This document shows positions 1 to 64,000 of a DNA stretch of 64,000 nucleotides, one piece after another. A model generated the notes under the pieces. The model was not told the origin of the DNA and ran no database searches. It was given only the letters and a program-made list of their open reading frames with translations. The DNA is from Corynebacterium haematomassiliense (GTDB taxonomy: Bacteria; Actinomycetota; Actinomycetes; Mycobacteriales; Mycobacteriaceae), in NCBI RefSeq assembly GCF_013978595.1, contig NZ_JACDTZ010000001.1, positions 868,001 through 932,000 on the forward strand. Reading direction: 5' to 3'. How positions within the stretch are numbered: position 1 is the stretch's first letter; the number at the start of each line of letters is the position of its first letter. The translations under genes and the position numbers were made by a program.

Positions 1-2
1 CC

Positions 3-756
3 GACGCCTTCCGTAAAGGCGGCCCTTTCATCCGCGACGGGAAGGTTGAAACCATCCCTGGGGGATTCGACGCGTCGAAAGTCGCCGTAGGTGCGAGCTT
101 GTACCGGCCGGGCCCTCCCGGATTCGTCCCCAAGGACCTCAACGACGAGATACCTCTTGACGTTAACTCTGTCGACCCTTCCGGTTGGAAACTCTTCGTG
201 TGGGTGAGCGGTTCAGCCATCCGCCCCGCCACCGAAGAGGAACGCGACTATCAGCTTATTCCTTGGACGTTCTATCCACTCGGTTTCTTGGACCTCTGGC
301 TTGAGCAGTACCGCTGCTACCACCTGGGTTTTGACATCCCGACGGATGTAAGCCCGCCAGACGAGGACATCGACCATGGCGCCGAAGAGTCGGAATCGTC
401 GACCGGCCTGAAGATGCGCCGGGTAGAACTCGATGAGTCTGCTGGGGAGCTTGAAGGCCAACACTCGGTCTACCTCCAAGTGGCCGCCGGTTCAGAACTC
501 GATAAAGCAATCGCCGCTAGCGGGCACGAAGCCAACGGCTACTTCCTCGAGGGCGTCGCTCGCTACCTCCAATCGAAGGGCCGGGGTTGATCCCAGCCTC
601 CAGCTCGACCCGGAAGGCGAAGGCATCGGCATCTACGGTGATCCAGCACACATCGACAAGGCCCAGTCTTCTTTCACAGGCATCGCTGAACGACCTGCTG
701 AAATCGCGGAGCTGGTGGAGCGGGCCAAAGCAGCTGGCATCGAAATCGATGACTAG
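3..756 (+). pseudogene. Imm51-like immunity protein with unknown N-terminal region, frameshifted, 5' end outside window
   Basis: The reading frame is open from the window edge and stops at TGA 588-590. The +1 frame then continues the same protein to TAG at 754-756. Skipping one G in the GGGG run at 583-586 joins YLQSKGR to VDPSLQLDPEGEG. The C-terminal half, from about base 414 (ATG, MRRVELDES), has the pattern I associate with Imm51 immunity proteins of polymorphic toxin systems: a GHEANGYFLEGVA block, a DPEGEGIGIYGD block and a final AAGIEIDD. The roughly 137 residues before it (LYRPGPPGF, WKLFVWVSGSAIRP) are not recognised and could be the tail of another gene or domain fused to the immunity part. 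The gap could be a real inactivating indel, a sequencing error, or a sign of phase variation in a G run. Immunity proteins neutralise a cognate toxin, which would lie upstream, outside the window. Confidence 0.5.
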
Positions 757-791
757 ATTCGCAGGGCCTCCGGGGCGGTTGGGGCTCAACG

Positions 792-1256
792 ACTATGCAG
801 CTGCATAGTCAACGAAGCCGAACCAACCTCCCCCGAGGCGAACCAGGCATCGCGAAAAACTATGCAGCTGCATAGCGAATCCACCCCACCAGGCTATGCC
901 GCTGCATAGTGGACGGCAGTGTCGGGACTATGCCGTCGCATAGTGGCATCGGTGCACAAGACTATGCCGCTGCATAGTCAACGAAGCCGAACCAATCTTC
1001 CCTGAGACGGTCCGGCCATCAAGAAAAACTATGCCGCTGCATAGCGAATCCATCCCACCAGACTATGCAGCTGCATAGTCTGGTGGCAGTGTCGGGACTA
1101 TGCCGCTGCATAGCGGGACCGGTCAGCAAGACTATGCCGTCGCATAGTGAACCCGACCCAAGAGACTATGCAGCTGCATAGTCAACGGAGCCGAGGCAAC
1201 CGCCCCTGTGGCTGATCAGCCATCGCAAGACTATGCCGCTGCATAGCGATTCGAGC
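792..1256 (+). repeat. Higher-order ~169-bp tandem repeat carrying the dyads
   Basis: Bases 792-960 and 961-1130 are two diverged copies of one unit. Each has the dyad order long gap (67), 34, 34, 34, and the spacers match in order: tcaacgaagccgaaccaa after the first dyad, cgaatcca(c/t)cccacca after the second, ggcagtgtcggga after the third. An extra monomer follows (1131-1164). A partial third unit starts at 1165 (tcaacggagccgaggcaa) and fades near 1256. The array therefore grew by duplication of a four-dyad block, and afterwards the spacers diverged while the dyad arms did not. Confidence 0.8.
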
Positions 1257-1427
1257 CCTTGCCCGCTCGGTTTGTACGAATTTACATGCGGCAACACTTA
1301 TAAGCTTCTGACCTGCGCCGATAAATCTGGACGCCCGTCCCAATTGTCGACTTTTGCAGGTTTCGTTTAGGTGACTACCCCTACGAATCACGCGAACGGC
1401 AACCCCGAGACTATGCAGCTGCATAGT
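792..1427. repeat. Palindromic repeat array 1 (12 copies of CTATGC-N4-GCATAG)
   Basis: This array fills most of the 687-base stretch without a gene between the immunity gene and the UvrA-like gene. Twelve 16-bp dyads start at 793, 860, 894, 928, 962, 1029, 1063, 1098, 1132, 1166, 1231 and 1411. All have both 6-bp arms intact. The central four bases are AGCT (793, 860, 1063, 1166, 1411), CGCT (894, 962, 1029, 1098, 1231) or CGTC (928, 1132). Start-to-start distances are 67, 34, 34, 34, 67, 34, 35, 34, 34, 65 and 180. Conserved arms with a variable centre suit a dimeric protein-binding site better than an RNA hairpin. Short frames beginning MQLHS arise from the repeat itself and are not credible genes. 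The stretch 1247-1410 has no copy and looks less GC-rich. Confidence 0.93.
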
Positions 1428-1443
1428 CGCCACCGACGACGAC

Positions 1444-3870
1444 CTACGCCGAACGCTCGGCCAGCACCTTCCCGGTTGCAGTTTCAGACTTCGCCAGCTC
1501 GGCGGGGGTGCCGGTAGCCACAACCTGACCACCCTCGGCGCCGGCACCGGGGCCCATTTCGATCACGCGATCGGCTTGCGCGATGACGGACAGGTCGTGC
1601 TCGACCACGATCACGGTTTGGCCAGCGTCGACAAGACTGTTGAGCTCCTTGACCAACAGCGCCACGTCGGCGGGGTGAAGGCCGGTGGTGGGCTCGTCCA
1701 GCAGGTACACGGTGTGGCCCCGGCGCGAGTTGCGGGAGCGCTGCAGCTCGGTGGCCAGCTTGATGCGCTGCGCCTCGCCGCCGGAAAGCTCCGGCGCGCC
1801 TTGGCCCAGGCGCAGGTAGCCCAGCCCCACGGCCTGCAGGGTTTCCACGGCGCGCAGGATCTTCGGTTCGTCGGCGAATACGTCCGCGGCTTCGTCGACA
1901 GTCAGCTCCAGCACCTGCGCGATGGTGAGCCCATCCCAGGTCACCTCGAGGGTCTCGTCGTTGTAGCGCGCGCCGCCGCAGTCCGGGCAGGTGGTGTACG
2001 AGCCGGGCAGGAACACCAGCTCCACCTCGATCTTGCCGGCGCCGCCGCAGGTTGGGCACTGCCCCTGCTTCACGTTGTAGGAGAAGCGCGACACGGTCCA
2101 CTTGCGCCGCTTCGCCTCGTCGGTGCTGGCGAACAGTTTGCGCACGCCGTCGAACAGCCCGGTGTAGGTCGCCAGCGTCGAGCGCGGGGTGCGCCCGATG
2201 GGCTTCTGGGTGATCTGCACAACTCGGCTCACCGCGTCGAAGCCTTCTTGCCTATCGACGGTCCATCCGGCCTCCCCCGCCCCTGCATCACCCGCAGAGT
2301 CGTCCTCTTCCTCGACAACGGTGGACGCGGCGTCGCGGAGCACACCTGCGAGCACGGTGCTGACCAAGGTGGACTTGCCGGATCCGGACACGCCGGCCAC
2401 CGCGGTGAATTGTCCCAGACCAAACGACACGTCCAGCCCCTCAATCGAGCGGGCCGACACGCCGGAAAGGCGCAGTTCGCCGGTGGCGGACCGTGGGGCG
2501 TCGTTAGGCGAAAGTGTCCGGTTCGCCAGCGCCTTCGCTGTGGGCGCGTCGCCGGTGTAGTCGCTGGTGGGGCCGGAGTAGACAACCTCACCGCCGCGCT
2601 CGCCGGCGAGCGGGCCGACGTCCACGAGCCAGTCGGTTTGGGCGACGAGTTCCATGTCGTGTTCGACCAGCAGGACCGAGTTGCCGGCGTCGATGAAGCG
2701 GCGGCAGATGTCCAGCACCGCGCCGCGCTCGGCGGGGTGCAGGCCGGCGGACGGCTCGTCCAGCACATACGCCACGCCGAACAGGCCCGAGCGCAGCTGG
2801 GCGGACAGGCGGATGCGCTGCAGCTCACCGGCGGACAGCGTCGGCGCGGGGCGGTCGAGGCTTAGGTGCGCAAGGCCCAGGTCGAGCGCGGACTGCAGGG
2901 CGGGCAGGATCTGCTTCAGCAACAGGTCCTCGGCCGAACCCTCGGACGGTTCCTGCGCTGCCAGCACCTCATGGACCTGGTCCAGCGGCAGGGCGCCGAG
3001 CTCGTCGATAGGCATCCCCGCGTAGGTGACCTTGAGCGCCTCCGGGTTGAGGCGGCGGCCGTGGCAGGTCTCGCACACGCGCGACTCCATGTAGGACAGC
3101 ACGCGTTTGCGCAGGGTGTCGGACTGGGTCTCGGCGAGCGTGTTGGTCAGATACGACGCCACGGAGCGCCACGTGCCCTTGTAGTTGCGCTGGATTTGGT
3201 CCTCGCCGCGAAGTGGCTTGACGGTGACCACGGGGCGCTCCTCGGTGAACAGGATCCACTCGCGGTCTTCCTTGGGCAGGTCCTGCCAGGGAGAATCCAG
3301 GTCGTAGCCCAGCGTGGCCAGGATGTCGTGGAAGTTCTTGCCGGCCCACGCGCCCGGCCAGGCTTGAATCGCGCCGTCCTCGATGGACAGCGTCGGGTCC
3401 GGCACCATCGACGCTTCGGTGGGCTCGTGCACCACGCCGGTGCCCTGGCACGTCGGGCACATGCCCTCGGGCGTGTTCGGGGAGAACGAGTCGGAGTACA
3501 GCCCCTTCGGGTTGTCGCCCGCGCGCGAGTACAACAGCCGGATGCTGTTGGACAGCGCGGAGACGGTGCCCACGGTCGAGCGCGCGCCTCCGCCGGAGGT
3601 GGACTGCTCCAGCGCCACCGTCGGCGGCAGGCCCTCCACGGAACCGACCTGCGGGTCCACCGCCGAGCCAATCAGGCGGCGGGCGAACGGCGCCACCGAT
3701 TCGAGGTAGCGCCGCTGGCCCTCGCCGTGGATGGTGCCGAAGGCGAGCGAGGACTTGCCGGAGCCGGACACCCCGGTCACCGCGACGAGCGTGCCGCGCG
3801 GGATGTCCACATCCACGTTGCGGAGGTTGTGCAGGTGGGCGTCGCGAACTTCAATTCCGGTTTCAGGCAT
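1444..3870 (-). CDS. UvrA-like ABC ATPase, class lacking the UvrB-binding domain
   Basis: An 808-residue paralogue of excinuclease subunit UvrA. It has two ABC cassettes with Walker A motifs (GVSGSGKSSLAFG near the N-terminus and GVSGSGKSTLV near residue 495), signature motifs (LSAGELQRIRL, LSGGEAQRIKL) and Walker B motifs ending in DEPSAGLHP and DEPTTGLHP. Zinc-type CXXC pairs occur at CPTC, CETC and CPTC...CPDC. After RSTVGTVSALSNSIRLLYSRAGD the chain passes almost directly to the first CPTC. The roughly 130-residue insert that carries the UvrB-binding domain in true UvrA (about 950 residues) is missing. Such short UvrA2/drug-resistance-type proteins act in DNA repair or DNA-drug tolerance. 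ATG at 3870 is preferred over GTG at 3888: GGTGGG precedes it and the gap to the pyk stop becomes 18 bases. Confidence 0.85.
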   Translation of the reverse strand: MPETGIEVRDAHLHNLRNVDVDIPRGTLVAVTGVSGSGKSSLAFGTIHGEGQRRYLESVAPFARRLIGSAVDPQVGSVEGLPPTVALEQSTSGGGARSTVGTVSALSNSIRLLYSRAGDNPKGLYSDSFSPNTPEGMCPTCQGTGVVHEPTEASMVPDPTLSIEDGAIQAWPGAWAGKNFHDILATLGYDLDSPWQDLPKEDREWILFTEERPVVTVKPLRGEDQIQRNYKGTWRSVASYLTNTLAETQSDTLRKRVLSYMESRVCETCHGRRLNPEALKVTYAGMPIDELGALPLDQVHEVLAAQEPSEGSAEDLLLKQILPALQSALDLGLAHLSLDRPAPTLSAGELQRIRLSAQLRSGLFGVAYVLDEPSAGLHPAERGAVLDICRRFIDAGNSVLLVEHDMELVAQTDWLVDVGPLAGERGGEVVYSGPTSDYTGDAPTAKALANRTLSPNDAPRSATGELRLSGVSARSIEGLDVSFGLGQFTAVAGVSGSGKSTLVSTVLAGVLRDAASTVVEEEDDSAGDAGAGEAGWTVDRQEGFDAVSRVVQITQKPIGRTPRSTLATYTGLFDGVRKLFASTDEAKRRKWTVSRFSYNVKQGQCPTCGGAGKIEVELVFLPGSYTTCPDCGGARYNDETLEVTWDGLTIAQVLELTVDEAADVFADEPKILRAVETLQAVGLGYLRLGQGAPELSGGEAQRIKLATELQRSRNSRRGHTVYLLDEPTTGLHPADVALLVKELNSLVDAGQTVIVVEHDLSVIAQADRVIEMGPGAGAEGGQVVATGTPAELAKSETATGKVLAERSA

Positions 3871-3888
3871 GCCCACCAGCGTAACCAC

Positions 3889-5313
3889 TTACGGGTTGCG
3901 CGTGTCCTCGCCGAGCTGGTGCACGTGGATGGTGTTCGTCGTGCCCGCAACACCCGGCGGGGTGCCAGCGACGACGACCATGGTGTCGCCCTCGTTGTAC
4001 TGCTCCATCGCCAGCAGCTGGCGGTCCACCACCTTGATCATGTCGTCGGTGCTGTGGACCTGCTCGCACAGGAACGTCTCCGCGCCCCACGTCATGGCCA
4101 GCTGCGACCGCACCTGCTGCACCGGCGTGAACACCAGCAGCGGCAGGTCCGGGTGCAGGCGCGCCACGCGGCGGGCGGTGTCGCCGGAGGTGGTGAAGGT
4201 GACAATCGCGCGCGCGTTGAGGCGGTCGGCGATGTCGTGGGCCGAGGAGGACACCACGCCGCGCTTCGTGCGCGGGATGTGGGTCAGCGGCGGCACGTTG
4301 CCCATCTGCTCCGCGGAGCGCACGATGCGGCTCATGGTGCGCACCACGTTGTGCGGGTCCACGCCCACGGACGTCTCGCCGGAGAGCATGACGCCGTCCG
4401 CGCCGTCGAGCACCGCGTTGGCCACGTCGGAGGCCTCGGCGCGGGTCGGGCGCGAGTTCTCGATCATGGAGTCGAGCATTTGCGTGGCGACGATCACTGG
4501 CTTGGCATTCTCACGCGCAATCTGGATCACACGCTTCTGCACCGCCGGGACCTGCTCGAGCGGGATCTCCACGCCCAGGTCGCCGCGCGCCACCATGACT
4601 GCGTCGAACGCGAGGATGATGGACTCCAGCGCGTCCACAGCCTCGGGCTTTTCAAGCTTTGCGACGACAGGCACACGCCGGCCGACCTCATCCATGATTT
4701 CGTGCACCAGCTCCACGTCGGCCGGGGAACGCACGAACGACAGCGCGATGATGTCCACGCCGAGCTCGAGTGCGAAGCGCAGGTCCGCCTTGTCCTTCTC
4801 GCTCAGCGCCGGCACGGAGATGTCCATGCCCGGAAGCGACACGCCCTTGTTGTTGGACACCGGGCCGCCCTCGGTGACGCGGCAGACCACGTCGTTGCCG
4901 TCGACCTCGGTGCAGACCAGGCCGACCTTGCCGTCGTCCACGAGCAGGCGGTCGCCCGGCTTCGCGTCCTGGGCGAGCTGCTTGTAGGTGGTGGACACGC
5001 GGTCGTGCGTGCCCTCGACGTCGTCCACGGTGATGCGGACGGTCTCGCCGGTCTCCCAGTAGGTCTTGCCGTCGCCCTCGAAGCGGCCGAGGCGGATCTT
5101 CGGGCCCTGCAGGTCGGCCAGGATGCCCACTGCGTGGCCGGTCTCGTCGGTGGCCTCGCGGACCCAGCGGTAGTTCTGCTCGTGGTCCGGGTAATCGCCG
5201 TGCGAGAAGTTCAGGCGCGCCACGTCCATGCCGTCGCGCACCAGCCCCAAAATCGCATCCTTGCTGGCCACAGCCGGGCCGAGGGTGCAGACGATCTTTG
5301 TCCTTCTATCCAC
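3889..5313 (-). CDS. pyk: Pyruvate kinase
   Basis: Converts phosphoenolpyruvate and ADP to pyruvate and ATP, the last step of glycolysis, in the cytosol. The protein (474 residues) starts [14 protein letters not shown] and carries ARLNFSHG, the [11 protein letters not shown] block, the active-site segment KLEKPEAV, the ARGDLGVE signature and ATQMLDSM, followed by the C-terminal regulatory domain. GTG at 5313 is chosen because the family normally begins two or three residues before DRRTK. An ATG at 5343 would add ten residues and deepen the overlap with lgt from 8 to 38 bases. The overlap suggests translation coupled to lgt. The lgt-pyk order is typical of corynebacteria. Confidence 0.96.
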
Positions 5314-6265
5314 GTGTACCAACCTCACCTTCGTAGGTGCCATTCGTGTTCTTCAGCGCCCCACGGTACTCCCGATCCTGGGAGTCTGCCGTGGACGAAC
5401 GGTTGTACTCCGGGTCCACTTCCTCCGGGGTCTCCCTCCCCTTTTGCAGCATGAAGAAGATCACCACGGCGACGATGAACAAAATCGCGGAGACCCACGT
5501 GTTCACGCGCAAGCCGAGGATGAGGTTCGCCTCGTCGCGGCGCATGAACTCGATAAAGAACCGGCCCAGCGTGTAGCCGGCCACGTACAGCCAGAACACA
5601 CGGCCGTGGCCGAGACGGAAGCGGCGGTCCGCCCAGATCAGCACGAAGAACACCGCCACGTTCCAGATCAGCTCGTAGAGGAACGTCGGGTGCACGCTCG
5701 CGATCACCTCGCCGGTGGAACGTCCCGTCAGCGGGGCGTACTGGCCGGCTTCGTTGACGCGGTAATAAATGTCCAGCGCCCAAGGCACGTCGGTCTCCGC
5801 GCCGTAGAGCTCCTGGTTGAAGTAGTTGCCCAGCCGGCCGATGCCCTGGGCGAGGATCACCGACGGCGCGATCGCGTCTGCAAGCGGCGCAATCGGCAGC
5901 CCCTTGCGCCGCATCATCACCCACACCGCCAACGCGCCGAGCGCCACCGCGCCGATGATGCCAAGGCCGCCGGCGGTGATGTTGAAGGCCTGCCAGGGGT
6001 TTTTGCCCTCGCCGAAATACTTCTGGTGGTCCGTGATCACGTGGTACAGGCGCCCGCCGATGATGCCGGCGGGGATGATCACAATCGCCGCGTCCCACAC
6101 CGTCTCCGGGTTGCCGCCGCGCGCCTTGTAGCGGCGCAGCGAGATCGCCATCGCGACGATAATGCCGGTGATGATGCACAGCGCGTAGGCGCGGATGGGG
6201 ATGGGACCCAGGTACCACACGCCCTGCGGCGGCGACGGAATGTTAGCCAAATTCAGCGTTTGCAC
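5306..6265 (-). CDS. lgt: Prolipoprotein diacylglyceryl transferase
   Basis: Integral membrane enzyme that transfers diacylglycerol from phosphatidylglycerol to the lipobox cysteine of prolipoproteins, the first step of lipoprotein maturation. LspA (at 36295-36804) performs the next step, and several predicted lipoproteins lie in this window. About seven hydrophobic segments are visible. The signature region [13 protein letters not shown] and the [11 protein letters not shown] segment, with the essential His and Arg context, are intact. The C-terminal tail after the last helix is charged and about 45 residues long. The start is uncertain: GTG at 6265 ([13 protein letters not shown]) matches the usual family N-terminus and follows the trpC-like stop by 17 bases, while GTG at 6301 would overlap that gene. 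Confidence 0.93.
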
Positions 6266-6282
6266 GCCAAACAGTGTGCCAT

Positions 6283-7101
6283 TTAGCGTCGCGACGGGCA
6301 CGCGGGGTGCTGGCCCGCGGTGGCCAGCGAGCGCGTCGCGGAGAGCACATCGCCCGCCGCCATGACAGCCTCCGCCGCCAGCACAGCGTCCGCGCCGCAG
6401 GAGGCGGCGTTGATCAGATCGCGCGGGGTGGCCACGCCGCCGAGGCTGATCTTGATCACCTCGCTGGGAAGACCCGGCGCGATCTCAGCGAATGCGTTGC
6501 GGTTCAAGTTGTTGGTGTCGAAGGTCCAAGAGTTGACCGCCACCACGGACACGCCCGCGCGCAGTGCGCGGTCCGCCTCCTCCGGGGTGCGCACCTCCGC
6601 CACGGCGGCCATGCCGAGGGATTCGGCGCGGTCCAGCAGCGCCTCGAAGCGGGCCTGGTCCAGGATGCCCACCTGCAGCGGGATGGCGTCGGCGCCGTAA
6701 CAGCGGGCTTCGTGGATCTGGTACGGGTCCACGATCACGTCGCGGCACACCATCGGCAGCTCTACCGCTTCCCTAGCCTGGGCCATGTCGGCCAGGGAAC
6801 CGTCGAAACGCAACCGCTCCGTCTGGCACGCGATGAGGTGGGCGCCGCCCGCTTCGATATTCTGGGCGAGCGTCTCGACGCTCGAAAGCCCGGCGCCGGT
6901 GGGGCCGAAGACCGGCGAGTTGCGCTTGATCTCCACGATCACGCTGCAGCCATGACGCAAAAGCGCCGCCCGGGCATCCCGGGTCGGCGCCATATCGCGC
7001 GAACGCGCTTTGATCTCTTTGAAGGAAACGGCGGCCTCACGCTTGGCAACGTCGCGAAGCACACCAGCGACAACGTCGTCGAGTGTGCTCGGTGCCGGCA
7101 T
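6283..7101 (-). CDS. TrpC-like protein (indole-3-glycerol-phosphate synthase fold) lacking catalytic residues
   Basis: A 272-residue beta/alpha-barrel protein clearly homologous to indole-3-glycerol phosphate synthase along its whole length ([38 protein letters not shown]). Several catalytic positions differ. The RKDF motif holding the general-acid lysine reads CRDV (R120 instead of Lys). The phosphate-binding ESG motif reads SLGG. The INxRDL motif reads VNSWTF. The EIKR glutamate and the EVRT glutamate are kept. I infer loss of normal synthase activity, although the frame is intact. It lies between the Trp-associated membrane protein and lgt in a co-directional run. ATG 7101 gives MPAPSTLDD, the usual family start. 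Most pipelines would call it trpC. Confidence 0.8.
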
Positions 7102-7145
7102 GGCTACCTCCCAGTTGCAAGGGGCCTGGCCTGTCACGGATAAGG

Positions 7146-7838
7146 CTAGCGGGTGGGCTTGGAGGATCGGAAATCCGGTCCATTCTGCGGATCGGTCGGG
7201 TCGATGTCCGCGCTGATCGCGTCCCACAGCACGCGGCCGGACTGGGGGTCTTCCTCCAAGTCCTCGCGCACCTTCTCCCGGCGCACGGTTTCCTTTTCGT
7301 ACTTGTTCTGCCGCGGCGAGTCCTCGCCCGGCCGGGCGATCAGCAGCACCCCGCCGGCCAAACCGAGCAACGCGGCAGCGAGCGCCAACCCGGGGCCTGC
7401 CACCAGCGTCGTGGCGGAGGTGATTTCGGCCCACTGCGCGATCGCCGGGGCGGAATTGCCCTGCTGCGCTTCGTCCGCGCCTGCGGTGAGCAGGGCGTGC
7501 ACGCGCTCCGGGTCCGCGCCGCCAGTGAGCAGACGCACGGCCGGCACTGCCAGGCCAACGGACGCCGCGGCGCAGATGGCGCCGATGACGCGGCGGCCGA
7601 GGCGTCGTAAAGCAAATGCCGCGACCATGCCGGCGAGTAGCAGCACCGCAATCGCGCCGGTTTCCGTGGACCAGTCCGCGCCGTTGACGGTTGCCTCGCC
7701 GCCGCCGGAGATGTCGTCGACGAACTCGGCGCGCACCCAGTCCATCCGCGAGCTGATCCAGGTCAGCGCGCCCGCGACGCCGAGTGCGATAGCCCCCTCG
7801 CGGGCGGCCTTCTTGTCCGGTTGTGCTGCTGTGGTCAT
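7146..7838 (-). CDS. Trp biosynthesis-associated membrane protein family (TIGR02234-like)
   Basis: A 230-residue membrane protein with about four hydrophobic segments: a first helix near GAIALGVAGALTWISSRMDW, two central ones and a fourth at LALAAALLGLAGGVLL. A cytoplasmic charged tail of about 60 residues follows (KYEKETVRREKVREDLEED). The first helix running into a conserved WxxxR..W context and its position directly upstream of a trpC-like gene are what define the family. No biochemical function is established. It starts 3 bases after the phosphatase-like gene ends and precedes the TrpC-like gene by 44 bases, so it is probably in the same transcript. Confidence 0.75.
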   Translation of the reverse strand: MTTAAQPDKKAAREGAIALGVAGALTWISSRMDWVRAEFVDDISGGGEATVNGADWSTETGAIAVLLLAGMVAAFALRRLGRRVIGAICAAASVGLAVPAVRLLTGGADPERVHALLTAGADEAQQGNSAPAIAQWAEITSATTLVAGPGLALAAALLGLAGGVLLIARPGEDSPRQNKYEKETVRREKVREDLEEDPQSGRVLWDAISADIDPTDPQNGPDFRSSKPTR

Positions 7839-7841
7839 GCG

Positions 7842-8645
7842 TTAGTCCTCCTCGCCCGCGTCAACGTGTACTTCCCGAATCGCCTCCATCACCGCGGCGT
7901 GGGCCTTGGCGGTGCCGACCACTGCCCCGACCTTGCTGGGCTCCCACGGCGTGCCGTCGCCGGCGGTGGCCACGGCCCCTGCGCTGCGGGCCAGCAGGAT
8001 GCCCGCGGAGTTGTCCCACACGTGCGGCGAAAAACTCACCGCGGCCTGGTAAATGCCTTGGGCAGCGAACGCCAGGTCGATGCCCACCGAGCCGGAAATC
8101 CGCGGACGCAGGTGCGCCCGGGTCAGTTCCCCTGCCAGGTCCAGGCGCCGGTTGGACGGCATGCGCCTGCGGTCGCGGGAGAACAGGGAGCCGACGCCGA
8201 CGTGCGGCGCGGACGCGGCCTCGTTCACCGGCGGCAGCGCGGCGCCGTTGAGGTGGACCGGCTGGCCGTCGATGGCCGTCATGCGCATGTCCAGCAGCGG
8301 CGCGTCCACCACCGCCACCACAGGCTGCCGCTCCACCAAAAGCGAGACCAGGATCGCGCAGTTGGGGTTGCCGGTGGAATAGTTCGACGTCCCGTCGATG
8401 GGGTCCACCACCCAGCAGGCGTGCTCGTCCAGCTCGCCGCCCTGCTCCTCGCCGAACACGCCGATGCCGGTGGCGCCGGTGAGCTTGTCGCGCAGCAGCT
8501 CCTCTACCGCCAGGTCCGCGGCGGTGGCGAAGTCGCCGGAGCCTTTGTGCAGCGCGGGCGCGGCGCCGAGCTCGTCGACGAAGATCTCGCGGGCAGCGTC
8601 GACCGCCGCCTCCGCGGCCTCGAGGTGCTCCGTCACATCCGTCAT
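7842..8645 (-). CDS. Inositol monophosphatase family protein (ImpA-like)
   Basis: A 267-residue Mg2+-dependent phosphatase of the inositol monophosphatase family. The metal-binding motifs are all present: GEEQGGE, WVVDPIDGTSNYSTG and, near the C-terminus, HVWDNSAGILLARSAGA. Members dephosphorylate inositol-1-phosphate (for phosphatidylinositol-derived glycolipids in actinobacteria) or histidinol phosphate. In corynebacteria a gene of this type sits between hisA and hisF. Here both are gone and the gene follows the HisH-like gene by 4 bases. Loss of the his genes argues for an inositol or other sugar phosphate substrate, but the sequence does not settle this. Confidence 0.87.
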   Translation of the reverse strand: MTDVTEHLEAAEAAVDAAREIFVDELGAAPALHKGSGDFATAADLAVEELLRDKLTGATGIGVFGEEQGGELDEHACWVVDPIDGTSNYSTGNPNCAILVSLLVERQPVVAVVDAPLLDMRMTAIDGQPVHLNGAALPPVNEAASAPHVGVGSLFSRDRRRMPSNRRLDLAGELTRAHLRPRISGSVGIDLAFAAQGIYQAAVSFSPHVWDNSAGILLARSAGAVATAGDGTPWEPSKVGAVVGTAKAHAAVMEAIREVHVDAGEED

Positions 8646-8649
8646 CGTG

Positions 8650-9279
8650 CTACCCCAGCTGCGCGATCCAGTTGCGCAGCACGCCGGCGCCAGCCTCGCC
8701 CGAGGTTTCGGGGTGGAAACGCGTCGCCCACAGCGGGCCGTTTTCCACCGCGGCCAGCACCTCGCCCGCCCAGCTCAGCTTCGGGTAGGCGATGAACTCG
8801 TCTTCTTTCAGCTCGAAATCGCGGGCGCCGGTCGCGGCGTTGAACTCAAACTCCTGCGCCCGATCCAACATCAGCGAGTCTGCCGCGGCCGCAACCTCCG
8901 CGCGCTCCACGGGGGCATCAAGCTTCTCGACGCCTCCCGGCCACTCCCCGAACCCAGCCGCGCCGTCCGCACCGCGCTCAAACAGCGCGTCCATGGCCGC
9001 GCCGACGACAAGCACCGGCCGCGAACCGGCGAGACGCTGCCCCACAACGCGGTCAACCTGGGCCTTGCGCAGCGCGCGCAGCGCCTCGGCGGCGTCGCCA
9101 GAGGCGGCAATGACCAGCCCGTCCACGGCGACGGCGTGCGCCGGGTCCGAGGTGATCTCAGCGTTCACACCTGCAGCCCGCAGCGCATCGCTCAACGCCG
9201 CCACCGCGGGGTCCGCGCCCGCGAACGGGTCGAACACCGCCACAGCGGGAGTTGTCGGGCCGGGGGTTGTCTCGCTCAT
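8650..9279 (-). CDS. Degenerate HisH-like glutamine amidotransferase, catalytic Cys missing
   Basis: A 209-residue protein whose length and landmarks match HisH, the glutaminase subunit of imidazole glycerol phosphate synthase: VVGQRLAGSRPV, the FERG and EWPG segments, and the C-terminal VENGPLWATRFHPETSG followed by LRNWIAQL. The nucleophile motif, normally GICVGMQ, reads VVGAAMD, so the Cys position is Gly93. The oxyanion-strand PGVGAF reads AASGDA, and the central PHMGWN block is absent. The triad His189 and Glu191 remain. No HisF is present nearby. The intact frame suggests either very recent decay or a new role. Start ATG 9279. It follows the MFS gene by 27 bases. Confidence 0.78.
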   Translation of the reverse strand: MSETTPGPTTPAVAVFDPFAGADPAVAALSDALRAAGVNAEITSDPAHAVAVDGLVIAASGDAAEALRALRKAQVDRVVGQRLAGSRPVLVVGAAMDALFERGADGAAGFGEWPGGVEKLDAPVERAEVAAAADSLMLDRAQEFEFNAATGARDFELKEDEFIAYPKLSWAGEVLAAVENGPLWATRFHPETSGEAGAGVLRNWIAQLG

Positions 9280-9306
9280 AGGTGCGTAGTCTAGCTCCCG
9301 CGCCGC

Positions 9307-10605
9307 CTACTGGCGCTTGCGCGGGTAGGGCCGCGGCACCTGCACGGACTTCAGGCGCGCGGACAGGTTGTTCACTTCCACCACGCGGTGGCGGCCCAGC
9401 TGGCGGTCCAGCAGCGTGATAGCCAGGCCGATGGTGATCACCGCAGAGGCGATGCCGAACACCGGGGCAAACGCCATCTGCGCCACCAGCATGCCGTAGA
9501 ACGTGGAGCCCAACCCGGTGCCGCCGTCGAAGCCGATGTTCCAGATTGCGGAGGCCTCCGAGGTCTTGTGCCGTGGCAGGCGGTAGAACAGCATCGTCAG
9601 CGCCTCGTTTTGCACCCCGCCGAAGCCAGCGCCGTAGAACAACGCCGCGATGAGCATGGTCCACGCGGGCAGCTCCATGGACAGGATCATCGCCATCAGC
9701 GCCACACCGATGGCGGCGATGATCTGGCACGGAATGATGACGCTGCCCGGGTAGCCGCGGCGGTCCATGATCCGGCCGGCCACGTAACGCGCCACCATGG
9801 CTGCGAAGTTGAGCACGGATAGCATCACGCCCGCCAGCGCCGCGCCGGAGACCGGGTCGAGCTCGCGCATGGACACCGGCAGGAAGTTCGTGATTGCGCC
9901 GTAGGCGGTGGTGACAAACATCAGGGCGAGCGCCGGCACGAGCGCGAGGTGCCACATGGGCACGCGCACGCTCTGCTGCGTTTCCGTGTCCGGGTCCGCC
10001 GGCGGGATGGGCGGGATGGCCATACAGGCCACCAGCGAGATCGCGCCGATGCAGGCGGCGATGATGTACACCGCGTCGTAGCCAATCTTGTCCACCAGCG
10101 CCAGGCCTGACGGCAGCGCCACCATCTGCGCCAGGCCGACGACCATGCCAAAAATGCCGGTTGCGCTGCCCAACAGGCGCAGCGGCACCAGCTCGGCGAT
10201 AATCGCCGCTTCCGCTACGGACAGCGCACCGAAGCCGATGCCGCGGATCGCACTGACGGTCAGCAGCGGCACCGCGTCCATGCCGAGCATGTAGCCGAAC
10301 GCCGGAATGCCCAACAGCAGCGAGGAGATGCCCAACACCCAGCCGAAGCCGAACGTTTTTAACGCTTTGGGGGTGAAGATTTGGGTGATCACGGTGGCGA
10401 GCATGAACACGCCCGTGGAAAGCCCGGCCAGGGAGGCGGGTTGGCCCGCGTCGATCACGGCGGTGGGCACCACCGGCAGCAGCAGCGCCCACGCCGCAAA
10501 CGCCGCGGCCACCGCAACGAGCACGGGGATCAGGCCGCGGGCGCGCCACACGTTGGTCAGCGATTCAACCTCGCTGCGGCTTAGCGGCTTTTTAGACCAT
10601 GCCAT
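9307..10605 (-). CDS. MFS transporter
   Basis: A 432-residue inner-membrane protein with about twelve hydrophobic helices and a cytoplasmic central loop (PADPDTETQQSVRVP), typical of the major facilitator superfamily. The ARYVAGRIMDRRG stretch after helix 8 is the second-half copy of the loop 2-3 motif, followed by the second six-helix bundle. The substrate is unknown. Position between the small membrane protein and the HisH-like gene matches a transporter found in corynebacterial his operons, so an amino-acid or drug-type substrate is possible. ATG 10605 lies one base after the upstream TGA, with GGAGGTG as ribosome site. Confidence 0.88.
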   Translation of the reverse strand: MAWSKKPLSRSEVESLTNVWRARGLIPVLVAVAAAFAAWALLLPVVPTAVIDAGQPASLAGLSTGVFMLATVITQIFTPKALKTFGFGWVLGISSLLLGIPAFGYMLGMDAVPLLTVSAIRGIGFGALSVAEAAIIAELVPLRLLGSATGIFGMVVGLAQMVALPSGLALVDKIGYDAVYIIAACIGAISLVACMAIPPIPPADPDTETQQSVRVPMWHLALVPALALMFVTTAYGAITNFLPVSMRELDPVSGAALAGVMLSVLNFAAMVARYVAGRIMDRRGYPGSVIIPCQIIAAIGVALMAMILSMELPAWTMLIAALFYGAGFGGVQNEALTMLFYRLPRHKTSEASAIWNIGFDGGTGLGSTFYGMLVAQMAFAPVFGIASAVITIGLAITLLDRQLGRHRVVEVNNLSARLKSVQVPRPYPRKRQ

Positions 10606-10606
10606 C

Positions 10607-10786
10607 TCACATCACCTCCATAAGCGCGAGGGCTGCGAAGAGCAGGGCCATGACAGCTAAAAGCGCAAGCACCGCGGTAAATGCACGCGGCGCTCCGCGT
10701 TGGTAGCTGGACCACACTCCGCCGACGAGAAGCCCCGCCACAAGGCTGAGCACCACCACCAAAATCGGATTCCCGACAGCGGACAC
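10607..10786 (-). CDS. Small two-helix membrane protein
   Basis: A 59-residue protein starting at GTG 10786. AGGAGG lies seven bases upstream, which decides this start over longer in-frame candidates. Two hydrophobic helices (ILVVVLSLVAGLLVGGVW and AVLALLAVMALLFAALALM) are separated by a short basic loop (SSYQRGAPRAF). The function is unknown. It is the first gene of the minus-strand block leading to pyk and overlaps the MFS ribosome-binding site, so the two are probably co-translated. A similar small gene accompanies the his operon transporter in other corynebacteria. Confidence 0.75.
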   Translation of the reverse strand: MSAVGNPILVVVLSLVAGLLVGGVWSSYQRGAPRAFTAVLALLAVMALLFAALALMEVM

Positions 10787-10887
10787 CGCAAAGACCTCCT
10801 TTTCAACCGAGTCGATTCCGCCGACATTGTAGACGCTGCGGCGGAATCCACGGGCGCTGGCTTCGCACCGGGCGTTATGCTCGCTGT

Positions 10888-11934
10888 ATGGGAAAGCACG
10901 CTGCACCTGTGGGCCGCCAGCGCCCCGGCGAGGTCACTCTCGAGCGCGTCGCTGCCGTCTTGGAGGGCCTCGGTTTCGAACCGATGGTGCGCCCGGACCG
11001 TCTGGTCATCGGCGCGCACGCCTTCACCGTGGCGCTGTGGGTGGACTACTCCCGCCCGATGTCGCTGGTCATCGACACCGCGGAGCGCATCCCCACCGAC
11101 TTCGAGCACGCGGGCGCACTCGCCCGCTTCATCAACACGTGGAACCACGACCGGGTCGGACCATGGGCGAGCTACCGCCTGATGGAGTCCGGGGATGTGT
11201 GCGCGCGAATGCGCCGCGGGGTGCACGTCAAGCATGGGCTTAGCGACGATCAACTGGCCGCCGAATTGGTCGACACCCTCGAGCACGCTAACGCTTTCTA
11301 CCGGCGGCTGCGTGAACGCTTCCTCGATGCCGGATTGGACCAGCCGCTGCCGCCGCAGCTCATGCGCGCCCAGGACACCGCCGTCCTGTTGGGCCGGCAT
11401 CCCCGGCTGCGCCACTTGCCGCGCGGCGGCCGGCAGGAGGTAACCACCGCGCCGGAGCTCTACAAGGTAGTGGAGGGCCCGGCAGGCGAGATCGCGCCGG
11501 TGGACATCAGCGACCTGACCGACGCGTTGGAGCAGCTGGATTTCCGCTACGGCGTGGACGAGGACGGCGTGATCGCCACCGGCGTCAACGGCGTGGCGTT
11601 CGCGCTGACTATCGACGGCGAACCGGGGCCGCGCTACGCCCGCGTGACTGGCATGTGGGACACCGGCCGCGACGCGCTCGAGGCGTTCTTGCCGCTGTGG
11701 CTGGTGTGCAACGACGTCAACGAGCGCACCTGCGCCACCGCCGCCTACCTGCACGAGTTCGACGGCGCCGCCCACATGCACGCCGAGTCCACCATGCTCG
11801 TGGCTGAGGGCGCCGCACCGGAGCAGGTCGGCGAGTTTGTCATTTCGGCGATGGCGGCGTGCCTGGCGGCCATCGACCACGTCAGCCAGCAGACGGCAGG
11901 CCACTCCGTGGTGGATTGGCCCGGCAGGCGCTAG
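10888..11934 (+). CDS. YbjN domain-containing protein (two domains)
   Basis: A 348-residue cytosolic protein with two tandem regions of YbjN/bacterial sensory transduction regulator type. The first covers about residues 14-140 (VTLERVAAVLEGLGFEP ... FINTWNH) and the second about 195-330 (DALEQLDFRYGVDEDG ... VISAMAACLAAIDHV). The FINxWN pattern in the first half is the most characteristic piece. The fold resembles secretion chaperones, but no function is established. TATGCT at 10876-10881 would place a transcript start about at the ATG, so a leaderless mRNA is possible; no ribosome site is seen. Its stop meets the stop of the convergent gene at 11935 with no gap. Confidence 0.72.
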   Translation: MGKHAAPVGRQRPGEVTLERVAAVLEGLGFEPMVRPDRLVIGAHAFTVALWVDYSRPMSLVIDTAERIPTDFEHAGALARFINTWNHDRVGPWASYRLMESGDVCARMRRGVHVKHGLSDDQLAAELVDTLEHANAFYRRLRERFLDAGLDQPLPPQLMRAQDTAVLLGRHPRLRHLPRGGRQEVTTAPELYKVVEGPAGEIAPVDISDLTDALEQLDFRYGVDEDGVIATGVNGVAFALTIDGEPGPRYARVTGMWDTGRDALEAFLPLWLVCNDVNERTCATAAYLHEFDGAAHMHAESTMLVAEGAAPEQVGEFVISAMAACLAAIDHVSQQTAGHSVVDWPGRR

Positions 11935-12453
11935 CTAGCGCTCGTCTTTGGTGTAGGCCAGAAGGTTCGCGGTCCAGTACACCAGCACCGCGGCGAACGG
12001 GCCCGCCGCCCAGGCTGCGCCAGGGCGCACGGGCGGCACGATGGTCAGCGTGTCGCCGCCCGAAAGCGCATCGGGCGACGGGAGGGGGTGGACAAGCCCC
12101 ACAAACCAGCCGCCGAAGATGTAGAGCGCAACCGCGGCTATGGCGCTGACGACGCCGGCCCAGAGCAGCCAGGCCACCGACCCGCGGACTTTCCCGCGCT
12201 TGGCGGCTATCAGCGCTACCGCCGCCACCACAACACCGGCCAGGGTGGTGAGCAGAGCGAACGAGCCGAAGCCGGCGAACTCGGCGTTGACGGGGCTTTG
12301 CGCCTGGTCCACCCGCAGGCCGCCGCCTTCGACCACGCCGACGTAGGCGGGCCGCACCAGCGCCCACACCCCGCCGCCGAGGATGCCCAAAACGCAACCG
12401 AGCGCCAGGAGCCCAGCTCCGGCGCTCAGTGCGGACTTGCGGGTTAGTTGCAC
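11935..12453 (-). CDS. Four-helix membrane protein, DUF2567-like
   Basis: A 172-residue membrane protein with four hydrophobic segments: LSAGAGLLALGCVLGILGG, the FALLTTLAGVVVAAVALIA region, AWLLWAGVVSAIAAVALYI and AGPFAAVLVYWTANLLAY. An extracytoplasmic loop of about 35 residues after the first helix contains VRPAYVGVVEGGGLRVDQAQ. Layout and size resemble the actinobacterial DUF2567 family. This family call is from memory of the pattern and is tentative. GTG 12453 overlaps the end of the upstream lipoprotein gene by 10 bases, implying a two-gene operon. Confidence 0.6.
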   Translation of the reverse strand: MQLTRKSALSAGAGLLALGCVLGILGGGVWALVRPAYVGVVEGGGLRVDQAQSPVNAEFAGFGSFALLTTLAGVVVAAVALIAAKRGKVRGSVAWLLWAGVVSAIAAVALYIFGGWFVGLVHPLPSPDALSGGDTLTIVPPVRPGAAWAAGPFAAVLVYWTANLLAYTKDER

Positions 12454-13175
12454 AGCTTCCAGCGGCCGTCTTCCTTCTGGAAGATCATGGTCGAGGTTTC
12501 CTCGCCGTGCTCGCTCCTCGCGGTCAAGCTTGCGGACGCGCGGTCGCCGTCGATGCGCACATCGTCCAGGCTGACCTCGGTCTCGGGCAGTTCGATGCCC
12601 TGGCCCTGCTCCTCAGCGAGGCGGCTGGCTTCCTGGACCTGCTCCAGGCTCATGCCCTGGCGCTCCAGCTCCTCGAGCATCGGCTCGGTCACGGCCTTGC
12701 AGGAGTTTTCCAAGATGGTCGGGGTCCAGTCCGCGAACGAGCCCGGGTTCAGCACGGCACGGGCGGTGTCCTCCATCTCCCGGCGGTCGTCCTCGCTGCC
12801 CTCCTTACCGTTGGCCAGCGGCTCGTTGGTGTTTTCCGGCATGCCGCTTTCAAACGGGTTGGCCAGTGTCGGCGGCTGCTCCTCGCCGCCCTGCGCCTGG
12901 TCGGACTTCTTCTTGTCGTCCTTGTTTTCCTTCTTCTTTTCCGTCTCGGAGCTCTTCGAGGTCTTTTCCGTCTTCTCTTCGGACTTTTCAGACTTCTCGG
13001 ATTTTTCCGCAGAGGTTTCCGTGGAAGAGTTCGCGGCGGACGCCTCAGGTGCCTCGGCGGCGGTGGAAAGGCCGCCGGAGGTGCCTTCGTCGTCGGACCC
13101 GCACGCGGCGAGCGGGAGCACGAGGGCGAGCGCCGCCGTCGTTACTGCCATGCTCTTCTTCGTTTGCAACTTCAC
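12444..13175 (-). CDS. Predicted lipoprotein with charged low-complexity linker
   Basis: A 243-residue predicted lipoprotein. It has a basic N-terminus (MKLQTKK), a hydrophobic stretch and the lipobox LAAC. Next comes a Ser/Glu/Lys-rich linker of about 70 residues built from EKSEKSEKSEEK-type units. A folded C-terminal domain covers about residues 135-243, with two cysteines (ENSCKAV and the final KLCN) that could pair, and the motif TMIFQKEDGRWKLC typical of NTF2-like secreted domains. The linker would tether this domain to the membrane through the cell wall. Start GTG 13175 is chosen because it gives a standard signal peptide. Function unknown. Confidence 0.75.
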   Translation of the reverse strand: MKLQTKKSMAVTTAALALVLPLAACGSDDEGTSGGLSTAAEAPEASAANSSTETSAEKSEKSEKSEEKTEKTSKSSETEKKKENKDDKKKSDQAQGGEEQPPTLANPFESGMPENTNEPLANGKEGSEDDRREMEDTARAVLNPGSFADWTPTILENSCKAVTEPMLEELERQGMSLEQVQEASRLAEEQGQGIELPETEVSLDDVRIDGDRASASLTARSEHGEETSTMIFQKEDGRWKLCN

Positions 13176-13360
13176 GGTATACCTGTACCTCTCGTTGTCG
13201 GACCCGCCCGGTAATTCGGCACGGGTTGGCACCAGCGACTGTTTCCTTCTTCGTTTTTCGGTATCAACAATGCAGTCGCGGTGAAGACCTGTCAGAAATA
13301 GTACCAACTACTCACTGTCGCTCCCGTTGGACATCTATACAAGCATTCTGGAGGGTTTCT

Positions 13361-13429
13361 GTGAGTCCGCGTAAAGCCATTTTGGTCACTCGAAGACGCC
13401 GCGCGTCTATGTTGGAGGAATGCAGTTAA
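13361..13429 (+). CDS. Possible 22-codon leader peptide overlapping the TetR start
   Basis: GTG 13361 follows GGAGGG by five bases and opens a 22-codon frame (MSPRKAILVTRRRRASMLEE, then Cys-Ser) whose TAA at 13427-13429 lies just inside the next gene, overlapping its ATG by ten bases. It contains a run of four arginines. The regulator's own ATG has its purine-rich stretch almost touching the start, which favours initiation by ribosomes arriving from this frame. It could be a coupling leader or only a chance frame. Confidence 0.3.
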   Translation: MSPRKAILVTRRRRASMLEECS

Positions 13430-13998
13430 CCCGTGAGCGCATCACCGGCGCGGCGTTGGCCATCCTCGCCGAGTACGGGCTCGCGGACGTGTCCATGCGC
13501 CGGGTGGCCACCTCGCTTTCCGTCGCGCCCGGCGCGCTGTACTGGCACATTGCCAACAAGCAGGAACTTATCGCCTCCATGGCGGAAGAGATTGTGCAGG
13601 AGCTTTTCGACGGCCCCCTGCCGGACCCCGCACGCTTAAGCGGCGAGCTGCGCGAAGCGCTCCTTTCCACCCGCGACGGCGCGGAGGTCGTGGTCGCGGC
13701 GGTCAGCCAGCCCGGCTCGCAAGTGCAAAAAGAGTTGGAAACCAGGTTCGCGGCGTCGGTGAGGGCGTGGCTGGGCGAAGCTGCGTCGACAAGCAATGTG
13801 CGCGTCGCGGCCCGCGGGTTGCTGCGACTGACCTTAGGCGACGCGGCGGTGCAGCAAGCCGCCGCGCAGCTGGCGCAGGCGACCGGGGCGGACGAGGAGT
13901 CGGACGGCGCGGACGAGCACGCCGCGGCGGTGGCCTTCCTGCTCGACGGCCTAAAGCGAAGTGCCTCAGCGGGCACTAAGCTGTGGCCCCATGAGTGA
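13420..13998 (+). CDS. TetR family transcriptional regulator
   Basis: A 192-residue regulator. The N-terminal helix-turn-helix (residues 3-50) fits TetR closely: LTRERITGAALAILAEYGL, then DVSMRRVATSLSVAPGALYWH and the IANKQEL tail. The C-terminal ligand domain is Ala-rich and does not suggest a ligand. It overlaps glgX by 8 bases and could control it or itself. No clear inverted-repeat operator was found immediately upstream. The start ATG 13420 has GGAGGA directly abutting it, an unusually short spacing that may depend on the leader frame at 13361. Confidence 0.87.
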   Translation: MQLTRERITGAALAILAEYGLADVSMRRVATSLSVAPGALYWHIANKQELIASMAEEIVQELFDGPLPDPARLSGELREALLSTRDGAEVVVAAVSQPGSQVQKELETRFAASVRAWLGEAASTSNVRVAARGLLRLTLGDAAVQQAAAQLAQATGADEESDGADEHAAAVAFLLDGLKRSASAGTKLWPHE

Positions 13999-16159
13999 GA
14001 CCATCGTCTGGCCCGGTTCCTCCTACCCCCTGGGCTCCACGTTCGACGGCGCAGGCACGAACTTTGCGCTGTTCTCCGGTGTCGCGGAGAAGGTGGAGCT
14101 GTGCCTCATCGACGACGACGGGGCGGAGACCCGCATCCCGCTGGAGGAAGTGGACAACCACGTCTGGCACGCCTACCTGCCCGGCGTGAGCCCGGGCCAG
14201 CGTTACGGCTACCGCGTACACGGGCCGTGGGACCCGCATAACGGTAAGCGCTGCGACCCGAACAAGCTGCTGGTGGACCCGTATGCGCGCGCCTTCGACG
14301 GCGAGTTCGACCAGCACTCCTCGCTGTTTTCCTACGACGTGCACGCGGACGAGCCGGGCACGGGTCGCAACGAGGAGGACTCGCTGGGCCACACGATGCT
14401 GTCCGTGGTGATCAACCCGTTCTTCGACTGGGGCGACGACCGCGCGCCGAAGATCCCCGAGGGCGAATCCGTCATTTACGAGTGCCACGTCAAGGGCATG
14501 ACGCAGACTCACCCCGGCATCCCGGAGGACCTGCGCGGAACCTATGCCGGCATGGCGCACCCGGTGATGGTGGACTACCTCAAAGACCTGGGCGTCACCG
14601 CGATTGAGCTGTTGCCGGTGCACCAGTTCCTGCAGGACGACCGCCTCAGGGACCTAGGCCTGCGCAACTACTGGGGCTACAACACGTTCGGGTTTTTCGC
14701 CCCGGAGAACAACTACGCCTCCTCCACCGCCCCGGGCGACGCGGTCGCCGAGTTCAAGCAGATGGTGCGTACGTACCACGAGGCGGGCATCGAGGTCATC
14801 CTGGACGTGGTGTACAACCACACCGCCGAGGGCAACCACATGGGGCCCACCATCGCGTTCCGCGGCATCGACAACGAGGCGTACTACCGGCTGGTGGACG
14901 AGGACAAGTTCCACTACATGGACTACACCGGCACCGGAAACTCCTTCAACGTGCGCTACCCGCACTCGCTGCAGCTGATCATGGATTCGCTGCGCTACTG
15001 GGTCACGGACATGCACGTGGACGGCTTCCGCTTCGACCTCGCCTCCACCCTGGCCCGCGAGTTTTCGGACGTGGACCGCCTGGCCACCTTCTTCGACCTG
15101 GTGCAGCAGGACCCGGTGGTCAGCCAGGTCAAGCTCATCGCCGAGCCGTGGGACGTGGGCGAAGGCGGATACCAGGTGGGCAACTTTCCCGCCCTTTGGA
15201 GCGAGTGGAACGGCAAGTACCGCGACACCATGCGCGACTTCTGGCGCGGCGAGGACTCCACACTCGGCGAGTTCGCCTCGCGCCTGACCGGTTCGTCGGA
15301 CCTGTACCAGCACAACGGCCGCCGCCCCACCGCGTCGATCAACTTCATCACCGCCCACGACGGGTTCACCCTCAACGACCTGGTCAGCTACAACGACAAG
15401 CACAATGAGGCCAACGGCGAGGACAACCGCGACGGCGAAAGCCACAACCGCTCCTGGAACTGCGGCGCGGAAGGTGACACGGACGACCCGGAGGTGTTGG
15501 ACCTGCGTGCTCGCCAGCGCCGCAACTTCTTGACCACCCTGCTGTTGTCCCAGGGCACCCCGATGCTCGCCCACGGCGACGAGATCGCCCGTACCCAGGG
15601 CGGCAACAATAACGTCTACTGCCAGGACAACGAGATCGCCTGGATGGACTGGTCCACGCTGGAGGAGGCGTCCGACCTGCACGACTTCACCCGGCGGCTG
15701 ATCGAGCTGCGCCGCGACCATCCGGTGTTCCGCCGCCGCCGCTTCCTCGCCGGCGGCGCGCTGGGCGACGATGAGCACGACCGCGAGATCGCGTGGCTCA
15801 CGCCTGAGTGCACACTGATGACGCAGGACGATTGGAATACCCCGTTCGGTCGTGCTCTGATGGTGTTCTTGGACGGCGACGCCATCGCCGAGCCGGATGC
15901 GCGCGGACAGCGCGTGGTGGACGATTCCTTCCTGCTGATGTTCAACGCCCACTACGAAGACATCGACTTCACGGTGCCGGGCGCCGAGTTCGGCGACGAG
16001 TGGGAGGTTGTCGTGGACACCACCGAACCGCTCGGAGTGCGCGAGAACGCGGAGCCGGTCCAGCCCGGCGCGGCTGTGACCGTGGGCCAGCGTTCCACCG
16101 TGGTGCTGCGCCGCACCCAACCACCCGCAGGCGAAGGAAATTCGGAGGCCAGCCACTAA
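13991..16159 (+). CDS. glgX: Glycogen debranching enzyme (isoamylase type)
   Basis: A 722-residue glycoside hydrolase family 13 enzyme that removes alpha-1,6 branches from phosphorylase-limited glycogen in the cytosol. It has an N-terminal carbohydrate-binding beta-domain (WPGSSYPLGSTFDGAGTNFALFS), the conserved regions DVVYNHTAEGN, GFRFDLAST (nucleophile Asp), IAEPWD (acid Glu) and TAHDGFTLNDLVSYN, and a C-terminal beta-domain. ATG 13991 is used because MSETIVWPG matches the family start; a TTG ten codons earlier is unlikely. It overlaps the TetR gene by 8 bases and the exonuclease gene by one (TAATG). With treY downstream it belongs to the glycogen-to-trehalose neighbourhood. Confidence 0.95.
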   Translation: MSETIVWPGSSYPLGSTFDGAGTNFALFSGVAEKVELCLIDDDGAETRIPLEEVDNHVWHAYLPGVSPGQRYGYRVHGPWDPHNGKRCDPNKLLVDPYARAFDGEFDQHSSLFSYDVHADEPGTGRNEEDSLGHTMLSVVINPFFDWGDDRAPKIPEGESVIYECHVKGMTQTHPGIPEDLRGTYAGMAHPVMVDYLKDLGVTAIELLPVHQFLQDDRLRDLGLRNYWGYNTFGFFAPENNYASSTAPGDAVAEFKQMVRTYHEAGIEVILDVVYNHTAEGNHMGPTIAFRGIDNEAYYRLVDEDKFHYMDYTGTGNSFNVRYPHSLQLIMDSLRYWVTDMHVDGFRFDLASTLAREFSDVDRLATFFDLVQQDPVVSQVKLIAEPWDVGEGGYQVGNFPALWSEWNGKYRDTMRDFWRGEDSTLGEFASRLTGSSDLYQHNGRRPTASINFITAHDGFTLNDLVSYNDKHNEANGEDNRDGESHNRSWNCGAEGDTDDPEVLDLRARQRRNFLTTLLLSQGTPMLAHGDEIARTQGGNNNVYCQDNEIAWMDWSTLEEASDLHDFTRRLIELRRDHPVFRRRRFLAGGALGDDEHDREIAWLTPECTLMTQDDWNTPFGRALMVFLDGDAIAEPDARGQRVVDDSFLLMFNAHYEDIDFTVPGAEFGDEWEVVVDTTEPLGVRENAEPVQPGAAVTVGQRSTVVLRRTQPPAGEGNSEASH

Positions 16160-17547
16160 TGATCACCGCGCACGGCGCAACGTTGACCGTGACCAACGAG
16201 GCACTGACCCTCACCCCCACCCCGCTCGCGGCGTCGCTGCAAGGCAGTGGTAGCTCCCGCGAGGTGGCCATCGCCGACATCGCCGGCGCCACCTCCGTTA
16301 AGGGTGACGCGTGGACCCGCTCGCGCGTGGACATCGACACCGGCGGAGACGCCTTAGCCGTCTGGTTCGCCCCCGGCGACGAGGAGGGCCCGAATGAGCT
16401 TTGCAAGCTTCTCGACGACGCACGGCACGGCCACGCCCCCGCCACCGGCACCGTGACCGGCGGCGCCGGCATCCCGGGCTTTTCCTTCGTCGGCTTCGAC
16501 GTGGAGACCGCGAACCGCCGCTGGGGCTCGATCTGCCAGATCGGCCTGGTGAAGATCGTCGACGGCGAGGAGGTGGACCGTGCCTCCTGGCTGTGCAAGC
16601 CGCCTGCCTCTTTGGCGCAGTTCGAAGAGGGCAACGTGGCCATCCACGGCATCACCGAGCAGGATGTCGCCGACGCGCCGGACGTGTGCGACTGCATCCC
16701 GAAGATGACCGAGTTCGTCGGCGGCCTGCCGCTAGTGGCGCACAACGCCCAGTTCGACGCGTCCGCGCTGCGCGACGCCTGCCAGGCCTCAGACGTAGAG
16801 GTGCCCCAGATGCTGTTCGCCTGCACGCTCGCCCAGGCGCGCGCCACCAAGCTGGACGTGGCCAACCATCGCCTGCCCACCCTGGCGGAGCACTTCGGCA
16901 TCACGCTGGATAACCACCACGACGCGTGCGAGGACGCCGCGGCCTGCGCCGGCGTGATGGTGGGCCTAGCGCGCCAGGCCGGCCACACCGGCAGCCTGAT
17001 GAGTTTTGTGCACGACTCCGGCTTCACACTCGGCTCCATCGACGCCGCGCGCGTGACCCCGGTGCTTCGCGACCGCTCCGGCGCGGGCCGCGCGATGCAG
17101 GCGGAGAAGGCGGCCCAGGGCGGCGTGTCCGCGGCCGTGGCCGCATCGGCGGCGCCGCAGGGGTCGAATCAGGCGGGACCGGCGAAGCCGTCGCCAAGCA
17201 AAAGCCCCCAGCGGCCCTGGCAGTCCGTGGCCACCCCGGACACCGTGCCGGAGCCGAACACCGACGCGGACCCGAACTCCCCGCTCTACGGCGAAAACGT
17301 CACGCTCACCGGCGAGTTCGAGCCGCACGACAAGGGCGAGTTGTGGCAGAAGATTGCCGAGCAGGGCGCGCAGGTGGGCAAGAACGTGACCAAGAAGACC
17401 ACCGTGCTGGTGGTCGGCGAATGGGCGACGGTGACCTCGAAGGAAAAGCGCGCCCGCGAGCTGATGGACAAGGGCCAGGACATCCAGATCTGGCAGGCCA
17501 GCCAGCTGCTTGAGGCGCTGGGGCTAGACGAACAACCGCCGTTTTAA
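16159..17547 (+). CDS. DnaQ-like 3'-5' exonuclease with C-terminal BRCT domain
   Basis: A 462-residue protein with three parts. Residues 1-110 are an actinobacterial N-terminal region that may bind membrane or protein (TLTVTNEALTLTPTPLAASL). Residues 112-275 are a DEDD exonuclease with Exo I FVGFDVETAN, Exo II LVAHNAQFDASAL and Exo III HHDACEDAAACA. After a Pro-rich linker, residues 375-455 form a BRCT domain (GENVTLTGEFEPHDKGELWQ, GWKN-like VGKNVTKKTTVLVVG). This layout resembles epsilon-type proofreading or repair exonucleases. The start ATG 16159 shares its A with the glgX TAA, which supports translational coupling. Confidence 0.88.
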   Translation: MITAHGATLTVTNEALTLTPTPLAASLQGSGSSREVAIADIAGATSVKGDAWTRSRVDIDTGGDALAVWFAPGDEEGPNELCKLLDDARHGHAPATGTVTGGAGIPGFSFVGFDVETANRRWGSICQIGLVKIVDGEEVDRASWLCKPPASLAQFEEGNVAIHGITEQDVADAPDVCDCIPKMTEFVGGLPLVAHNAQFDASALRDACQASDVEVPQMLFACTLAQARATKLDVANHRLPTLAEHFGITLDNHHDACEDAAACAGVMVGLARQAGHTGSLMSFVHDSGFTLGSIDAARVTPVLRDRSGAGRAMQAEKAAQGGVSAAVAASAAPQGSNQAGPAKPSPSKSPQRPWQSVATPDTVPEPNTDADPNSPLYGENVTLTGEFEPHDKGELWQKIAEQGAQVGKNVTKKTTVLVVGEWATVTSKEKRARELMDKGQDIQIWQASQLLEALGLDEQPPF

Positions 17548-17600
17548 AACAGTTTCGGCCTCGAGGGAACCGGGGCGGGTGCGGCTGCGTCTAAGTAGCC

Positions 17601-18182
17601 ATGCAGCTTCTTCAACCAGCACCCGTTTCCGCCACGGCGGTCACCTTGCGGCTTGCACGTTTGGACACCGCGGAAACTCGCGCGTGCATCGCCGCCGGCT
17701 TCGGCGCCTCCACCGCATTCATCAGCCTGTCACCCGGCCTGGTGTGCGTGTTCGACTCACCCACCGCCACCGGGCTGACGCACCAGGAGGTCGGCGCCGC
17801 GGGTGTGAGCGCCCACCAGCTGTGGAACGCCGCGGCCGAGCAGCTAGTCTCGCGCGCGCAGCGCGAGCACGGCGTGGAGTTTCTGGTGCGCTGCCCCAGC
17901 GCCGCGCTGGACTTTGAGACGCTCCCGCGCGGCTTCGAGGTGGACGGCCACGGCTCCCCCGCCGCCTGGTGGCTTGCCCACCCGCAGCCCTTTACCCTGC
18001 TGCACCGCCACTTCGAGGCCGTGCTGCGTCCGGAGACTGGGCTTGTCTACGCCACCCGCGACGGGCGCGAGCTGTTCGTCTTCGACGCTCACGCCGAGGA
18101 TGTGGCGCGGTGCCTGCCCGGCGCGGACGTGCTGAGCTACTCCGTAGGCTTTCCCCTGCTGTACGGCGGCCAATCCCGCTAG
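17601..18182 (+). CDS. Conserved hypothetical protein
   Basis: A 193-residue soluble protein with no recognised domain. It contains AACIAAGFGAS-type small-residue segments and a Trp-Trp region (SPAAWWLAHPQPFTLLHRH) followed by LVYATRDGRELFVFDA. There is no signal peptide or membrane helix. It is co-directional with glgX, the exonuclease and treY, and ends ten bases before the treY start, so it is probably co-transcribed with treY. Start ATG 17601 lies 53 bases after the exonuclease stop, with no strong ribosome site. Confidence 0.6.
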   Translation: MQLLQPAPVSATAVTLRLARLDTAETRACIAAGFGASTAFISLSPGLVCVFDSPTATGLTHQEVGAAGVSAHQLWNAAAEQLVSRAQREHGVEFLVRCPSAALDFETLPRGFEVDGHGSPAAWWLAHPQPFTLLHRHFEAVLRPETGLVYATRDGRELFVFDAHAEDVARCLPGADVLSYSVGFPLLYGGQSR

Positions 18183-18192
18183 GGTGTGGGGC

Positions 18193-20550
18193 GTGAAGCG
18201 CCCGATCACCTCCACGTACCGCCTGCAGCTGCGCGGCCCGCACGCCGATCCACACGGCCGCGAATTCGGCTTTGCCCAGGCCGCCGAGCTCGTGCCCTAC
18301 CTGGCCGAGCTCGGGGTGTCGCACCTGTACCTCTCCCCGATCTTCGCCTCCGCGCCGGAGTCGAACCACAACTACGACGTGATCGACCCGACCGTGGTCA
18401 GCCCCGAGCTCGGCGGCATTGACGGGCTGCGCCTGCTCGCCCGCGCCGCCCACGACGCCGGGCTGGGTCTGGTGGTGGACATCGTGCCCAACCACCTCGG
18501 CGTGGAGGTGCCGCGGCGCAACCGGTGGTGGTGGGATGTGCTGAAACACGGCCGGGCCTCAGACTTCGCGCACTTCTTCGACATCGACTGGGCCACCGAC
18601 AACGGCGCCGGCGGCAAGATCGCGCTGCCGGTACTCGGCACACCAGGCGACACCGACGCGCTGAAGCTGGAACACATCGACGGCGAGGACGTGCTCACCT
18701 ACTACGACCACGTCTTCCCGCTCGCCCCCGGCAGCTACACCGATCTCAACGACGACCCGGCCGCCGTGCACGCGAGGCAGCACTACCGGTTGATGTTCTG
18801 GCGCGACGGCATCATCACCTACCGCCGCTTCTTCTCCATCAACGGCCTGGCAGGCGTGCGACAGGAGGACGAGGACGTCTTCAACGCCACTCACGCCTGC
18901 CTTAAGGAACTTGTGGGCGAGGGGCTTATCGACGGCGTCCGCGTCGACCACCCCGACGGCCTGACCGACCCGTTCGGCTACCTCACTCGTCTTCGCGAGC
19001 TCATCGGCCAGGACACCTGGCTGATCGTGGAGAAAATCCTCGCCGCGGACGAGCCCCTGGACCCGCGGCTGAACATCCACGGCACCACCGGCTACGACGC
19101 GCTACGCGAGTTCGACGGCGTCTTCGTCGATGCCGGCGCCACGGACAGGCTTGGCGAGCTGGCGCGTGAGTACTCGGGCTCCGCCTGGGACGCCGACGCG
19201 GTGGAGGCAGCCGAGTGGGAGCTCAAGGCCCGCATCGCCGAGGAGGAACTCGCCGCGGAGGTGCGCAGGCTCGCCCGCGCCGTACGCCGCGACAGCCGCG
19301 CAGATACCGATCTCGCCGAACTCACCGAGGTGCTAGTGGCGCTGGTGTCGCGCATGCCGGTCTACCGCGCCGACTACCGCTCCCTGTCGCGGGTCACCGC
19401 AACACTCATCGCGCAACTGGCAGAACTCGGGCACAACCCGGCCGCGCTGGACACGGTCGCCGCAGCGCTCGCCGCCCGCGGCGAGGCCGCCCACCGCTTC
19501 GCCCAGGTCTGCGGCGCGGTGATGGCCAAGGGCGTGGAGGACACCCTGTTCTACCGCGCGTGCCGCCTGGTGGCGCTGCAGGAAGTCGGCGGCGCGCCGG
19601 GCCGCGCCGGGGTGAGCCAGGCCGAGTTCCACCTGCTCCAGGAAGAGCGTGCCTCGCTGTGGCCGCGCACCATGACCGCGCTGACCACCCACGACACCAA
19701 GCGCAGCGAGGACACCCGCGCCCGCATGCTCGAGATCGCGGAGCTGCCCGACGAGTTCGCCCGACTGGTCCGCGACGTGTTCGCGCTGACCCCGCCGCTT
19801 GACACCGCCACTGGCCTGTTTCTGTTGCACAACGTGCTGGGCGCGTGGCCGCGTGACGGCCGCGCGGACGAAGCATTCACCCAGCGCCTGCAGTCGTACG
19901 CGGTCAAAGCTGTGCGTGAGGCGGACACGCTGACGAGCTGGTACGACAACGACCATGACTACGAGGCACAAGTGACCGAGTGGATTGCGCACCTCACGCA
20001 TGGCCCCGCTACGCGCCTCGTCGCGGACTTCGCCCGCGACCTCGACCGCGGCGGCGTGGCGGTCTCCCTCGGCAGGAAACTGCTGCAACTAATCGGACCG
20101 GGCATCCCGGACACCTATCAGGGCACCGAGTTTTTGGACTTCTCGCTGGTGGACCCGGACAACCGCCGCTTCGTCGATTACCGGGCGCTTCGTGCTGGTG
20201 AGGGGGCACCGGAGGACGTCGATAAGCAACGCATTGTGCGCGCCGCCTTGCACCTGCGCCGCGAGCGCCCGCAGCTCTTCCTCGAAGGCGGCTACCGCGC
20301 GATCTTCGCCGCCGGCCCCGCGCGCGGGCATGTGGTGGCCATGGTGCGCACGCTTGACGACGCACCACAGGTCATCGCCGTAGCCACCCGCGCCCCGCTC
20401 GCCTTAGAGCGCGCCGGCGGCTGGCGCGGCACCACCCTCACCCTGCCCGAAGGCACCTGGACCGACCGGCTCACCGGGCGGGAATACTCCGGCACGGTGG
20501 AAATGTCGCAGCTGTGCGCCGAACTGCCCGCGGTGCTTTTGACCATGTAA
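18193..20550 (+). CDS. treY: Maltooligosyltrehalose synthase
   Basis: A 785-residue GH13 enzyme that isomerises the reducing-end alpha-1,4 bond of maltooligosaccharides to alpha,alpha-1,1, giving maltooligosyltrehalose. Key segments: STYRLQLRG at the N-terminus, VDIVPNHLGV, the nucleophile region DGVRVDHPDGL, WLIVEKIL, GVEDTLFYRACRLV, TTHDTKRSEDTRAR and PDTYQGTEF...VDPDNRR. Length and motifs match TreY throughout. GTG 18193 (MKRPITSTYRL) is preferred to GTG 18184 because AGGGTG lies upstream and the family starts there. Its partner TreZ, which releases trehalose, is not in this window. Confidence 0.95.
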   Translation: MKRPITSTYRLQLRGPHADPHGREFGFAQAAELVPYLAELGVSHLYLSPIFASAPESNHNYDVIDPTVVSPELGGIDGLRLLARAAHDAGLGLVVDIVPNHLGVEVPRRNRWWWDVLKHGRASDFAHFFDIDWATDNGAGGKIALPVLGTPGDTDALKLEHIDGEDVLTYYDHVFPLAPGSYTDLNDDPAAVHARQHYRLMFWRDGIITYRRFFSINGLAGVRQEDEDVFNATHACLKELVGEGLIDGVRVDHPDGLTDPFGYLTRLRELIGQDTWLIVEKILAADEPLDPRLNIHGTTGYDALREFDGVFVDAGATDRLGELAREYSGSAWDADAVEAAEWELKARIAEEELAAEVRRLARAVRRDSRADTDLAELTEVLVALVSRMPVYRADYRSLSRVTATLIAQLAELGHNPAALDTVAAALAARGEAAHRFAQVCGAVMAKGVEDTLFYRACRLVALQEVGGAPGRAGVSQAEFHLLQEERASLWPRTMTALTTHDTKRSEDTRARMLEIAELPDEFARLVRDVFALTPPLDTATGLFLLHNVLGAWPRDGRADEAFTQRLQSYAVKAVREADTLTSWYDNDHDYEAQVTEWIAHLTHGPATRLVADFARDLDRGGVAVSLGRKLLQLIGPGIPDTYQGTEFLDFSLVDPDNRRFVDYRALRAGEGAPEDVDKQRIVRAALHLRRERPQLFLEGGYRAIFAAGPARGHVVAMVRTLDDAPQVIAVATRAPLALERAGGWRGTTLTLPEGTWTDRLTGREYSGTVEMSQLCAELPAVLLTM

Positions 20551-20564
20551 GCTAACCCGCCGTT

Positions 20565-21605
20565 ATGAGCACAGCAAAGCATCCCGCAAAGCCCCGAAAC
20601 AAGGCGATGGACGACACCATCGCCCGTCTCGGGTCGACCTACTTTGCCTGGATGCGCGAACACGAGGACGCCGCGACGACGTTTCGGCACGCGCTGCACG
20701 AACTCATGCGCGACGCCGGCATCAACTTCGACCGCGTGGACGCGCGCGTGAAGTCCTGGACCTCGCTGAAGGAAAAGGCGCGCAAGACGCGCGACGACGG
20801 CGAGATGGTCTACCCCGACCCATGGCACGACATCAAAGACATCATCGGCGCGCGCATCACGGTGCTGCACTCCACCGAAATCCCGGCGGTGCAGCGACTG
20901 CTCGCGGACCAGTTCGAGGTGCTGCGAAGCGTGGACAAGGCCGAAGAAACGCGCGTGGCCGGCGGCTTCGGCTACGGCTCGCACCACATGATCGTGCGCG
21001 TCCAGGAGCAGTCCGAGGGGCTGGAAGACTACGTCGGCCAGGTCTTCGAGGTGCAGATCCGCACCGTGCTGCAGCACGCCTGGGCCGAGTTCGAGCACGA
21101 CATCCGCTACAAGCGCGCCACTGAGAACTTGGACCCGCAGGTGGACCGCGCCTTCACCCTGGCGGCGGGCCTGATAGAGCTTGCGGACCAGCAGTTCGAC
21201 CAGATCGCCGCGCTTGCAAACCCAGAGGATCCGGCCGACAAGGTCAACACGGAGGTCGACGCGGAGATCTCGCCGGAGACCCTGCCGGGCATCCTCACGG
21301 TGCTGTTGGGCAACCAGTTCCCGCTGTCGCGCGCCGGCGACTACCGCTTCTGCACCGAGCTTCTGCGCGCCCACGGCATGGAGCACGTCTCCGACGTCGC
21401 GGAGCTGACCAACCCCGCGGACATCGAGGCGATCTCGAACTCGCTGTCCTACCCCTTCGTGCCGGGCCAGGTACGCATTGTCGACGACCTGCTGCTCAAC
21501 CGCTACGGCACCGAGCACATCGAGCGCACCTGGGACGCCGGCAACCGTCCGCAGGTGCGGCGCAAGCGCCTGACCAACCGTTTGGGGCTGCTGCGCGGCG
21601 AGTAG
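20565..21605 (+). CDS. RelA/SpoT nucleotidyltransferase-domain protein (small alarmone synthetase-like)
   Basis: A 346-residue protein with a (p)ppGpp-synthetase-type domain at about residues 30-195. DIIGARITVL, the GYGSHHMIVR segment and the EVQIRTVLQHAWAEFEHDIRYK region (quoted in part) are the conserved RelA/SpoT motifs. No HD hydrolase or TGS/ACT domain is present, so it is of the short synthetase type, extended by a C-terminal region of about 150 residues of unknown role. Whether it synthesises alarmone cannot be decided from motifs alone. It starts 14 bases after treY and its stop is one base from the convergent S4 gene. ATG 20565 is used; ATG 20607 is an alternative. Confidence 0.82.
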   Translation: MSTAKHPAKPRNKAMDDTIARLGSTYFAWMREHEDAATTFRHALHELMRDAGINFDRVDARVKSWTSLKEKARKTRDDGEMVYPDPWHDIKDIIGARITVLHSTEIPAVQRLLADQFEVLRSVDKAEETRVAGGFGYGSHHMIVRVQEQSEGLEDYVGQVFEVQIRTVLQHAWAEFEHDIRYKRATENLDPQVDRAFTLAAGLIELADQQFDQIAALANPEDPADKVNTEVDAEISPETLPGILTVLLGNQFPLSRAGDYRFCTELLRAHGMEHVSDVAELTNPADIEAISNSLSYPFVPGQVRIVDDLLLNRYGTEHIERTWDAGNRPQVRRKRLTNRLGLLRGE

Positions 21606-21606
21606 G

Positions 21607-21975
21607 TCAGCTGCGCCGGCCCATCAGCCGGTCGATCTCGCGGCGCTCCTTCTTCGTCGGCCTGCCGGTGCCGCGGTCGCGCACCGGCGGGGCGGCGAAC
21701 AGTTCGCGCGGCGGGGGCGGCGGCGAGTGGTCGATGTAGCAGGAGCGGGCAACGGGCGCACCGACGCGCTTGCTCACCGTCGCGGCCACCTCGAGGATGT
21801 ACTCGCGGTGGTCCTTCCACACGCGCACAGTCTCCCCCGGCACGACCTGCTGGGCGGGCTTGACGGCCTTGCCGTCGATTTTCACGTGCCCGGCGCGCAC
21901 CGCGTCCGCGGCTTGGCTGCGGGTTTTGAAGATGCGCACGGCCCACAGCCAGGCGTCGATGCGCACCGCCGCCAT
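21607..21975 (-). CDS. S4 RNA-binding domain protein (Hsp15 family)
   Basis: A 122-residue protein with an S4 domain at residues 3-60: RIDAWLWAVRIFKTRSQAADAV, GHVKIDGKAVKPAQQV and the GETVRVW segment are classic (first quoted in part). A basic tail ends in RPTKKERREIDRLMGRR. This is the Hsp15/ribosome-associated heat-shock family, whose E. coli member rescues stalled 50S subunits carrying nascent chains. ATG 21975 gives MAAVRIDAWLW, the family start; the longer upstream frame is not Hsp15-like. The next gene upstream ends 16 bases before it. Confidence 0.87.
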   Translation of the reverse strand: MAAVRIDAWLWAVRIFKTRSQAADAVRAGHVKIDGKAVKPAQQVVPGETVRVWKDHREYILEVAATVSKRVGAPVARSCYIDHSPPPPPRELFAAPPVRDRGTGRPTKKERREIDRLMGRRS

Positions 21976-21991
21976 GGTTGGCTGGGTCAAG

Positions 21992-22225
21992 CTAGTACTG
22001 GTCCTTGTGGTTGACGATTCGCTGCACCTTGTTCCAGTTGGTGAACCCGCCGGCGACAGCCACGACGAGGCCGAGGAACAGGAAGGTCCAGGAGCTGAAG
22101 ATAAGGCCGAACGCGATGCCTCCGGCCACGCCGCCGCCGGCCCACAGGACGGCGTTGCGGGAGTACTGGCGCACGGCGGCCTTGCGCTGTGCGATCGGGT
22201 CATTGGGGCGCGGCTGCATCGTCAT
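21992..22225 (-). CDS. Small two-helix membrane protein
   Basis: A 77-residue protein. A basic N-terminus (RPNDPIAQRKAAVRQYSRN) is followed by two hydrophobic helices (AVLWAGGGVAGGIAFGLIF and WTFLFLGLVVAVAGGF) and a short polar tail. The topology suggests both ends in the cytoplasm. No family function is known. It sits between YigZ and the S4 gene in the same direction, 19 bases after YigZ in reading order, and is probably co-transcribed. Confidence 0.7.
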   Translation of the reverse strand: MTMQPRPNDPIAQRKAAVRQYSRNAVLWAGGGVAGGIAFGLIFSSWTFLFLGLVVAVAGGFTNWNKVQRIVNHKDQY

Positions 22226-22244
22226 GAGGCCTAAGTGTAGCGCC

Positions 22245-22886
22245 TTACGCGCCGCGTTCGACCCAGCGGTAGCCGGCCTCTTTCATCTCGGCGCCGCCGT
22301 GGGTGACGGCGGCGAGCAGCGCGTCCACACGCTCGCGCTCCCCCGGTGCGAACGCCAGGGTGTAGGCGGCGGCGCGTCCGTATTCCACGTCCACGACGTC
22401 GATGCCCGCGGTGCGCAGCTCGGATTCGATGCGGCCGGCTTCGGCGTGCGGGAAGTCCACGGTGCCCAGCTCGCGGACCTCGCGCGTGACGCGGGTGACC
22501 TGCTCGAGCGTGTCGGCCACGGATTCTGTGTAGGCGCTGACCAGCCCGCCGGTGCCGAGCTTGATGCCGCCGAAGTACCGGATCGCAACCGCCACCACGT
22601 CTTGCATGCCGGAGCCTTTAAGCACCTCCAACATGGGTTTGCCGGCGGTGCCGGAGGGCTCGCCGTCGTCGGAGGAGCGCTCGATGGGCTGCGCGCCGTC
22701 TTGGTGCACGATGAACGCGGAGCAGTGGTGGCGCGCGTCCGGGTACTCCTCGCGCGCGGCGGCGATCACCGCACGCGCTTCTTCTTCAGTGGTCGCGCGG
22801 GCGACCCAGCCGATGAAGCGGGAGCGCTTGACCTCGAACTCGTGGGTGACCAGCTCCGCCGCGGGGCGTACGTATGCCTGCTCCAT
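22245..22886 (-). CDS. YigZ/IMPACT family protein
   Basis: A 213-residue protein with the UPF0029 N-terminal domain. The signature SSDDGEPSGTAGKPML and the RYFGGIKLGTGGLVSAY segment are both intact (residues about 70-120), and a ferredoxin-like C-terminal domain follows. The eukaryotic relative IMPACT modulates translational control through GCN2, while the bacterial role is not firmly known. Its start codon immediately follows the end of the ilvA frame in reading order (stop 22887, start 22886), so the pair should be translated together. Confidence 0.88.
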   Translation of the reverse strand: MEQAYVRPAAELVTHEFEVKRSRFIGWVARATTEEEARAVIAAAREEYPDARHHCSAFIVHQDGAQPIERSSDDGEPSGTAGKPMLEVLKGSGMQDVVAVAIRYFGGIKLGTGGLVSAYTESVADTLEQVTRVTREVRELGTVDFPHAEAGRIESELRTAGIDVVDVEYGRAAAYTLAFAPGERERVDALLAAVTHGGAEMKEAGYRWVERGA

Positions 22887-24188
22887 CTAGCCCGCCACGA
22901 TGTAGTCGTACTCCGGCGTGCCCGGCTCCAGGCGGCGGCAACCGATCGGCGAATCCTCCATGCGCTCCAGCAGCGGGCCTAAGTCCTCGGCGTGGGCGAG
23001 CTCGATGCCCACGAGCGCGGCGCCGGTTTCTCGGTTGTTCTTTTTCAGGTACTCGAACAACACAATGTCGTCTTCCTCGCCCAGGATGTCGTTGAGGAAG
23101 TGGCGCAGCTGGCCTGCCTCCTGCGGGAAGTTGACCAAGAAGTAGTGGCGCAGCCCCCGGTGCACCATGGAGCGCTCCATCACCTCGGCGTAGCGCAGCA
23201 CGTCGTTGTTGCCGCCGGAGATGATGCACACCACGGTCGAGCCGGGCGCCAGCTCCCCCAGCCCCAGGCCGGCCACGGACAGCGCGCCGGCGGGCTCGGC
23301 GATGATGCCTTCGTTTTGGTACAGCCCGAGCATCTCCGTGCACACGGCACCCTCGTCCGCGGTATAGAGCTCGGTGGCGTCGCGGTGCGGGTTGAAGACC
23401 TGCCACGGGATCTCGCCGATGCGCTTGACCGCGGCGCCGTCCACGAACGGGTCGATGGTCCCCAGGGTGACGGGCTCGCCGGCCTCGCGCGCTGCGCCTA
23501 ACGACGCCGCGCCTATCGGCTCCACCCCAACCACCTTCGTCGCAGGCGACATGTCGGCGAGGTAGGACAGCACGCCGGAGAGAAGCCCGCCGCCGCCCAC
23601 CGGCACCAGCACCGTGTCCAGCTCTTTGCCCAGGCTGGCCAGCTGCGCCACGATCTCGGCGGCGACGGTGCCCTGGCCGACCACGGTGTCGCGGGAGTCG
23701 AACGGCTCAATCACCGTCGCACCGCGCGCCGCGGCGTCCTCGCGGGCGGCCTGCGCTGCCTCGTCGAACGTGTTGCCCGTGACCACAAGTTCGATGGCGT
23801 CGCCGCCGTGGACGCGGATGCGGTCGCGCTTCTGCTTCGGGGTGGGTCTGGGCACGAAGATCTTTCCTCGGATGCCCATCGCGCGGCAGGCGTAGGCCAC
23901 GCCTTGGGCGTGGTTGCCGGCGGACGCCGCCACGACACCGGCGGCGCGGGCCTCGTCACCCAGCCGGGAGATGCCGTAGTAGGCGCCGCGGATCTTGTAG
24001 GAGCGCACGTCCTGCAGGTCCTCGCGTTTGAGGTAGACATCCACGCTGTACTGCTCCGACAGCCGCGGGCAGTACTGCAGTGGAGTCGGCGAAATCACCG
24101 ATGAGATCCGGCCTTGCGCGAACCGGATGTCGGCTGCGCGGACTTCCTCGAAGGCGGAGTCGGACGTGGTCGGTGTGGCTGTGCGCAT
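22887..24188 (-). CDS. ilvA: Threonine ammonia-lyase (threonine dehydratase)
   Basis: A 433-residue PLP enzyme that deaminates threonine to 2-oxobutanoate, the entry step to isoleucine. The catalytic lysine is in RSYKIRGAY (about Lys65). The phosphate-binding glycine loop PVGGGGLLSG and the SAGNHAQGVA motif are present. The C-terminal 90 residues form a single ACT-like regulatory domain (LRHYFLVNFPQEAGQLRHFL), the site of isoleucine feedback in the biosynthetic enzyme. Length fits the corynebacterial form. It is divergent from the secreted protein gene at 24325. Confidence 0.94.
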   Translation of the reverse strand: MRTATPTTSDSAFEEVRAADIRFAQGRISSVISPTPLQYCPRLSEQYSVDVYLKREDLQDVRSYKIRGAYYGISRLGDEARAAGVVAASAGNHAQGVAYACRAMGIRGKIFVPRPTPKQKRDRIRVHGGDAIELVVTGNTFDEAAQAAREDAAARGATVIEPFDSRDTVVGQGTVAAEIVAQLASLGKELDTVLVPVGGGGLLSGVLSYLADMSPATKVVGVEPIGAASLGAAREAGEPVTLGTIDPFVDGAAVKRIGEIPWQVFNPHRDATELYTADEGAVCTEMLGLYQNEGIIAEPAGALSVAGLGLGELAPGSTVVCIISGGNNDVLRYAEVMERSMVHRGLRHYFLVNFPQEAGQLRHFLNDILGEEDDIVLFEYLKKNNRETGAALVGIELAHAEDLGPLLERMEDSPIGCRRLEPGTPEYDYIVAG

Positions 24189-24227
24189 GGTTAGCGAGTC
24201 TACAACTGCCCGTCTCGTTTACTCCCC

Positions 24228-24260
24228 CTTCACCTCACCGTAACTTCACGCCCACCTTCA
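24228..24260 (+). promoter_or_regulatory. Three CTTCA direct repeats upstream of the secreted-protein gene
   Basis: CTTCA occurs at 24228-24232, 24244-24248 and 24256-24260, the first two extended to CTTCAC. It lies in the 136-base interval between ilvA and the choice-of-anchor I gene. The pattern recalls TTCACC direct repeats bound by PhoP in actinobacteria, but spacings of 16 and 12 do not fit the 11-base period well. It may be chance. Confidence 0.2.
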
Positions 24261-24324
24261 GGCTGTACACAAGAGCACGTACTCATTTTCAGCCCGTTTT
24301 TACAGCCCCCTGAAAGGTCCACCT

Positions 24325-26184
24325 ATGTCCGGAAACCGCATCTCCCGCACCGGCCTCGCCGCCGCGTGCGCTACCGCCCTCACCCTCGGCCTTGTCTCCC
24401 CGGCAACCGCCGCCGTCGTTGCTGAGCCGGTGAAGGATCTTGCCGACGGTGCTACCGCCGACATCTCGGTGCTGGGTTCCTACGGCGCGGGCGCGTTTGA
24501 TGAGTCCGCCGCCGAGATCGTCGCCTTCCACGCCGATTCCAAGCGCATCCTCACCGTCAACGCGCTGTCCGGCAAGATCGACGTTCTCGACGCGGCAGAC
24601 CCCGCCAAGCCCACCAAGGTCGGCGAGGTTTCCGGCGGCGAGAACACCACCATCAACTCCGTCGCAGTGCGTAACGACGGCCTCGCGGTCGCCACCGTCG
24701 AGCCGGAGAACAAAACCGACGCCGGCGAGCTGATCTTCTTCGACGCCGGCGCCGACACGCCCGGCACCGTGCTCGGCCGCGTGGGCGTCGGTGCCCTGCC
24801 GGACATGGTGACCATCACTCCGGAGGGCGACTACGCGCTGGTGGCGAACGAGGGCGAGCCTGCTGAGGATTACTCGGTTGATCCGGAGGGCAGCGTAGCC
24901 GTCGTCAAGCTGCCTGCTTCTGTTGAGGCCGCAACCCAGGCCGACGTGCGTACCGCGGACTTCCGCGCCTTCGAGGGCACCTTGGCGGACAAGGGCGTGC
25001 ACATCTACGGCCAGGTGGGCGCCTCCACCACCGAGGCACAGAACCTCGAGCCGGAGTACATCGCAGTTTCAGGCGGCAAGGCGTACGTGACGCTGCAGGA
25101 AAACAACGCCGTCGCAGTGGTGGACATCGCCACCGCCACCGTCGAGGACGTGTGGCCTTTGGGCTACACCGACCGCCGCGAGGTGCCAATGGACATCTCC
25201 GATAAGGACGGCAAGATCGACCTCCGCACCGCCCCGGTCAAGGGCATTCTGCAGCCGGATTCCATCGCCGCCTATGAGATCGACGGCAAGACCTACCTGG
25301 TCACGGCCAACGAGGGCGACGCGCGCGACTGGGATGCCTACTCCGAGGAAGAGCGCATTAAGAAGCTGGGCGGCAAGAAGGCGGCCCCGATCTGCGAGGG
25401 CTACGCGGGCATGACCGCCGGCGAAATCGAGGATTTCCAGGCCGACGAAAACGCGGGCCGGTTGAAGATCACCACCGCGTTCGGTTTGAACGAAGATAAA
25501 GACTGCTACGAGGACCTCTACACCTACGGCGGCCGCAGCTTCTCTATCTTCACCGCCGACGGCAAGCGCGTGTTCGACTCCGGCGCCGAGTTCGAGGAAC
25601 TCACCGCGAAGCTTCTGCCGGAGTACTTCAACACCAACCACACGGAAAACGAGTTCGAGTCCCGCTCCGACGACAAGGGTCCGGAGCCCGAGGGTGTCAC
25701 CGTCGGCGAGATCAACGGCCGCACCTACGCATTCATCGGCTTCGAGCGACTCGGCGGCGTGATGGTCTACGACATCACCGATCCGGCGAAGCCGGCCTAC
25801 ACCGCCTACATCAACAACCGCGACTTCTCCATCAATATGGAAGAACTTGCCGACGAGAGCGACGACGCCGTAAAGGCCGGACTAGAGAAGGTTGGCGACC
25901 TGGGCGCCGAGGGCCTCACGTTCGTGTCTGAGAAGGACTCCCCGAACGGCGAGAACCTACTGATCGTGGGCAACGAGGTCTCCGGCACCACCACCGTGTT
26001 TAAGGTGGACTCGCTCATTGAGACACCGTCCAAGCTGGCCGAGCCCGCTCAGCCGGACCAGGACGCTGCCGGCAGCACTCTTTCCCACGGCGGTGTGATT
26101 GCGATCGCACTCGCTGCTGTGGCGCTGGTCATCGGCGCTCTGGGTGCGGTCGGCAACGTTGTGAGCTCGGTGTTTGCCAAATAA
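24325..26184 (+). CDS. Secreted, membrane-anchored choice-of-anchor I domain protein
   Basis: A 619-residue exported protein. It has a signal peptide (hydrophobic LAAACATALTLGLVSPATA, cleavage after ATA), then a seven-bladed beta-propeller-like domain at about residues 40-560 with repeats of the type LTVNALSGKIDVLDAADPAKP, MVTITPEGDYALVANEGEP and LEPEYIAVSGGKAYVTLQENN. The NEGDARDWDAY segment is typical of the choice-of-anchor I family, whose members are often annotated as alkaline phosphatase or phytase-like. A C-terminal helix (VIAIALAAVALVIGALGAVG) anchors it. AAAGG precedes ATG 24325. The substrate is unknown. A strong terminator follows. Confidence 0.85.
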   Translation: MSGNRISRTGLAAACATALTLGLVSPATAAVVAEPVKDLADGATADISVLGSYGAGAFDESAAEIVAFHADSKRILTVNALSGKIDVLDAADPAKPTKVGEVSGGENTTINSVAVRNDGLAVATVEPENKTDAGELIFFDAGADTPGTVLGRVGVGALPDMVTITPEGDYALVANEGEPAEDYSVDPEGSVAVVKLPASVEAATQADVRTADFRAFEGTLADKGVHIYGQVGASTTEAQNLEPEYIAVSGGKAYVTLQENNAVAVVDIATATVEDVWPLGYTDRREVPMDISDKDGKIDLRTAPVKGILQPDSIAAYEIDGKTYLVTANEGDARDWDAYSEEERIKKLGGKKAAPICEGYAGMTAGEIEDFQADENAGRLKITTAFGLNEDKDCYEDLYTYGGRSFSIFTADGKRVFDSGAEFEELTAKLLPEYFNTNHTENEFESRSDDKGPEPEGVTVGEINGRTYAFIGFERLGGVMVYDITDPAKPAYTAYINNRDFSINMEELADESDDAVKAGLEKVGDLGAEGLTFVSEKDSPNGENLLIVGNEVSGTTTVFKVDSLIETPSKLAEPAQPDQDAAGSTLSHGGVIAIALAAVALVIGALGAVGNVVSSVFAK

Positions 26185-26187
26185 ACC

Positions 26188-26244
26188 TGAAGCGGTGGTC
26201 AACTGTTGCCCATGAAATAAACACCACCGCTTCACTACATTTTT
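26188..26244 (+). terminator. Rho-independent terminator after the choice-of-anchor I gene
   Basis: Perfect 12-bp arms TGAAGCGGTGGT (26188-26199) and ACCACCGCTTCA (26223-26234), separated by 23 bases, are followed within six bases by a T5 run (26240-26244). It lies four bases after the stop codon. Confidence 0.75.
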
Positions 26245-26337
26245 AACCATAAACCTGCTAGGTTCATCGGGGTGTCATGTAGGGCACAGCGCCCACATCG
26301 ACAGATCTGGATCTTCTACGAGGAGAATAAGAGAACA

Positions 26338-26883
26338 ATGAAGCGTATTTCCACCGCAGCCGTGGCTGCCGCAACCGCTCTGTCCCTGGCCACCGTCCCG
26401 GCGATGGCTCAGGAGAACACCGCAGCTGCAACCACCACCCCGGCTGCAGCCACCACCACTCCGGCTGCAACCACCACTCCGTCCCAGCCGTCTGAGACCA
26501 CCACTCCGGCAACCACCCAGCCGTCTCAGCCGACGACCACCACCCCGGCTACCGAGACCACCACGCCGGCTACCACCCAGCCGTCCCAGCCGTCTGAGAC
26601 CACCACCCCGGCAACCACCCAGCCGTCTCAGCCGACGACTACCACCACGAAGCCGCAGCAGAACCAGCAGAAGAGCTCCGGCTCCTCCCAGGGCACCCTG
26701 GTCGGCATCTTCTCCGGCACCCTCGGTGCCGTGCTGACCACCTCGTTGATCGTGTTCTCCGACCCGCGTGGCGCGAACAAGATCATCGACATGGTCAACG
26801 CTCAGTTCGGTCTGGGTCTGCCGCACCTGCACACCCCGAAGGTTGAGCTGCCCAACTTCCAGCTCCCGAACCTCCCCTTCTAG
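26338..26883 (+). CDS. Secreted Thr/Pro-rich protein 1 with membrane helix
   Basis: A 181-residue exported protein. The signal peptide (MKRISTAAVAAATALSLATV..AMA) is followed by about 85 residues of Thr/Pro/Ser/Gln repeats (TTTPATTQPSQP units), then a hydrophobic helix (LVGIFSGTLGAVLTTSLIVF) and a C-terminal tail ending LPNFQLPNLPF. Thr-rich exported linkers are typical O-mannosylation targets in actinobacteria. Function unknown. ATG 26338 is chosen because it gives a clean signal peptide and GAGGAG lies upstream; the frame is open for 66 bases further upstream without a credible start. It has the same architecture as the next gene. Confidence 0.8.
   Translation: MKRISTAAVAAATALSLATVPAMAQENTAAATTTPAAATTTPAATTTPSQPSETTTPATTQPSQPTTTTPATETTTPATTQPSQPSETTTPATTQPSQPTTTTTKPQQNQQKSSGSSQGTLVGIFSGTLGAVLTTSLIVFSDPRGANKIIDMVNAQFGLGLPHLHTPKVELPNFQLPNLPF
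26479..26646 (+). repeat. 66-base direct repeat inside the Thr/Pro-rich gene
   Basis: Bases 26479-26544 and 26581-26646 are nearly identical (differences such as ACT/ACC), a period of 102 bases or 34 codons. Each copy encodes PSQPSETTTPATTQPSQPTT. Such near-identical in-frame copies can expand or contract by slippage or recombination and so vary the linker length. Confidence 0.8.
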
Positions 26884-26919
26884 CCAATCCGCTCTCTTTC
26901 GCCTGAGGAAGGTCAATCA

Positions 26920-27426
26920 ATGAAGTCCCGTTTCGTAGCCGCGTCTTTCGCGGCAACCGCAATCGCAGCCGGCTCCCTCGCGGGTGCCGCAGCCGCCGCC
27001 GAAGCTGATACTTCGACGACGACCACGTCCACCACTGCCGAGCCGTCCACCACGGCTACGCAGGATTCCAAGATGACTACCACGGCGCCCACTACGACCA
27101 ACGAGCCGGCCCCCACCAAGAAGACTCCGGCAGTGGTTGAGCCGTCCGGCACTGCCACTACCCCGGCTACTACCACTACGCCGGCCACCACGACGGCTAC
27201 CACCGAGCCGACCGGAACCAACGTCCTGACCAATACCACGACGCCGACCTACACCCCGCCGGCATGGCTGCAGCCGTCCTCCTACGAGGAGCAGGCGCTC
27301 GAAGTGATCGGTAAGATCTCTCTCTGGGTCACTGCACTCGCAGCGGCGATCAGCTCCCTGATGGTGGTTGTGGGCGCAGTCCCAGGCTTGAAGGAGAACC
27401 TCAAGCAGCTGACGGGCAAGAAGTAA
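26920..27426 (+). CDS. Secreted Thr/Pro-rich protein 2 with membrane helix
   Basis: A 168-residue exported protein. The signal peptide (MKSRFVAASFAATAIAAGSL..AAA) is followed by about 75 residues of Thr-rich sequence (TTTTSTTAEPSTTA, ATTTTPATTTATTEPTG), a conserved-looking PPAWLQPSSYEEQALEVIGK segment, a helix (LWVTALAAAISSLMVVVGAV) and a basic tail (LKENLKQLTGKK). The architecture repeats that of the upstream neighbour 36 bases away, though the C-termini differ. They are likely one transcript. GAGGAAGG precedes ATG 26920 by seven bases. Function unknown; a cell-envelope role with O-glycosylation is inferred. Confidence 0.78.
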   Translation: MKSRFVAASFAATAIAAGSLAGAAAAAEADTSTTTTSTTAEPSTTATQDSKMTTTAPTTTNEPAPTKKTPAVVEPSGTATTPATTTTPATTTATTEPTGTNVLTNTTTPTYTPPAWLQPSSYEEQALEVIGKISLWVTALAAAISSLMVVVGAVPGLKENLKQLTGKK

Positions 27427-27446
27427 GAGCCTGTAGCACAAACGCG

Positions 27447-27480
27447 AAGCCCGCCCGGTTTTACACCGGACGGGCTTTCC
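27447..27480. terminator. Bidirectional terminator between the secreted-protein genes and dnaE
   Basis: Arms AAGCCCGCCCGGT (27447-27459) and ACCGGACGGGCTT (27465-27477) pair over 13 bp with one mismatch around the loop TTTAC. TTCC follows on the plus strand. It lies between convergent genes ending at 27426 (+) and 27500 (-), so it could serve both. Confidence 0.75.
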
Positions 27481-27499
27481 GTTTGCCTAGCACCAGGTG

Positions 27500-30400
27500 C
27501 TAGCCCAAGATCCCGGCTCCCAGTGTCGCCTTCAAATCGCCCATCAAGCTGGCAGAGCGGTTCACGCGCAGGTGGTCGCCCAGAATCATCAGTTGGCTGT
27601 GCTCGCCGTTGACCAGATTCAGGTAGACGTCGGAGTCGCCGGCGTTGTTCACCAGCACGCCCTTGAGCTTCGCGATGTTTTCCGCCGTGCACTGGTCCGT
27701 GCGCATGGTCAGGCGCAGCGGCAGGCCCGCACCGTTGCCGGGGCCGAGCTCGGGCACCTTCACGTCGTCGCCGAACAGGCTCATGCGGTCGTCGCGGATG
27801 GACACGTGCGCCTTGACCAGGATGATGTTGTCCTCCACAATCTGCGGCGCAACCAGTGCGTACACCTTGTTAAATAGCAGGACATCTACCTGGGCGCCGT
27901 GGTGGTCCTCAATGGTCACGATGGCCCACGGCGAGCCGTCCTTTTTAGAGAAGCGGCGGTCCACGGAGGAGATCAGCCCGCCGATGGTCACCTCCGCCCC
28001 GTTGCGCATTTCGCCGGAGAGGATGGTGGTCAGCTGGGTATCCGTCTGCGCGTCGATGGCCTCCTCGAAGCCGTCGAGCGGGTGGCCAGAGACGTACAGG
28101 CCGAGCATCTCGCGCTCCAGTGCGAGCTTGTGCTTTCGGTCCCATTCGTCGTCAGGCACCTCGATGGTGAACGCGGAATTGTCGGCGCCGTCTTCCCCGC
28201 CAAAACCGGCGAAGAGGTCGAACTGCCCCTTGTCCGCCGCTTTCTTCGTGGCAAGGACGGAATCGACGGCGTCTTCCTGGATCAGCATGAGCCCCTTGCG
28301 CGGGTGCTCCAACGAGTCGAACGCGCCGGCCTTGATCAGCGATTCTGTGATTCGCTTGTTGCAGGCCGCCAGCTCGATCTTGTCCAGGTAGTCGGAGAAG
28401 CTGGTGAACGCTCCTTTTTCCTTTCTGGTCTTCTTGATGGACTCCACCACTTCCACGCCGACGTTGCGCACGGCGGCAAGCCCGTAGCGGATGTCGTCGC
28501 CGACAGCCATGAAGTTCTCTTCGGACTCATTGATGTCCGGCTGCAGCACGCTAATGCCCAGGTGACGGCAATCCGACAGGTAGATCGCGGACTTGTCCTT
28601 CTTGTCGCCCACGGAGGTCAAAAGCGCAGCCATGTACTCAGCGGCGTAGTTCGCCTTCATGTAGGCCGTCCAGTAGGACACCAGCGCATAACCTGCGGCG
28701 TGGGACTTGTTGAACGCGTACGACGCGAACGGCTCGATGGTGCCCCACAGCGCGTCCACGGCCTCCTTGGAGTAGCCGTTGGAGAACATGCCGGCGGAAA
28801 ACGTCTCGTACTGCTTCGCAAGCACCTCCGGCTTCTTCTTACCCATGGCCTTGCGGAAGCCGTCTGCTTGGCCGGCCGTGTAGTTCGCCACCTTCTGCGA
28901 GATGTTCATGATCTGCTCTTGGTAGACGATCAGGCCGTAGGTTTCGTCCAGGATCTCCTTGAGCGGCTCTTCCAGCTCCGGGTGGATCGGCGTGATCGGC
29001 TTGCGCCCGTTTTTGCGGTCCGCGTAATCCCAGTGGGCGTTCACACCCATCGGGCCCGGGCGGTACAACGCCAGCGACGCGACAATATCGTTGAAGCCGG
29101 TCGGCTTCATGCGCTTGAGCAGCTCCTGCATGCCGCCGGAATCCAGCTGGAACACGCCCAGGGTCTCGCCGCGTGAAAGCAGCTCGTAGACTGCCTGGTC
29201 GTCGGTGTCCAACGCCTCGAGGTCGATGGTTTCGCCGCGGTTTTTCTTCACGTTCTCCAGCGCGTCGCCGAGCACCGTGAGGTTGCGCAGCCCCAGGAAG
29301 TCCATCTTCAGCAGGCCGATGGCCTCGCACGCCGGGTAGTCCCAGCCGGTGATGATCGCCCCGTCGGCCGGGCGCTTCCACATCGGGATGTGCTCCATCA
29401 GCGGCACCGACGCCATAATCACCGCGCACGCGTGCACGCCGGCCTGGCGCACCACGCCCTCGAGACCGCGCGCAGTCTCATAAATCTTGGCCACGTCCGG
29501 ATCCGTCTCAATCAGCGAGCGGACCTCCGCGGCTTCGGTGTAGCGCTCGTGCTCCGGGTCGGTGATGCCGGACAGCGGAATGTCCTTCGCCATGATCGCC
29601 GGCGGCAGCGCGCCGTTGATGCGGTCCGCCATCTGGAAGCCGGGCTGGCCGAAGTTCACCTTCGCCGAGTCCTTGATCGCCTGCTTCGTCTTCACCGTGC
29701 CGAAGGTGATCACCTGGGCGATCTTGTCCTCACCCCAGCGCTCGGCGGCGTATGTGATCATCTCGCCGCGGCGGCGGTCGTCGAAGTCGATATCGATATC
29801 CGGCGCGGACGGGCGCTCCGGGTTCAAGAATCGCTCGAAGAGCAGGCCGTGCTCCATCGGGTCAATGTTGGTGATCGTCAGCGCGTACGCAACCAGGGAA
29901 CCTGCCGCGGAACCACGGCCCGGTCCGACGCGGATGCCGATCTCGCGGGCGTGTTTGATCAGCTCCGCCACGATGAGGAAGTAGGACGGGTAGCCCTTCA
30001 TGTCGATGACGTCGATCTCGTAGCTCGCGCGCGTGAGGTACTCCTCCGGCACCTCTCCCCCGTCGAAGCGATCCTCCAGCCCGCGCTGGACTTCCTCGCG
30101 CAGCCACGTGGTCGGGGTGTGCCCCTCCGGCACATCGGCAATCGGCATACGGTCGTGCGGGTGCTCCTCCCACAGCTCGCCGTAGTCGCCGACGCGCTCC
30201 GCGATCCACAAGGTGTTGTCGCAGCCGTCCGGCACCGTGGAATCCCACAGCTCGCGCATCTGCTCCGCGGACTTGATGTAGTAGCCGGTGCCGTCGAACT
30301 TGAAGCGGTCCGGGTCAAGCAAGGTCTTACCGGTCTGCACACACAGCATCGCCTCGTGCGCCGGCGCCTGGGATTCGAGCACGTAGTGGCAGTCGTTGGT

Positions 30401-31060
30401 CACCAGCGGCGGCAGATCCAGAGCCTGGCCGATGCGCAGCAGGTCCTCGCGCACGCGCCGCTCAATGTGCAGGCCGTGGTCCATCAGCTCCAAGAAGTAG
30501 TTGTCCTTGCCGTAGATGTCCTGCCACATCGCCGCAGCCTCCAACGCGGCGTCGTATTGGCCCAGGCGCAGGCGCGTCTGCACGTCGCCCGACGGGCAGC
30601 CCGTGGTGGCGATGATGCCGTCGGCGTGCTCGGCAATCAGCTCCGCGTCCATGCGCGGCCACTTGCCCAGCTGTCCCTCGTAAGACGCCAACGACGACAG
30701 CTTGAACAGGTTGCGCAGGCCCGTCGCATTTTCCGCCAGCATGGTCTGGTGCAGGTACGCGCCGGACGCGGAAACGTCGTCACGCTTCTGGTCCGGGGTG
30801 CCCCACAGCACGCGCTTCTTGTTGAAGCGGGACTCAGGTGCCATGTACGCCTCGATGCCGATGATCGGCTTGACCCCGGCATCCACCATGCGGCGGTAAA
30901 ACGCGTTCGAGCCGAACATGTTGCCGTGGTCGGTCATGCCCACCGCGGGCATGCCCTGGCGCACCACTTCGTCGGCGAGCATGTCCACCTTCGCCATGCC
31001 GTCCAGCATGGAAAATTCGGTGTGGTTATGCAGGTGCACGAAGGAGGATTTTTTGGCCAT
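27500..31060 (-). CDS. dnaE: DNA polymerase III alpha subunit
   Basis: The 1186-residue replicative polymerase (C family). The N-terminal PHP domain ([21 protein letters not shown]) may carry proofreading in this lineage. The polymerase core has the PDIDIDFDD aspartates and [16 protein letters not shown], and the finger region includes [11 protein letters not shown] helix-hairpin-helix ([10 protein letters not shown]) and an OB-fold ([20 protein letters not shown]) follow. ATG 31060 ([13 protein letters not shown]) matches the usual start; an ATG three codons earlier is less likely. It is last in the run lspA-rluD-efflux-dnaE, 57 bases after the permease gene. Confidence 0.97.
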
Positions 31061-31117
31061 GCGGCTCATCTTAGACGGCGCGCCGACACGCGCGAATCCC
31101 CTCGAAAACCAGTGCGG

Positions 31118-32386
31118 TTACTCGTACCGGAGGGCGTCGATAGGCTGCATCTTCGCCGCCTTCGAGGCGGGGTACGCGCCGAAAAACACACCTGTCGCGA
31201 GCGAGAACAGCAGCGCGAAAATCACGGCGCTCAGCGGCGGCCACGTCAGGTCCAACACCGCGGAACTTGCGATCATGCCGATCGCGCCGCCGAGGATCAC
31301 ACCGATGATGCCGCCGATGAGGCAGACCAGCATCGCCTCGACGATGAACTGCACACGGATGTCGTTCTGCGTCGCACCCAGGGCCTTGCGCACACCGATC
31401 TCGCGGGTGCGCTCGGTGACCGTGATGAGCATGATGTTCATCACGCCGATGCCGCCGACGAGCAGCGAGATGCCGCCGATGGCGGACAGCACCGTGGACA
31501 GCGTGCGGAAGATCGTGGTCAGGCCCTCCAGGCTCGCGGAGATGTCGAAAACCTCAGCCTCGTAATCCTCGTTGCCCGCGTACTTGCGGTCCAAGTAGGA
31601 CTGCAGGTCCGCGCGGAAGACCTCCGGGTCTTCCTCGGGTGAGGAGCGGACGCTAAACGACGGGGTCCAGCTGGCGTCCAGCCCAACCCGGTCCGCGGCC
31701 GTGGCCGGAATGAAGATCTCCGCGGCTGCAGACTGCCCGAACGCGGGGTCCTTCTCCGCCCGCTCCAGCACACCGACGATGGTGAACACGCTGGTGGTGC
31801 CGTCCACGTCCACGTCGAAGCGGGAGCCGAGGGCGGCGGCAGAATCGCCGTCGAAAAGCGCCTCAACAAGCTCGGGCGAGACCACCGCGACGGGGCGGCG
31901 GCCGTCGAGCATGTCCTGCGTGATGCCGCGCCCGTACTGCACCTTCAGGCTGCGCAGGTCTAGCGAGCCGGTCAGCGCGGGGTTGATGCCGACGGAGACG
32001 GAATCGTCGCCGGTGCTGGCCTCGCCCTGGCCGGAGACGTCGATGTCCACGCCGCGGATCCGGTCGCCGAATGTGGAGGACAGGTCGTTGAGGTCGTCCA
32101 AGCTCATGCCGTCGCGCTCCTCCGACGGTGGGGCCATGCCGAAGCCCGCGAACGGGTCGTCGCTGCCCTCGCCCTCCTCGGGGCGCTCGTGGATCATGAC
32201 CGGGTAGGTGGTGGTTCCGGCGTCTTCGAGGCCGCCCATGACGTCGTTTTCCAGGGCGCGGCCGAGCGTCATAATGATGATCACGGCCATGATGCCGATG
32301 ATGATTCCCAGGAGTGTCAGCAGCGAGCGCAGCTTGTTCGTGTTCAGGCTGGACATGGCCAGCCGCATCGATTCGCGGATGTTCAT
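31118..32386 (-). CDS. MacB-type ABC transporter permease
   Basis: A 422-residue permease. An N-terminal helix (LLTLLGIIIGIMAVIIIMTL) is followed by a large extracytoplasmic MacB_PCD domain of about 250 residues, then three C-terminal helices of the FtsX type. The signature region SLLVGGIGVMNIMLITVTERTREIGVRKALGA is present (about residues 300-330, quoted in parts: GGIGVMNIML, TREIGVRKALGA). It forms a dimeric mechanotransmission transporter with the ATPase gene directly upstream (adjacent, no gap) and the MacA-like adaptor. Likely substrates are antimicrobial peptides, lipids or envelope stress products; none can be assigned. Confidence 0.9.
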   Translation of the reverse strand: MNIRESMRLAMSSLNTNKLRSLLTLLGIIIGIMAVIIIMTLGRALENDVMGGLEDAGTTTYPVMIHERPEEGEGSDDPFAGFGMAPPSEERDGMSLDDLNDLSSTFGDRIRGVDIDVSGQGEASTGDDSVSVGINPALTGSLDLRSLKVQYGRGITQDMLDGRRPVAVVSPELVEALFDGDSAAALGSRFDVDVDGTTSVFTIVGVLERAEKDPAFGQSAAAEIFIPATAADRVGLDASWTPSFSVRSSPEEDPEVFRADLQSYLDRKYAGNEDYEAEVFDISASLEGLTTIFRTLSTVLSAIGGISLLVGGIGVMNIMLITVTERTREIGVRKALGATQNDIRVQFIVEAMLVCLIGGIIGVILGGAIGMIASSAVLDLTWPPLSAVIFALLFSLATGVFFGAYPASKAAKMQPIDALRYE

Positions 32387-33124
32387 CTAGCTCGCCCCTC
32401 CCGGTTGACGCACGCCGGCGATGCGGCCGTCCATCATTTCCACCACGCGTCCGGTCTCTTCGGCGAGCTCCGGGTTGTGGGTAATGAACACGATGGCCTT
32501 GCCCAAGTCCTGGTTCAGCTCGTGGAACAGGTCCATCACCATGCGGCCGGTCTTCGAGTCCAGCGCGCCTGTGGGCTCGTCCGCGAGAAGCAGATCCGGG
32601 TCGTTGGCCAGGCTGCGCGCGATGGCCACGCGCTGCTTCTGGCCGCCGGAAAGCTCGTTCGGATTGTGGTGCAGGCGGTCGCCCATGCCCATCCGGTCCA
32701 GCAGCTCGGCGGCGCGCTCGTCGCGCTCCTTGCGCTCCACACCGGCGTACATCATGGGCATGGCCACGTTCTGCAGCGCGTCCATGCGCCCGATCAGGTT
32801 GAAGTTCTGGAAGATGAAGCCGATGTTCTTGCTGCGGTAGGACGCGAGCTCTTTGTCTTCCTTGGCGTAGACCGGCTCGCCGTTGAAGGCGTAGGCACCC
32901 TCCGTGGGCCTATCCAGCATGCCGATCAGGTTCATCAACGTGGACTTGCCGCAGCCGGACGGGCCGACGATGGAGACGAACTCGCCCTGGTCGGCGTAGA
33001 AGTCCACCCCGTGCAGCACCGTCAGTTCGCTGGGTTCGCCCTCGTTGTAGGTTTTGACCACATTGCGCATGTCGATGAGCAGGCCGGAATCGGCCATGCC
33101 GCCGTGCTTGGAAGCCTCCGTCAT
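32387..33124 (-). CDS. MacB-type ABC transporter ATP-binding protein
   Basis: A 245-residue ATPase with Walker A GPSGCGKSTLMN, Q-loop FIFQNFNLIGRM, signature LSGGQKQRVAIARSLAND, Walker B DLLLADEPTGALDSKTG and H-loop FITHNPELAE. The LTVLHGVDFYADQGEFVSIVG start is typical of the LolD/MacB subgroup. The gene abuts both partners (adaptor stop at 33125, permease start at 32386), so the three proteins are made together. ATG 33124. Confidence 0.94.
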   Translation of the reverse strand: MTEASKHGGMADSGLLIDMRNVVKTYNEGEPSELTVLHGVDFYADQGEFVSIVGPSGCGKSTLMNLIGMLDRPTEGAYAFNGEPVYAKEDKELASYRSKNIGFIFQNFNLIGRMDALQNVAMPMMYAGVERKERDERAAELLDRMGMGDRLHHNPNELSGGQKQRVAIARSLANDPDLLLADEPTGALDSKTGRMVMDLFHELNQDLGKAIVFITHNPELAEETGRVVEMMDGRIAGVRQPGGAS

Positions 33125-34828
33125 CTACTGCTGCCCCTCGGCGGCACGACGGGTGCTGGTGACCGTCACCGTGGCCGTGGTGCGCTCCTTCTTCTCCCGC
33201 GCCTGACGCACCTGGTCCGGGTTGAAGTTCGGGTCCGTGATCTCCACGCTCTCGCCAAGGCGGCCCTGGTACTCATCCGGCCAGTTGATCACGATGTCGC
33301 CCGGCTTGAGCTCGCCGCCGGTGACTGCGACGTCCACGTCGTTGGAGGCGCCGGTCTTCACCTTGCGCTCCTCGACGGTGCCGGATGTGGCGTCGTCGCC
33401 GTCCGTGGCCAGCACGAGCACCTTCTGGTCGTTGTCCTCGCCGTAGACGGCGTCCAGCGGCACGTTCAGCGCGTCCTTCGCCTCGGCGGTGATGATCTCC
33501 GCTCGGGCGGAACCGCCGAGCAGCAGGCCTTCCTTGTCGCCGGTGACCTCGATCTCCACGGGGAAGGTCACCTCGCTGGACTTGTTGTTGCCCTGCTGCG
33601 GCATACCTTGCATCGGGTTCTGGTTGCCGCTGGCAACGGAATCGGACGCCGGCGCGATACGGGTGACGCGGCCCTTAAACGTCTTCTTGCCGGTGGCGGT
33701 GGTGGTGAACTCCACCCGGTCGCCCTCCTTGACGTTGGGGACGTCCGACTCGCGCACGTCGGTGCGGATGACCAAGCGGGAGTCATCCGCGATGGTGAGC
33801 AGCTTGCCCTGCGGGATGTCGCCCTCGCGCACGTCCACGCTGGTAACCAGGCCCGCCATCGGGGCGTAGATGGTGGATTCGCGCACCTGGTACTCCAGGG
33901 TGCCGTCACCGTCGCCGAGCTGTGCAGTCTCTGCCTGTCGCGTGGCAGAATCCAGCTGCGCCTGCAGCTGGTTGCCTTCCTGCGCTGCCGCGGACTGCGC
34001 CGCCGCCAGGCCCGCCTTCGCGTCCTGCAACGCCGCGCTAGCCTCTTCGACGCTCATGCCCGCGCCCACGGCAGCACCGCTACCGGCGCCGCCGCCAGCG
34101 TTCTCCCCCGTCAGCTGCGCCAGCTGCTCCGGGCTCAGCTGGCCCGGCACCTGCTCCGGAGCTGGCACAGCCGGCGCCTCCGGTGCAGCAGGCGCCGCCG
34201 GCGCGGCCGGGGGCGCTGTCCTAATGCCCAGGTTCGAGGAAATGTCGCCGGCGGCGCGCTCAACAGCCGCGATGCCGCGGTTGATCATGCGGGGTCCGCC
34301 GTTGGCGGCCACGGCTGCGTCGTACGCCGCCTGCGCCTGATTGACCTGCGCCTGGGCGGCGCGGATGGCCTCGTTGGTGCCGTTGTTCACGCTTTCCTGG
34401 TGGGCGTTGAGCGCCGCGCGCGCCTGATCCACCTGCGCCTGGGCGTCGGCCTGCGCGTTGGCCTGCTGCTTCTGCTGCACCTCCAGCTGGCGCTCCAGCT
34501 GCTCGGAGTTCATGGAGGCCAAGAACTGCTGCGGCTGCACGCGGTCGCCAGCCTTGACTGCCACCTTTTCCACCTCGGACTGCACCGGGGTGGAGATGTT
34601 CACGGAGCGGATCGGCTCGATCGTGCCGTTGACCACCACACTGTCGGACACGCCCTCGTTGGTGGCCACGGTGTAGTCGCCGGGGTTCAGGCCCGCGCCC
34701 TCAGCACTGTCGTCGCCGCCTCCGCCGAAACCGCAGGCGCCGAGGAAGAGCGCGGAGGTTGTCACCAACGCAAGCCCCGCGCGGGTAAGACGCTTGTGTC
34801 CGGTCGAGTTTTCGGTAGAGGAAGTCAA
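33125..34828 (-). CDS. MacA/HlyD-like lipoprotein adaptor of the efflux system
   Basis: A 567-residue predicted lipoprotein. A signal peptide ends in the lipobox LGAC, followed by GFGGGGDD. A lipoyl/barrel-sandwich half (VNGTIEPIRSVNISTPVQSE, KAGDRVQPQQFLASM) leads into a long Ala/Gln-rich coiled-coil hairpin (residues about 110-290) interrupted by a Pro/Ala-rich insert (APPAAPAAPAAPEAPAVP). The returning lipoyl half (STIYAPMAGLVTSVDVREGD) and beta-barrel domains follow. TTG 34828 is chosen because AAGGAG lies five bases upstream and no better start gives an intact signal peptide. Its unusual TTG may lower expression relative to the ABC parts. Confidence 0.87.
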   Translation of the reverse strand: MTSSTENSTGHKRLTRAGLALVTTSALFLGACGFGGGGDDSAEGAGLNPGDYTVATNEGVSDSVVVNGTIEPIRSVNISTPVQSEVEKVAVKAGDRVQPQQFLASMNSEQLERQLEVQQKQQANAQADAQAQVDQARAALNAHQESVNNGTNEAIRAAQAQVNQAQAAYDAAVAANGGPRMINRGIAAVERAAGDISSNLGIRTAPPAAPAAPAAPEAPAVPAPEQVPGQLSPEQLAQLTGENAGGGAGSGAAVGAGMSVEEASAALQDAKAGLAAAQSAAAQEGNQLQAQLDSATRQAETAQLGDGDGTLEYQVRESTIYAPMAGLVTSVDVREGDIPQGKLLTIADDSRLVIRTDVRESDVPNVKEGDRVEFTTTATGKKTFKGRVTRIAPASDSVASGNQNPMQGMPQQGNNKSSEVTFPVEIEVTGDKEGLLLGGSARAEIITAEAKDALNVPLDAVYGEDNDQKVLVLATDGDDATSGTVEERKVKTGASNDVDVAVTGGELKPGDIVINWPDEYQGRLGESVEITDPNFNPDQVRQAREKKERTTATVTVTSTRRAAEGQQ

Positions 34829-34841
34829 GAGCTCTCCTTGC

Positions 34842-35375
34842 CTAACGGTGCAAAACGGGCTTGCGTACAACTCCGCAAACTATACACCCCCCACGTGTCG
34901 CAGAAGGAGTGATGGAAAACGCTCCCCACACCGCGTCCGCTGGCAGCATTTCCACAGCAAGGACCGTGTCCGTGGCGTTAATCCGCTCCAGTTGCGTGCG
35001 CGGGGCAAACACTACTGCTCCGGCGATTGGGGAGGCGGTGGCGGACCGGAGGACGTCGATACGCATTTTGCCTATCGACGCCTCCGGGACCACCACCGGA
35101 GCCACCCCCGGAACCACCAGCGCGCTCACGCGCGGGGCGGGCTCGAGTGCCGCGGCAGCATCGTCGGGGTCAAGCGGCCGGTCGAAGGTGACCAACGCGA
35201 AGGAGGCCTCATCGTGGTCGAGAGTTGCGGCGGCGCGCTGGACGTACTGCTGCGCGGTCTCCCCCTCCTCCGGGCCGAGCTGGTCTCCTTGCAGCACTGG
35301 CGGGGCGGGCGGGTTGGCCTCGCCGACGAGCCAGAACCCGGCCACGAGCGCGAGCACCAGGGCGAGTGCGCGCAT
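34842..35375 (-). CDS. Exported or membrane-anchored hypothetical protein
   Basis: A 177-residue protein. An N-terminal hydrophobic helix (ALALVLALVAGFWLVG) works as signal anchor or signal peptide, followed by an extracytoplasmic domain of about 150 residues with no recognised family. VLQGDQLGPEEGETAQQYVQRAAATL and LVTFDRPLDPDDAAAAL (first in part) are its clearest blocks. A CIVC pair lies near the C-terminus. Its ATG directly follows the rluD stop (35376/35375) and its own stop lies 13 bases before the adaptor start, so it is embedded in the operon. Confidence 0.65.
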   Translation of the reverse strand: MRALALVLALVAGFWLVGEANPPAPPVLQGDQLGPEEGETAQQYVQRAAATLDHDEASFALVTFDRPLDPDDAAAALEPAPRVSALVVPGVAPVVVPEASIGKMRIDVLRSATASPIAGAVVFAPRTQLERINATDTVLAVEMLPADAVWGAFSITPSATRGGCIVCGVVRKPVLHR

Positions 35376-36305
35376 CTAGCCGTTCCGCACTTTATCCAGC
35401 GCTGTGCGCAGATCCTTCGGGTACTCGGAGGAGACCTCCATGTACTCGCCGGTGCGCGGGTGGGTAAAGCCCAGCTTGGTGGCGTGCAGCCACTGGCGCT
35501 TCAGGCCCAGCTCCTTGGCCAGGTTCGGGTCGGAGCCGTACATGGGGTCGCCCACGCAGGGATGCCCCACCGAGGACATGTGCACGCGGATCTGGTGTGT
35601 GCGCCCGGTTTCGAGGTGGATGTCCAAAAGACTCGCGCGGCGGAATGCCTCGATGACGCTGTAGTGGGTCACGCTCGGGCGGCCGTCCTGGGTGACGGCG
35701 AACTTCCAGCCTGCAGACGGGTGGCGCGCAATCGGCGCGTCAATGGTGCCCTCGATCGGATCCGGCAGCCCCTGGACCAGCGCGTGGTAGGTCTTGTCCA
35801 CCGTGCGCTCCTTGAAGGCGCGCTTGAGCACGGAGTAGGCGGGCACGCTCGCCGCCACGATCATCACGCCGGAGGTGCCCACGTCCAAGCGTTGCACAAT
35901 GCCCTGGCGCTCCGGGGGCCCGGCGTCCGGCAGGGTAAAGCCCATCGCCTGCAAACCTCCCACCACGTCCGGGCCTTCCCAGCCCAGCGTGGGGTGCGCG
36001 GCCACGCCCACCGGTTTGTCCACGGCGATCACGTCCGCGTCCTGGTAGAGGATCTCCAGTCCCTCCACCAGCTCGGTCACCGGCTGCGGGGCGCGCTTCG
36101 GCTCAGGCAGGGTGACTTCCAGCATCGCGCCTGTGGCGACGCGGTCGGACTTTTGGGCGGCAGCTCCGTCGACAAGCACATCGCCCTCCGCCGCCATCTC
36201 GGAGGCGACGGAGCGGGAGACTCCGAAGAGCTTGGCGATCGCCGCGTCCACCCGCATGCCCTCAAGCCCCTCAGGCACGGGCAGGGCCCTGAACTCACCG
36301 CCCAC
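35376..36305 (-). CDS. rluD: RluD-family 23S rRNA pseudouridine synthase
   Basis: A 309-residue RluA/RluD-type enzyme. The N-terminal S4 domain ([21 protein letters not shown], part) is followed by the catalytic core with the motif [13 protein letters not shown], where Asp is the nucleophile. The [20 protein letters not shown] and GDPMYG segments are also standard. Family members modify uridines in helix 69 of 23S rRNA; which uridine is inferred only from family. It overlaps the end of lspA by 11 bases, a pairing common in actinobacteria. Confidence 0.92.
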
Positions 36306-36804
36306 GTTCGCCTCCCTTCATCTCCGCCGCGAGCGTGCCCAGGATGAACACGACAACGCCGACGGTGATCGACGCATCGGCCAAGTTGAACACCGCGAAG
36401 TTTCCTACGGAGATGTAGTCCACCACGTGGCCGAACCAGAATCCGGGGTCCCGAAACAAGCGGTCCGTGAGGTTGCCCAACGCGCCGCCCGCAACAAGTG
36501 CGAGCCCCAGCGCCTCCCACTTCGAGGTCATGCGCGGCCCGAACCACAGCGCACCCAGCACGAACGCCAGCTGGATCGCGGTGAACAACCAGGTGAGGTT
36601 CTCCCCCATGGAAAACGCCGCGCCGGAGTTGAACAGCAGGTAGAAGCGGAACCAGTCCCCGATCACCGGCTGCGGCACACCGGGCTCCAGCCAGTTCAGC
36701 ATCAGCTGCTTGACCAGCTGGTCCACCGCGGCAACCGCGAGCGTGACCGCAGCCACCAAGACGAGGTAGCGCGGGGTGCGTTGTGCTGTCGTGTCCTGCT
36801 TCAT
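36295..36804 (-). CDS. lspA: Lipoprotein signal peptidase II
   Basis: A 169-residue aspartyl membrane protease that cleaves signal peptides of diacylglyceryl-modified prolipoproteins before the lipobox Cys. There are four transmembrane helices. The catalytic aspartates lie in GNLTDRLF and FNLADASI, and NSGAAFS is the conserved box III-like motif. It works after Lgt (gene at 5306-6265). It is first in the run that continues with rluD (11-base overlap). A small intergenic region of 72 bases separates it from the divergent lipoprotein gene. Confidence 0.95.
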
Positions 36805-36876
36805 CGCCGAACCACTTTAGCCGGTCGCATGCGGGCTGCCTGTATTCCGCTGCGCGGGCCAGGTAGCTTTTGAAGA

Positions 36877-37815
36877 ATGTTCCGCACCCTCCGCAGTATC
36901 ACCGCCGCCGCCACGCTCACCCTCGCGCTCACCGCCTGTTCCTCAGCAGATGACGATCCGGTGGCCGGGGTGCCGGCATTTCCTATCGACGCTCCTTCGG
37001 TCACCCTGGTCAACCCCGGCGAGAACCCGGATGAGGTGCGCTACTCGCCCGCCGCTGAGTGGGATACCTCAGTTGCGGTCTCCTCCGGCGTGGACCAGCA
37101 CGTGGCAGCTCCCGGCGAAGCCGAGGATGCCAACGCACCCGCCGGTGGCGACGTGAACAAGACCACCCTGCCGCTGACGGTGACCGCCGGCGAAGCCCCG
37201 GCCCCTTCCGACGGCGAAGAGGACGCCGATTCCCGCATCGACTTCGTGGTCGGCTCCGGCAAGCATTCCGATCTCGACATCGGCCAGGATGTCGCCGCTT
37301 CCGAGGGGTTCCGTATGAGCTGGCGCGCCGAGGACACCGGCCGCGTGTCCACCTTGAAACTGCTCGCTCCAACTGATGCGCCGCAGCGCGGCCTGCAGCA
37401 CGTCGAACCCACCCTGCTCGCCCTCATCAACAGCACCGTCGTCTTCCCCGACGAGCCGATCGGCCCCGGCGCGACGTGGACCGTGGAAAACCGCGTCGCA
37501 GGCGACGCCTCCATGACGCGCACCACCACCTACACGCTGGTCTCGCGCGACGGGGACACTCTGACGCTAGACACGAAGGTTGAGGAACGCCCCCAGAACA
37601 ACACCGTCACCGTAGACGGCCCCGGCGAACTCGAGGGCGAAAGCGTGCAGGTGGATTCCTCCCGCACCACCTCCGAGGGCCAGATCGTGGTGGACCTGTC
37701 GCGTCCGCTGCCGGTGTCCGGCCAGACCGCCTGGACCACCCGCCTAATCTACGGCGGAGACGAGAAAGCGCGGGTGGTCCAAGACATCACCCGCGCTGTG
37801 CAGTACGGCGCTTAG
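36877..37815 (+). CDS. Predicted lipoprotein, DUF6263-like
   Basis: A 312-residue predicted lipoprotein. The signal peptide ends at lipobox LTAC (MFRTLRSITAAATLTLALTAC in part) and is followed by SSADDDP and a flexible region. The mature part is a beta-rich domain with VNPGENPDEVRYSPAAEWDT, LALINSTVVFPDEPIGPGATW and TTSEGQIVVDLSRPLPVSG, a layout I associate with the actinobacterial DUF6263 family (tentative). There are no enzyme motifs. Its stop interlocks with that of the convergent lipoprotein gene over four bases. Confidence 0.75.
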   Translation: MFRTLRSITAAATLTLALTACSSADDDPVAGVPAFPIDAPSVTLVNPGENPDEVRYSPAAEWDTSVAVSSGVDQHVAAPGEAEDANAPAGGDVNKTTLPLTVTAGEAPAPSDGEEDADSRIDFVVGSGKHSDLDIGQDVAASEGFRMSWRAEDTGRVSTLKLLAPTDAPQRGLQHVEPTLLALINSTVVFPDEPIGPGATWTVENRVAGDASMTRTTTYTLVSRDGDTLTLDTKVEERPQNNTVTVDGPGELEGESVQVDSSRTTSEGQIVVDLSRPLPVSGQTAWTTRLIYGGDEKARVVQDITRAVQYGA

Positions 37816-38417
37816 AGCGCCGGCGCTTCGGCCGGTGCTTCGGCCGGCGCCTGCTCGGCCGGGGCTTCGGCCGGCGCCTGCTCGGCCGGCGCCTCAGGGG
37901 CGGCGGGGGCGCCGCTGTTGCACATGTCCGGCACCTGCTCCGGCGGCAGCGTGTTGCTGACCAGGAAGCATGCCCAGCTCTTGGAGATCTTCCAGTTTCC
38001 TTCCTCGTTGATGAACTCCACGTCCTCCGCCAGCTGGGATTCGGCGTTCGGGCGGGTGAAGTTCACGGTGGCGAGCACCGAGTTGGCGGTGTAGCCCGGC
38101 AACACCGGGTTGACCACCTGGAAGTTCGCGCCGGATTCCTGCTGCGACTGCGTCATCAGGTCGAACAGCTCCGGCGTGGTCTCGCCGCCCTGCACGGTGT
38201 TCGCTCGCTCGGCGATCGGCAGGTTCGGGTCGGCAGCGCGCTGCAGCACGGCGTTGAGCTCTTCCGCCGTCGGCATTTCCGCCACCGGCGCTGCCTCGGA
38301 GGAGGCCGACTGGGACGCGGCGGTAGTTTCAGTCGTGTCCGAATCCTCGGAGCAGGCAGTCAGGCTCAGCGCAAGCCCCGCGACAGCTGCGGCTGCGACA
38401 AGTTTCGGTGTTTTCAC
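37812..38417 (-). CDS. Predicted lipoprotein, MTB12-like, with Ala/Pro/Glu C-terminal repeats
   Basis: A 201-residue predicted lipoprotein with lipobox LTAC, a Ser/Thr/Glu linker and a folded domain of about 110 residues (MPTAEELNAVLQRAADPNLP, VQGGETTPELFDLM, NPVLPGY) resembling the low-molecular-weight antigen MTB12 group. Two Cys (WACFLVS and PDMCNSG) may form a disulfide. The tail repeats APAEQAPAEAPAEQ. GTG 38417 is used because AAGGAG precedes it and it gives a clean signal peptide. The TAA (37814-37812) overlaps the TAG of the opposite gene. Confidence 0.72.
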   Translation of the reverse strand: MKTPKLVAAAAVAGLALSLTACSEDSDTTETTAASQSASSEAAPVAEMPTAEELNAVLQRAADPNLPIAERANTVQGGETTPELFDLMTQSQQESGANFQVVNPVLPGYTANSVLATVNFTRPNAESQLAEDVEFINEEGNWKISKSWACFLVSNTLPPEQVPDMCNSGAPAAPEAPAEQAPAEAPAEQAPAEAPAEAPAL

Positions 38418-38491
38418 GTGTTCTCCTTGCGTAGCGTAAATCTCTCGCTTCACGTTACTGCACACCCGCAACTTTCTGGCACTCTGTGTGC

Positions 38492-39382
38492 ATGAACGTG
38501 TTAGTCATCTCAACCGGCGGCACGATCGCCTCCACTGCAAACGCCCGCGGCGCGCTCGTGCCCACCCTCACTGGCGAGGAACTCGTCGACCGCTGCGGCA
38601 CCACTCGCCAGGTGCGCGCGATCGACGTGGCCAGCCTGGACTCTTCGTCCATGGGCTTGGCCGAGATCGACATGTTGCGCGAAACCGTGCGCACTTCGCT
38701 TCTCGACGACTCCGCCTCCCTCGTCATCACCCACGGCACCGACTCCATGGCCGAGACCGCCCTCGCGCTTGACCTCGTCCACGCCGACCCCCGCCCTGTA
38801 GTGCTCACCGGCGCGATGCGCTCCGCCGACCACGCGCGCCCCGACGGGCCTGCCAACCTGCGCGGGGCGATCGAGGTGGCCGCCAGCCGGCGCGACACCG
38901 GCGTGCTCGTCCACTCTGCCGGCGAGACCCTCCCGGCGCGCGGGTTGATGAAGACGCAAACCACCGCCGAGCACGCCTTCACTCTCACCAGCGGCTCGCC
39001 CCTGCCCCGCCCCATGGCGGTGCCTCCCGCGCCACTGGCCGGGTTGAACATCCCCATCATCCGCGCGTGGGCCGGCGCCGACGACGCCCTCATCCGCGCG
39101 CTCGGGCCTATCGACGGGCTCGTCTTAGAAGCCCTCGGTTCCGGCAATGTGTCGGCGTGCATGGGCGGAGCCGTCGCAAAGCTGCTGCGTCGCGGGGTCC
39201 CTGTGGTTGTCGCCACGTCGGTGCCCTACGGCGAGGTGTCGTTCGCGTACGGCGGGGCCGGCGGCGGCTCCACCCTCGGCGATCTTGGCGCGCTGCCCGC
39301 CGGCTACCTCAGCGCCAGCCAGGCCCGCATCGCGCTGGCCACCGCGCTGGCCAGCGGCGTGAACCCGAGCTCACTGTTGTGA
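38492..39382 (+). CDS. Asparaginase (type I/II family)
   Basis: A 296-residue L-asparaginase that hydrolyses asparagine to aspartate and ammonia. The first catalytic Thr is in STGGTIAST, the second triad motif is THGTDSMAETA, and GLMKTQTT supplies the Lys region. No signal peptide is seen, so it is cytosolic. The C-terminal domain includes PIDGLVLEALGSGNVSACM and VVVATSVPYGEV. ATG 38492 is preferred to GTG 38486. Its stop overlaps the end of the convergent polymerase gene by 12 bases. Confidence 0.92.
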   Translation: MNVLVISTGGTIASTANARGALVPTLTGEELVDRCGTTRQVRAIDVASLDSSSMGLAEIDMLRETVRTSLLDDSASLVITHGTDSMAETALALDLVHADPRPVVLTGAMRSADHARPDGPANLRGAIEVAASRRDTGVLVHSAGETLPARGLMKTQTTAEHAFTLTSGSPLPRPMAVPPAPLAGLNIPIIRAWAGADDALIRALGPIDGLVLEALGSGNVSACMGGAVAKLLRRGVPVVVATSVPYGEVSFAYGGAGGGSTLGDLGALPAGYLSASQARIALATALASGVNPSSLL

Positions 39383-40753
39383 GAACCAGTCCTCCCACGC
39401 CAGCGAATCCAACGGGTCGGCCTGCTGGAGCTGCGGGTCGTCCGCGCGCAGACTCTTGATCCTGCCCGGGCCCGTCGCCCGCGTTTCAAACCGCACCGTC
39501 ACCCACCCCTTGCCGGCGCCCTGGACCCAGCCGTGGCCGTAGTCCGGGTGGTAGACGTCCTGAGTCGCGCGCCACACGCCTCGCTCCGGTGCTGACTCCT
39601 GAAGCACCTCCGTATCCAACTGGGTTTCGTGGTCGCTCACCCCGGTTTCGTAGTCCACCGACACCGGCGCCGGCTTCACAATCGCCTGGTCCAGCTCCGG
39701 AAAGAGCACATCCTGCAACGTGTCCTCCAGCCCCGAGTACGACACTCCCACCAACCGGATCGGGCCCACCTCGTCCGGATAGCGCACGATCCGGAAGGCA
39801 GTGGCCAGCAGCGTCTCCGCGTCATCGGTGGCGTACGGCAGCGTCGCCGAACGCGACTCGATGCGGAAGTCCGCCATCCGCAGCTTCACCGTCACCGTTC
39901 GCGCCCCGCGGCCGTCCTTGCGCAGCCTGCGGTGCGACTCCGCAGCCGCCCGCTCCAACGCCGCGTCCACCTCCGGCGGGGTGGTCAGATCCTGCGGGTA
40001 CGTGTGCTCCGAGGAGATCTGTTTCGACTCCGCCCTCGGCGCCACCGGCCGCTCGTCCACGCCCCGCGCCAACCACCACAGCTGCTTGCCCACCGCGCCG
40101 CCGATGGCGATGTCCAGCTCTTTCTCGCTGAGGTTGGCGAGGTCACCGATCGTTTCAATTCCGGCAGCGAGCAGCTTCGATTCCGTCACCGGGCCCACAC
40201 CCCACAGCTCGTTGACCGGCATCGGGTGCAAAATCTCTAGCTGCCGATCGTGCGGGATGACAAACACCCCGTCCGGCTTTGCCCGGCCCGAACCGATCTT
40301 TGCGTATTGCTTTCCCGGACCGGCCCCGATCGAGCTGGGCAAGCCCGTCTCCTCCTTGATGGCTGCGCGCAGCTCGTTCGACCACTGTTCCACATCCTCC
40401 GGGCTCGCCCCGACCAAGTCCTCCGGCTCCATGAACGCCTCGTCGATGGACAGCTGCTCCACCACGTCCACGTGCCTGCCGATTACCTCGAACACCCGCC
40501 GCGACGCCGCCACGTAGACCGGCCTGCGCGGCGCCACTAGCACCGCCTTCGACCCCACCAGGCGCGCCGCCCGGTGCGTCGGCATCGCTGAGCGCGCCCC
40601 GTACTTGCGTGCCTCGTAGCTGGCGCCTGCGACCACGCCGCGGCCCGTTACTCCCGCCACCAGCACTGGGCGTCCTTTGAGCGTCGGCCGGGTCAGCTGC
40701 TCGCAGGAGGCGTAGAACGCATCCATGTCGATGTGCAGCACCCAGCGGTTCAT
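39371..40753 (-). CDS. dinB: DNA polymerase IV (Y family), with C-terminal extension
   Basis: A 460-residue translesion polymerase. The catalytic carboxylates are in VLHIDMDAFYASCEQ and QLSIDEAFME. The helix-hairpin-helix GVGPVTESKLLAAGIETIGDL and the little-finger domain (FRIESRSATLPYATDD) follow. About 90 residues beyond the usual end (VWRATQDVYHPDYGHGWVQG ... WFSQQ) form an extra beta-rich module; such an extension seems common in corynebacterial DinB. Start ATG 40753 gives MNRWVLHIDMD, with GTG 40759 as alternative. No clear SOS box is seen immediately upstream. Confidence 0.92.
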   Translation of the reverse strand: MNRWVLHIDMDAFYASCEQLTRPTLKGRPVLVAGVTGRGVVAGASYEARKYGARSAMPTHRAARLVGSKAVLVAPRRPVYVAASRRVFEVIGRHVDVVEQLSIDEAFMEPEDLVGASPEDVEQWSNELRAAIKEETGLPSSIGAGPGKQYAKIGSGRAKPDGVFVIPHDRQLEILHPMPVNELWGVGPVTESKLLAAGIETIGDLANLSEKELDIAIGGAVGKQLWWLARGVDERPVAPRAESKQISSEHTYPQDLTTPPEVDAALERAAAESHRRLRKDGRGARTVTVKLRMADFRIESRSATLPYATDDAETLLATAFRIVRYPDEVGPIRLVGVSYSGLEDTLQDVLFPELDQAIVKPAPVSVDYETGVSDHETQLDTEVLQESAPERGVWRATQDVYHPDYGHGWVQGAGKGWVTVRFETRATGPGRIKSLRADDPQLQQADPLDSLAWEDWFSQQ

Positions 40754-40796
40754 GTCCACCACTGTGCACCACCGGGACCGCCTAGTTCCAATCTCC

Positions 40797-42095
40797 TCAC
40801 CCGGCGAACGAATCTCCGGTGACGTACTCCATCCGCCTCGGCTGCTTTCGATTACGCGAGACGAACCGGGCACCGTTTTTGAACGTGAAGAACAAGTCGC
40901 TCCCCTGGCGCTCGATGGTGATCACTCCGTGGCTCACCTGGGAGTGGCAGCTCGAGCACAGCGGGATCAGGTTGTCCAAGTCGGTCATGCCTCCGTGCTC
41001 CCACTCCTTTATGTGGTGCATCTCTATGAAGCGCCTATGCGAACATCCAGGCATGGCGCACTGATACCCCCAGATCGCGAGCAGTGCCTGCACCTGGCCG
41101 TCTGTAGCGAACCTCCGCGAACGTCCGACGCGGATAGTCAGTCCCGTGTCATCCAGCAAGTGCAAACGCACCATCGCATTAGCGAGGTAGCTGCGCACGT
41201 CCTCAGAACAGGCCGAGCGGTTTTCCGGCATCCAGCACTGACCTTGCTGATTCACCATGAGGTTAACCTGCACGCCAGGGCTACGAAGCGGACTCCTTGG
41301 GTTTGCACGGACCATATCGATCATTGACAACAACGCCCCGTACACATCCTGTTTTTCTGGAGGCCCGTAGCGCGACACCGAACGCGCGATGTCGTCCATG
41401 GTGATCTTCGTGCGCTTGCGTGGAGCGCGGTCCTGCTCCGACGGGACGGCGTCTTCGGCGGCAGCTGCGTCGTCGATAAGCTTCTGCACCTTCTCCGAAT
41501 CCTGCAGATCATCCGGGTCCACATCCTCGAGACCGAAACTGGCCAACTGCGCCACCTTCAGCGCAGTCAGGAGCTTTTGGCCGGCTACCGCCGGAAGCCT
41601 CGCCTCGAAGGCGAGCATGCCGTCGTCGCACTCGCGGGCGCGAGCGAAAGGTTCAGTCGGGTCCTCCTCTTTGGGCCTTGCCCCGGCGAGCAAAAGCTGA
41701 AGATCAGCAAACGACATGCTCAGCGCGAGCTCGACGTACTGCTCCTCGTTGTACTCATCCAGGTACCGGAGAAGGAAGCGAACTGTCGAATACGGCATCA
41801 CCCCCGATTCGAATGCGTCGTACAAACGCCTGAACTTCCTCAGCCCCCGCGCCACGCGCACATACTCGAATGCTGTGGCCTCCGGGAGGTTGAGCTCGGT
41901 ACGCAACCACGTTGCCGTCGACCTCTCCCCGTACTGCTCCGCGAGCCCTTGTTCGTCGAACTGTCCCACCGCATCGAGCATTAGCGCCCGGTGGTGATTG
42001 GCCGACAATTGATTGCATTTGATCTGGTCCTCGAGCACCTCTGCCGACAGACCACCCGTTCGGCCTTCCGTACGTTCGTCCACCGCAATTGTCAT
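40797..42095 (-). CDS. DUF222 / 13E12-repeat HNH endonuclease-like protein
   Basis: A 432-residue protein of the large actinobacterial DUF222 family. The helical N-terminal domain (about residues 20-300) contains ANHHRALMLDAVGQFDEQG and WLRTELNLPEATAFEYVRVA. The C-terminal HNH nuclease has CAMPGCSHRR, EMHHIKEWEHGG, TDLDNLIPLCSSCHSQV, with the zinc-type cysteines and catalytic His. Members occur in multiple copies in actinobacteria and are suspected to be mobile, but their role is unproven. ATG 42095 has GAGGGG upstream. Its upstream region carries a near-consensus promoter and the second dyad array. Confidence 0.9.
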   Translation of the reverse strand: MTIAVDERTEGRTGGLSAEVLEDQIKCNQLSANHHRALMLDAVGQFDEQGLAEQYGERSTATWLRTELNLPEATAFEYVRVARGLRKFRRLYDAFESGVMPYSTVRFLLRYLDEYNEEQYVELALSMSFADLQLLLAGARPKEEDPTEPFARARECDDGMLAFEARLPAVAGQKLLTALKVAQLASFGLEDVDPDDLQDSEKVQKLIDDAAAAEDAVPSEQDRAPRKRTKITMDDIARSVSRYGPPEKQDVYGALLSMIDMVRANPRSPLRSPGVQVNLMVNQQGQCWMPENRSACSEDVRSYLANAMVRLHLLDDTGLTIRVGRSRRFATDGQVQALLAIWGYQCAMPGCSHRRFIEMHHIKEWEHGGMTDLDNLIPLCSSCHSQVSHGVITIERQGSDLFFTFKNGARFVSRNRKQPRRMEYVTGDSFAG

Positions 42096-42127
42096 GGTTA
42101 ATCCCCTCACTCATGAACATTGACACC

Positions 42128-42156
42128 TTTATAGAACGCTCATGTGTTCGAGTCAA
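42128..42156 (-). promoter_or_regulatory. Near-consensus promoter of the DUF222/HNH gene
   Basis: Minus strand: TTGACT (42156-42151), 17-base spacer, TATAAA (42133-42128), 32 bases before the ATG at 42095. The spacer begins with GAACACATGAGCGTTC, a GAAC-N8-GTTC dyad that could hold an operator. This is the clearest sigma-A-type promoter in the window. Confidence 0.7.
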
Positions 42157-42237
42157 GGGTTTTGCAGAAAATGTTCACTGAAGTGGACAATGCATGCGGC
42201 TTAACTAATTTTGAGCGTCGAACATAGAAGCCTTTCA

Positions 42238-42566
42238 CTATGCAGCTGCATAGTGGGTGTCTCCCCGGAGCGCCCGCTTGAGCCGCGCGAAACTATGCCG
42301 CTGCATAGTGGGTGTGTCCCCAAAGTTGGTCAGAAAACTATGCAGCTGCATAAGCGGTTCCACCCATACGCCCCCACACACGCCCCGAAAGACTATGCAG
42401 CTGCATAGTGGATACCCCGCTCCGCACACCCCGGGAGACTATGCCACTGCATAGTGGGTGTCTACCCAAAGTTGGTCAGAAAAACTATGCAGCTGCATAG
42501 TCGCCTCCCCCTCGGACGCCCCACACGACCCCCCACGACCACGCCAGAAACTATGCCGCTGCATAG
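42238..42566. repeat. Palindromic repeat array 2 (7 copies of CTATGC-N4-GCATAG)
   Basis: Fills most of the 555-base stretch without a gene between the HNH gene and ileS. Dyads start at 42238, 42293, 42338, 42393, 42439, 42485 and 42551. Central bases are AGCT (42238, 42338, 42393, 42485), CGCT (42293, 42551) or CACT (42439). Only 42338 has a changed arm (GCATAA). Start-to-start distances are 55, 45, 55, 46, 46 and 66. Two spacers are nearly the same (TGGGTGT.T.CCCAAAGTTGG then TCAGAAAA, at about 42307-42337 and 42453-42484), again showing block duplication. The arms are the same as in array 1, about 41 kb away. Confidence 0.93.
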
Positions 42567-42598
42567 TGTCCACAAACATGCTGACCCTGCTCAGCGCG

Positions 42599-42633
42599 AA
42601 GAAAGGAGCCCCACTCTGCACGAGTGAGGCTCC
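42599..42633 (-). terminator. Rho-independent terminator of ileS
   Basis: Arms GGAGCCCCACTC (42605-42616) and GAGTGAGGCTCC (42622-42633) pair over 12 bp with one mismatch around TGCAC. On the minus strand the stem is followed by TTTCTTC. It lies 18 bases after the ileS stop and separates ileS from the dyad array. Confidence 0.8.
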
Positions 42634-42650
42634 AGCCTAACCTTCCAGCC

Positions 42651-45600
42651 TTAGCTGTCCTTCCGAACAGTGGCGGTCACGCCGTCGACGATGTCGTGGC
42701 CCTCGACGGGCTCGGTGACCACGTCGAAGGACGTCGCCAGGGTCTCGGCGGCGATGTGGTCCGCGTGGGTGCGGGCCCACGCTTCCCTCTCAGCCGGCAC
42801 GGCCAGCACCACGGCGATGCGGTCGGAGACCTCGAAGCCCTCGTGCTTGCGGGCGTCCTGCAGGCCGCGGATCACGTCGGCGGCCCAGCCCTCGGCCTCG
42901 AGTTCCTCGGTGACCTCGGTGTCGAGGACGACCAGGCCGACGGTGCCGTCGTCGGCGTCGACACGCGCGGTGCTGTCCGGGTTCTCGGCCACCAGACGCT
43001 CGGTGTAGAGCTCCGGGGTGAGCACGATGTCGCCGTCGACAACCACGTCGTCGCCGCGTCGCTCGTAGTTGCCGGCCTTGACATTCTTGATGGCGCGCTG
43101 CACGTCTCGGCCCAGCGACGGGCCAGCCACCTTCGCGTTGACCACGACTTCGAAGGATCCGGCGGAGTCAACGTCGTCAGTCAAAACGACGTCCTTCACG
43201 TTCACCTCGTCGCGGATGGTGGAGCGGAACGGCTCAAGCTTGGCGGAATCCGGCAGCGCGACGGTGAGCTTCGGCAGCGGCAGGCGGTTGCGCAGCTTGT
43301 TCGCCTTTCGCACTGACGACGCCGCAGAGCAGACCGCGCGGGTCGCATCCATCGCGGCGACCAGGTCAGCGTCGGCCGGCAGCTCGGTCGCCTGCGGGTA
43401 ATCCGTCAGGTGCACCGAACGGCCGCCGGTAAGCCCGCGCCAGATCACCTCGGAGACGTACGGAAGCAGCGGCGCCACCGCGCGGGAGACGACCTCGAGC
43501 ACCGTGTAGAGGGTGTTGAACGCCTCCGGGTGCGCCTCCTGGCCCTCCCAAAAACGGTCGCGGGAGCGGCGCACGTACCAGTTGGTCAACGTGTCGGCGT
43601 AACGGCGCACCTCGTCGCAGGCGTCGGCGATGCGCGTGTCGTCCAGCGCCTCCCCCACTGCTGCGACCAGGTCGTGCGTCTTCGCCAGGATGTAGCGATC
43701 GAGCACGTTGTCCGAATCCACGGACCACTGCGCGTCCTCCGAGGAGTACAGCTGCAGGAACGTGTAGGCGTTCCAGATAGGCAGCAGCGCCTGGCGCACG
43801 CCCTCGCGGATGCCCTGCTCGGTGACGATCAGGTTGCCGCCGCGCAGGATCGGAGAGGACATGAGGAACCAGCGCATAGCGTCGGAGCCGTCGCGGTCGA
43901 AGACCTCCATCACGTTCGGGTAGTTGCCCTTCGACTTGGACATCTTCTGCCCGTCCGAGCCCAGCACGATGCCGTGGGCGACAACCTTCTTGAACGCGAC
44001 GCGGTCGAAAAGCGCGGTGGACATGACGTGCTGGAGGTAGAACCAGCCGCGCGTCTGGCCGGAGTACTCCACGATGAAGTCGGCCGGCTGGCGGGTCTCA
44101 AACTCTTCGCGGTTCTCAAACGGGTAGTGGTACTGCGCGAACGGCATGGAGCCGGACTCGAACCAGCAGTCCAGCACGTCCGGCACGCGGCGCATCATGG
44201 ACTTACCGGTCGGGTCGTCCGGGTTCGGTCGCACCAGCTCGTCGATGTGCGGGCGGTGCAGGGACTTCGGACGAGTGCCAAAGTCGCGCTCCAGCTCATC
44301 CAGGGAACCGTAGACGTCCACGCGCGGGTACTCCGGGTTGTCGGAGACCCACGCCGGCACCGGCGAGCCCCAGTAGCGGGTGCGGGAGATGTTCCAGTCG
44401 CGCGCGCCCTCAAGCCACTTTCCAAACTGGCCGTCGCGGATGTGCGACGGGATCCACTCGATCTCCTGGTTCAGCTCCACCATCCGGTCGCGGAACTCGG
44501 TGACCTTCACAAACCAGGCCGGCAGCGCCATGTAGATCAGCGGTTCGCCGGAGCGCCAGGAGTGCGGGTAGGAGTGCACGATGGTCTGGTCGCGCAGCAC
44601 GCGGCCCTTGGCGCGCAGGTCGCGGATGATGTCGCGGTTGGCGTCGAAGACCAGCTTGCCCTCGTACTCCGGCACCAGCGAGGTGAACTTGCCGTCGGCG
44701 TCGACGGGGATGACCAGGTCGATGCCGTATTCCTGGCAGGTGAGCATGTCGTCCTCACCGAAGGCGGGTGCCTGGTGGACCACGCCGGTGCCGTCCTCGG
44801 TGGTCACGTAGTCCGCGTTGAGGATCATGAACGCGTTGTCGTGGTCGCGGAAGTAGTCGAAGACCGGCTCGTATTCCAGGCCCTCCAGCTGCGCGCCGAG
44901 ATAGGTGGCTACGACCTCGTACTCGCCGAGCTCCTTCGCATAGGCGCCGAGCAGATTCGTCGCCAAGAGCAATTGCTTATCGACGAAACCTTCGGCCCCG
45001 TCCGCACCGACCTTAACCAACGAGTACTCCACCTCGGGGTGGACCGCGAGGGCCAAGTTGGACGGCAAGGTCCACGGGGTCGTGGTCCAGGCGATAGCGG
45101 AGGCGTCGTGAAGCTCAGGGTGCTCGGCCCAGGTCTTCTCCGCCGCGTAGCCTGCGCGCCCGCCTGTAAACGGCAGGGTGACGGTAACGGTGGGGTCCTG
45201 GCGGTCGCGGTAGGAGTCGTCCAGGCGGGTCTCCTGGTTGGACAGCGGAGTGTGCTCGGCCCAGGAGTACGGCAGGACGCGGAAGCCCTGGTAGATCAGG
45301 CCCTTGTCGTAGAGCTCCTTGAACGCCCACATGACGGACTCCATGTACTCCGGGTCCATGGTCTTGTAGCCGTTTTCGAAGTCCACCCAGCGAGCCTGGC
45401 GGGTGACGTAGTCCTCCCACTCGCCCGCGTAGTGCATGACGGACTTGGCGCAGTACTCGTTGAACTGCTCCAGGCCCATGTCCTCGATCTGGGCTTTGTC
45501 GGTGATGCCGAGCTGCTTCTCCGCCTCCAGCTCTGCGGGCAGGCCGTGGCAGTCCCAGCCGAAGACGCGCGGGACGTGGAAGCCGGACATGGTGCGGAAA

Positions 45601-45830
45601 CGCGGCACGATGTCCTTGACGTAGCCGGTGAGCAGGTGGCCGTAGTGCGGCATGCCGTTGGCGAATGGAGGGCCGTCGTTGAACACGTACTCCTCGCAGC
45701 CCTCGCGCTGCTCTAGGGAGGCCTTGAACGTGCCGTCCGTGTTCCAGTAGTCGAGGACGACGCGTTCCATCTCCGGGAAACGGTCGCTGCCGCCGGTCAT
45801 GTCAACCTTGGGGTAGACGTTGCCAACCAT
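42651..45830 (-). CDS. ileS: Isoleucyl-tRNA synthetase
   Basis: A 1059-residue class I synthetase that charges tRNA-Ile. The HIGH-type motif is in [10 protein letters not shown] and the KMSKS motif is [12 protein letters not shown]. The CP1 editing domain (about residues 190-410) has [12 protein letters not shown] and the [15 protein letters not shown] segment. The anticodon-binding domain starts near [14 protein letters not shown]. Length and motifs fit the longer eukaryote-like IleS found in many actinobacteria. AAGGAG lies seven bases before ATG 45830 and is part of a T-box switch in the leader. Confidence 0.96.
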
Positions 45831-45837
45831 GACATCA

Positions 45838-46008
45838 CTCCTTCAGCCGTGCAGGGACGCATTGCTGCGCGGTACCACCCTGCTTGGGGCAATTGCCCCC
45901 ACTTCATTTCGGTGAAGGAAGTTACGTCTTCCGTGTGTGACGTCCGGGTCTAGTAAGCAAAAGCCGTTCTTCCGGAAACGCTCCCCGGTGATGGCCGGAT
46001 CATTGCGT
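45838..46008 (-). promoter_or_regulatory. T-box riboswitch (translational type) of ileS
   Basis: The leader contains the T-box consensus AGGGTGGTACCGCG (45881-45868), whose TGGT would pair with the uncharged tRNA acceptor end. A short stem-loop CCGGCCATCACCGG lies at about 45999-45986, with ATC (45992-45990) as the likely specifier codon, matching isoleucine and the ultra-short Stem I of actinobacterial ileS T-boxes. TGAAGGA overlapping the Shine-Dalgarno (45845-45839) is complementary to TCCTTCA further 5' (45919-45913), a plausible sequestrator. No terminator hairpin with a T run follows, so translational control is inferred. Confidence 0.85.
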
Positions 46009-46018
46009 GTTACGAGTA

Positions 46019-46049
46019 ACGCCCAGCATCCTACAGGGATGCTGGGCGT
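46019..46049 (-). terminator. Hairpin terminator after wag31
   Basis: Perfect 13-bp arms ACGCCCAGCATCC (46019-46031) and GGATGCTGGGCGT (46037-46049) around a 5-base loop, 17 bases after the wag31 stop. The T tract on the minus side is weak (TTACTCG), so efficiency is uncertain. Confidence 0.6.
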
Positions 46050-46066
46050 TTGTGAAGAGTCAGGTA

Positions 46067-47032
46067 CTACTTCTCGTTCGGCGCGGTGTTGGTGCGCGAC
46101 TCGAGCTCCTCCAGCTGGGACTCCAGCAGCGTCTTCAGACGCGTGCGGTACTCGCGCTCGAAGGTGCGCAGCTCCGCAATGCGGTTCTCCAGTGCGGTCT
46201 GCTGCTGCTTCACCGTGTTCATGATCTCGGTGTGCTTGCGCTCAGCGTCAGCCTTGAGCTTGTTCGCCTGCTCCTCCGCCTGGCGGATCTGCGCCTCGGC
46301 GCGGGAGTTGGCCTCGTTGGTGGTCTCCTCAGCCTTCTTCTGGGCGTCGGTGACCAGCTGCTTGGAGCGGGTCTCCGCGTCCTGCAGCTGGGTGCGGGAG
46401 CGGGTCTGCGCGTCCTCGAGCTGCTTCTTGGACTTGGACTCGGCCTCGGCGATCTCGCGCTCTGCGGCGGCACGAGCGTCGGCAAGCATGGAGGACGCCT
46501 CCGCCTGCGCGTCGCTGGTCAGGCGGTCTGCCATCTCCTGCGCCAGGCCGAGCACCTTGGCCGCCTGCACGTGGGTGTCAGCGGAAACGTCGCTGCCGGC
46601 CGGCTGGGATGCGGCAGCGGCCGGAGCGGTCGCCTGCTTCGGAGCCTTCGCGGCCTCCTCAGCCTGCTTGCGGGCCTTCGCCGCCTCGTCCTTAGCGGAG
46701 CGGGCCTCAGCCTCAGCCTTCTCCTGCGCCTGCTTCGCGGAGCGCAGCTGCGCCTCGAAGTCGGCGCGGACCTTCTGCTCCACCTCGCGGCGGATAGCGG
46801 CCTCGTCGACCTTCTCGGTGTCCTCGGAACGCTTCACCGGGGCTGCAGCGACAGCGCCCTGGCCACCCTCCTCCAGGCGGGAACGCAACTCGTCGTTCTC
46901 ATCCTGCAGCTGTGCAAGCGTGTCCTCCACGAGGTCGAGGAACTGATCCACCTCGTCCTCGTTGTAGCCTCGCTTGCCAATCGGCGGCTTGCTGAAAGCG
47001 ACATTGTGCACGTCTGCTGGTGTCAGCGGCAT
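46067..47032 (-). CDS. wag31: Polar growth and septation protein DivIVA/Wag31
   Basis: A 321-residue coiled-coil protein that marks negatively curved membrane at poles and septa and directs apical cell-wall growth in corynebacteria. The N-terminal lipid-binding domain ([37 protein letters not shown]) is intact. A linker rich in Ala/Pro follows, then a long heptad-repeat region from about residue 150 to 310 ([20 protein letters not shown]). ATG 47032 gives [10 protein letters not shown], the family start, with GAAGGGA upstream. It is the last dcw-associated gene before ileS. Confidence 0.96.
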
Positions 47033-47077
47033 TTGCGTTCCCTTCGATAATCGTGTGAGTACTCGCTCGCGCGAAGC

Positions 47078-47095
47078 ATTATCTGCTGAATTGTA
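47078..47095 (-). promoter_or_regulatory. Candidate -10 elements for wag31
   Basis: On the minus strand TACAAT (47095-47090) and GATAAT (47083-47078) fit the corynebacterial -10 pattern, 46-58 bases before the ATG. No convincing -35 is visible at 16-18 bases. An own promoter would fit the strong expression of DivIVA. Confidence 0.3.
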
Positions 47096-47158
47096 ACGGT
47101 TTCGTTCGACGAGTGTAGCCCAGCCTAGCCGTAAAGCCGGGCTAAAGCTCAAGTAAAG

Positions 47159-47470
47159 CTATCGCAACGCCGGATTAATCAGCACGGCACCGATGAGCAT
47201 CTGGATGAGCATGAGGATGAAAAACAGGACAATGACACTCACGTCCAGGCCCACACCACTTCCGCCGAGCCTCAGGGGCGGAATGAGTTTGCGCAGCGCA
47301 TTCACCGGCGGATCAGTCATCCGGAAGATGGGTTCGGCCACCATGATGAACCAGTGCGGCGGGTCGAACTGCTTGGAAAACGCTTGCACCATCTCAATGA
47401 TGATGCGCACGATAACCAGCAGCGAGTACAGACCCACCAGGGCGTAGATGATTGCTCCAAAAAGTGCCAC
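47159..47470 (-). CDS. YggT family membrane protein
   Basis: A 103-residue protein with two hydrophobic regions: IIYALVGLYSLLVIVRIIIEM and the C-terminal VSVIVLFFILMLIQMLIGAVLI (in parts). Between them lies the YggT signature region (EPIFRMTDPPVNALRKLIPPL) which carries the conserved Pro-rich motif. YggT genes usually lie between sepF and divIVA, as here. The role is not settled; a link to division or osmotic adaptation has been proposed for the family. GTG 47470, 18 bases after sepF. Confidence 0.88.
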   Translation of the reverse strand: MALFGAIIYALVGLYSLLVIVRIIIEMVQAFSKQFDPPHWFIMVAEPIFRMTDPPVNALRKLIPPLRLGGSGVGLDVSVIVLFFILMLIQMLIGAVLINPALR

Positions 47471-47488
47471 GGCGAATCACCCTACCGG

Positions 47489-48001
47489 CTAGCGCAAGCC
47501 GGCAGCACGCTTCAGGTCGTCCTTCTCCAGCTTCGCGTTCTCCGGAACGATGGCAAACAGGCGCTTGCGCGTGTCGACGCCACGGGACAGGTTGTGCATG
47601 CTGCCACGCAGCGCGAAGCACAGGCCGGCGGCGAAATCGACGATACGCTTCGCGTCGGCGGTGTCCAGGTCGGTCAAGTCCATGACCACAGCGTCGCCGT
47701 CGCGGAACGGCTCGCCGATCTCCTTGGCGTCGTTGTAGTTGCGCGGCGCCGCGGTGACGATGTGCGTCGTGGAGCGGTAGCTGGGGCGGACGGTTTCACG
47801 GCCGTAGTCGCGCGCGGCGGGGCGGTCCATGCGCGAGGGGCGCTCGGCGCGCTCCACACGGTCTGCGCGGTCCGCGCGGTCGTAGGCGGTGGAACCGGCG
47901 GCGTTTGAGCTGTACTGCGGGTCGTCGTAGTAGGCGTCGTCCTCGGCGTTATCCACGGGGCCGAGGCCGAAAAAATCTTTAGCACTGTCGAAGAAGGACA
48001 T
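47489..48001 (-). CDS. sepF: Cell division protein SepF
   Basis: A 170-residue FtsZ membrane anchor. The N-terminal amphipathic helix (MSFFDSAKDFFGLG) binds membrane. An acidic/Tyr and Arg/Asp-rich linker (YDRADRADRVERAERPSRMD) leads to the C-terminal SepF domain (PFRDGDAVVMDLTDLDTADA, KRIVDFAAGLCFALRGSM in part). It replaces FtsA/ZipA in actinobacteria and binds the FtsZ C-terminus VDVPDFMR seen at the ftsZ end. AAAGGAG precedes ATG 48001 by nine bases. Confidence 0.95.
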   Translation of the reverse strand: MSFFDSAKDFFGLGPVDNAEDDAYYDDPQYSSNAAGSTAYDRADRADRVERAERPSRMDRPAARDYGRETVRPSYRSTTHIVTAAPRNYNDAKEIGEPFRDGDAVVMDLTDLDTADAKRIVDFAAGLCFALRGSMHNLSRGVDTRKRLFAIVPENAKLEKDDLKRAAGLR

Positions 48002-48039
48002 GCGGGCGGCTCCTTTTATGGGGTGATTCGCGGTGGATT

Positions 48040-48738
48040 TCAGAGTACGGGCCGGGGCCCGAGGAGGGCTGTTCCGACACGCACGATATCGGATCCGCAC
48101 TCGATCGCGTCTACGAAATCACCGCTCATACCTGCGGAAAGTCTCAAGTCGCGCTTGAGTTTCGCGGCGTAGTCGTCCGTCAACGAGCGCGCCTGGGCGA
48201 ACACCTCGCGGGGCTGCGAATCCAACGGCGGCACAACCATGAATCCGGCCATTTCGAGGTGCTCGGATTCCTCCACCGCTTCCACGATCGCGGGAACGTC
48301 GTCGAGGTGTGCGCCGCCGCGGGCAGTGTCGCCGTCGTAAGACAGCTGCACCATGCACGGCAGGGTCTCGCCTGTGCGGTCACCGCGCTCGAGCGCCAGC
48401 GCCATGCCGCGGTCCAGCCCGTGGGCCAGCTTCAGCGAGTCCAGCGAGTGCACCTCCGAGGCCCAGCGCGCCACCGAGTTTGCCTTCTTGGACTGGATCT
48501 GGCCGATCATGGCGATGCCGCAGCGCCCCTCAAGCGCCGCCGCCTTGTCGCGGGCCTCCTGTTCCCGGTTCTCCCCCACCAGCACAACGCCGAGCGATGC
48601 CAGCTCGATGATGCGCTCCACCGGGTGGAACTTCGTCACCGGCAAAAGTGCCACGCTGCCTTCTTCACGGCCGGCGGCGCGCTCCGCGTCGCGGATCTGT
48701 TGGCGGACAGTGTCGAGGTTTCGTGCGAGATCAGACAT
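48040..48738 (-). CDS. YggS family pyridoxal phosphate-binding protein
   Basis: A 232-residue PLP-homeostasis protein (PLPBP family) with a single TIM-barrel domain. The PLP lysine lies in LLPVTKFH (Lys36), and the GENREQEA and IGQIQSKK segments are typical. The C-terminal SGDFVDAIECGSDIVRVGTALLG forms the phosphate-binding end (quoted in part). The family has no known enzymatic reaction. It overlaps the pgeF end by 8 bases. Confidence 0.92.
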   Translation of the reverse strand: MSDLARNLDTVRQQIRDAERAAGREEGSVALLPVTKFHPVERIIELASLGVVLVGENREQEARDKAAALEGRCGIAMIGQIQSKKANSVARWASEVHSLDSLKLAHGLDRGMALALERGDRTGETLPCMVQLSYDGDTARGGAHLDDVPAIVEAVEESEHLEMAGFMVVPPLDSQPREVFAQARSLTDDYAAKLKRDLRLSAGMSGDFVDAIECGSDIVRVGTALLGPRPVL

Positions 48739-49456
48739 TTGGCATCCAAATTACGCCAGCCTGGCGCCCGGTCACACCTTCGCGGCGGTGGGAAAAGAAG
48801 TCCTTGTCGGTGATGGTGTCGCGCGGGTCCGCGTCGATGTGGGTCACCCCCAGGCTCATCAGCTGGCGCACCAGCCCGGCGCGCACGTCGATGCCGGGGG
48901 TGCCCTTCTTTGTGCGGGTGCGGGAGCCGGGCAAATGCTTCTCGACGTCTAAAGCCATCCCCTCCGGGACCTCATACGACTCCCCGGCCGCGGCAGGCCC
49001 CAGCAGCACCTGGATGCGCGACGGCTCAGCGCCGAGGCCCACCATCGCCTCGACGGTGTTTTTCACGATCCCGTTGCGCGCGCCCATCCGCCCGGCGTGC
49101 GCCGCGCCGATGACGCCGGCGGTGTGGTCCGACAGCAGCACCGGGGTGCAATCAGCCACGAGTACGCACAGGGCCAGGTTCTTTTCTCTGGTGACGATGG
49201 CGTCGGTGGCTTCCACGGGGGTGGCCGAAGGTCCGTCGATAAGCGTGACTGTGTTGGTGTGCAGCTGCTCCATCCACACGAAGCGCTCCTCGGGCAGGCC
49301 AAGTATTTGCGCGAGCCGGGCGCGGTTCGCGGCGACATCGGCGGCGTCGTCGCCGACGTGGGTGCCCAGGTTGAACGAATCGTAGGGGGCAGCAGAAACC
49401 CCGCCCGCACGGGAGGTGAACACCATGCGGACGGGGCGGGAGGAAAGATCTGGCAT
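48731..49456 (-). CDS. pgeF: Peptidoglycan editing factor / laccase-domain protein
   Basis: A 241-residue protein of the YfiH/DUF152 family. The metal-site motifs NLGTHVGDD, QLHTNTV, LVADCTPVLL and GAAHAGRMGARNGIV are present, supplying Cys and His ligands. The E. coli homologue removes L-Ser misincorporated in muropeptides; other members act on purine nucleosides. Location directly after ftsZ is the standard dcw arrangement. ATG 49456 is 14 bases after the ftsZ stop. Confidence 0.9.
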   Translation of the reverse strand: MPDLSSRPVRMVFTSRAGGVSAAPYDSFNLGTHVGDDAADVAANRARLAQILGLPEERFVWMEQLHTNTVTLIDGPSATPVEATDAIVTREKNLALCVLVADCTPVLLSDHTAGVIGAAHAGRMGARNGIVKNTVEAMVGLGAEPSRIQVLLGPAAAGESYEVPEGMALDVEKHLPGSRTRTKKGTPGIDVRAGLVRQLMSLGVTHIDADPRDTITDKDFFSHRREGVTGRQAGVIWMPNV

Positions 49457-49470
49457 GCCTGCCAGCTTAA

Positions 49471-50655
49471 CTAGCGCATGAAGTCCGGCACATCGACGTC
49501 ATCGAAGCCGCCGTCGAAACCGCCGTCGCGGGGCTCGCGGGGCTCGCGCTCACGCTCGGTGAACAGGCCGCTACGGGTGGACGGCTCGTAGCGGTGGCGC
49601 GGCTGGTACTCCTCCTTGGCTGGCTCGGCCTCCACGACCTTGGTGGAGGTCTGCTCCGGCTGCGCCTGCGGCGCTTCCTGCTCAGCGGGCTCGGCCGGGC
49701 GGGCGTTGGCCTTCTCGTCGAAGCCGGTGGCGATGATGGTCACGCGGACCTCGTCGCCCAGGTTGTCGTCGATGATCGTGCCGAAGATGATGTTGGCGTC
49801 CTCGTCGGCCTTCTCCTCGACGATGGAGGCCGCGTTGTTGACCTCCATCAGGCCCAGGTCGGAGCCGCCAGCGACGGAGATGAGCACGCCCTTGGCGCCC
49901 TCCATGGTGGTCTCCAGCAGCGGGGAGTTGATGGCCTGCTCGGTTGCCGTCATCACGCGGTTGTCGCCGCGGGCGGAGCCGACGCCCATCAGGGCGGATC
50001 CGGCGTCGGCCATGACGGAGCGCACGTCCGCGAAGTCGACGTTGATCATGCCCGGGATGGTGATGAGATTGGTGATGCCCTGGACACCGTTGTAGAGCAC
50101 CTCGTCCGCCGCACGGAAGGCTTCCATCATGGAAAGCTCAGCGTCGCCCAGCTGCAGCAGGCGGTCGTTCGGGATGACGATGACGGTGTCGCAGACTTCC
50201 TTGAGGTTCTCAATGCCCTCGAGCGCCTGGCGGGTGCGGCGCTTGCCCTCGAAGGTGAACGGGCGGGTGACCACGCCGATGGTCAGCGCGCCCATCTTCT
50301 TGGCAATGCCGGCGACCACCGGGGCGGCGCCGGTGCCGGTGCCGCCGCCCTCGCCAGCGGTGACGAAGACCATGTCGGAGCCCTTCAGGGACTCCTCGAT
50401 CTCCTGCTTGTGGTCTTCGGCGGAGGTGCGGCCGACCTCGGGGTTCGCGCCAGCGCCGAGACCGCGGGTGGCCTCGCGCCCGATGTCGAGCTTCGTGTCG
50501 GCATCCGTAAACAGCAGCGCCTGGGAGTCGGTGTTGATGGCAACGAACTCGACGCCCTTAAGGCCTTCCTCGATCATGCGGTTGACGGCGTTGACGCCGC
50601 CGCCGCCGACACCGACGACGCGGATCATGGCGAGGTAATTGGCGGGAGAGGTCAT
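49471..50655 (-). CDS. ftsZ: Cell division protein FtsZ
   Basis: A 394-residue tubulin-like GTPase that forms the Z-ring. It has [14 protein letters not shown] near the N-terminus, the tubulin signature GGGTGTG at about residues 102-108, the T7 loop [11 protein letters not shown], then a variable linker rich in Glu/Pro/Arg (residues about 320-380) and the C-terminal peptide [10 protein letters not shown] that binds SepF. ATG 50655 (MTSPANYLA) is the family start; the upstream in-frame ATG would add a non-conserved 16 residues. The 133-base leader holds a strong hairpin. Confidence 0.97.
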
Positions 50656-50745
50656 GATGGTGGTCTCGCCTTTCACAAGTTGGTTTTTGCAGTTGCCAAC
50701 CATCTTGTGTGAAAGCGCGCGGATTTTTGTTTTCTGGTTCGGCGT

Positions 50746-50780
50746 GTCACAACCCTAAACCTGTACTTTAGGGTTGTGAC
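50746..50780 (-). promoter_or_regulatory. 14-bp inverted repeat between ftsQ and ftsZ
   Basis: GTCACAACCCTAAA (50746-50759) and TTTAGGGTTGTGAC (50767-50780) are perfect complements around a 7-base loop, 8 bases after the ftsQ stop and about 90 before the ftsZ ATG. No T run follows on either strand, so a simple terminator is unlikely. AACCCTAA-type sequence occurs near ftsZ in other actinobacteria, suggesting an operator or RNA-processing site. Confidence 0.7.
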
Positions 50781-50788
50781 CTGCGGTT

Positions 50789-51436
50789 TTAGCGCGAAGT
50801 GACCAGTTCCGGGTTGGAAATGTTGAATGTTTTTCCGTCCAGCTGCAGCACCGTCTCAAGCGCGAGCGCCTTGTTGTGGTTGTCCTCGGACGCACCCCAC
50901 GTGACAGTCCTGTCGCCGTCGAGCTTGAGCACGAAACTGTGGTCCCCGTCGCTGGTGAGCTCGCGGACCTGCGGGCGGGCCGGGTCCGTGATCGCGGAGG
51001 CGACCTCCACCGCCTTCGGCAGCTGCGCTTCGCTGATGCCGACGAGCTGCACCGCCCCCAGCGGCGGCTGGGCGACCACGAAATCCTTGCCCTCGCTGTT
51101 GATCAGGTGCGGCTCGCCGCCCTGGTCGATCCAGGCCACCGGGGTGTGCTCCACCACCGTGACATCCACCGCGTTGGGCCAGTTGCGCTTCACCGTCACC
51201 GAGTCCACCCACGGGTTGCCGGCCACCTTCTGGGCGGCCCCGCGCACGTCGACACGCCCCATTGGGGTGCCCGGCTGCACGCCGGACAACCCCTCGATTT
51301 CTTCCGCTGGCAGGTTCACTGCGCCTTCAACGTTGACGCTGTCTACCGGCATAGCCGGGGTGAACGGCAGCGCCGCCACAACCGCGAGCACAAGGGCTAC
51401 GCAGCCGGCAACGATGGTGATCGCGCGGCGAGACAT
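50789..51436 (-). CDS. ftsQ: Cell division protein FtsQ
   Basis: A 215-residue bitopic divisome protein with a very short cytoplasmic tail (MSRR) and one transmembrane helix (AITIVAGCVALVLAVVAALPF). The POTRA domain is VDSVNVEGAVNLPAEEIEGL up to VTVKRNWPNAVDVTVVEHTP. The beta-domain (VAWIDQGGEPHLINSEG) completes it. It interacts with FtsB/FtsL in the septal complex. ATG 51436 has GGAGGCG upstream, two bases after the murC stop; the long upstream frame lacks FtsQ character. Confidence 0.93.
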   Translation of the reverse strand: MSRRAITIVAGCVALVLAVVAALPFTPAMPVDSVNVEGAVNLPAEEIEGLSGVQPGTPMGRVDVRGAAQKVAGNPWVDSVTVKRNWPNAVDVTVVEHTPVAWIDQGGEPHLINSEGKDFVVAQPPLGAVQLVGISEAQLPKAVEVASAITDPARPQVRELTSDGDHSFVLKLDGDRTVTWGASEDNHNKALALETVLQLDGKTFNISNPELVTSR

Positions 51437-51438
51437 CT

Positions 51439-52860
51439 TTACGCCTCCTGCAGGGCGGCGAGGATCTCGTCCGCCAGCATGGTCACGCTGCCCGCGCCCA
51501 TAGTGAGCACGAGGTCGCCCGGCTTCGCCACCGACGCCACGGTCGCAGGCGCCGCGGAGAAGTCCGGCTCCACACGTACCGGCGCGGTCATCTTTTCGGC
51601 GATGATCCGGGAGGTCACGCCTTCCACCGGCGTTTCCCGGGCGCCGTAGATGTCCAGCAACACGCATTCGTCGCTAAGCGAAAGCGCTTCGGCGAACTCG
51701 CCGGCGAACTCCTGGGTGCGCGAGTACAGGTGCGGCTGGAAGCAGACGACGACGCGGGCGCCGTTGCCCTCGGCGGCGACCTTGTCGCGCGCTGCGGTGA
51801 GCACGGCGGCGACCTCCGTCGGGTGGTGGGCGTAGTCGTCGTAGACGCGGGTGCCGCCCACCTCTCCCTTGAACTCGAAGCGGCGGCGCACGCCGGTGAA
51901 TTCGCTGAGCCCCTGGGCGAGCTTCGCCGGGGCGGCGCCCACGAGCACGCCGGACAGCAGCGCGGCCGCCGAGTTGAGCACCATGTGGCGGCCCGGGATC
52001 GCCAGCGTGTACATCACGTCGCCGGAGATCCGGTCGGTGCGCAGCTGCGCCTCCACCACGGTGCGCTCGCCCTCCTGGCGCTCGCCGGTGATCACCGCGG
52101 CCGCCGGGATCTTCGGGTGCCGGGCGGCGGCCTCGGCGGTGCCGTAGCCGGAGACGGTCAAGCCGCGCTCGAGAGCGCGCTCGCCGCAGGCGGCGGCGTA
52201 GTAGTCGTCGAGGCAGACCACCACGTGCTTGGCAAGGTCCGCGAAGTCGTCGAAGACCTGGAAGTACTTCTCGCGGGTGCCGTAGAAATCCAGGTGGTCC
52301 GGCTCGATGTTGGTGATGACTGCGACGTCCGGGGAGTAGCGCAGAAGCGAAGCGTCGGACTCGTCGGCCTCCGCCACGAACACGTCGCCGTGGCCGTGGT
52401 GGGCGTTGGTGCCGGCGCGGTTGAGCTGGCCGCCGATGGCGAACGAGGGGTCCTCCCCCGCCGCCTGCAGCGCCACCACCGCCATTGAGGTCGTGGACGT
52501 CTTGCCGTGCGTGCCCGCGAGTAGCAGCTGGGTCGAGCCCTCCATCAGCTCCGCCAGCAGGTCGGAGCGGCGCAGCAGCGGAATACCTTCACGCTTGGCG
52601 CGCACCAGCTCAGGGTTGTCCTGCGGGATGGCGGCGAAGCTGGTCACCACCGCGGTGGGCAGCTCGCCGGACAGCTCCAGGTTGGCTTCGTCGTGGCCGA
52701 GAGCTACCTTGGCGCCCTTGGCTTTCAGCGCGCGCACGGGGCGGGAGTCCTTGGCGTCGGAGCCGGTCACGGTCGCGCCGCGGTCCAGCAGGATGTGCGC
52801 GACGCCGGACATGCCGGACCCGCCGATGCCGATGAGGTGGACGCGGGAGAGATCTGTCAT
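51439..52860 (-). CDS. murC: UDP-N-acetylmuramate-L-alanine ligase
   Basis: A 473-residue ATP-dependent Mur ligase that adds L-Ala to UDP-MurNAc. The Rossmann start is [19 protein letters not shown], the ATP loop is [11 protein letters not shown], the central conserved [10 protein letters not shown] and the C-terminal domain [15 protein letters not shown] are all present. Start ATG 52860 directly follows the murG stop and its stop is two bases before ftsQ. Confidence 0.96.
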
Positions 52861-53940
52861 TTATGTGTCCTTTCCAGCAGCCGCGGCGATGCGCGCGGCA
52901 AGGTCCTCGGCAACGCTGCCAGCGCCGGTGTCCTCGAGTGCTGCGCGCATCGTCGCGCGTGCGTCGGGGTCCTTTAGGGGCAGCAGCTTCTCGACGAGCA
53001 CGTCGCCGCTCAGCGCCGCATCGTCGATACGCAGGGCCGCCCCGGCGTCCACGAGGTGGGCGGAGTTGAGACCCTGCTCGCCGTTGCCGTGCGGCAGGGG
53101 GATGTAGATGGCGGGGAGGCCGGCGGCGGAGTTCTCCGCGACCGTCATGGCGCCGGAGCGGCACACCACCACGTCGGCGACGGCGTAGGCGGCCTCCATG
53201 TCGTCGATGTACGGCACGGCCGTGTAGTGGTCGTGCGCTGCCGGCGCGTCGTTTTTGCGGCCGTAGGCGTGCAGGATCTGGTACCCCGCGCCGGTAAGCC
53301 GTTCCACCGCGTCGGCCAACGCCGCGTTGATGCTCACCGCGCCCTGCGAGCCGCCGGTGACCAGGATGGTCGGCCGGTCTTCCTGCAGGTTCCACATGCG
53401 CAGGCCCCGCTCGCGCTTCGCGCCGTCCGGATCCACGCCCACGCCGGGGCGCACCGGCACGCCGACGACCTCACCGTCCATGCCGGAGTTGGGCACCGCG
53501 TTCAACCCGGTGCCGCCGATTTTCACGCCCAACTTGTTGGCCATGCCCGCCAGGGCGTTGGTTTCCAGCACGAAAAACGGCAGGCCAAGCTGCTTCGCGG
53601 CCAGGTACGCCGGGCCGGAGACGTATCCGCCGGTGCCGAAGACGGCGGAAGCGCCGCAGCGCTTCATCGCCTGCTTGGCCTGGCGCACGCTGCGCGCCAG
53701 CTTGAACGGCACGGACGCGAGCTTCCACGGCTTCTTGCGCGGGATCGGCACAGGGTCGATCAGGGAAAGCTCGAACCCGCGGGCAGGCACGATGGTGGTT
53801 TCCAGTCCACGCTCCGTGCCCAGGGCGACGACGTTGGCCCCGTAGGCGTCGCGAAGCACCTCCGCGACTGCGAGTGCGGGCTCGATGTGGCCCGCGGTGC
53901 CGCCGCCTGCGATGACGACGCTGAAGGTTTGGGTAGTCAT
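52861..53940 (-). CDS. murG: UDP-GlcNAc:lipid I N-acetylglucosaminyltransferase
   Basis: A 359-residue GT-B glycosyltransferase making lipid II at the cytoplasmic membrane face. The N-terminal glycine motif AGGGTAGHIEPALA and the second motif FGTGGYVSGPAYLA are present. The donor-binding region GGSQGAVSINAAL and CRSGAMTVAENSAAGLPAIY (with the conserved Glu) follow. ATG 53940 (MTTQTFSVVIAGGG) is preferred over starts 14 codons earlier, leaving a 7-base gap to ftsW. Confidence 0.96.
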   Translation of the reverse strand: MTTQTFSVVIAGGGTAGHIEPALAVAEVLRDAYGANVVALGTERGLETTIVPARGFELSLIDPVPIPRKKPWKLASVPFKLARSVRQAKQAMKRCGASAVFGTGGYVSGPAYLAAKQLGLPFFVLETNALAGMANKLGVKIGGTGLNAVPNSGMDGEVVGVPVRPGVGVDPDGAKRERGLRMWNLQEDRPTILVTGGSQGAVSINAALADAVERLTGAGYQILHAYGRKNDAPAAHDHYTAVPYIDDMEAAYAVADVVVCRSGAMTVAENSAAGLPAIYIPLPHGNGEQGLNSAHLVDAGAALRIDDAALSGDVLVEKLLPLKDPDARATMRAALEDTGAGSVAEDLAARIAAAAGKDT

Positions 53941-53947
53941 AGATCTC

Positions 53948-55348
53948 CTAACGGCGCGGCGTCCGGCGGTGCGGCTGCCCATGGTAGGCCGCGGCGACCG
54001 GCTGGGTCACCGGCGTGCCGTAGCGCTCGCGGCGCGGCGCGGCAGCCGGAGCCGGGCGGCGCTGCTTGAGCGCGCGGGGCTCGCCGATGAAGAACATGCG
54101 GTCGAACAGGGGGCGGCCGTAGTTCTGCATGGACGAAATCGCGTCCGGCTCGTGGCGCGCAACTGAGGCCAGCACGCCCATCGCGCCGAGGGTGAACACG
54201 GCCGAGGAGCCGCCGGCGGACAGCATGGGCAGCTGGATGCCGGTCACCGGCAGAAGGCCCACCACGTAGGCCATGTTGATGAAAGCCTGGGAGACCACCG
54301 TGGCGGTCAGGGACGCAGCCATGAGCGTCTGGTACTGCGTCTGCGCGCGCAGCGCGGTGCGCATGCCGAAGAAGCCCAGCAGCGCGAACAGGGTGATGAC
54401 CAGCGCGCCGCCCCACAGACCGAGCTCCTCGCCGATGACGGCGAAGATGAAGTCGTTGCGCGCCTCCGGCAGGTAGAACCACTTCGCGCGGGACTGGCCC
54501 AGGCCAACACCGAAGATATGGCCGTCCGCCAGTGAGAGGAAGCCCTGGTGGGACTGGAACGCGATGCCCTGCGTATCATCGAAGTGGCCGCGCAACGCGT
54601 CGAAGTAGACGTGGAAGCGGTCAGAGCGGAAGCTGCCGGAGAGGAAGATCACCACCAGGGCCACCAGGCCCGAGGCCACGACGACGCCCACGGCCTTCAG
54701 GGACACGCCGGCAAAGAGCAGGATGAACGCCACCACGACGGCGAGCGACAGCGCCATGCCCATGTCTCCCTGCATGGCGATCAGCCCGACGCAGATGATG
54801 GAAACGGTGAGGAACGCGGCAAACCCGTTGTTCGGGGTGCTCAGGCGGCGCGGGTCCTTGTTGGCCAGGATCTTCGCGCCCCACATAGATATGGCCACGC
54901 GGGCGAACTCGGAGGGCTGCAGGCGAAGCGGGCCGGCCACCAGCCAGGACTGCGAACCCACCTCTGCGCGGCCAGTGCCCAGCGGCGTGAGCACGGCGAT
55001 CAGCAGCAGGACCGCAATGATCATCAGCCAGTTGCTCAGGCCCCGCAGCCGCTCCGGCGGGGTCTTCAGCGCCGCCCAGAACGCGATGAGGCCGAGCACG
55101 ACCATCACGAACTGGCGCGCCGCCAGCGACCACACGCTCGCGCTCGCGGCGAACGAGGTCGCCATTGACGAGCTCATCACCATGACCACGCCGAGACCGG
55201 CGAGGAAGAGCACGATGCTGCGGATCATGGTGTAGTCGATAAGCGGCCGGGAATCGAGCGCATCCCGGATGCGCCTGACGCCTGCGCTGAGCTTCGATGG
55301 GGCGTCCGGCCGTGGTGCGCGTTGCCGGGGTGCGCGTTGAACCGTCAT
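53948..55348 (-). CDS. ftsW: Septal peptidoglycan glycosyltransferase FtsW (SEDS family)
   Basis: A 466-residue polytopic protein with about ten helices that polymerises lipid II at the septum with FtsI. Signature regions are QPSEFARVAISMW, the extracellular loop region with SHQGFLSLADGHIFGVGLGQS (in part), the EELGLWGGALVI segment with the catalytic-type acidic context, and GIQLPMLSAGGSS. The C-terminal tail of about 70 residues is Arg/Pro/Ala-rich and cytosolic. The start ATG 55348 is 51 bases after the murD stop. Confidence 0.95.
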   Translation of the reverse strand: MTVQRAPRQRAPRPDAPSKLSAGVRRIRDALDSRPLIDYTMIRSIVLFLAGLGVVMVMSSSMATSFAASASVWSLAARQFVMVVLGLIAFWAALKTPPERLRGLSNWLMIIAVLLLIAVLTPLGTGRAEVGSQSWLVAGPLRLQPSEFARVAISMWGAKILANKDPRRLSTPNNGFAAFLTVSIICVGLIAMQGDMGMALSLAVVVAFILLFAGVSLKAVGVVVASGLVALVVIFLSGSFRSDRFHVYFDALRGHFDDTQGIAFQSHQGFLSLADGHIFGVGLGQSRAKWFYLPEARNDFIFAVIGEELGLWGGALVITLFALLGFFGMRTALRAQTQYQTLMAASLTATVVSQAFINMAYVVGLLPVTGIQLPMLSAGGSSAVFTLGAMGVLASVARHEPDAISSMQNYGRPLFDRMFFIGEPRALKQRRPAPAAAPRRERYGTPVTQPVAAAYHGQPHRRTPRR

Positions 55349-55399
55349 GCTGCCCTTTCGATTGGAACCGCGGAAGAAAACCTCAACCTTGAGTTGAGC

Positions 55400-56803
55400 T
55401 TACTTGTTGTGCGGGTCCCAGTGTCGCATTGCGGCAGCCGCGAATGCGTTGCCACGCGCAGACATGCCGGAAAACATGTCCAAGCTCGCCGCGGCGGGCG
55501 CCAAAAGCACGGTGTCCCCCGGCTGCGCTTGCGTGGCCGCCCACGCGACGACCTCGTCCATCGCCTGCTCCGGGTCCTGCGCGTCGGAGACGAACACGGG
55601 CACCTCCGGCACGACCTGCTCGAGCGAGGTGCGGATCAGCTCCCGGTCCACGCCCAGAAGCGCCACCGCGCGGAACTGCGTGGCGTGCGCCTTGACCACG
55701 GCGTCCACGGACGCGCCCTTGAGCTGCCCGCCGGCGACCCACACCACAGTGCCGGCGCCGGTGAGTGCCGAATCCGCCGCGTGCGGGTTGGTGGCCTTGG
55801 AGTTGTCCACCCAGTCCACCCCGCCGCCGGAGTGCACGACCGCGCCGCGATGGCCCTCCACCTGGTACACGTCCAGCGCGCGCTGGATGTGCTCAGGGCT
55901 GGCACCCTGCGTCAGCGCCACAGCGGTGGCGGCCAGCGCGTCTAGGACGCCTGCGGCACCAGCGGGCTCGATGCCGTCGGCTGATGCGACATCCACAACT
56001 GTGCCGCCAAGCTTTGCGACGATGCGTCCGCCCACCACACCAACCTGGCCGTCCGCCGGCTCGCCGAGTGTGAATCCCACGATGTCCTCGCGCCCCGTGG
56101 CGGCGGCGATTCGGGCGACCTCGGTGTCGTCGATGCCTGCGACCGCCACCGGCGCCTTGAGCACCTTCGCCTTGGCGGCGGCGTACTCGGCGAAGCTGCC
56201 GTGCCAGTCGATGTGGTCGTCTGCCAGGTTCAACAGCACGCCCGCATCGGGCACGAGCTGGGAGGACCAGTGGAGCTGGAAGCTGGACAGTTCAGCCACC
56301 AGCACGTCCAAACGCTCCGGCGCGAGCATCGCCTCCCCCACCGCGACGCCGATGTTGCCGCACGCGCCCGCGCGCAGGCCGGTGTCCTTGCCGGCCTCGA
56401 TCATCATCTGCGCGAGCATGCCGGTAGTGGTGGTTTTGCCGTTCGTGCCAGTGACCACCAGCCAAGTGCGGGGTTTGCCGAAGACTCCGGCGCGGTCCAG
56501 CCGGAAGCACAGTTCTACGTCGCCGATGACGTCGATGCCGGCGGATGCGGCGTCGACAAGCAAGGGCGTATCCGGCCGCCACCCGGGCGAGGTGACCACA
56601 AGCCCGACCTCACCGAAGCGGGCGCGTGCTTCGCCGCCGGTGCAGGTGTCGTAGCCGGCAGCCGCGGCGCGGGCCCGGCCGGCATCACTGTCGTCCACGA
56701 CGGTGAAGCAGGCGCCGGCGCGCTCAAGCAGCTGCGCCGCCCCGAGCCCCGACACACCGGCGCCGGCGACCAGAGTGTAGTCCGGCAGAATCGGCTGCGT
56801 CAC
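55400..56803 (-). CDS. murD: UDP-N-acetylmuramoyl-L-alanine-D-glutamate ligase
   Basis: A 467-residue Mur ligase adding D-Glu. It has an N-terminal [15 protein letters not shown] Rossmann start, the ATP loop [25 protein letters not shown] in the central domain and the [14 protein letters not shown] segment binding substrate. GTG 56803 is chosen because it overlaps the mraY TGA in a GTGA arrangement that favours coupling, with GGGGCG as ribosome site; GTG 56824 would add seven residues and a 25-base overlap. Confidence 0.94.
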
Positions 56804-57900
56804 AGGTTCGCCCCGTTCAGCCACTCGCCGTAGAACACGGCCAGGCCGAGCATGAACGCCATGGCGGAGATGATCCAGAACCGCACCACGACGGTCATCT
56901 CGTGCCAGCCGCCGTTTTCAAAGTGGTGGTGGAACGGCGCCATGCGGAACACGCGCTTGCCAGTGGACTTAAACGACGCCACCTGAATGACCACCGAGAG
57001 CGCCTCGAGCACGAACAGCGCGCCGATGATGATCATCAACAGTTCCGTGCGCGAGCCCACGGACAGGCCAGCGACCAGGCCGCCGAGTGCCAGCGAGCCG
57101 GTGTCGCCCATGAAGATCTTCGCCGGGGCGGCGTTCCACCAGAGGAAGCCCACGCATGCGCCGAAGCCTGCGGAGGCCAGGATGGCCAGATCCAGCGGGT
57201 CGCGCACGCTGTAGCAGCCCGCGGCGGCCACAGCGTCGCAGGAGTTGCGGAACTGCCAGAAAGTGATGCCCACGTACGCAGCCATCACCAGCGCGGTGGT
57301 GCCGGAGGCAAGCCCGTCCAGGCCGTCAGTGAGGTTGACCGCGTTCGACCATGCGGCCAACAGGATGTAGATGAAGATGAGGAAGAAGATCGTGCCGACG
57401 GTCCCGCCGCCGAAGGTCAGGTCGATCGTTTCGATGTCGCGCACGAAGCTCAAAAACTGCGAGCCCGGGGTCAGCCCGTTTTCATCCGGGAAGCGCAGGA
57501 TGAGCGTGCCGAAGATCAGCGAGATGGCCAGCTGCGCCACCAGCTTCGCGGTCTTGTTCAAGCCCAGGTTGCGCGACATGAACAGCTTGATGCCGTCGTC
57601 CGCGAAGCCGACCAGGCCCAATGACAGGGTGAGAAACAGCACGATCAGACCGGTGGCTGTGAACGCTGCGTGGCCTGTGATCAGGGCGACGAGGCTGCCG
57701 CCGAGGTAGCCCATGGTGATGCCGGCGAGGATGGCGATGCCGCCCATCGTCGGGGTGCCGCGTTTGCGGGCGTGGGACGCCGGACCATCCTCGCGGATCT
57801 CCTGGCCCATGGCCCGCCGGTTGAAGTACCGGATGAGCGCAGGGGTGAGGAAGATCGAAACCAAAAAGCTGATGATTCCGGCGCAGATAACTTGAACCAT
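56800..57900 (-). CDS. mraY: Phospho-N-acetylmuramoyl-pentapeptide transferase
   Basis: A 366-residue membrane enzyme with about ten helices that moves phospho-MurNAc-pentapeptide onto undecaprenyl phosphate to make lipid I. The conserved cytoplasmic motifs are [20 protein letters not shown] (Asp pair), [13 protein letters not shown] and the His cluster [15 protein letters not shown]. Between murF and murD it keeps standard dcw order. ATG 57900, 36 bases after murF. Confidence 0.96.
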
Positions 57901-57936
57901 GGAAGTTGTACCTTGCTATTTCTCTACGTCGAGTGT

Positions 57937-59457
57937 CTACCTAAGCGTATGCCCTTGCAGGAGCGCTTCCGCCACCACCCACAGCCGGGCGGCGTTGGAT
58001 GCCTTGACCAGCACAACATCCCGGTCGCCGCGTTCGCGCCAATTGTCCTCCCCCGCCGGCGCAGACGCCAGCAGCTCGCGCACGGCCTGCGCGGCCTCGT
58101 CGGTGTCGGCGACGGCGGTGGTGCGGATGCCTTGGTCCCCGGCGCGCTGGGTCAGCGCGGCCATTGCGGCGGACTTGCCGACGGCCACAAGGTGCGTCAC
58201 CCGGTAGCGCGCCAATTCGTCCGCGAGTAGCGCATGCTCCTGCTCGGCGCCGGCACCCAGCTCGCTCATCTCGCCGAGCACAGCCACCGAGCGCACGCCC
58301 GGGCGGGCGGCGGCGGTGTAGCCCAGCGCAGCAATGGCCGCGCGCATGGATTCGGGGTTGGCGTTGTAGGCGTCGTTGATCACGGTCACGCCGTCGGCGC
58401 GCGTGTTGACGTCCATGCGGTTGACGGACACCGAGCTGGCCGCGGAAAGAGCCTCGGCCACGGTGGCCGCATCCATGCCCAGCTCCGTGCCCACGGCCGC
58501 CGCGGCGAGCGCGTTGCCCACCTGGTGCGCGCCGAACACGCCGAGCGTGACGCGCTGCGGCTCGCCGTTCGGGGTGTGCATAGTGAAGGACGCCCGCGCC
58601 ACCGCGTCGAGCGTCACGCCCGTGGCGTAGTAGTCCGCGTTCGTGTTGCCGGATTCGGAGAACGTGACCACGCGCGCGTTGGTGCGCGGCGCCATGCCGG
58701 CGACCAGTTCGTCGTCCGCGTTGAGCACGGCGACGCCGCTCTGCGGCAGCGCCTCCACCAGCTCGCCCTTGGCCTTCGCGATGTTTTCGCGGGAGCCGAA
58801 TTCGCCGATGTGCGCGGAGCCGACGTTGAGCACCACGCCGATTTTCGGCGGCGCGATAGTGGCCAGGTGAGCGATGTGGCCGATGCCGCGGGCGGACATC
58901 TCCGCGACCAAGAAGTCTGTGTCTTCGGTGCAGCGCAGCACTGTGTACGGGTGGCCGATCTCGTTGTTGAAGCTGCCCGGGGGTGCCACCGTCTCGCCGG
59001 CGCGCGAGAGCACTGCGGCGATGAGGTCCTTCGTGGACGTCTTCCCCGCAGAGCCCGTCACGCCCACGATGGTCAGCCCGTGATTGTTTGTCAGCTCGCG
59101 GGCGACGGCGGAAGCGAGCTTGGACATGCCGTCCACCACGCCCGCTGCGGAGCCGTCCGGGTCGTTCGTGGCCAGGTCCGAGTTGTCGCCTTCGCGGGGC
59201 GGAAGCTTCTCGACGATCACCGCTGGCCGACCCACCTCACGCGTGGTCAGCGACGCGGCAGCGCCAGCCTCGGCGGCCTTGTCCACGAAGTCGTGCCCGT
59301 CCACGCGCGCGCCCGGGAAGGCCACGAAGAGCCCGCCTGGGCCGATCTTGCGAGAATCGAACTCCACGAACCCGGTCACGTGCGTGTCCGGGTTGGCCTC
59401 GGGGCTCAAGCGTCCGCCGGTGATCTCGGCGATGCGCTCCAGCGTCATGTCGATCAT
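57937..59457 (-). CDS. murF: UDP-MurNAc-tripeptide-D-alanyl-D-alanine ligase
   Basis: A 506-residue Mur ligase adding D-Ala-D-Ala. It has the N-terminal uracil-binding domain (VEFDSRKIGPGGLFVAFPG), the ATP loop GVTGSAGKTSTKDL, FNNEIGHPYTVL, and the C-terminal NDAYNANPESMRAA and GEMSELGAGA segments. An insertion of about 30 residues (REGDNSDLATNDPDGSAAGV) near residue 105 has no obvious role. ATG 59457 overlaps the murE TGA as ATGA, suggesting coupling; ATG 59448 is possible. Confidence 0.95.
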   Translation of the reverse strand: MIDMTLERIAEITGGRLSPEANPDTHVTGFVEFDSRKIGPGGLFVAFPGARVDGHDFVDKAAEAGAAASLTTREVGRPAVIVEKLPPREGDNSDLATNDPDGSAAGVVDGMSKLASAVARELTNNHGLTIVGVTGSAGKTSTKDLIAAVLSRAGETVAPPGSFNNEIGHPYTVLRCTEDTDFLVAEMSARGIGHIAHLATIAPPKIGVVLNVGSAHIGEFGSRENIAKAKGELVEALPQSGVAVLNADDELVAGMAPRTNARVVTFSESGNTNADYYATGVTLDAVARASFTMHTPNGEPQRVTLGVFGAHQVGNALAAAAVGTELGMDAATVAEALSAASSVSVNRMDVNTRADGVTVINDAYNANPESMRAAIAALGYTAAARPGVRSVAVLGEMSELGAGAEQEHALLADELARYRVTHLVAVGKSAAMAALTQRAGDQGIRTTAVADTDEAAQAVRELLASAPAGEDNWRERGDRDVVLVKASNAARLWVVAEALLQGHTLR

Positions 59458-60938
59458 GCTCGAGATTGCCTTTCTGTGATTGCCCTGCGCATCTCTTCGC
59501 GGTCGTCGAAGTGCAGCTTCTCGGTGCCGACGAGCTGACCGACCTCGTGGCCCTTGCCCACCACGATCACGGCGTCGCCGGGGCGCGCCCACTCGACGAG
59601 CGCGTCAATGGCCTTGCCGCGCGGGCTGACCTCGACGATCTCCGCGTCGGTCCCGGCCTCGCGCGCGCCCGCGAGCACAGCGGTGCGGATGGCGGCGGGG
59701 TCCTCGGTGCGCGGGTTGTCGTCGGTGACCACCACGAAGTCCGCGCCCTTGGCGGCCTCGGCACCCATCAGCGGGCGCTTGGAGGAATCGCGGTCGCCGC
59801 CCGCGCCGACGGCCACGCCGATGCGGCCTTCTACCTGGCCGCGCAGTGTGGCCAGCACCGCGCCGATGGCGGCCGGTTTGTGGGCGTAGTCCACGACGGC
59901 GACAAAGGGCTGGCCTTCGTCGATACGCTCCATGCGCCCCGGCACCGCCGCCTGCTCCAGGCCGCGCAGAAACGGCGTGAGCTCCACGCCCGCGGTCTGC
60001 GCGATGGCCGCGGCGAGGGCGGCGTTGGCCACGTTGAACGCGCCCGGCATAGGCAGGGTGAACTCGTAAGTGTCGTCGGCGGTGAGCTGGATGCGTTGGC
60101 GGCCTTGGTCGTCGATACGCACAAGCTCCGCGGTCACATCGGCGCCCTTGGTGGTGGCGACGGTGAGCGGATCGTCTGCGAGTTCGGCCATGCGCTGGCC
60201 CCACTCGTCATCGACGCAGACGACGCTGCGCTTGGCGCGCATCTCGCTTCCCGGTTCGAAGAACAGCGCCTTCGCCTGGAAGTAATCCTCCATGGTCGGG
60301 TGGAAATCCAGGTGGTCCTGTGAGAGGTTCGTAAACGCCGCGACGTCGAAGTCTGAACCGGTGACGCGGCCCAGCATGAGCGCGTGCGAGGAGACCTCCA
60401 TGACCACGTGCGTGACGCCCTCGTCGCGCATCTGCGCGAACAGCCGCTGCAGCATCGGCGCCTCGGGCGTGGTCAGCTCCGTGGCCACGTCCCGGCCCAT
60501 GATCTTCGTGCCGGTGGTGCCGATCAGCCCCACCTTGCAGCCGGCAGCGGTCAGACCCTTTTCCAGCATATAGGTGGTGGTGGTTTTGCCGGAGGTGCCG
60601 GTGACGCCGAGGAGCGTGAAGCTTTGCGACGGGTGCCCGTACACCTCTGCCGCCACATAGCCCAAGATTGCCCGCACGTCCTCTACCACCAGCACCGGGC
60701 GGCGGTCGGCAGTCTGCTGGATGATCGCCAGGCCGGCTTCGTCCGTAAGTATCGCGCCGGCGGCGGAGTCGAACGCGTAGGTCGCGCCGTGCACCCGGGT
60801 GCCGGGCAGCGCGGCGAACAGGCCACCGGGCTCGACGTTCTGCGAATCCAGGCCCACGAAGGTCACCGGCGCATCCGCGCTCGGCGGGTTGACGATGCGC
60901 GCGCCAGCGATGTCGGCGAGCTGCTGCAAGCTTGTCAT
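59454..60938 (-). CDS. murE: UDP-MurNAc-L-Ala-D-Glu:meso-diaminopimelate ligase
   Basis: A 494-residue Mur ligase adding the third residue of the stem peptide. The ATP loop is GVTGTSGKTTTTYML. The motif DNPRTEDP is the meso-diaminopimelate recognition signature, which implies DAP-type (A1gamma) peptidoglycan, as expected for corynebacteria. TNLSQDHLDFHPTMEDY and the EVSSHAL segment are standard. ATG 60938 has GGAGG seven bases upstream; an ATG five codons earlier overlaps that site. Confidence 0.96.
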   Translation of the reverse strand: MTSLQQLADIAGARIVNPPSADAPVTFVGLDSQNVEPGGLFAALPGTRVHGATYAFDSAAGAILTDEAGLAIIQQTADRRPVLVVEDVRAILGYVAAEVYGHPSQSFTLLGVTGTSGKTTTTYMLEKGLTAAGCKVGLIGTTGTKIMGRDVATELTTPEAPMLQRLFAQMRDEGVTHVVMEVSSHALMLGRVTGSDFDVAAFTNLSQDHLDFHPTMEDYFQAKALFFEPGSEMRAKRSVVCVDDEWGQRMAELADDPLTVATTKGADVTAELVRIDDQGRQRIQLTADDTYEFTLPMPGAFNVANAALAAAIAQTAGVELTPFLRGLEQAAVPGRMERIDEGQPFVAVVDYAHKPAAIGAVLATLRGQVEGRIGVAVGAGGDRDSSKRPLMGAEAAKGADFVVVTDDNPRTEDPAAIRTAVLAGAREAGTDAEIVEVSPRGKAIDALVEWARPGDAVIVVGKGHEVGQLVGTEKLHFDDREEMRRAITERQSRA

Positions 60939-60959
60939 TGTTGAGACCTCCATCTGTTT

Positions 60960-62930
60960 CTACTGGCCATGCAACGGGTACGGCTCTGCCGGCGGGCTCA
61001 GCGGCACGTTCTCACGGTTGAGCAGCCAACCAGAAATCTGCTTGAAAATCGGGGCCGCGGACTGCCCGCCGTTGCCACCCTCAAGCACGCCACGCTGCGG
61101 CTCGTCCAGCATGATGGCGACGACGAAGCGCGGGTCGTCCGCGGGCGCGACGCCGGCGAAGGTGATCCAGTAGGCGCTGTTGGAGTACGCACCGGTGTCC
61201 GGGTTGACCTTCTGGGCCGTGCCGGTCTTGCCGGAGAACTGGTAGCCCTCCAGGTTGTTGCCCTGGGCGGTGCCGTTGTTGACGCCTGCAGGGTCCTCCT
61301 GGAACGCGGCGCGGAACATGTCCAGCGTGGTGCGCGCGGCCTCCTCGCTGATCACGCGGGTGCGCTGCGGTTCCTCCTGCGCGATCTCCTCCCCGTCCGG
61401 GCCGGTGATCTTGTGGATGATGCGCGGCTGGATCCGCTCGCCCTCATTCGCGATGGTCTGGAACACCCCGGCCATCTGCAGCGTGGTCCAGCTCATGCCC
61501 TGGCCGATGGGCAGGTTGGCAAACGTGCCGCCGGACCACTGCTCCAGCACCGGAAGCAGGCCCGCGGACTCGTTGGGCAGCTCAATGCCGGTGCCCTGGC
61601 CGATGCCGAAGCGGTTCAGGTAATCCCAGTACCGCTCCTCCCCCAGGCGCTGGGCCAACTGGAGCGTGCCCACGTTGGAGGACTTACCGAAGATGCCGGC
61701 GGTGGTGTACGGCATTACACCGTGTTCCCACGCGTCGCGCACCGTGACGCCCGCCATGTCGATGGAGCCGGGCACCTGGTGCACCTCGAACGGGTCGGTC
61801 AGCCCCTGGTCGATCGCCGCGGCCGCGGTGATCACCTTCGCCACCGAGCCGGGCTCGAAGGGGTGCGACACGCTCGGGTTTTCAAAGTCCTTGCCCTGCT
61901 TGACCTGCTGGTCCACGTTGCCGTTCGGGTTGATCGTGTCGGTGTTGGCCATCGCCAGCACCTCGCCGGTGTGGGCGTCCATCACCACGGCCTGGGCTTC
62001 CTTGGCCAGGGAGTTGGACTTGGCCTGCTCCAGGGTCTGCTGGACGTAGGTTTGCAGGTCCAGGTCGATGGTCAGCTCGATCTGGGCGCCGCCGACGGCC
62101 GGGACAACGTCGCGAAGCGAGCCCGGAATCGACTGGCCGTTCGCGGACACGTCCTCGGTGGAGCGGCCGTCGATGCCTGTCAGGTCTGCGTCGCGAGAGG
62201 CTTCCATGCCGAACTGGCCTTGGCCGTCCATGGAGACCTTGCCGATGATGTTCTCGCCCACCGCACCGTTCGGGTACTGGCGGATGTCCTGGTGGTCCGC
62301 CGCGATGCCGTGGAACGCCTCCGCGACGGTGGCGGCGACATCCGGGTCGACGTTGCGCACCAGCACCTCGTAGCTGGAATCCGCGTGCAGCTTGTCCAAG
62401 ATCTCCTTGGCGCTGACCTGGCCGACCTTGGTGGTCGGCTCGCCGGTGACGGTGTTCGCGGGCGCGTCGCGCACCACTTCCCCGTCGCCGATCATGCCCG
62501 GGATCTCGTTCGCCATCGTGCGCAGCACATCTTCGACGCGGGCGTCCACCTGGGCGGCGATCTCCTCGGCCGACAGCCCGTCCACACGCATCTCAAGCTC
62601 CTGCTGCTCCTTGAGCTCCTTGCGCAGCTGCACCGGAGACACTGTCAGGGAGCGGGCCTGCATGGTGTAGGCCATCTTGTTGCCGTCGCGGTCCACGATC
62701 TCGCCGCGGCGCGCGCGGTCCACGTAGGTGCGGCTGCGCTGGTCGTTGGCCTGCTCGCGCAGCTCGTCGCCGATGATCACCTGCACCCAAAACAGGCGGC
62801 CGATGAGCAGGGCCGCCACCGCCAAGAAGACAATGCCGAGCCAGTACACACGCTTACCCGTGATCTGCTTCTGGGAAGCCTGCGCCGCATTCTCTGGCCT
62901 TACCTGCGCGCTCGCGCTAGTGCGTGGCAC
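60960..62930 (-). CDS. ftsI: Septal transpeptidase FtsI (penicillin-binding protein 3-like)
   Basis: A 656-residue class B penicillin-binding protein. One transmembrane helix near residues 28-50 (VYWLGIVFLAVAALLIGRLF) precedes the dimerisation domain starting RRGEIVDRDG. The transpeptidase has SVAK (nucleophile Ser362), KSSN at 416-419 and KTGTAQ near 568. The C-terminus ends shortly after this domain, with no PASTA repeat. It cross-links septal peptidoglycan made by FtsW. The gap of 97 bases to ftsL is the longest within the upstream dcw genes and may hold a promoter. Confidence 0.95.
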   Translation of the reverse strand: MPRTSASAQVRPENAAQASQKQITGKRVYWLGIVFLAVAALLIGRLFWVQVIIGDELREQANDQRSRTYVDRARRGEIVDRDGNKMAYTMQARSLTVSPVQLRKELKEQQELEMRVDGLSAEEIAAQVDARVEDVLRTMANEIPGMIGDGEVVRDAPANTVTGEPTTKVGQVSAKEILDKLHADSSYEVLVRNVDPDVAATVAEAFHGIAADHQDIRQYPNGAVGENIIGKVSMDGQGQFGMEASRDADLTGIDGRSTEDVSANGQSIPGSLRDVVPAVGGAQIELTIDLDLQTYVQQTLEQAKSNSLAKEAQAVVMDAHTGEVLAMANTDTINPNGNVDQQVKQGKDFENPSVSHPFEPGSVAKVITAAAAIDQGLTDPFEVHQVPGSIDMAGVTVRDAWEHGVMPYTTAGIFGKSSNVGTLQLAQRLGEERYWDYLNRFGIGQGTGIELPNESAGLLPVLEQWSGGTFANLPIGQGMSWTTLQMAGVFQTIANEGERIQPRIIHKITGPDGEEIAQEEPQRTRVISEEAARTTLDMFRAAFQEDPAGVNNGTAQGNNLEGYQFSGKTGTAQKVNPDTGAYSNSAYWITFAGVAPADDPRFVVAIMLDEPQRGVLEGGNGGQSAAPIFKQISGWLLNRENVPLSPPAEPYPLHGQ

Positions 62931-63027
62931 TGCTCACCTCCCATATCCACTGGCTGGTACCCGCCTTTATGTCGACAACCATCATGCCCCGCCCTCGGGC
63001 AGATACCTAGGTGCGCCACGCCAGCCG

Positions 63028-63708
63028 TTACGGCTGGGCCGCAACGTTGGCCTGGTACGGAGCCAAGTTGTCAAGGCGTGGGGCGTTCGCGGCGCGACCC
63101 GGACGCTGCGTCAGCGCATCCTCGAGCTCCTTCGTCGCGCGGTCATCCGACGACGCGCGGGAGGCCGGGCGGCCCTCGCCGTTGACGTCCACCAGCTTGG
63201 AGGCGGACTCCGGGTTGTACGGGCGCTGCTCCTCCGCGTGGCCTTCCTCATTGACCGCGACCACGCCCGGCTCGCCGGCGAGCACCATGCCCATGGAATC
63301 CGCGCGCTGCGCAAGCGCCGCCGAGGAACGGCGGTCCTCCAAGTCGCGGTTGAGGGACTCGACCTCATTTGCCAGCTGCTGCTCCTTGGCCTGCAGCTTC
63401 TGGATGGCAAAGGTCTGCGTGGTGGCAATGCCCGACAGGATCATCGCAGCCGCGATGCCGATGACCAGCAGTGGCAGCGCGATCTGGGACAGCGAAGAAA
63501 ACTTCGAGCGCGCCTTCGTGGTGGCCACGCGGCGCCCGCGGACGGACACCACCTGGTTGGATCCGAGCCGGCCCCGGGCCTTCGTGCGCTGCACGTGCGG
63601 CTTTACGCCCGGCGTGGTGCGCACACGGCTGGCCGGGTGCTCAGTGCGGCCCTGCGTGCGGCCTGGTGTGCGGGTCAGCGTTGCCGATCGCGTTGGTCGT
63701 GCAGCCAT
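63028..63708 (-). CDS. ftsL: FtsL-like divisome membrane protein
   Basis: A 226-residue bitopic protein at the ftsL position between rsmH and ftsI. A basic cytoplasmic N-terminus of about 70 residues (TRTPGRTQGRTEHPASRVRT) is followed by a helix (IALPLLVIGIAAAMILSGIA) and a coiled-coil segment (LQAKEQQLANEVESLNRDLE), then a 90-residue polar tail. Primary sequence of FtsL is poorly conserved; the call rests on topology, coiled coil and synteny. ATG 63708 with AGGACGG upstream, 21 bases after rsmH. Confidence 0.85.
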   Translation of the reverse strand: MAARPTRSATLTRTPGRTQGRTEHPASRVRTTPGVKPHVQRTKARGRLGSNQVVSVRGRRVATTKARSKFSSLSQIALPLLVIGIAAAMILSGIATTQTFAIQKLQAKEQQLANEVESLNRDLEDRRSSAALAQRADSMGMVLAGEPGVVAVNEEGHAEEQRPYNPESASKLVDVNGEGRPASRASSDDRATKELEDALTQRPGRAANAPRLDNLAPYQANVAAQP

Positions 63709-63729
63709 GGTGTCCGTCCTTTGTCGGGC

Positions 63730-64000
63730 TTAGCGGGTGGGTTGGGGTGGGTTGAGTTTTTCAATGCAACGCACCCTCACGGGCGCGGCGCGGGGATTGC
63801 GTTCGATCTCCTCCGCCGGTGCTTTCTCCGCGCCGCGGGTGACGGTGCGGAACTCCGGCTCGGTGCCCGGCAAGTCCATCGGCAGGCCAACCGGGGTCTT
63901 GGAGGTGGTGAGCTCGTTGAACGCGGCTTTGACGATCTTGTCTTCCAGGGACTGGTAGCTCATGAACACCGCGCGCCCGCCGACACCGAGCAGGTCGGTG
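63730..64000 (-). CDS. rsmH: 16S rRNA m4C1402 methyltransferase, C-terminal part (partial)
   Basis: The last 89 residues of RsmH (MraW), running off the window end; the visible frame begins [20 protein letters not shown]. The segment [14 protein letters not shown] matches the family motif (usually ISFHSLEDRIVK), and the tail ends [20 protein letters not shown]. RsmH methylates N4 of C1402 in the 16S rRNA decoding centre. The gene is the usual first or second one of the dcw cluster; its start and SAM-binding motif lie outside the window. Confidence 0.92.

What the first reader, a model, noticed from the sequence alone, without database searches (positions are those of the whole stretch)
42238..42566. 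Second array with the same dyad 41 kb away
Seven more copies share the same arms (one arm changed in one copy), so the element is dispersed and arrayed, not a local accident. The spacers differ wholly from those in array 1, so only the dyad is held in common. Both arrays sit beside putative accessory genes (an Imm51-like gene and a DUF222/HNH gene) and next to the 3' end of a housekeeping gene on the minus strand (UvrA-like and ileS).
Basis: seen in the sequence. Interest (0 to 1): 0.8.

Follow-up and report, generated by a model that had tools for sequence, protein, structure and literature searches.

The report
Palindrome arrays paired with HNH nuclease
The repeated palindromes look like the partner sequence of a neighbouring nuclease gene: across Corynebacterium many versions of this gene sit beside their own version of the palindrome, which in one well-resolved type marks the ends of a small mobile DNA element.

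Summary
The array is real: seven 18-bp dyads ACTATGC-N4-GCATAGT at 42237-42567 (shuffled mean 0.2 matches for the window). A third cluster lies 29 kb further on. The key is the neighbour: a DUF222-like/HNH nuclease gene at 40797-42095, whose start lies 141 bp from the array.

In Corynebacterium, 56 of 93 examined homologues of this gene have a perfect dyad of this form close by; 108 lie upstream against 1.5 expected. Arm sequence tracks the protein type rather than the genome (Mantel r -0.49, 0 of 1000 permutations). Of 618 copies of four dyad types in 242 genomes, 606 lie in the 70 genomes with the gene. In the AGTGCGC type the gene is bounded by dyads on both sides; in 43 comparisons between copies at different sites no alignment of 150 bp or more passes a dyad by over 10 bp, though 126 of 172 ends stop short inside.

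I conclude that gene and dyad form a nuclease-palindrome mobile system; arrays without the gene are satellites. Cleavage of the dyad is inferred, not shown. SOS-box-like sites precede many of these genes, a regulation in print for the related 13E12 family. I found no report of the palindromes in the held library.

The parts
42237..42567 (.). Array 2 ('home' array): seven dyads ACTATGC-N4-GCATAGT, start-to-start spacing 55, 45, 55, 46, 46, 66
792..1427 (.). Array 1 (array without the gene): twelve dyads, spacing mostly 34 or 67, between a + strand ORF end and the UvrA-like gene 3' end
40797..42095 (-). DUF222-like/HNH nuclease ORF (432 aa), presumed partner of the dyad; HNH residues and four cysteines invariant in the 19 aligned sequences
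   Evidence: HNH PF01844 E=1.3e-10; DUF222 PF02720 E=0.0021, below its cut-off, in this member
42136..42151 (-). Weak LexA/SOS-box-like site TCGAACACATGAGCGT (3 mismatches of 12) between gene and array
   Evidence: 9 of 11 orthologues listed there have a site with 2-4 mismatches 34-61 bp upstream of the predicted start
39371..40762 (-). dinB-like (impB/mucB/samB) gene directly downstream of the HNH gene on the same strand
42651..45830 (-). ileS; its 3' end borders array 2
1444..3888 (-). UvrA-like gene (814 aa); its 3' end borders array 1

Best explanation
The dyads are the DNA partner of a family of stand-alone DUF222-like/HNH nucleases. Each nuclease lineage has its own dyad, mostly of the form NNTNNGC-N3/4-GCNNANN. 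Gene plus dyads form a small mobile element (1.3-1.6 kb where both ends are seen); dyads are its ends and landing sites, and dyads without a gene (such as array 1 here) are satellites. Inferred steps: the N-terminal domain binds the dyad, the HNH domain nicks or cuts there, possibly on SOS induction, and repair copies gene and dyads to other dyad sites and multiplies dyads locally. Supported by computation: the pairing, the co-variation, the dispersal, and dyad-bounded homology in one dyad type. In the window only the 5' side of the gene carries dyads, so its status as an element end there is by analogy.
For: Pairing by place: 56 of 93 genes have a perfect dyad within 600 bp upstream or 400 bp downstream; 108 upstream against 1.51 expected (max 6 in 100 resamples); 53 of 90 without the three genes I added because dyads were known there. 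Pairing by genome: 606 of 618 copies of four dyad types, and 50 of 51 genomes with two or more copies of one type, fall in the 70 of 242 genomes with the gene. Co-variation: Mantel r -0.491, and -0.308 for pairs below 55% identity, 0 of 1000 permutations each; 11 of 12 genomes with two or more typed genes hold more than one dyad type (in G147 only the loop length differs). Element ends: AGTGCGC-type copies at four sites, 43 cross-site pairs: 0 of 172 homology ends pass the dyad by more than 10 bp, 46 lie within 10 bp of its outer edge, 126 stop short, while same-site pairs align over 4.4-6.1 kb. Near-identical copies within genomes: G248 (98% and 95% to one of three copies), G256 (99.9%), G162 (95%), G236 (five copies, 89-96%). 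No Y1 (RAYT-type) transposase in 14 of 15 genomes tested.
Against: 37 of 93 genes have no perfect dyad nearby (some, such as those of G236, have imperfect ones), and at least two of the 56 (G228; G000:C1:1786374) have arms unlike the family form. The four dyad patterns were taken from gene flanks and the 606 copies include home arrays, so the co-occurrence is partly built in. Outside the genus, 55 canonical DUF222 genes show no palindrome excess (20 against 18.1 expected). Below 60% protein identity the nearest protein shares the exact dyad in only 10 of 54 cases (permutation mean 5.7, max 15). The 43 pairs come from only four insertion sites; with matches down to 40 bp two pairs with G104 show an isolated short match outside. 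In G248 and G162 only the left end of the duplicated unit lies at a dyad, in the G256 pair only the right end. No pre-insertion site was found; the G161 locus was a decayed gene. G062 has two ACTATGC copies but no gene at E<=1e-20. No biochemistry; the structure model failed (pLDDT 37.9).
Confidence: 0.62

Rival explanations
1. The dyads are operators: the DUF222-like protein (or another regulator) binds them to control its own gene, and arrays elsewhere are decoys or further regulon sites.
For: The nearest upstream dyad ends a median 104 bp before the predicted start (quartiles 85-134, n=50). ACTATGC arrays show helical-type spacing, vector strength 0.57 at 11.0 bp (orthologous arrays counted repeatedly).
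Against: Dyads also form the far (3') end of the element in the AGTGCGC type, lie often between convergent gene ends, and reach 68 exact copies in one genome. This does not exclude autoregulation as a second role.
Confidence: 0.15
2. The dyads are REP/MITE-like repeats moved by another enzyme, and the HNH gene is only a frequent neighbour.
For: Intergenic, palindromic, dispersed, like REP sequences.
Against: Arm sequence follows the HNH protein lineage across genomes; presence follows the gene; the Y1 transposase family is absent from 14 of 15 genomes tested. Other transposase families were not tested.
Confidence: 0.1
3. The arrays are chromosome-organising sites (like parS, matS or Noc sites) that mark one region of the chromosome.
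For: In this species group arrays fall in one stretch at similar distances of about 40.8 and 29.1 kb.
Against: The similar distances follow from conserved synteny. In G256, G147, G125 and G104 copies are scattered over the chromosome, and 223 of 242 Corynebacterium genomes have no exact copy of the ACTATGC core.
Confidence: 0.05
4. They are transcription terminators or RNA hairpins at gene ends.
For: Position between convergent 3' ends; the hairpin could form in RNA.
Against: In array 2 no T-run follows the dyads; the terminator scan of 41900-42700 finds two sites, neither at a dyad. No Rfam match in the window. Home arrays lie upstream of a gene start.
Confidence: 0.03

Closest known systems
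13E12 / REP13E12 repeat family (DUF222-HNH) of mycobacteria
   Same: DUF222 plus HNH architecture, several copies per genome, gene conversion between copies (PMC13061034, passages seen), LexA-controlled and said to have 'characteristics of mobile elements' (PMC5005354, passage seen)
   Different: The Corynebacterium genes form a divergent subfamily (profile A1 hits 4 of 121 genomes of the order at E<=1e-30, the own genome included) and carry cognate palindromes, of which 55 canonical DUF222 loci outside Corynebacterium show no excess. The mycobacterial repeats themselves were not fetched by name
REP sequences with RAYT (TnpA-REP) transposases
   Same: A nuclease gene flanked by palindromes that also occur as dispersed intergenic copies (RAYT features recalled, not from a call)
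   Different: The enzyme is an HNH nuclease; no Y1 domain in the protein and no Y1 family member in 14 of 15 genomes
Free-standing HNH homing endonucleases (recalled)
   Same: Stand-alone HNH gene present in several copies and many related genomes
   Different: The presumed site is a perfect dyad kept on one or both sides of the gene and present in many copies; cleavage and homing not shown
IscB of IS200/IS605-type elements
   Same: The HNH region resembles that of IscB (NCBIfam E=3e-9 but 36 bits against a cut-off of 175; PDB 9k2z E=1.7e-5)
   Different: Similarity is limited to the HNH region

Membership tests
DUF222-HNH (13E12-like) proteins | HNH nuclease domain | tested here: met
   19 of 19 members of A1 match PF01844 at E<=0.001; H360, H361, N375, H384, C346, C351, C380, C383 invariant in 19
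DUF222-HNH (13E12-like) proteins | DUF222 domain (PF02720) | tested here: inconclusive
   11 of 19 members match at E<=0.001, best 2.1e-9; the window protein only E=0.0021, below the curated cut-off
DUF222-HNH (13E12-like) proteins | LexA/SOS box upstream | tested here: met
   Group level: 41 of 93 genes with <=2 mismatches against 18 of 410 control genes, p=1e-20. The window's own site has 3 mismatches, so for this gene it is open
REP/RAYT system | Y1-family transposase in the genome | tested here: not met
   no match in 14 of 15 genomes incl. G000; in G134 one locus in two pieces with a stop
REP/RAYT system | Dispersed intergenic palindromes | tested here: met
Homing endonuclease | Site-specific cleavage of the cognate site | not testable with these tools
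   needs purified protein
Homing endonuclease / insertion sequence | Empty target site in a related genome | tested here: inconclusive
   none found among the 20 AGTGCGC-dyad loci fetched for this; the G161 site is a decayed copy
Insertion sequence | Defined ends shared by copies at different sites | tested here: met
   AGTGCGC type, four sites: 0 of 172 homology ends pass the dyad by more than 10 bp, 46 within 10 bp, 126 stop short. Not shown for the ACTATGC type of the window

The most novel reading that the evidence does not exclude
A new class of mobile element: a damage-induced, stand-alone HNH nuclease whose palindromic recognition site is also its terminus, target and satellite repeat, with specificity that has diversified by co-evolution of protein and palindrome, so that one genome can hold several independent nuclease-palindrome pairs.
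Probability: 0.45. Interest if true: 0.9.

Novelty: new variant of a known kind. Interest (0 to 1): 0.8.

Why it matters
DUF222 genes occur in ten or more copies in many of the actinobacterial genomes searched and, as REP13E12, rank among the most recombined loci of the tuberculosis germ while they 'lack defined biological function' (PMC13061034, passage seen). A cognate DNA site would give this part of the family a testable substrate: bind, nick or cut this dyad. The natural panel of at least a dozen protein-dyad pairs with different arms would allow the recognition code to be read, and could supply nucleases with new specificities. It would also explain a class of dispersed palindromes in Corynebacterium and give a second, non-RAYT route to REP-like repeats.

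Tried and rejected
Known RNA families: none at gathering threshold in the window. Array 1 in plasmids and phages: no match. Two-copy pattern in named genomes: 7 of 13 stretches are Corynebacterium; the other six (one Bacillota bin on three contigs, one Lachnoclostridium bin, one unnamed bacterium with two stretches) were not followed. One viral contig hit shows a pair of hairpins with T after the stem and looks unrelated. Profile of the protein in viral contigs: two distant partial matches only. Chromosome-landmark idea: dropped because other species scatter the dyads. Structure: AlphaFold with four close sequences gave pLDDT 37.9, so no fold search was made. Dyads at canonical DUF222 genes outside the genus: no excess, a result against a family-wide rule. 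Empty site by joined flanks: a decayed gene instead. Solitary-dyad loci as empty sites of known elements: none matched. One of them (G235) has a second imperfect dyad 1.4 kb away but no HNH ORF between.

Choices that affect counts: the 93 genes are a selection from the matches, whose list is itself cut (30 best loci, 60 chosen by me for length or copy number, 3 added because dyads were known). As a baseline, 29 of 709 windows upstream of predicted genes in regions fetched for their arrays hold a dyad, 15 of these with arms of the arrays themselves. In one search I kept only arms with T or G at the third base and dropped one gene by hand, leaving 54. The element test covers only the AGTGCGC type and matches of 150 bp or more; pairs with G124C59 were left out of the 43 because it shares a flank with group B; with them 8 of 216 ends pass the dyad by more than 10 bp and 62 lie within 10 bp. 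The p-values ignore relatedness of genomes. The list of 70 gene-bearing genomes and the copy counts were typed into the scripts.

Full report
Observation. Array 2 is as described: seven 18-bp dyads ACTATGC-N4-GCATAGT between the 5' end of an HNH ORF and the 3' end of ileS. Array 1 has twelve. The own genome has a third cluster at G000:C1:939690-940155, 29 kb beyond array 2 and outside the window, between a protein kinase gene and a class-II DAHP synthase gene. All 25 strand-matches of the pattern in the 2.58-Mb genome fall in these three clusters.

Conservation in the species group. In seven other genomes with fetched stretches (G002, G041, G126, G088, G145, G016, G071; mean nucleotide identity 78-91%) dyads sit at the same intergenic sites at the UvrA-like gene end and beside ileS. 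In four species aligned at the ileS site dyads are kept while spacers change and whole dyad-plus-spacer units come and go. Of the clusters listed one (a single dyad in G256) lay inside a predicted gene.

The partner gene. In the ten genomes of this group tested, and in the separate lineages G256, G078 and G134, an HNH ORF homologous to window 40797-42095 lies just downstream of dyads. A genus-wide protein search found homologues in 70 of 242 genomes (E<=1e-20). Reading the flanks showed other dyads of the same form beside other lineages of the gene: ACTCTGC-N4, ACTCCGC-N3, AGTCCGC-N3, AGTGCGC-N4, AGTATGC-N4, ATTCTGC-N4, TGTCCGC-N3 and more.

Tests. Of 93 genes 56 have a perfect dyad (7-bp arms, loop 3-4, inner GC) within 600 bp upstream or 400 bp downstream; 108 upstream dyads against 1.51 expected. 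Among 709 windows upstream of predicted genes in the array-bearing regions 29 had one, 15 of them from the arrays themselves. Protein identity and arm difference are correlated (Mantel r -0.491, 1410 pairs from different genomes; -0.405 below 70% identity; -0.308 below 55%; none of 1000 permutations as strong). The nearest protein in another genome below 70% identity has the identical arm and loop in 26 of 54 cases against 5.7 expected; below 60% the exact match is only 10 of 54 (permutation mean 5.7, max 15), though the mean arm distance stays below all permutations (1.37 against a minimum of 1.72). Eleven of 12 genomes with two or more typed genes have more than one dyad type (in G147 only the loop differs). 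Four dyad patterns searched in 242 genomes gave 618 copies, 606 in genomes with the gene; 50 of 51 genomes with at least two copies of a pattern have it, G062 being the exception. These counts include home arrays, from which the patterns were taken; but 15 of 21 in G000 are away from the gene, and in G125 17 of 19 ASTCTGC copies do not lie directly upstream of the typed gene, where two do.

A mobile element with dyad ends. Near-identical gene copies occur at different places in G248, G256, G162 and G236. In G248 and G162 the shared stretch begins at a dyad, in G256 it ends at one; the other ends are not at dyads. The AGTGCGC type is clearest: the gene is bounded on both sides by dyads 1.33-1.56 kb apart (outer edges). 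Orthologous copies align through the flanks for 4.4-6.1 kb. Copies at four different sites (43 pairs, 172 ends) share alignments of 150 bp or more only between the dyads: none passes the dyad by more than 10 bp, 46 ends lie within 10 bp of its outer edge, 126 stop short inside as the copies diverge. The closest pairs match the dyad edges to the base or nearly so (G190 C15 against C20: 0, 1, 0, 1 bp). G190 holds copies at three of these sites. In G162 the two gene copies are 94.8% identical and one is 94.3% identical to its orthologue in G161, whose flanks are 95-98% identical, which weakly suggests exchange between copies. At the other G161 site the gene is internally deleted while dyads remain.

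Regulation. LexA-box-like sites (TCGAAC-N4-GTTCGA, up to 2 mismatches) lie within 300 bp upstream of 41 of 93 genes against 18 of 410 control genes (three of the 18 are this gene itself) and of 19 of 55 canonical DUF222 genes outside the genus against 0 of 55 resampled. For the tuberculosis germ LexA control of 13E12-family genes is in print (PMC5005354 and PMC4181829, passages seen). The window's own site is weak (3 mismatches).

Limits. As far as tested, the dyad partnership belongs to this Corynebacterium subfamily: 55 canonical DUF222 loci in other genera show 20 upstream palindromes against 18.1 expected, and the subfamily profile finds 4 of 121 genomes of the order at E<=1e-30. Genomes and orthologous sites are related, so p-values are too small. 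Nothing shows that the protein cuts the dyad; intact HNH residues make it plausible.

Literature. Full-text searches of the held library listed no paper whose passages I saw linking DUF222/HNH genes to palindromes; subscription journals are mostly missing. PMC10589994 (passages) lists REP13E12/HNH/DUF222 among repetitive elements; PMC13061034 (passages) counts 87 gene-conversion events in REP13E12 loci. The passages seen of PMC5217627, PMC2267715 and PMC8477406 had nothing on it.

Verdict. My odds: pairing of gene and dyad about 0.93; dyads as ends of a mobile element about 0.85 for the AGTGCGC type and 0.65 for the window's type; dyad cleavage and homing-like copying about 0.55.

Noticed in passing
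window 792-1182: Array 1 contains a higher-order duplication of about 169 bp: spacers at 810 and 979, and at 877 and 1046, are near copies.
   Followed up: partly
L051:7690-8600 (G000:C1:939690-940600): The third cluster's intergenic region holds further repeats, such as TTTTGTAAAACCCGGCG...GAGTTTTACAAAAACTGGG blocks and TTTTGTACGAATCGACAAAAC; part of the second (TTTGTACGAAT) also occurs in array 1.
   Followed up: no
window 39371-42095: The HNH gene and a dinB-like gene lie 34 bp apart on the same strand and may be one operon; dinB-type polymerases are typical SOS genes (recalled).
   Followed up: no
L050:17907-20000 and window 1-590: A SUFU-domain gene and three ORFs without Pfam match lie beside array 1 in G000; similar ORFs are next to it in G088 and partly in G002 but not in G041, G126, G016, G145, G071.
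   Followed up: partly
L074, L077, L081: A Bacillota bin from goat omasum has the two-copy CTATGC-N4-GCATAG pattern on three contigs; origin not examined.
   Followed up: no
G134 and G222: These genomes carry 12 and 6 exact copies of one dyad with a fixed loop (CTATGCGCGCGCATAG), mostly single, unlike the variable loops elsewhere.
   Followed up: partly
L216, L251, L252, L260, L267, L268: Perfect LexA boxes lie upstream of six of 55 canonical DUF222 genes outside Corynebacterium.
   Followed up: partly
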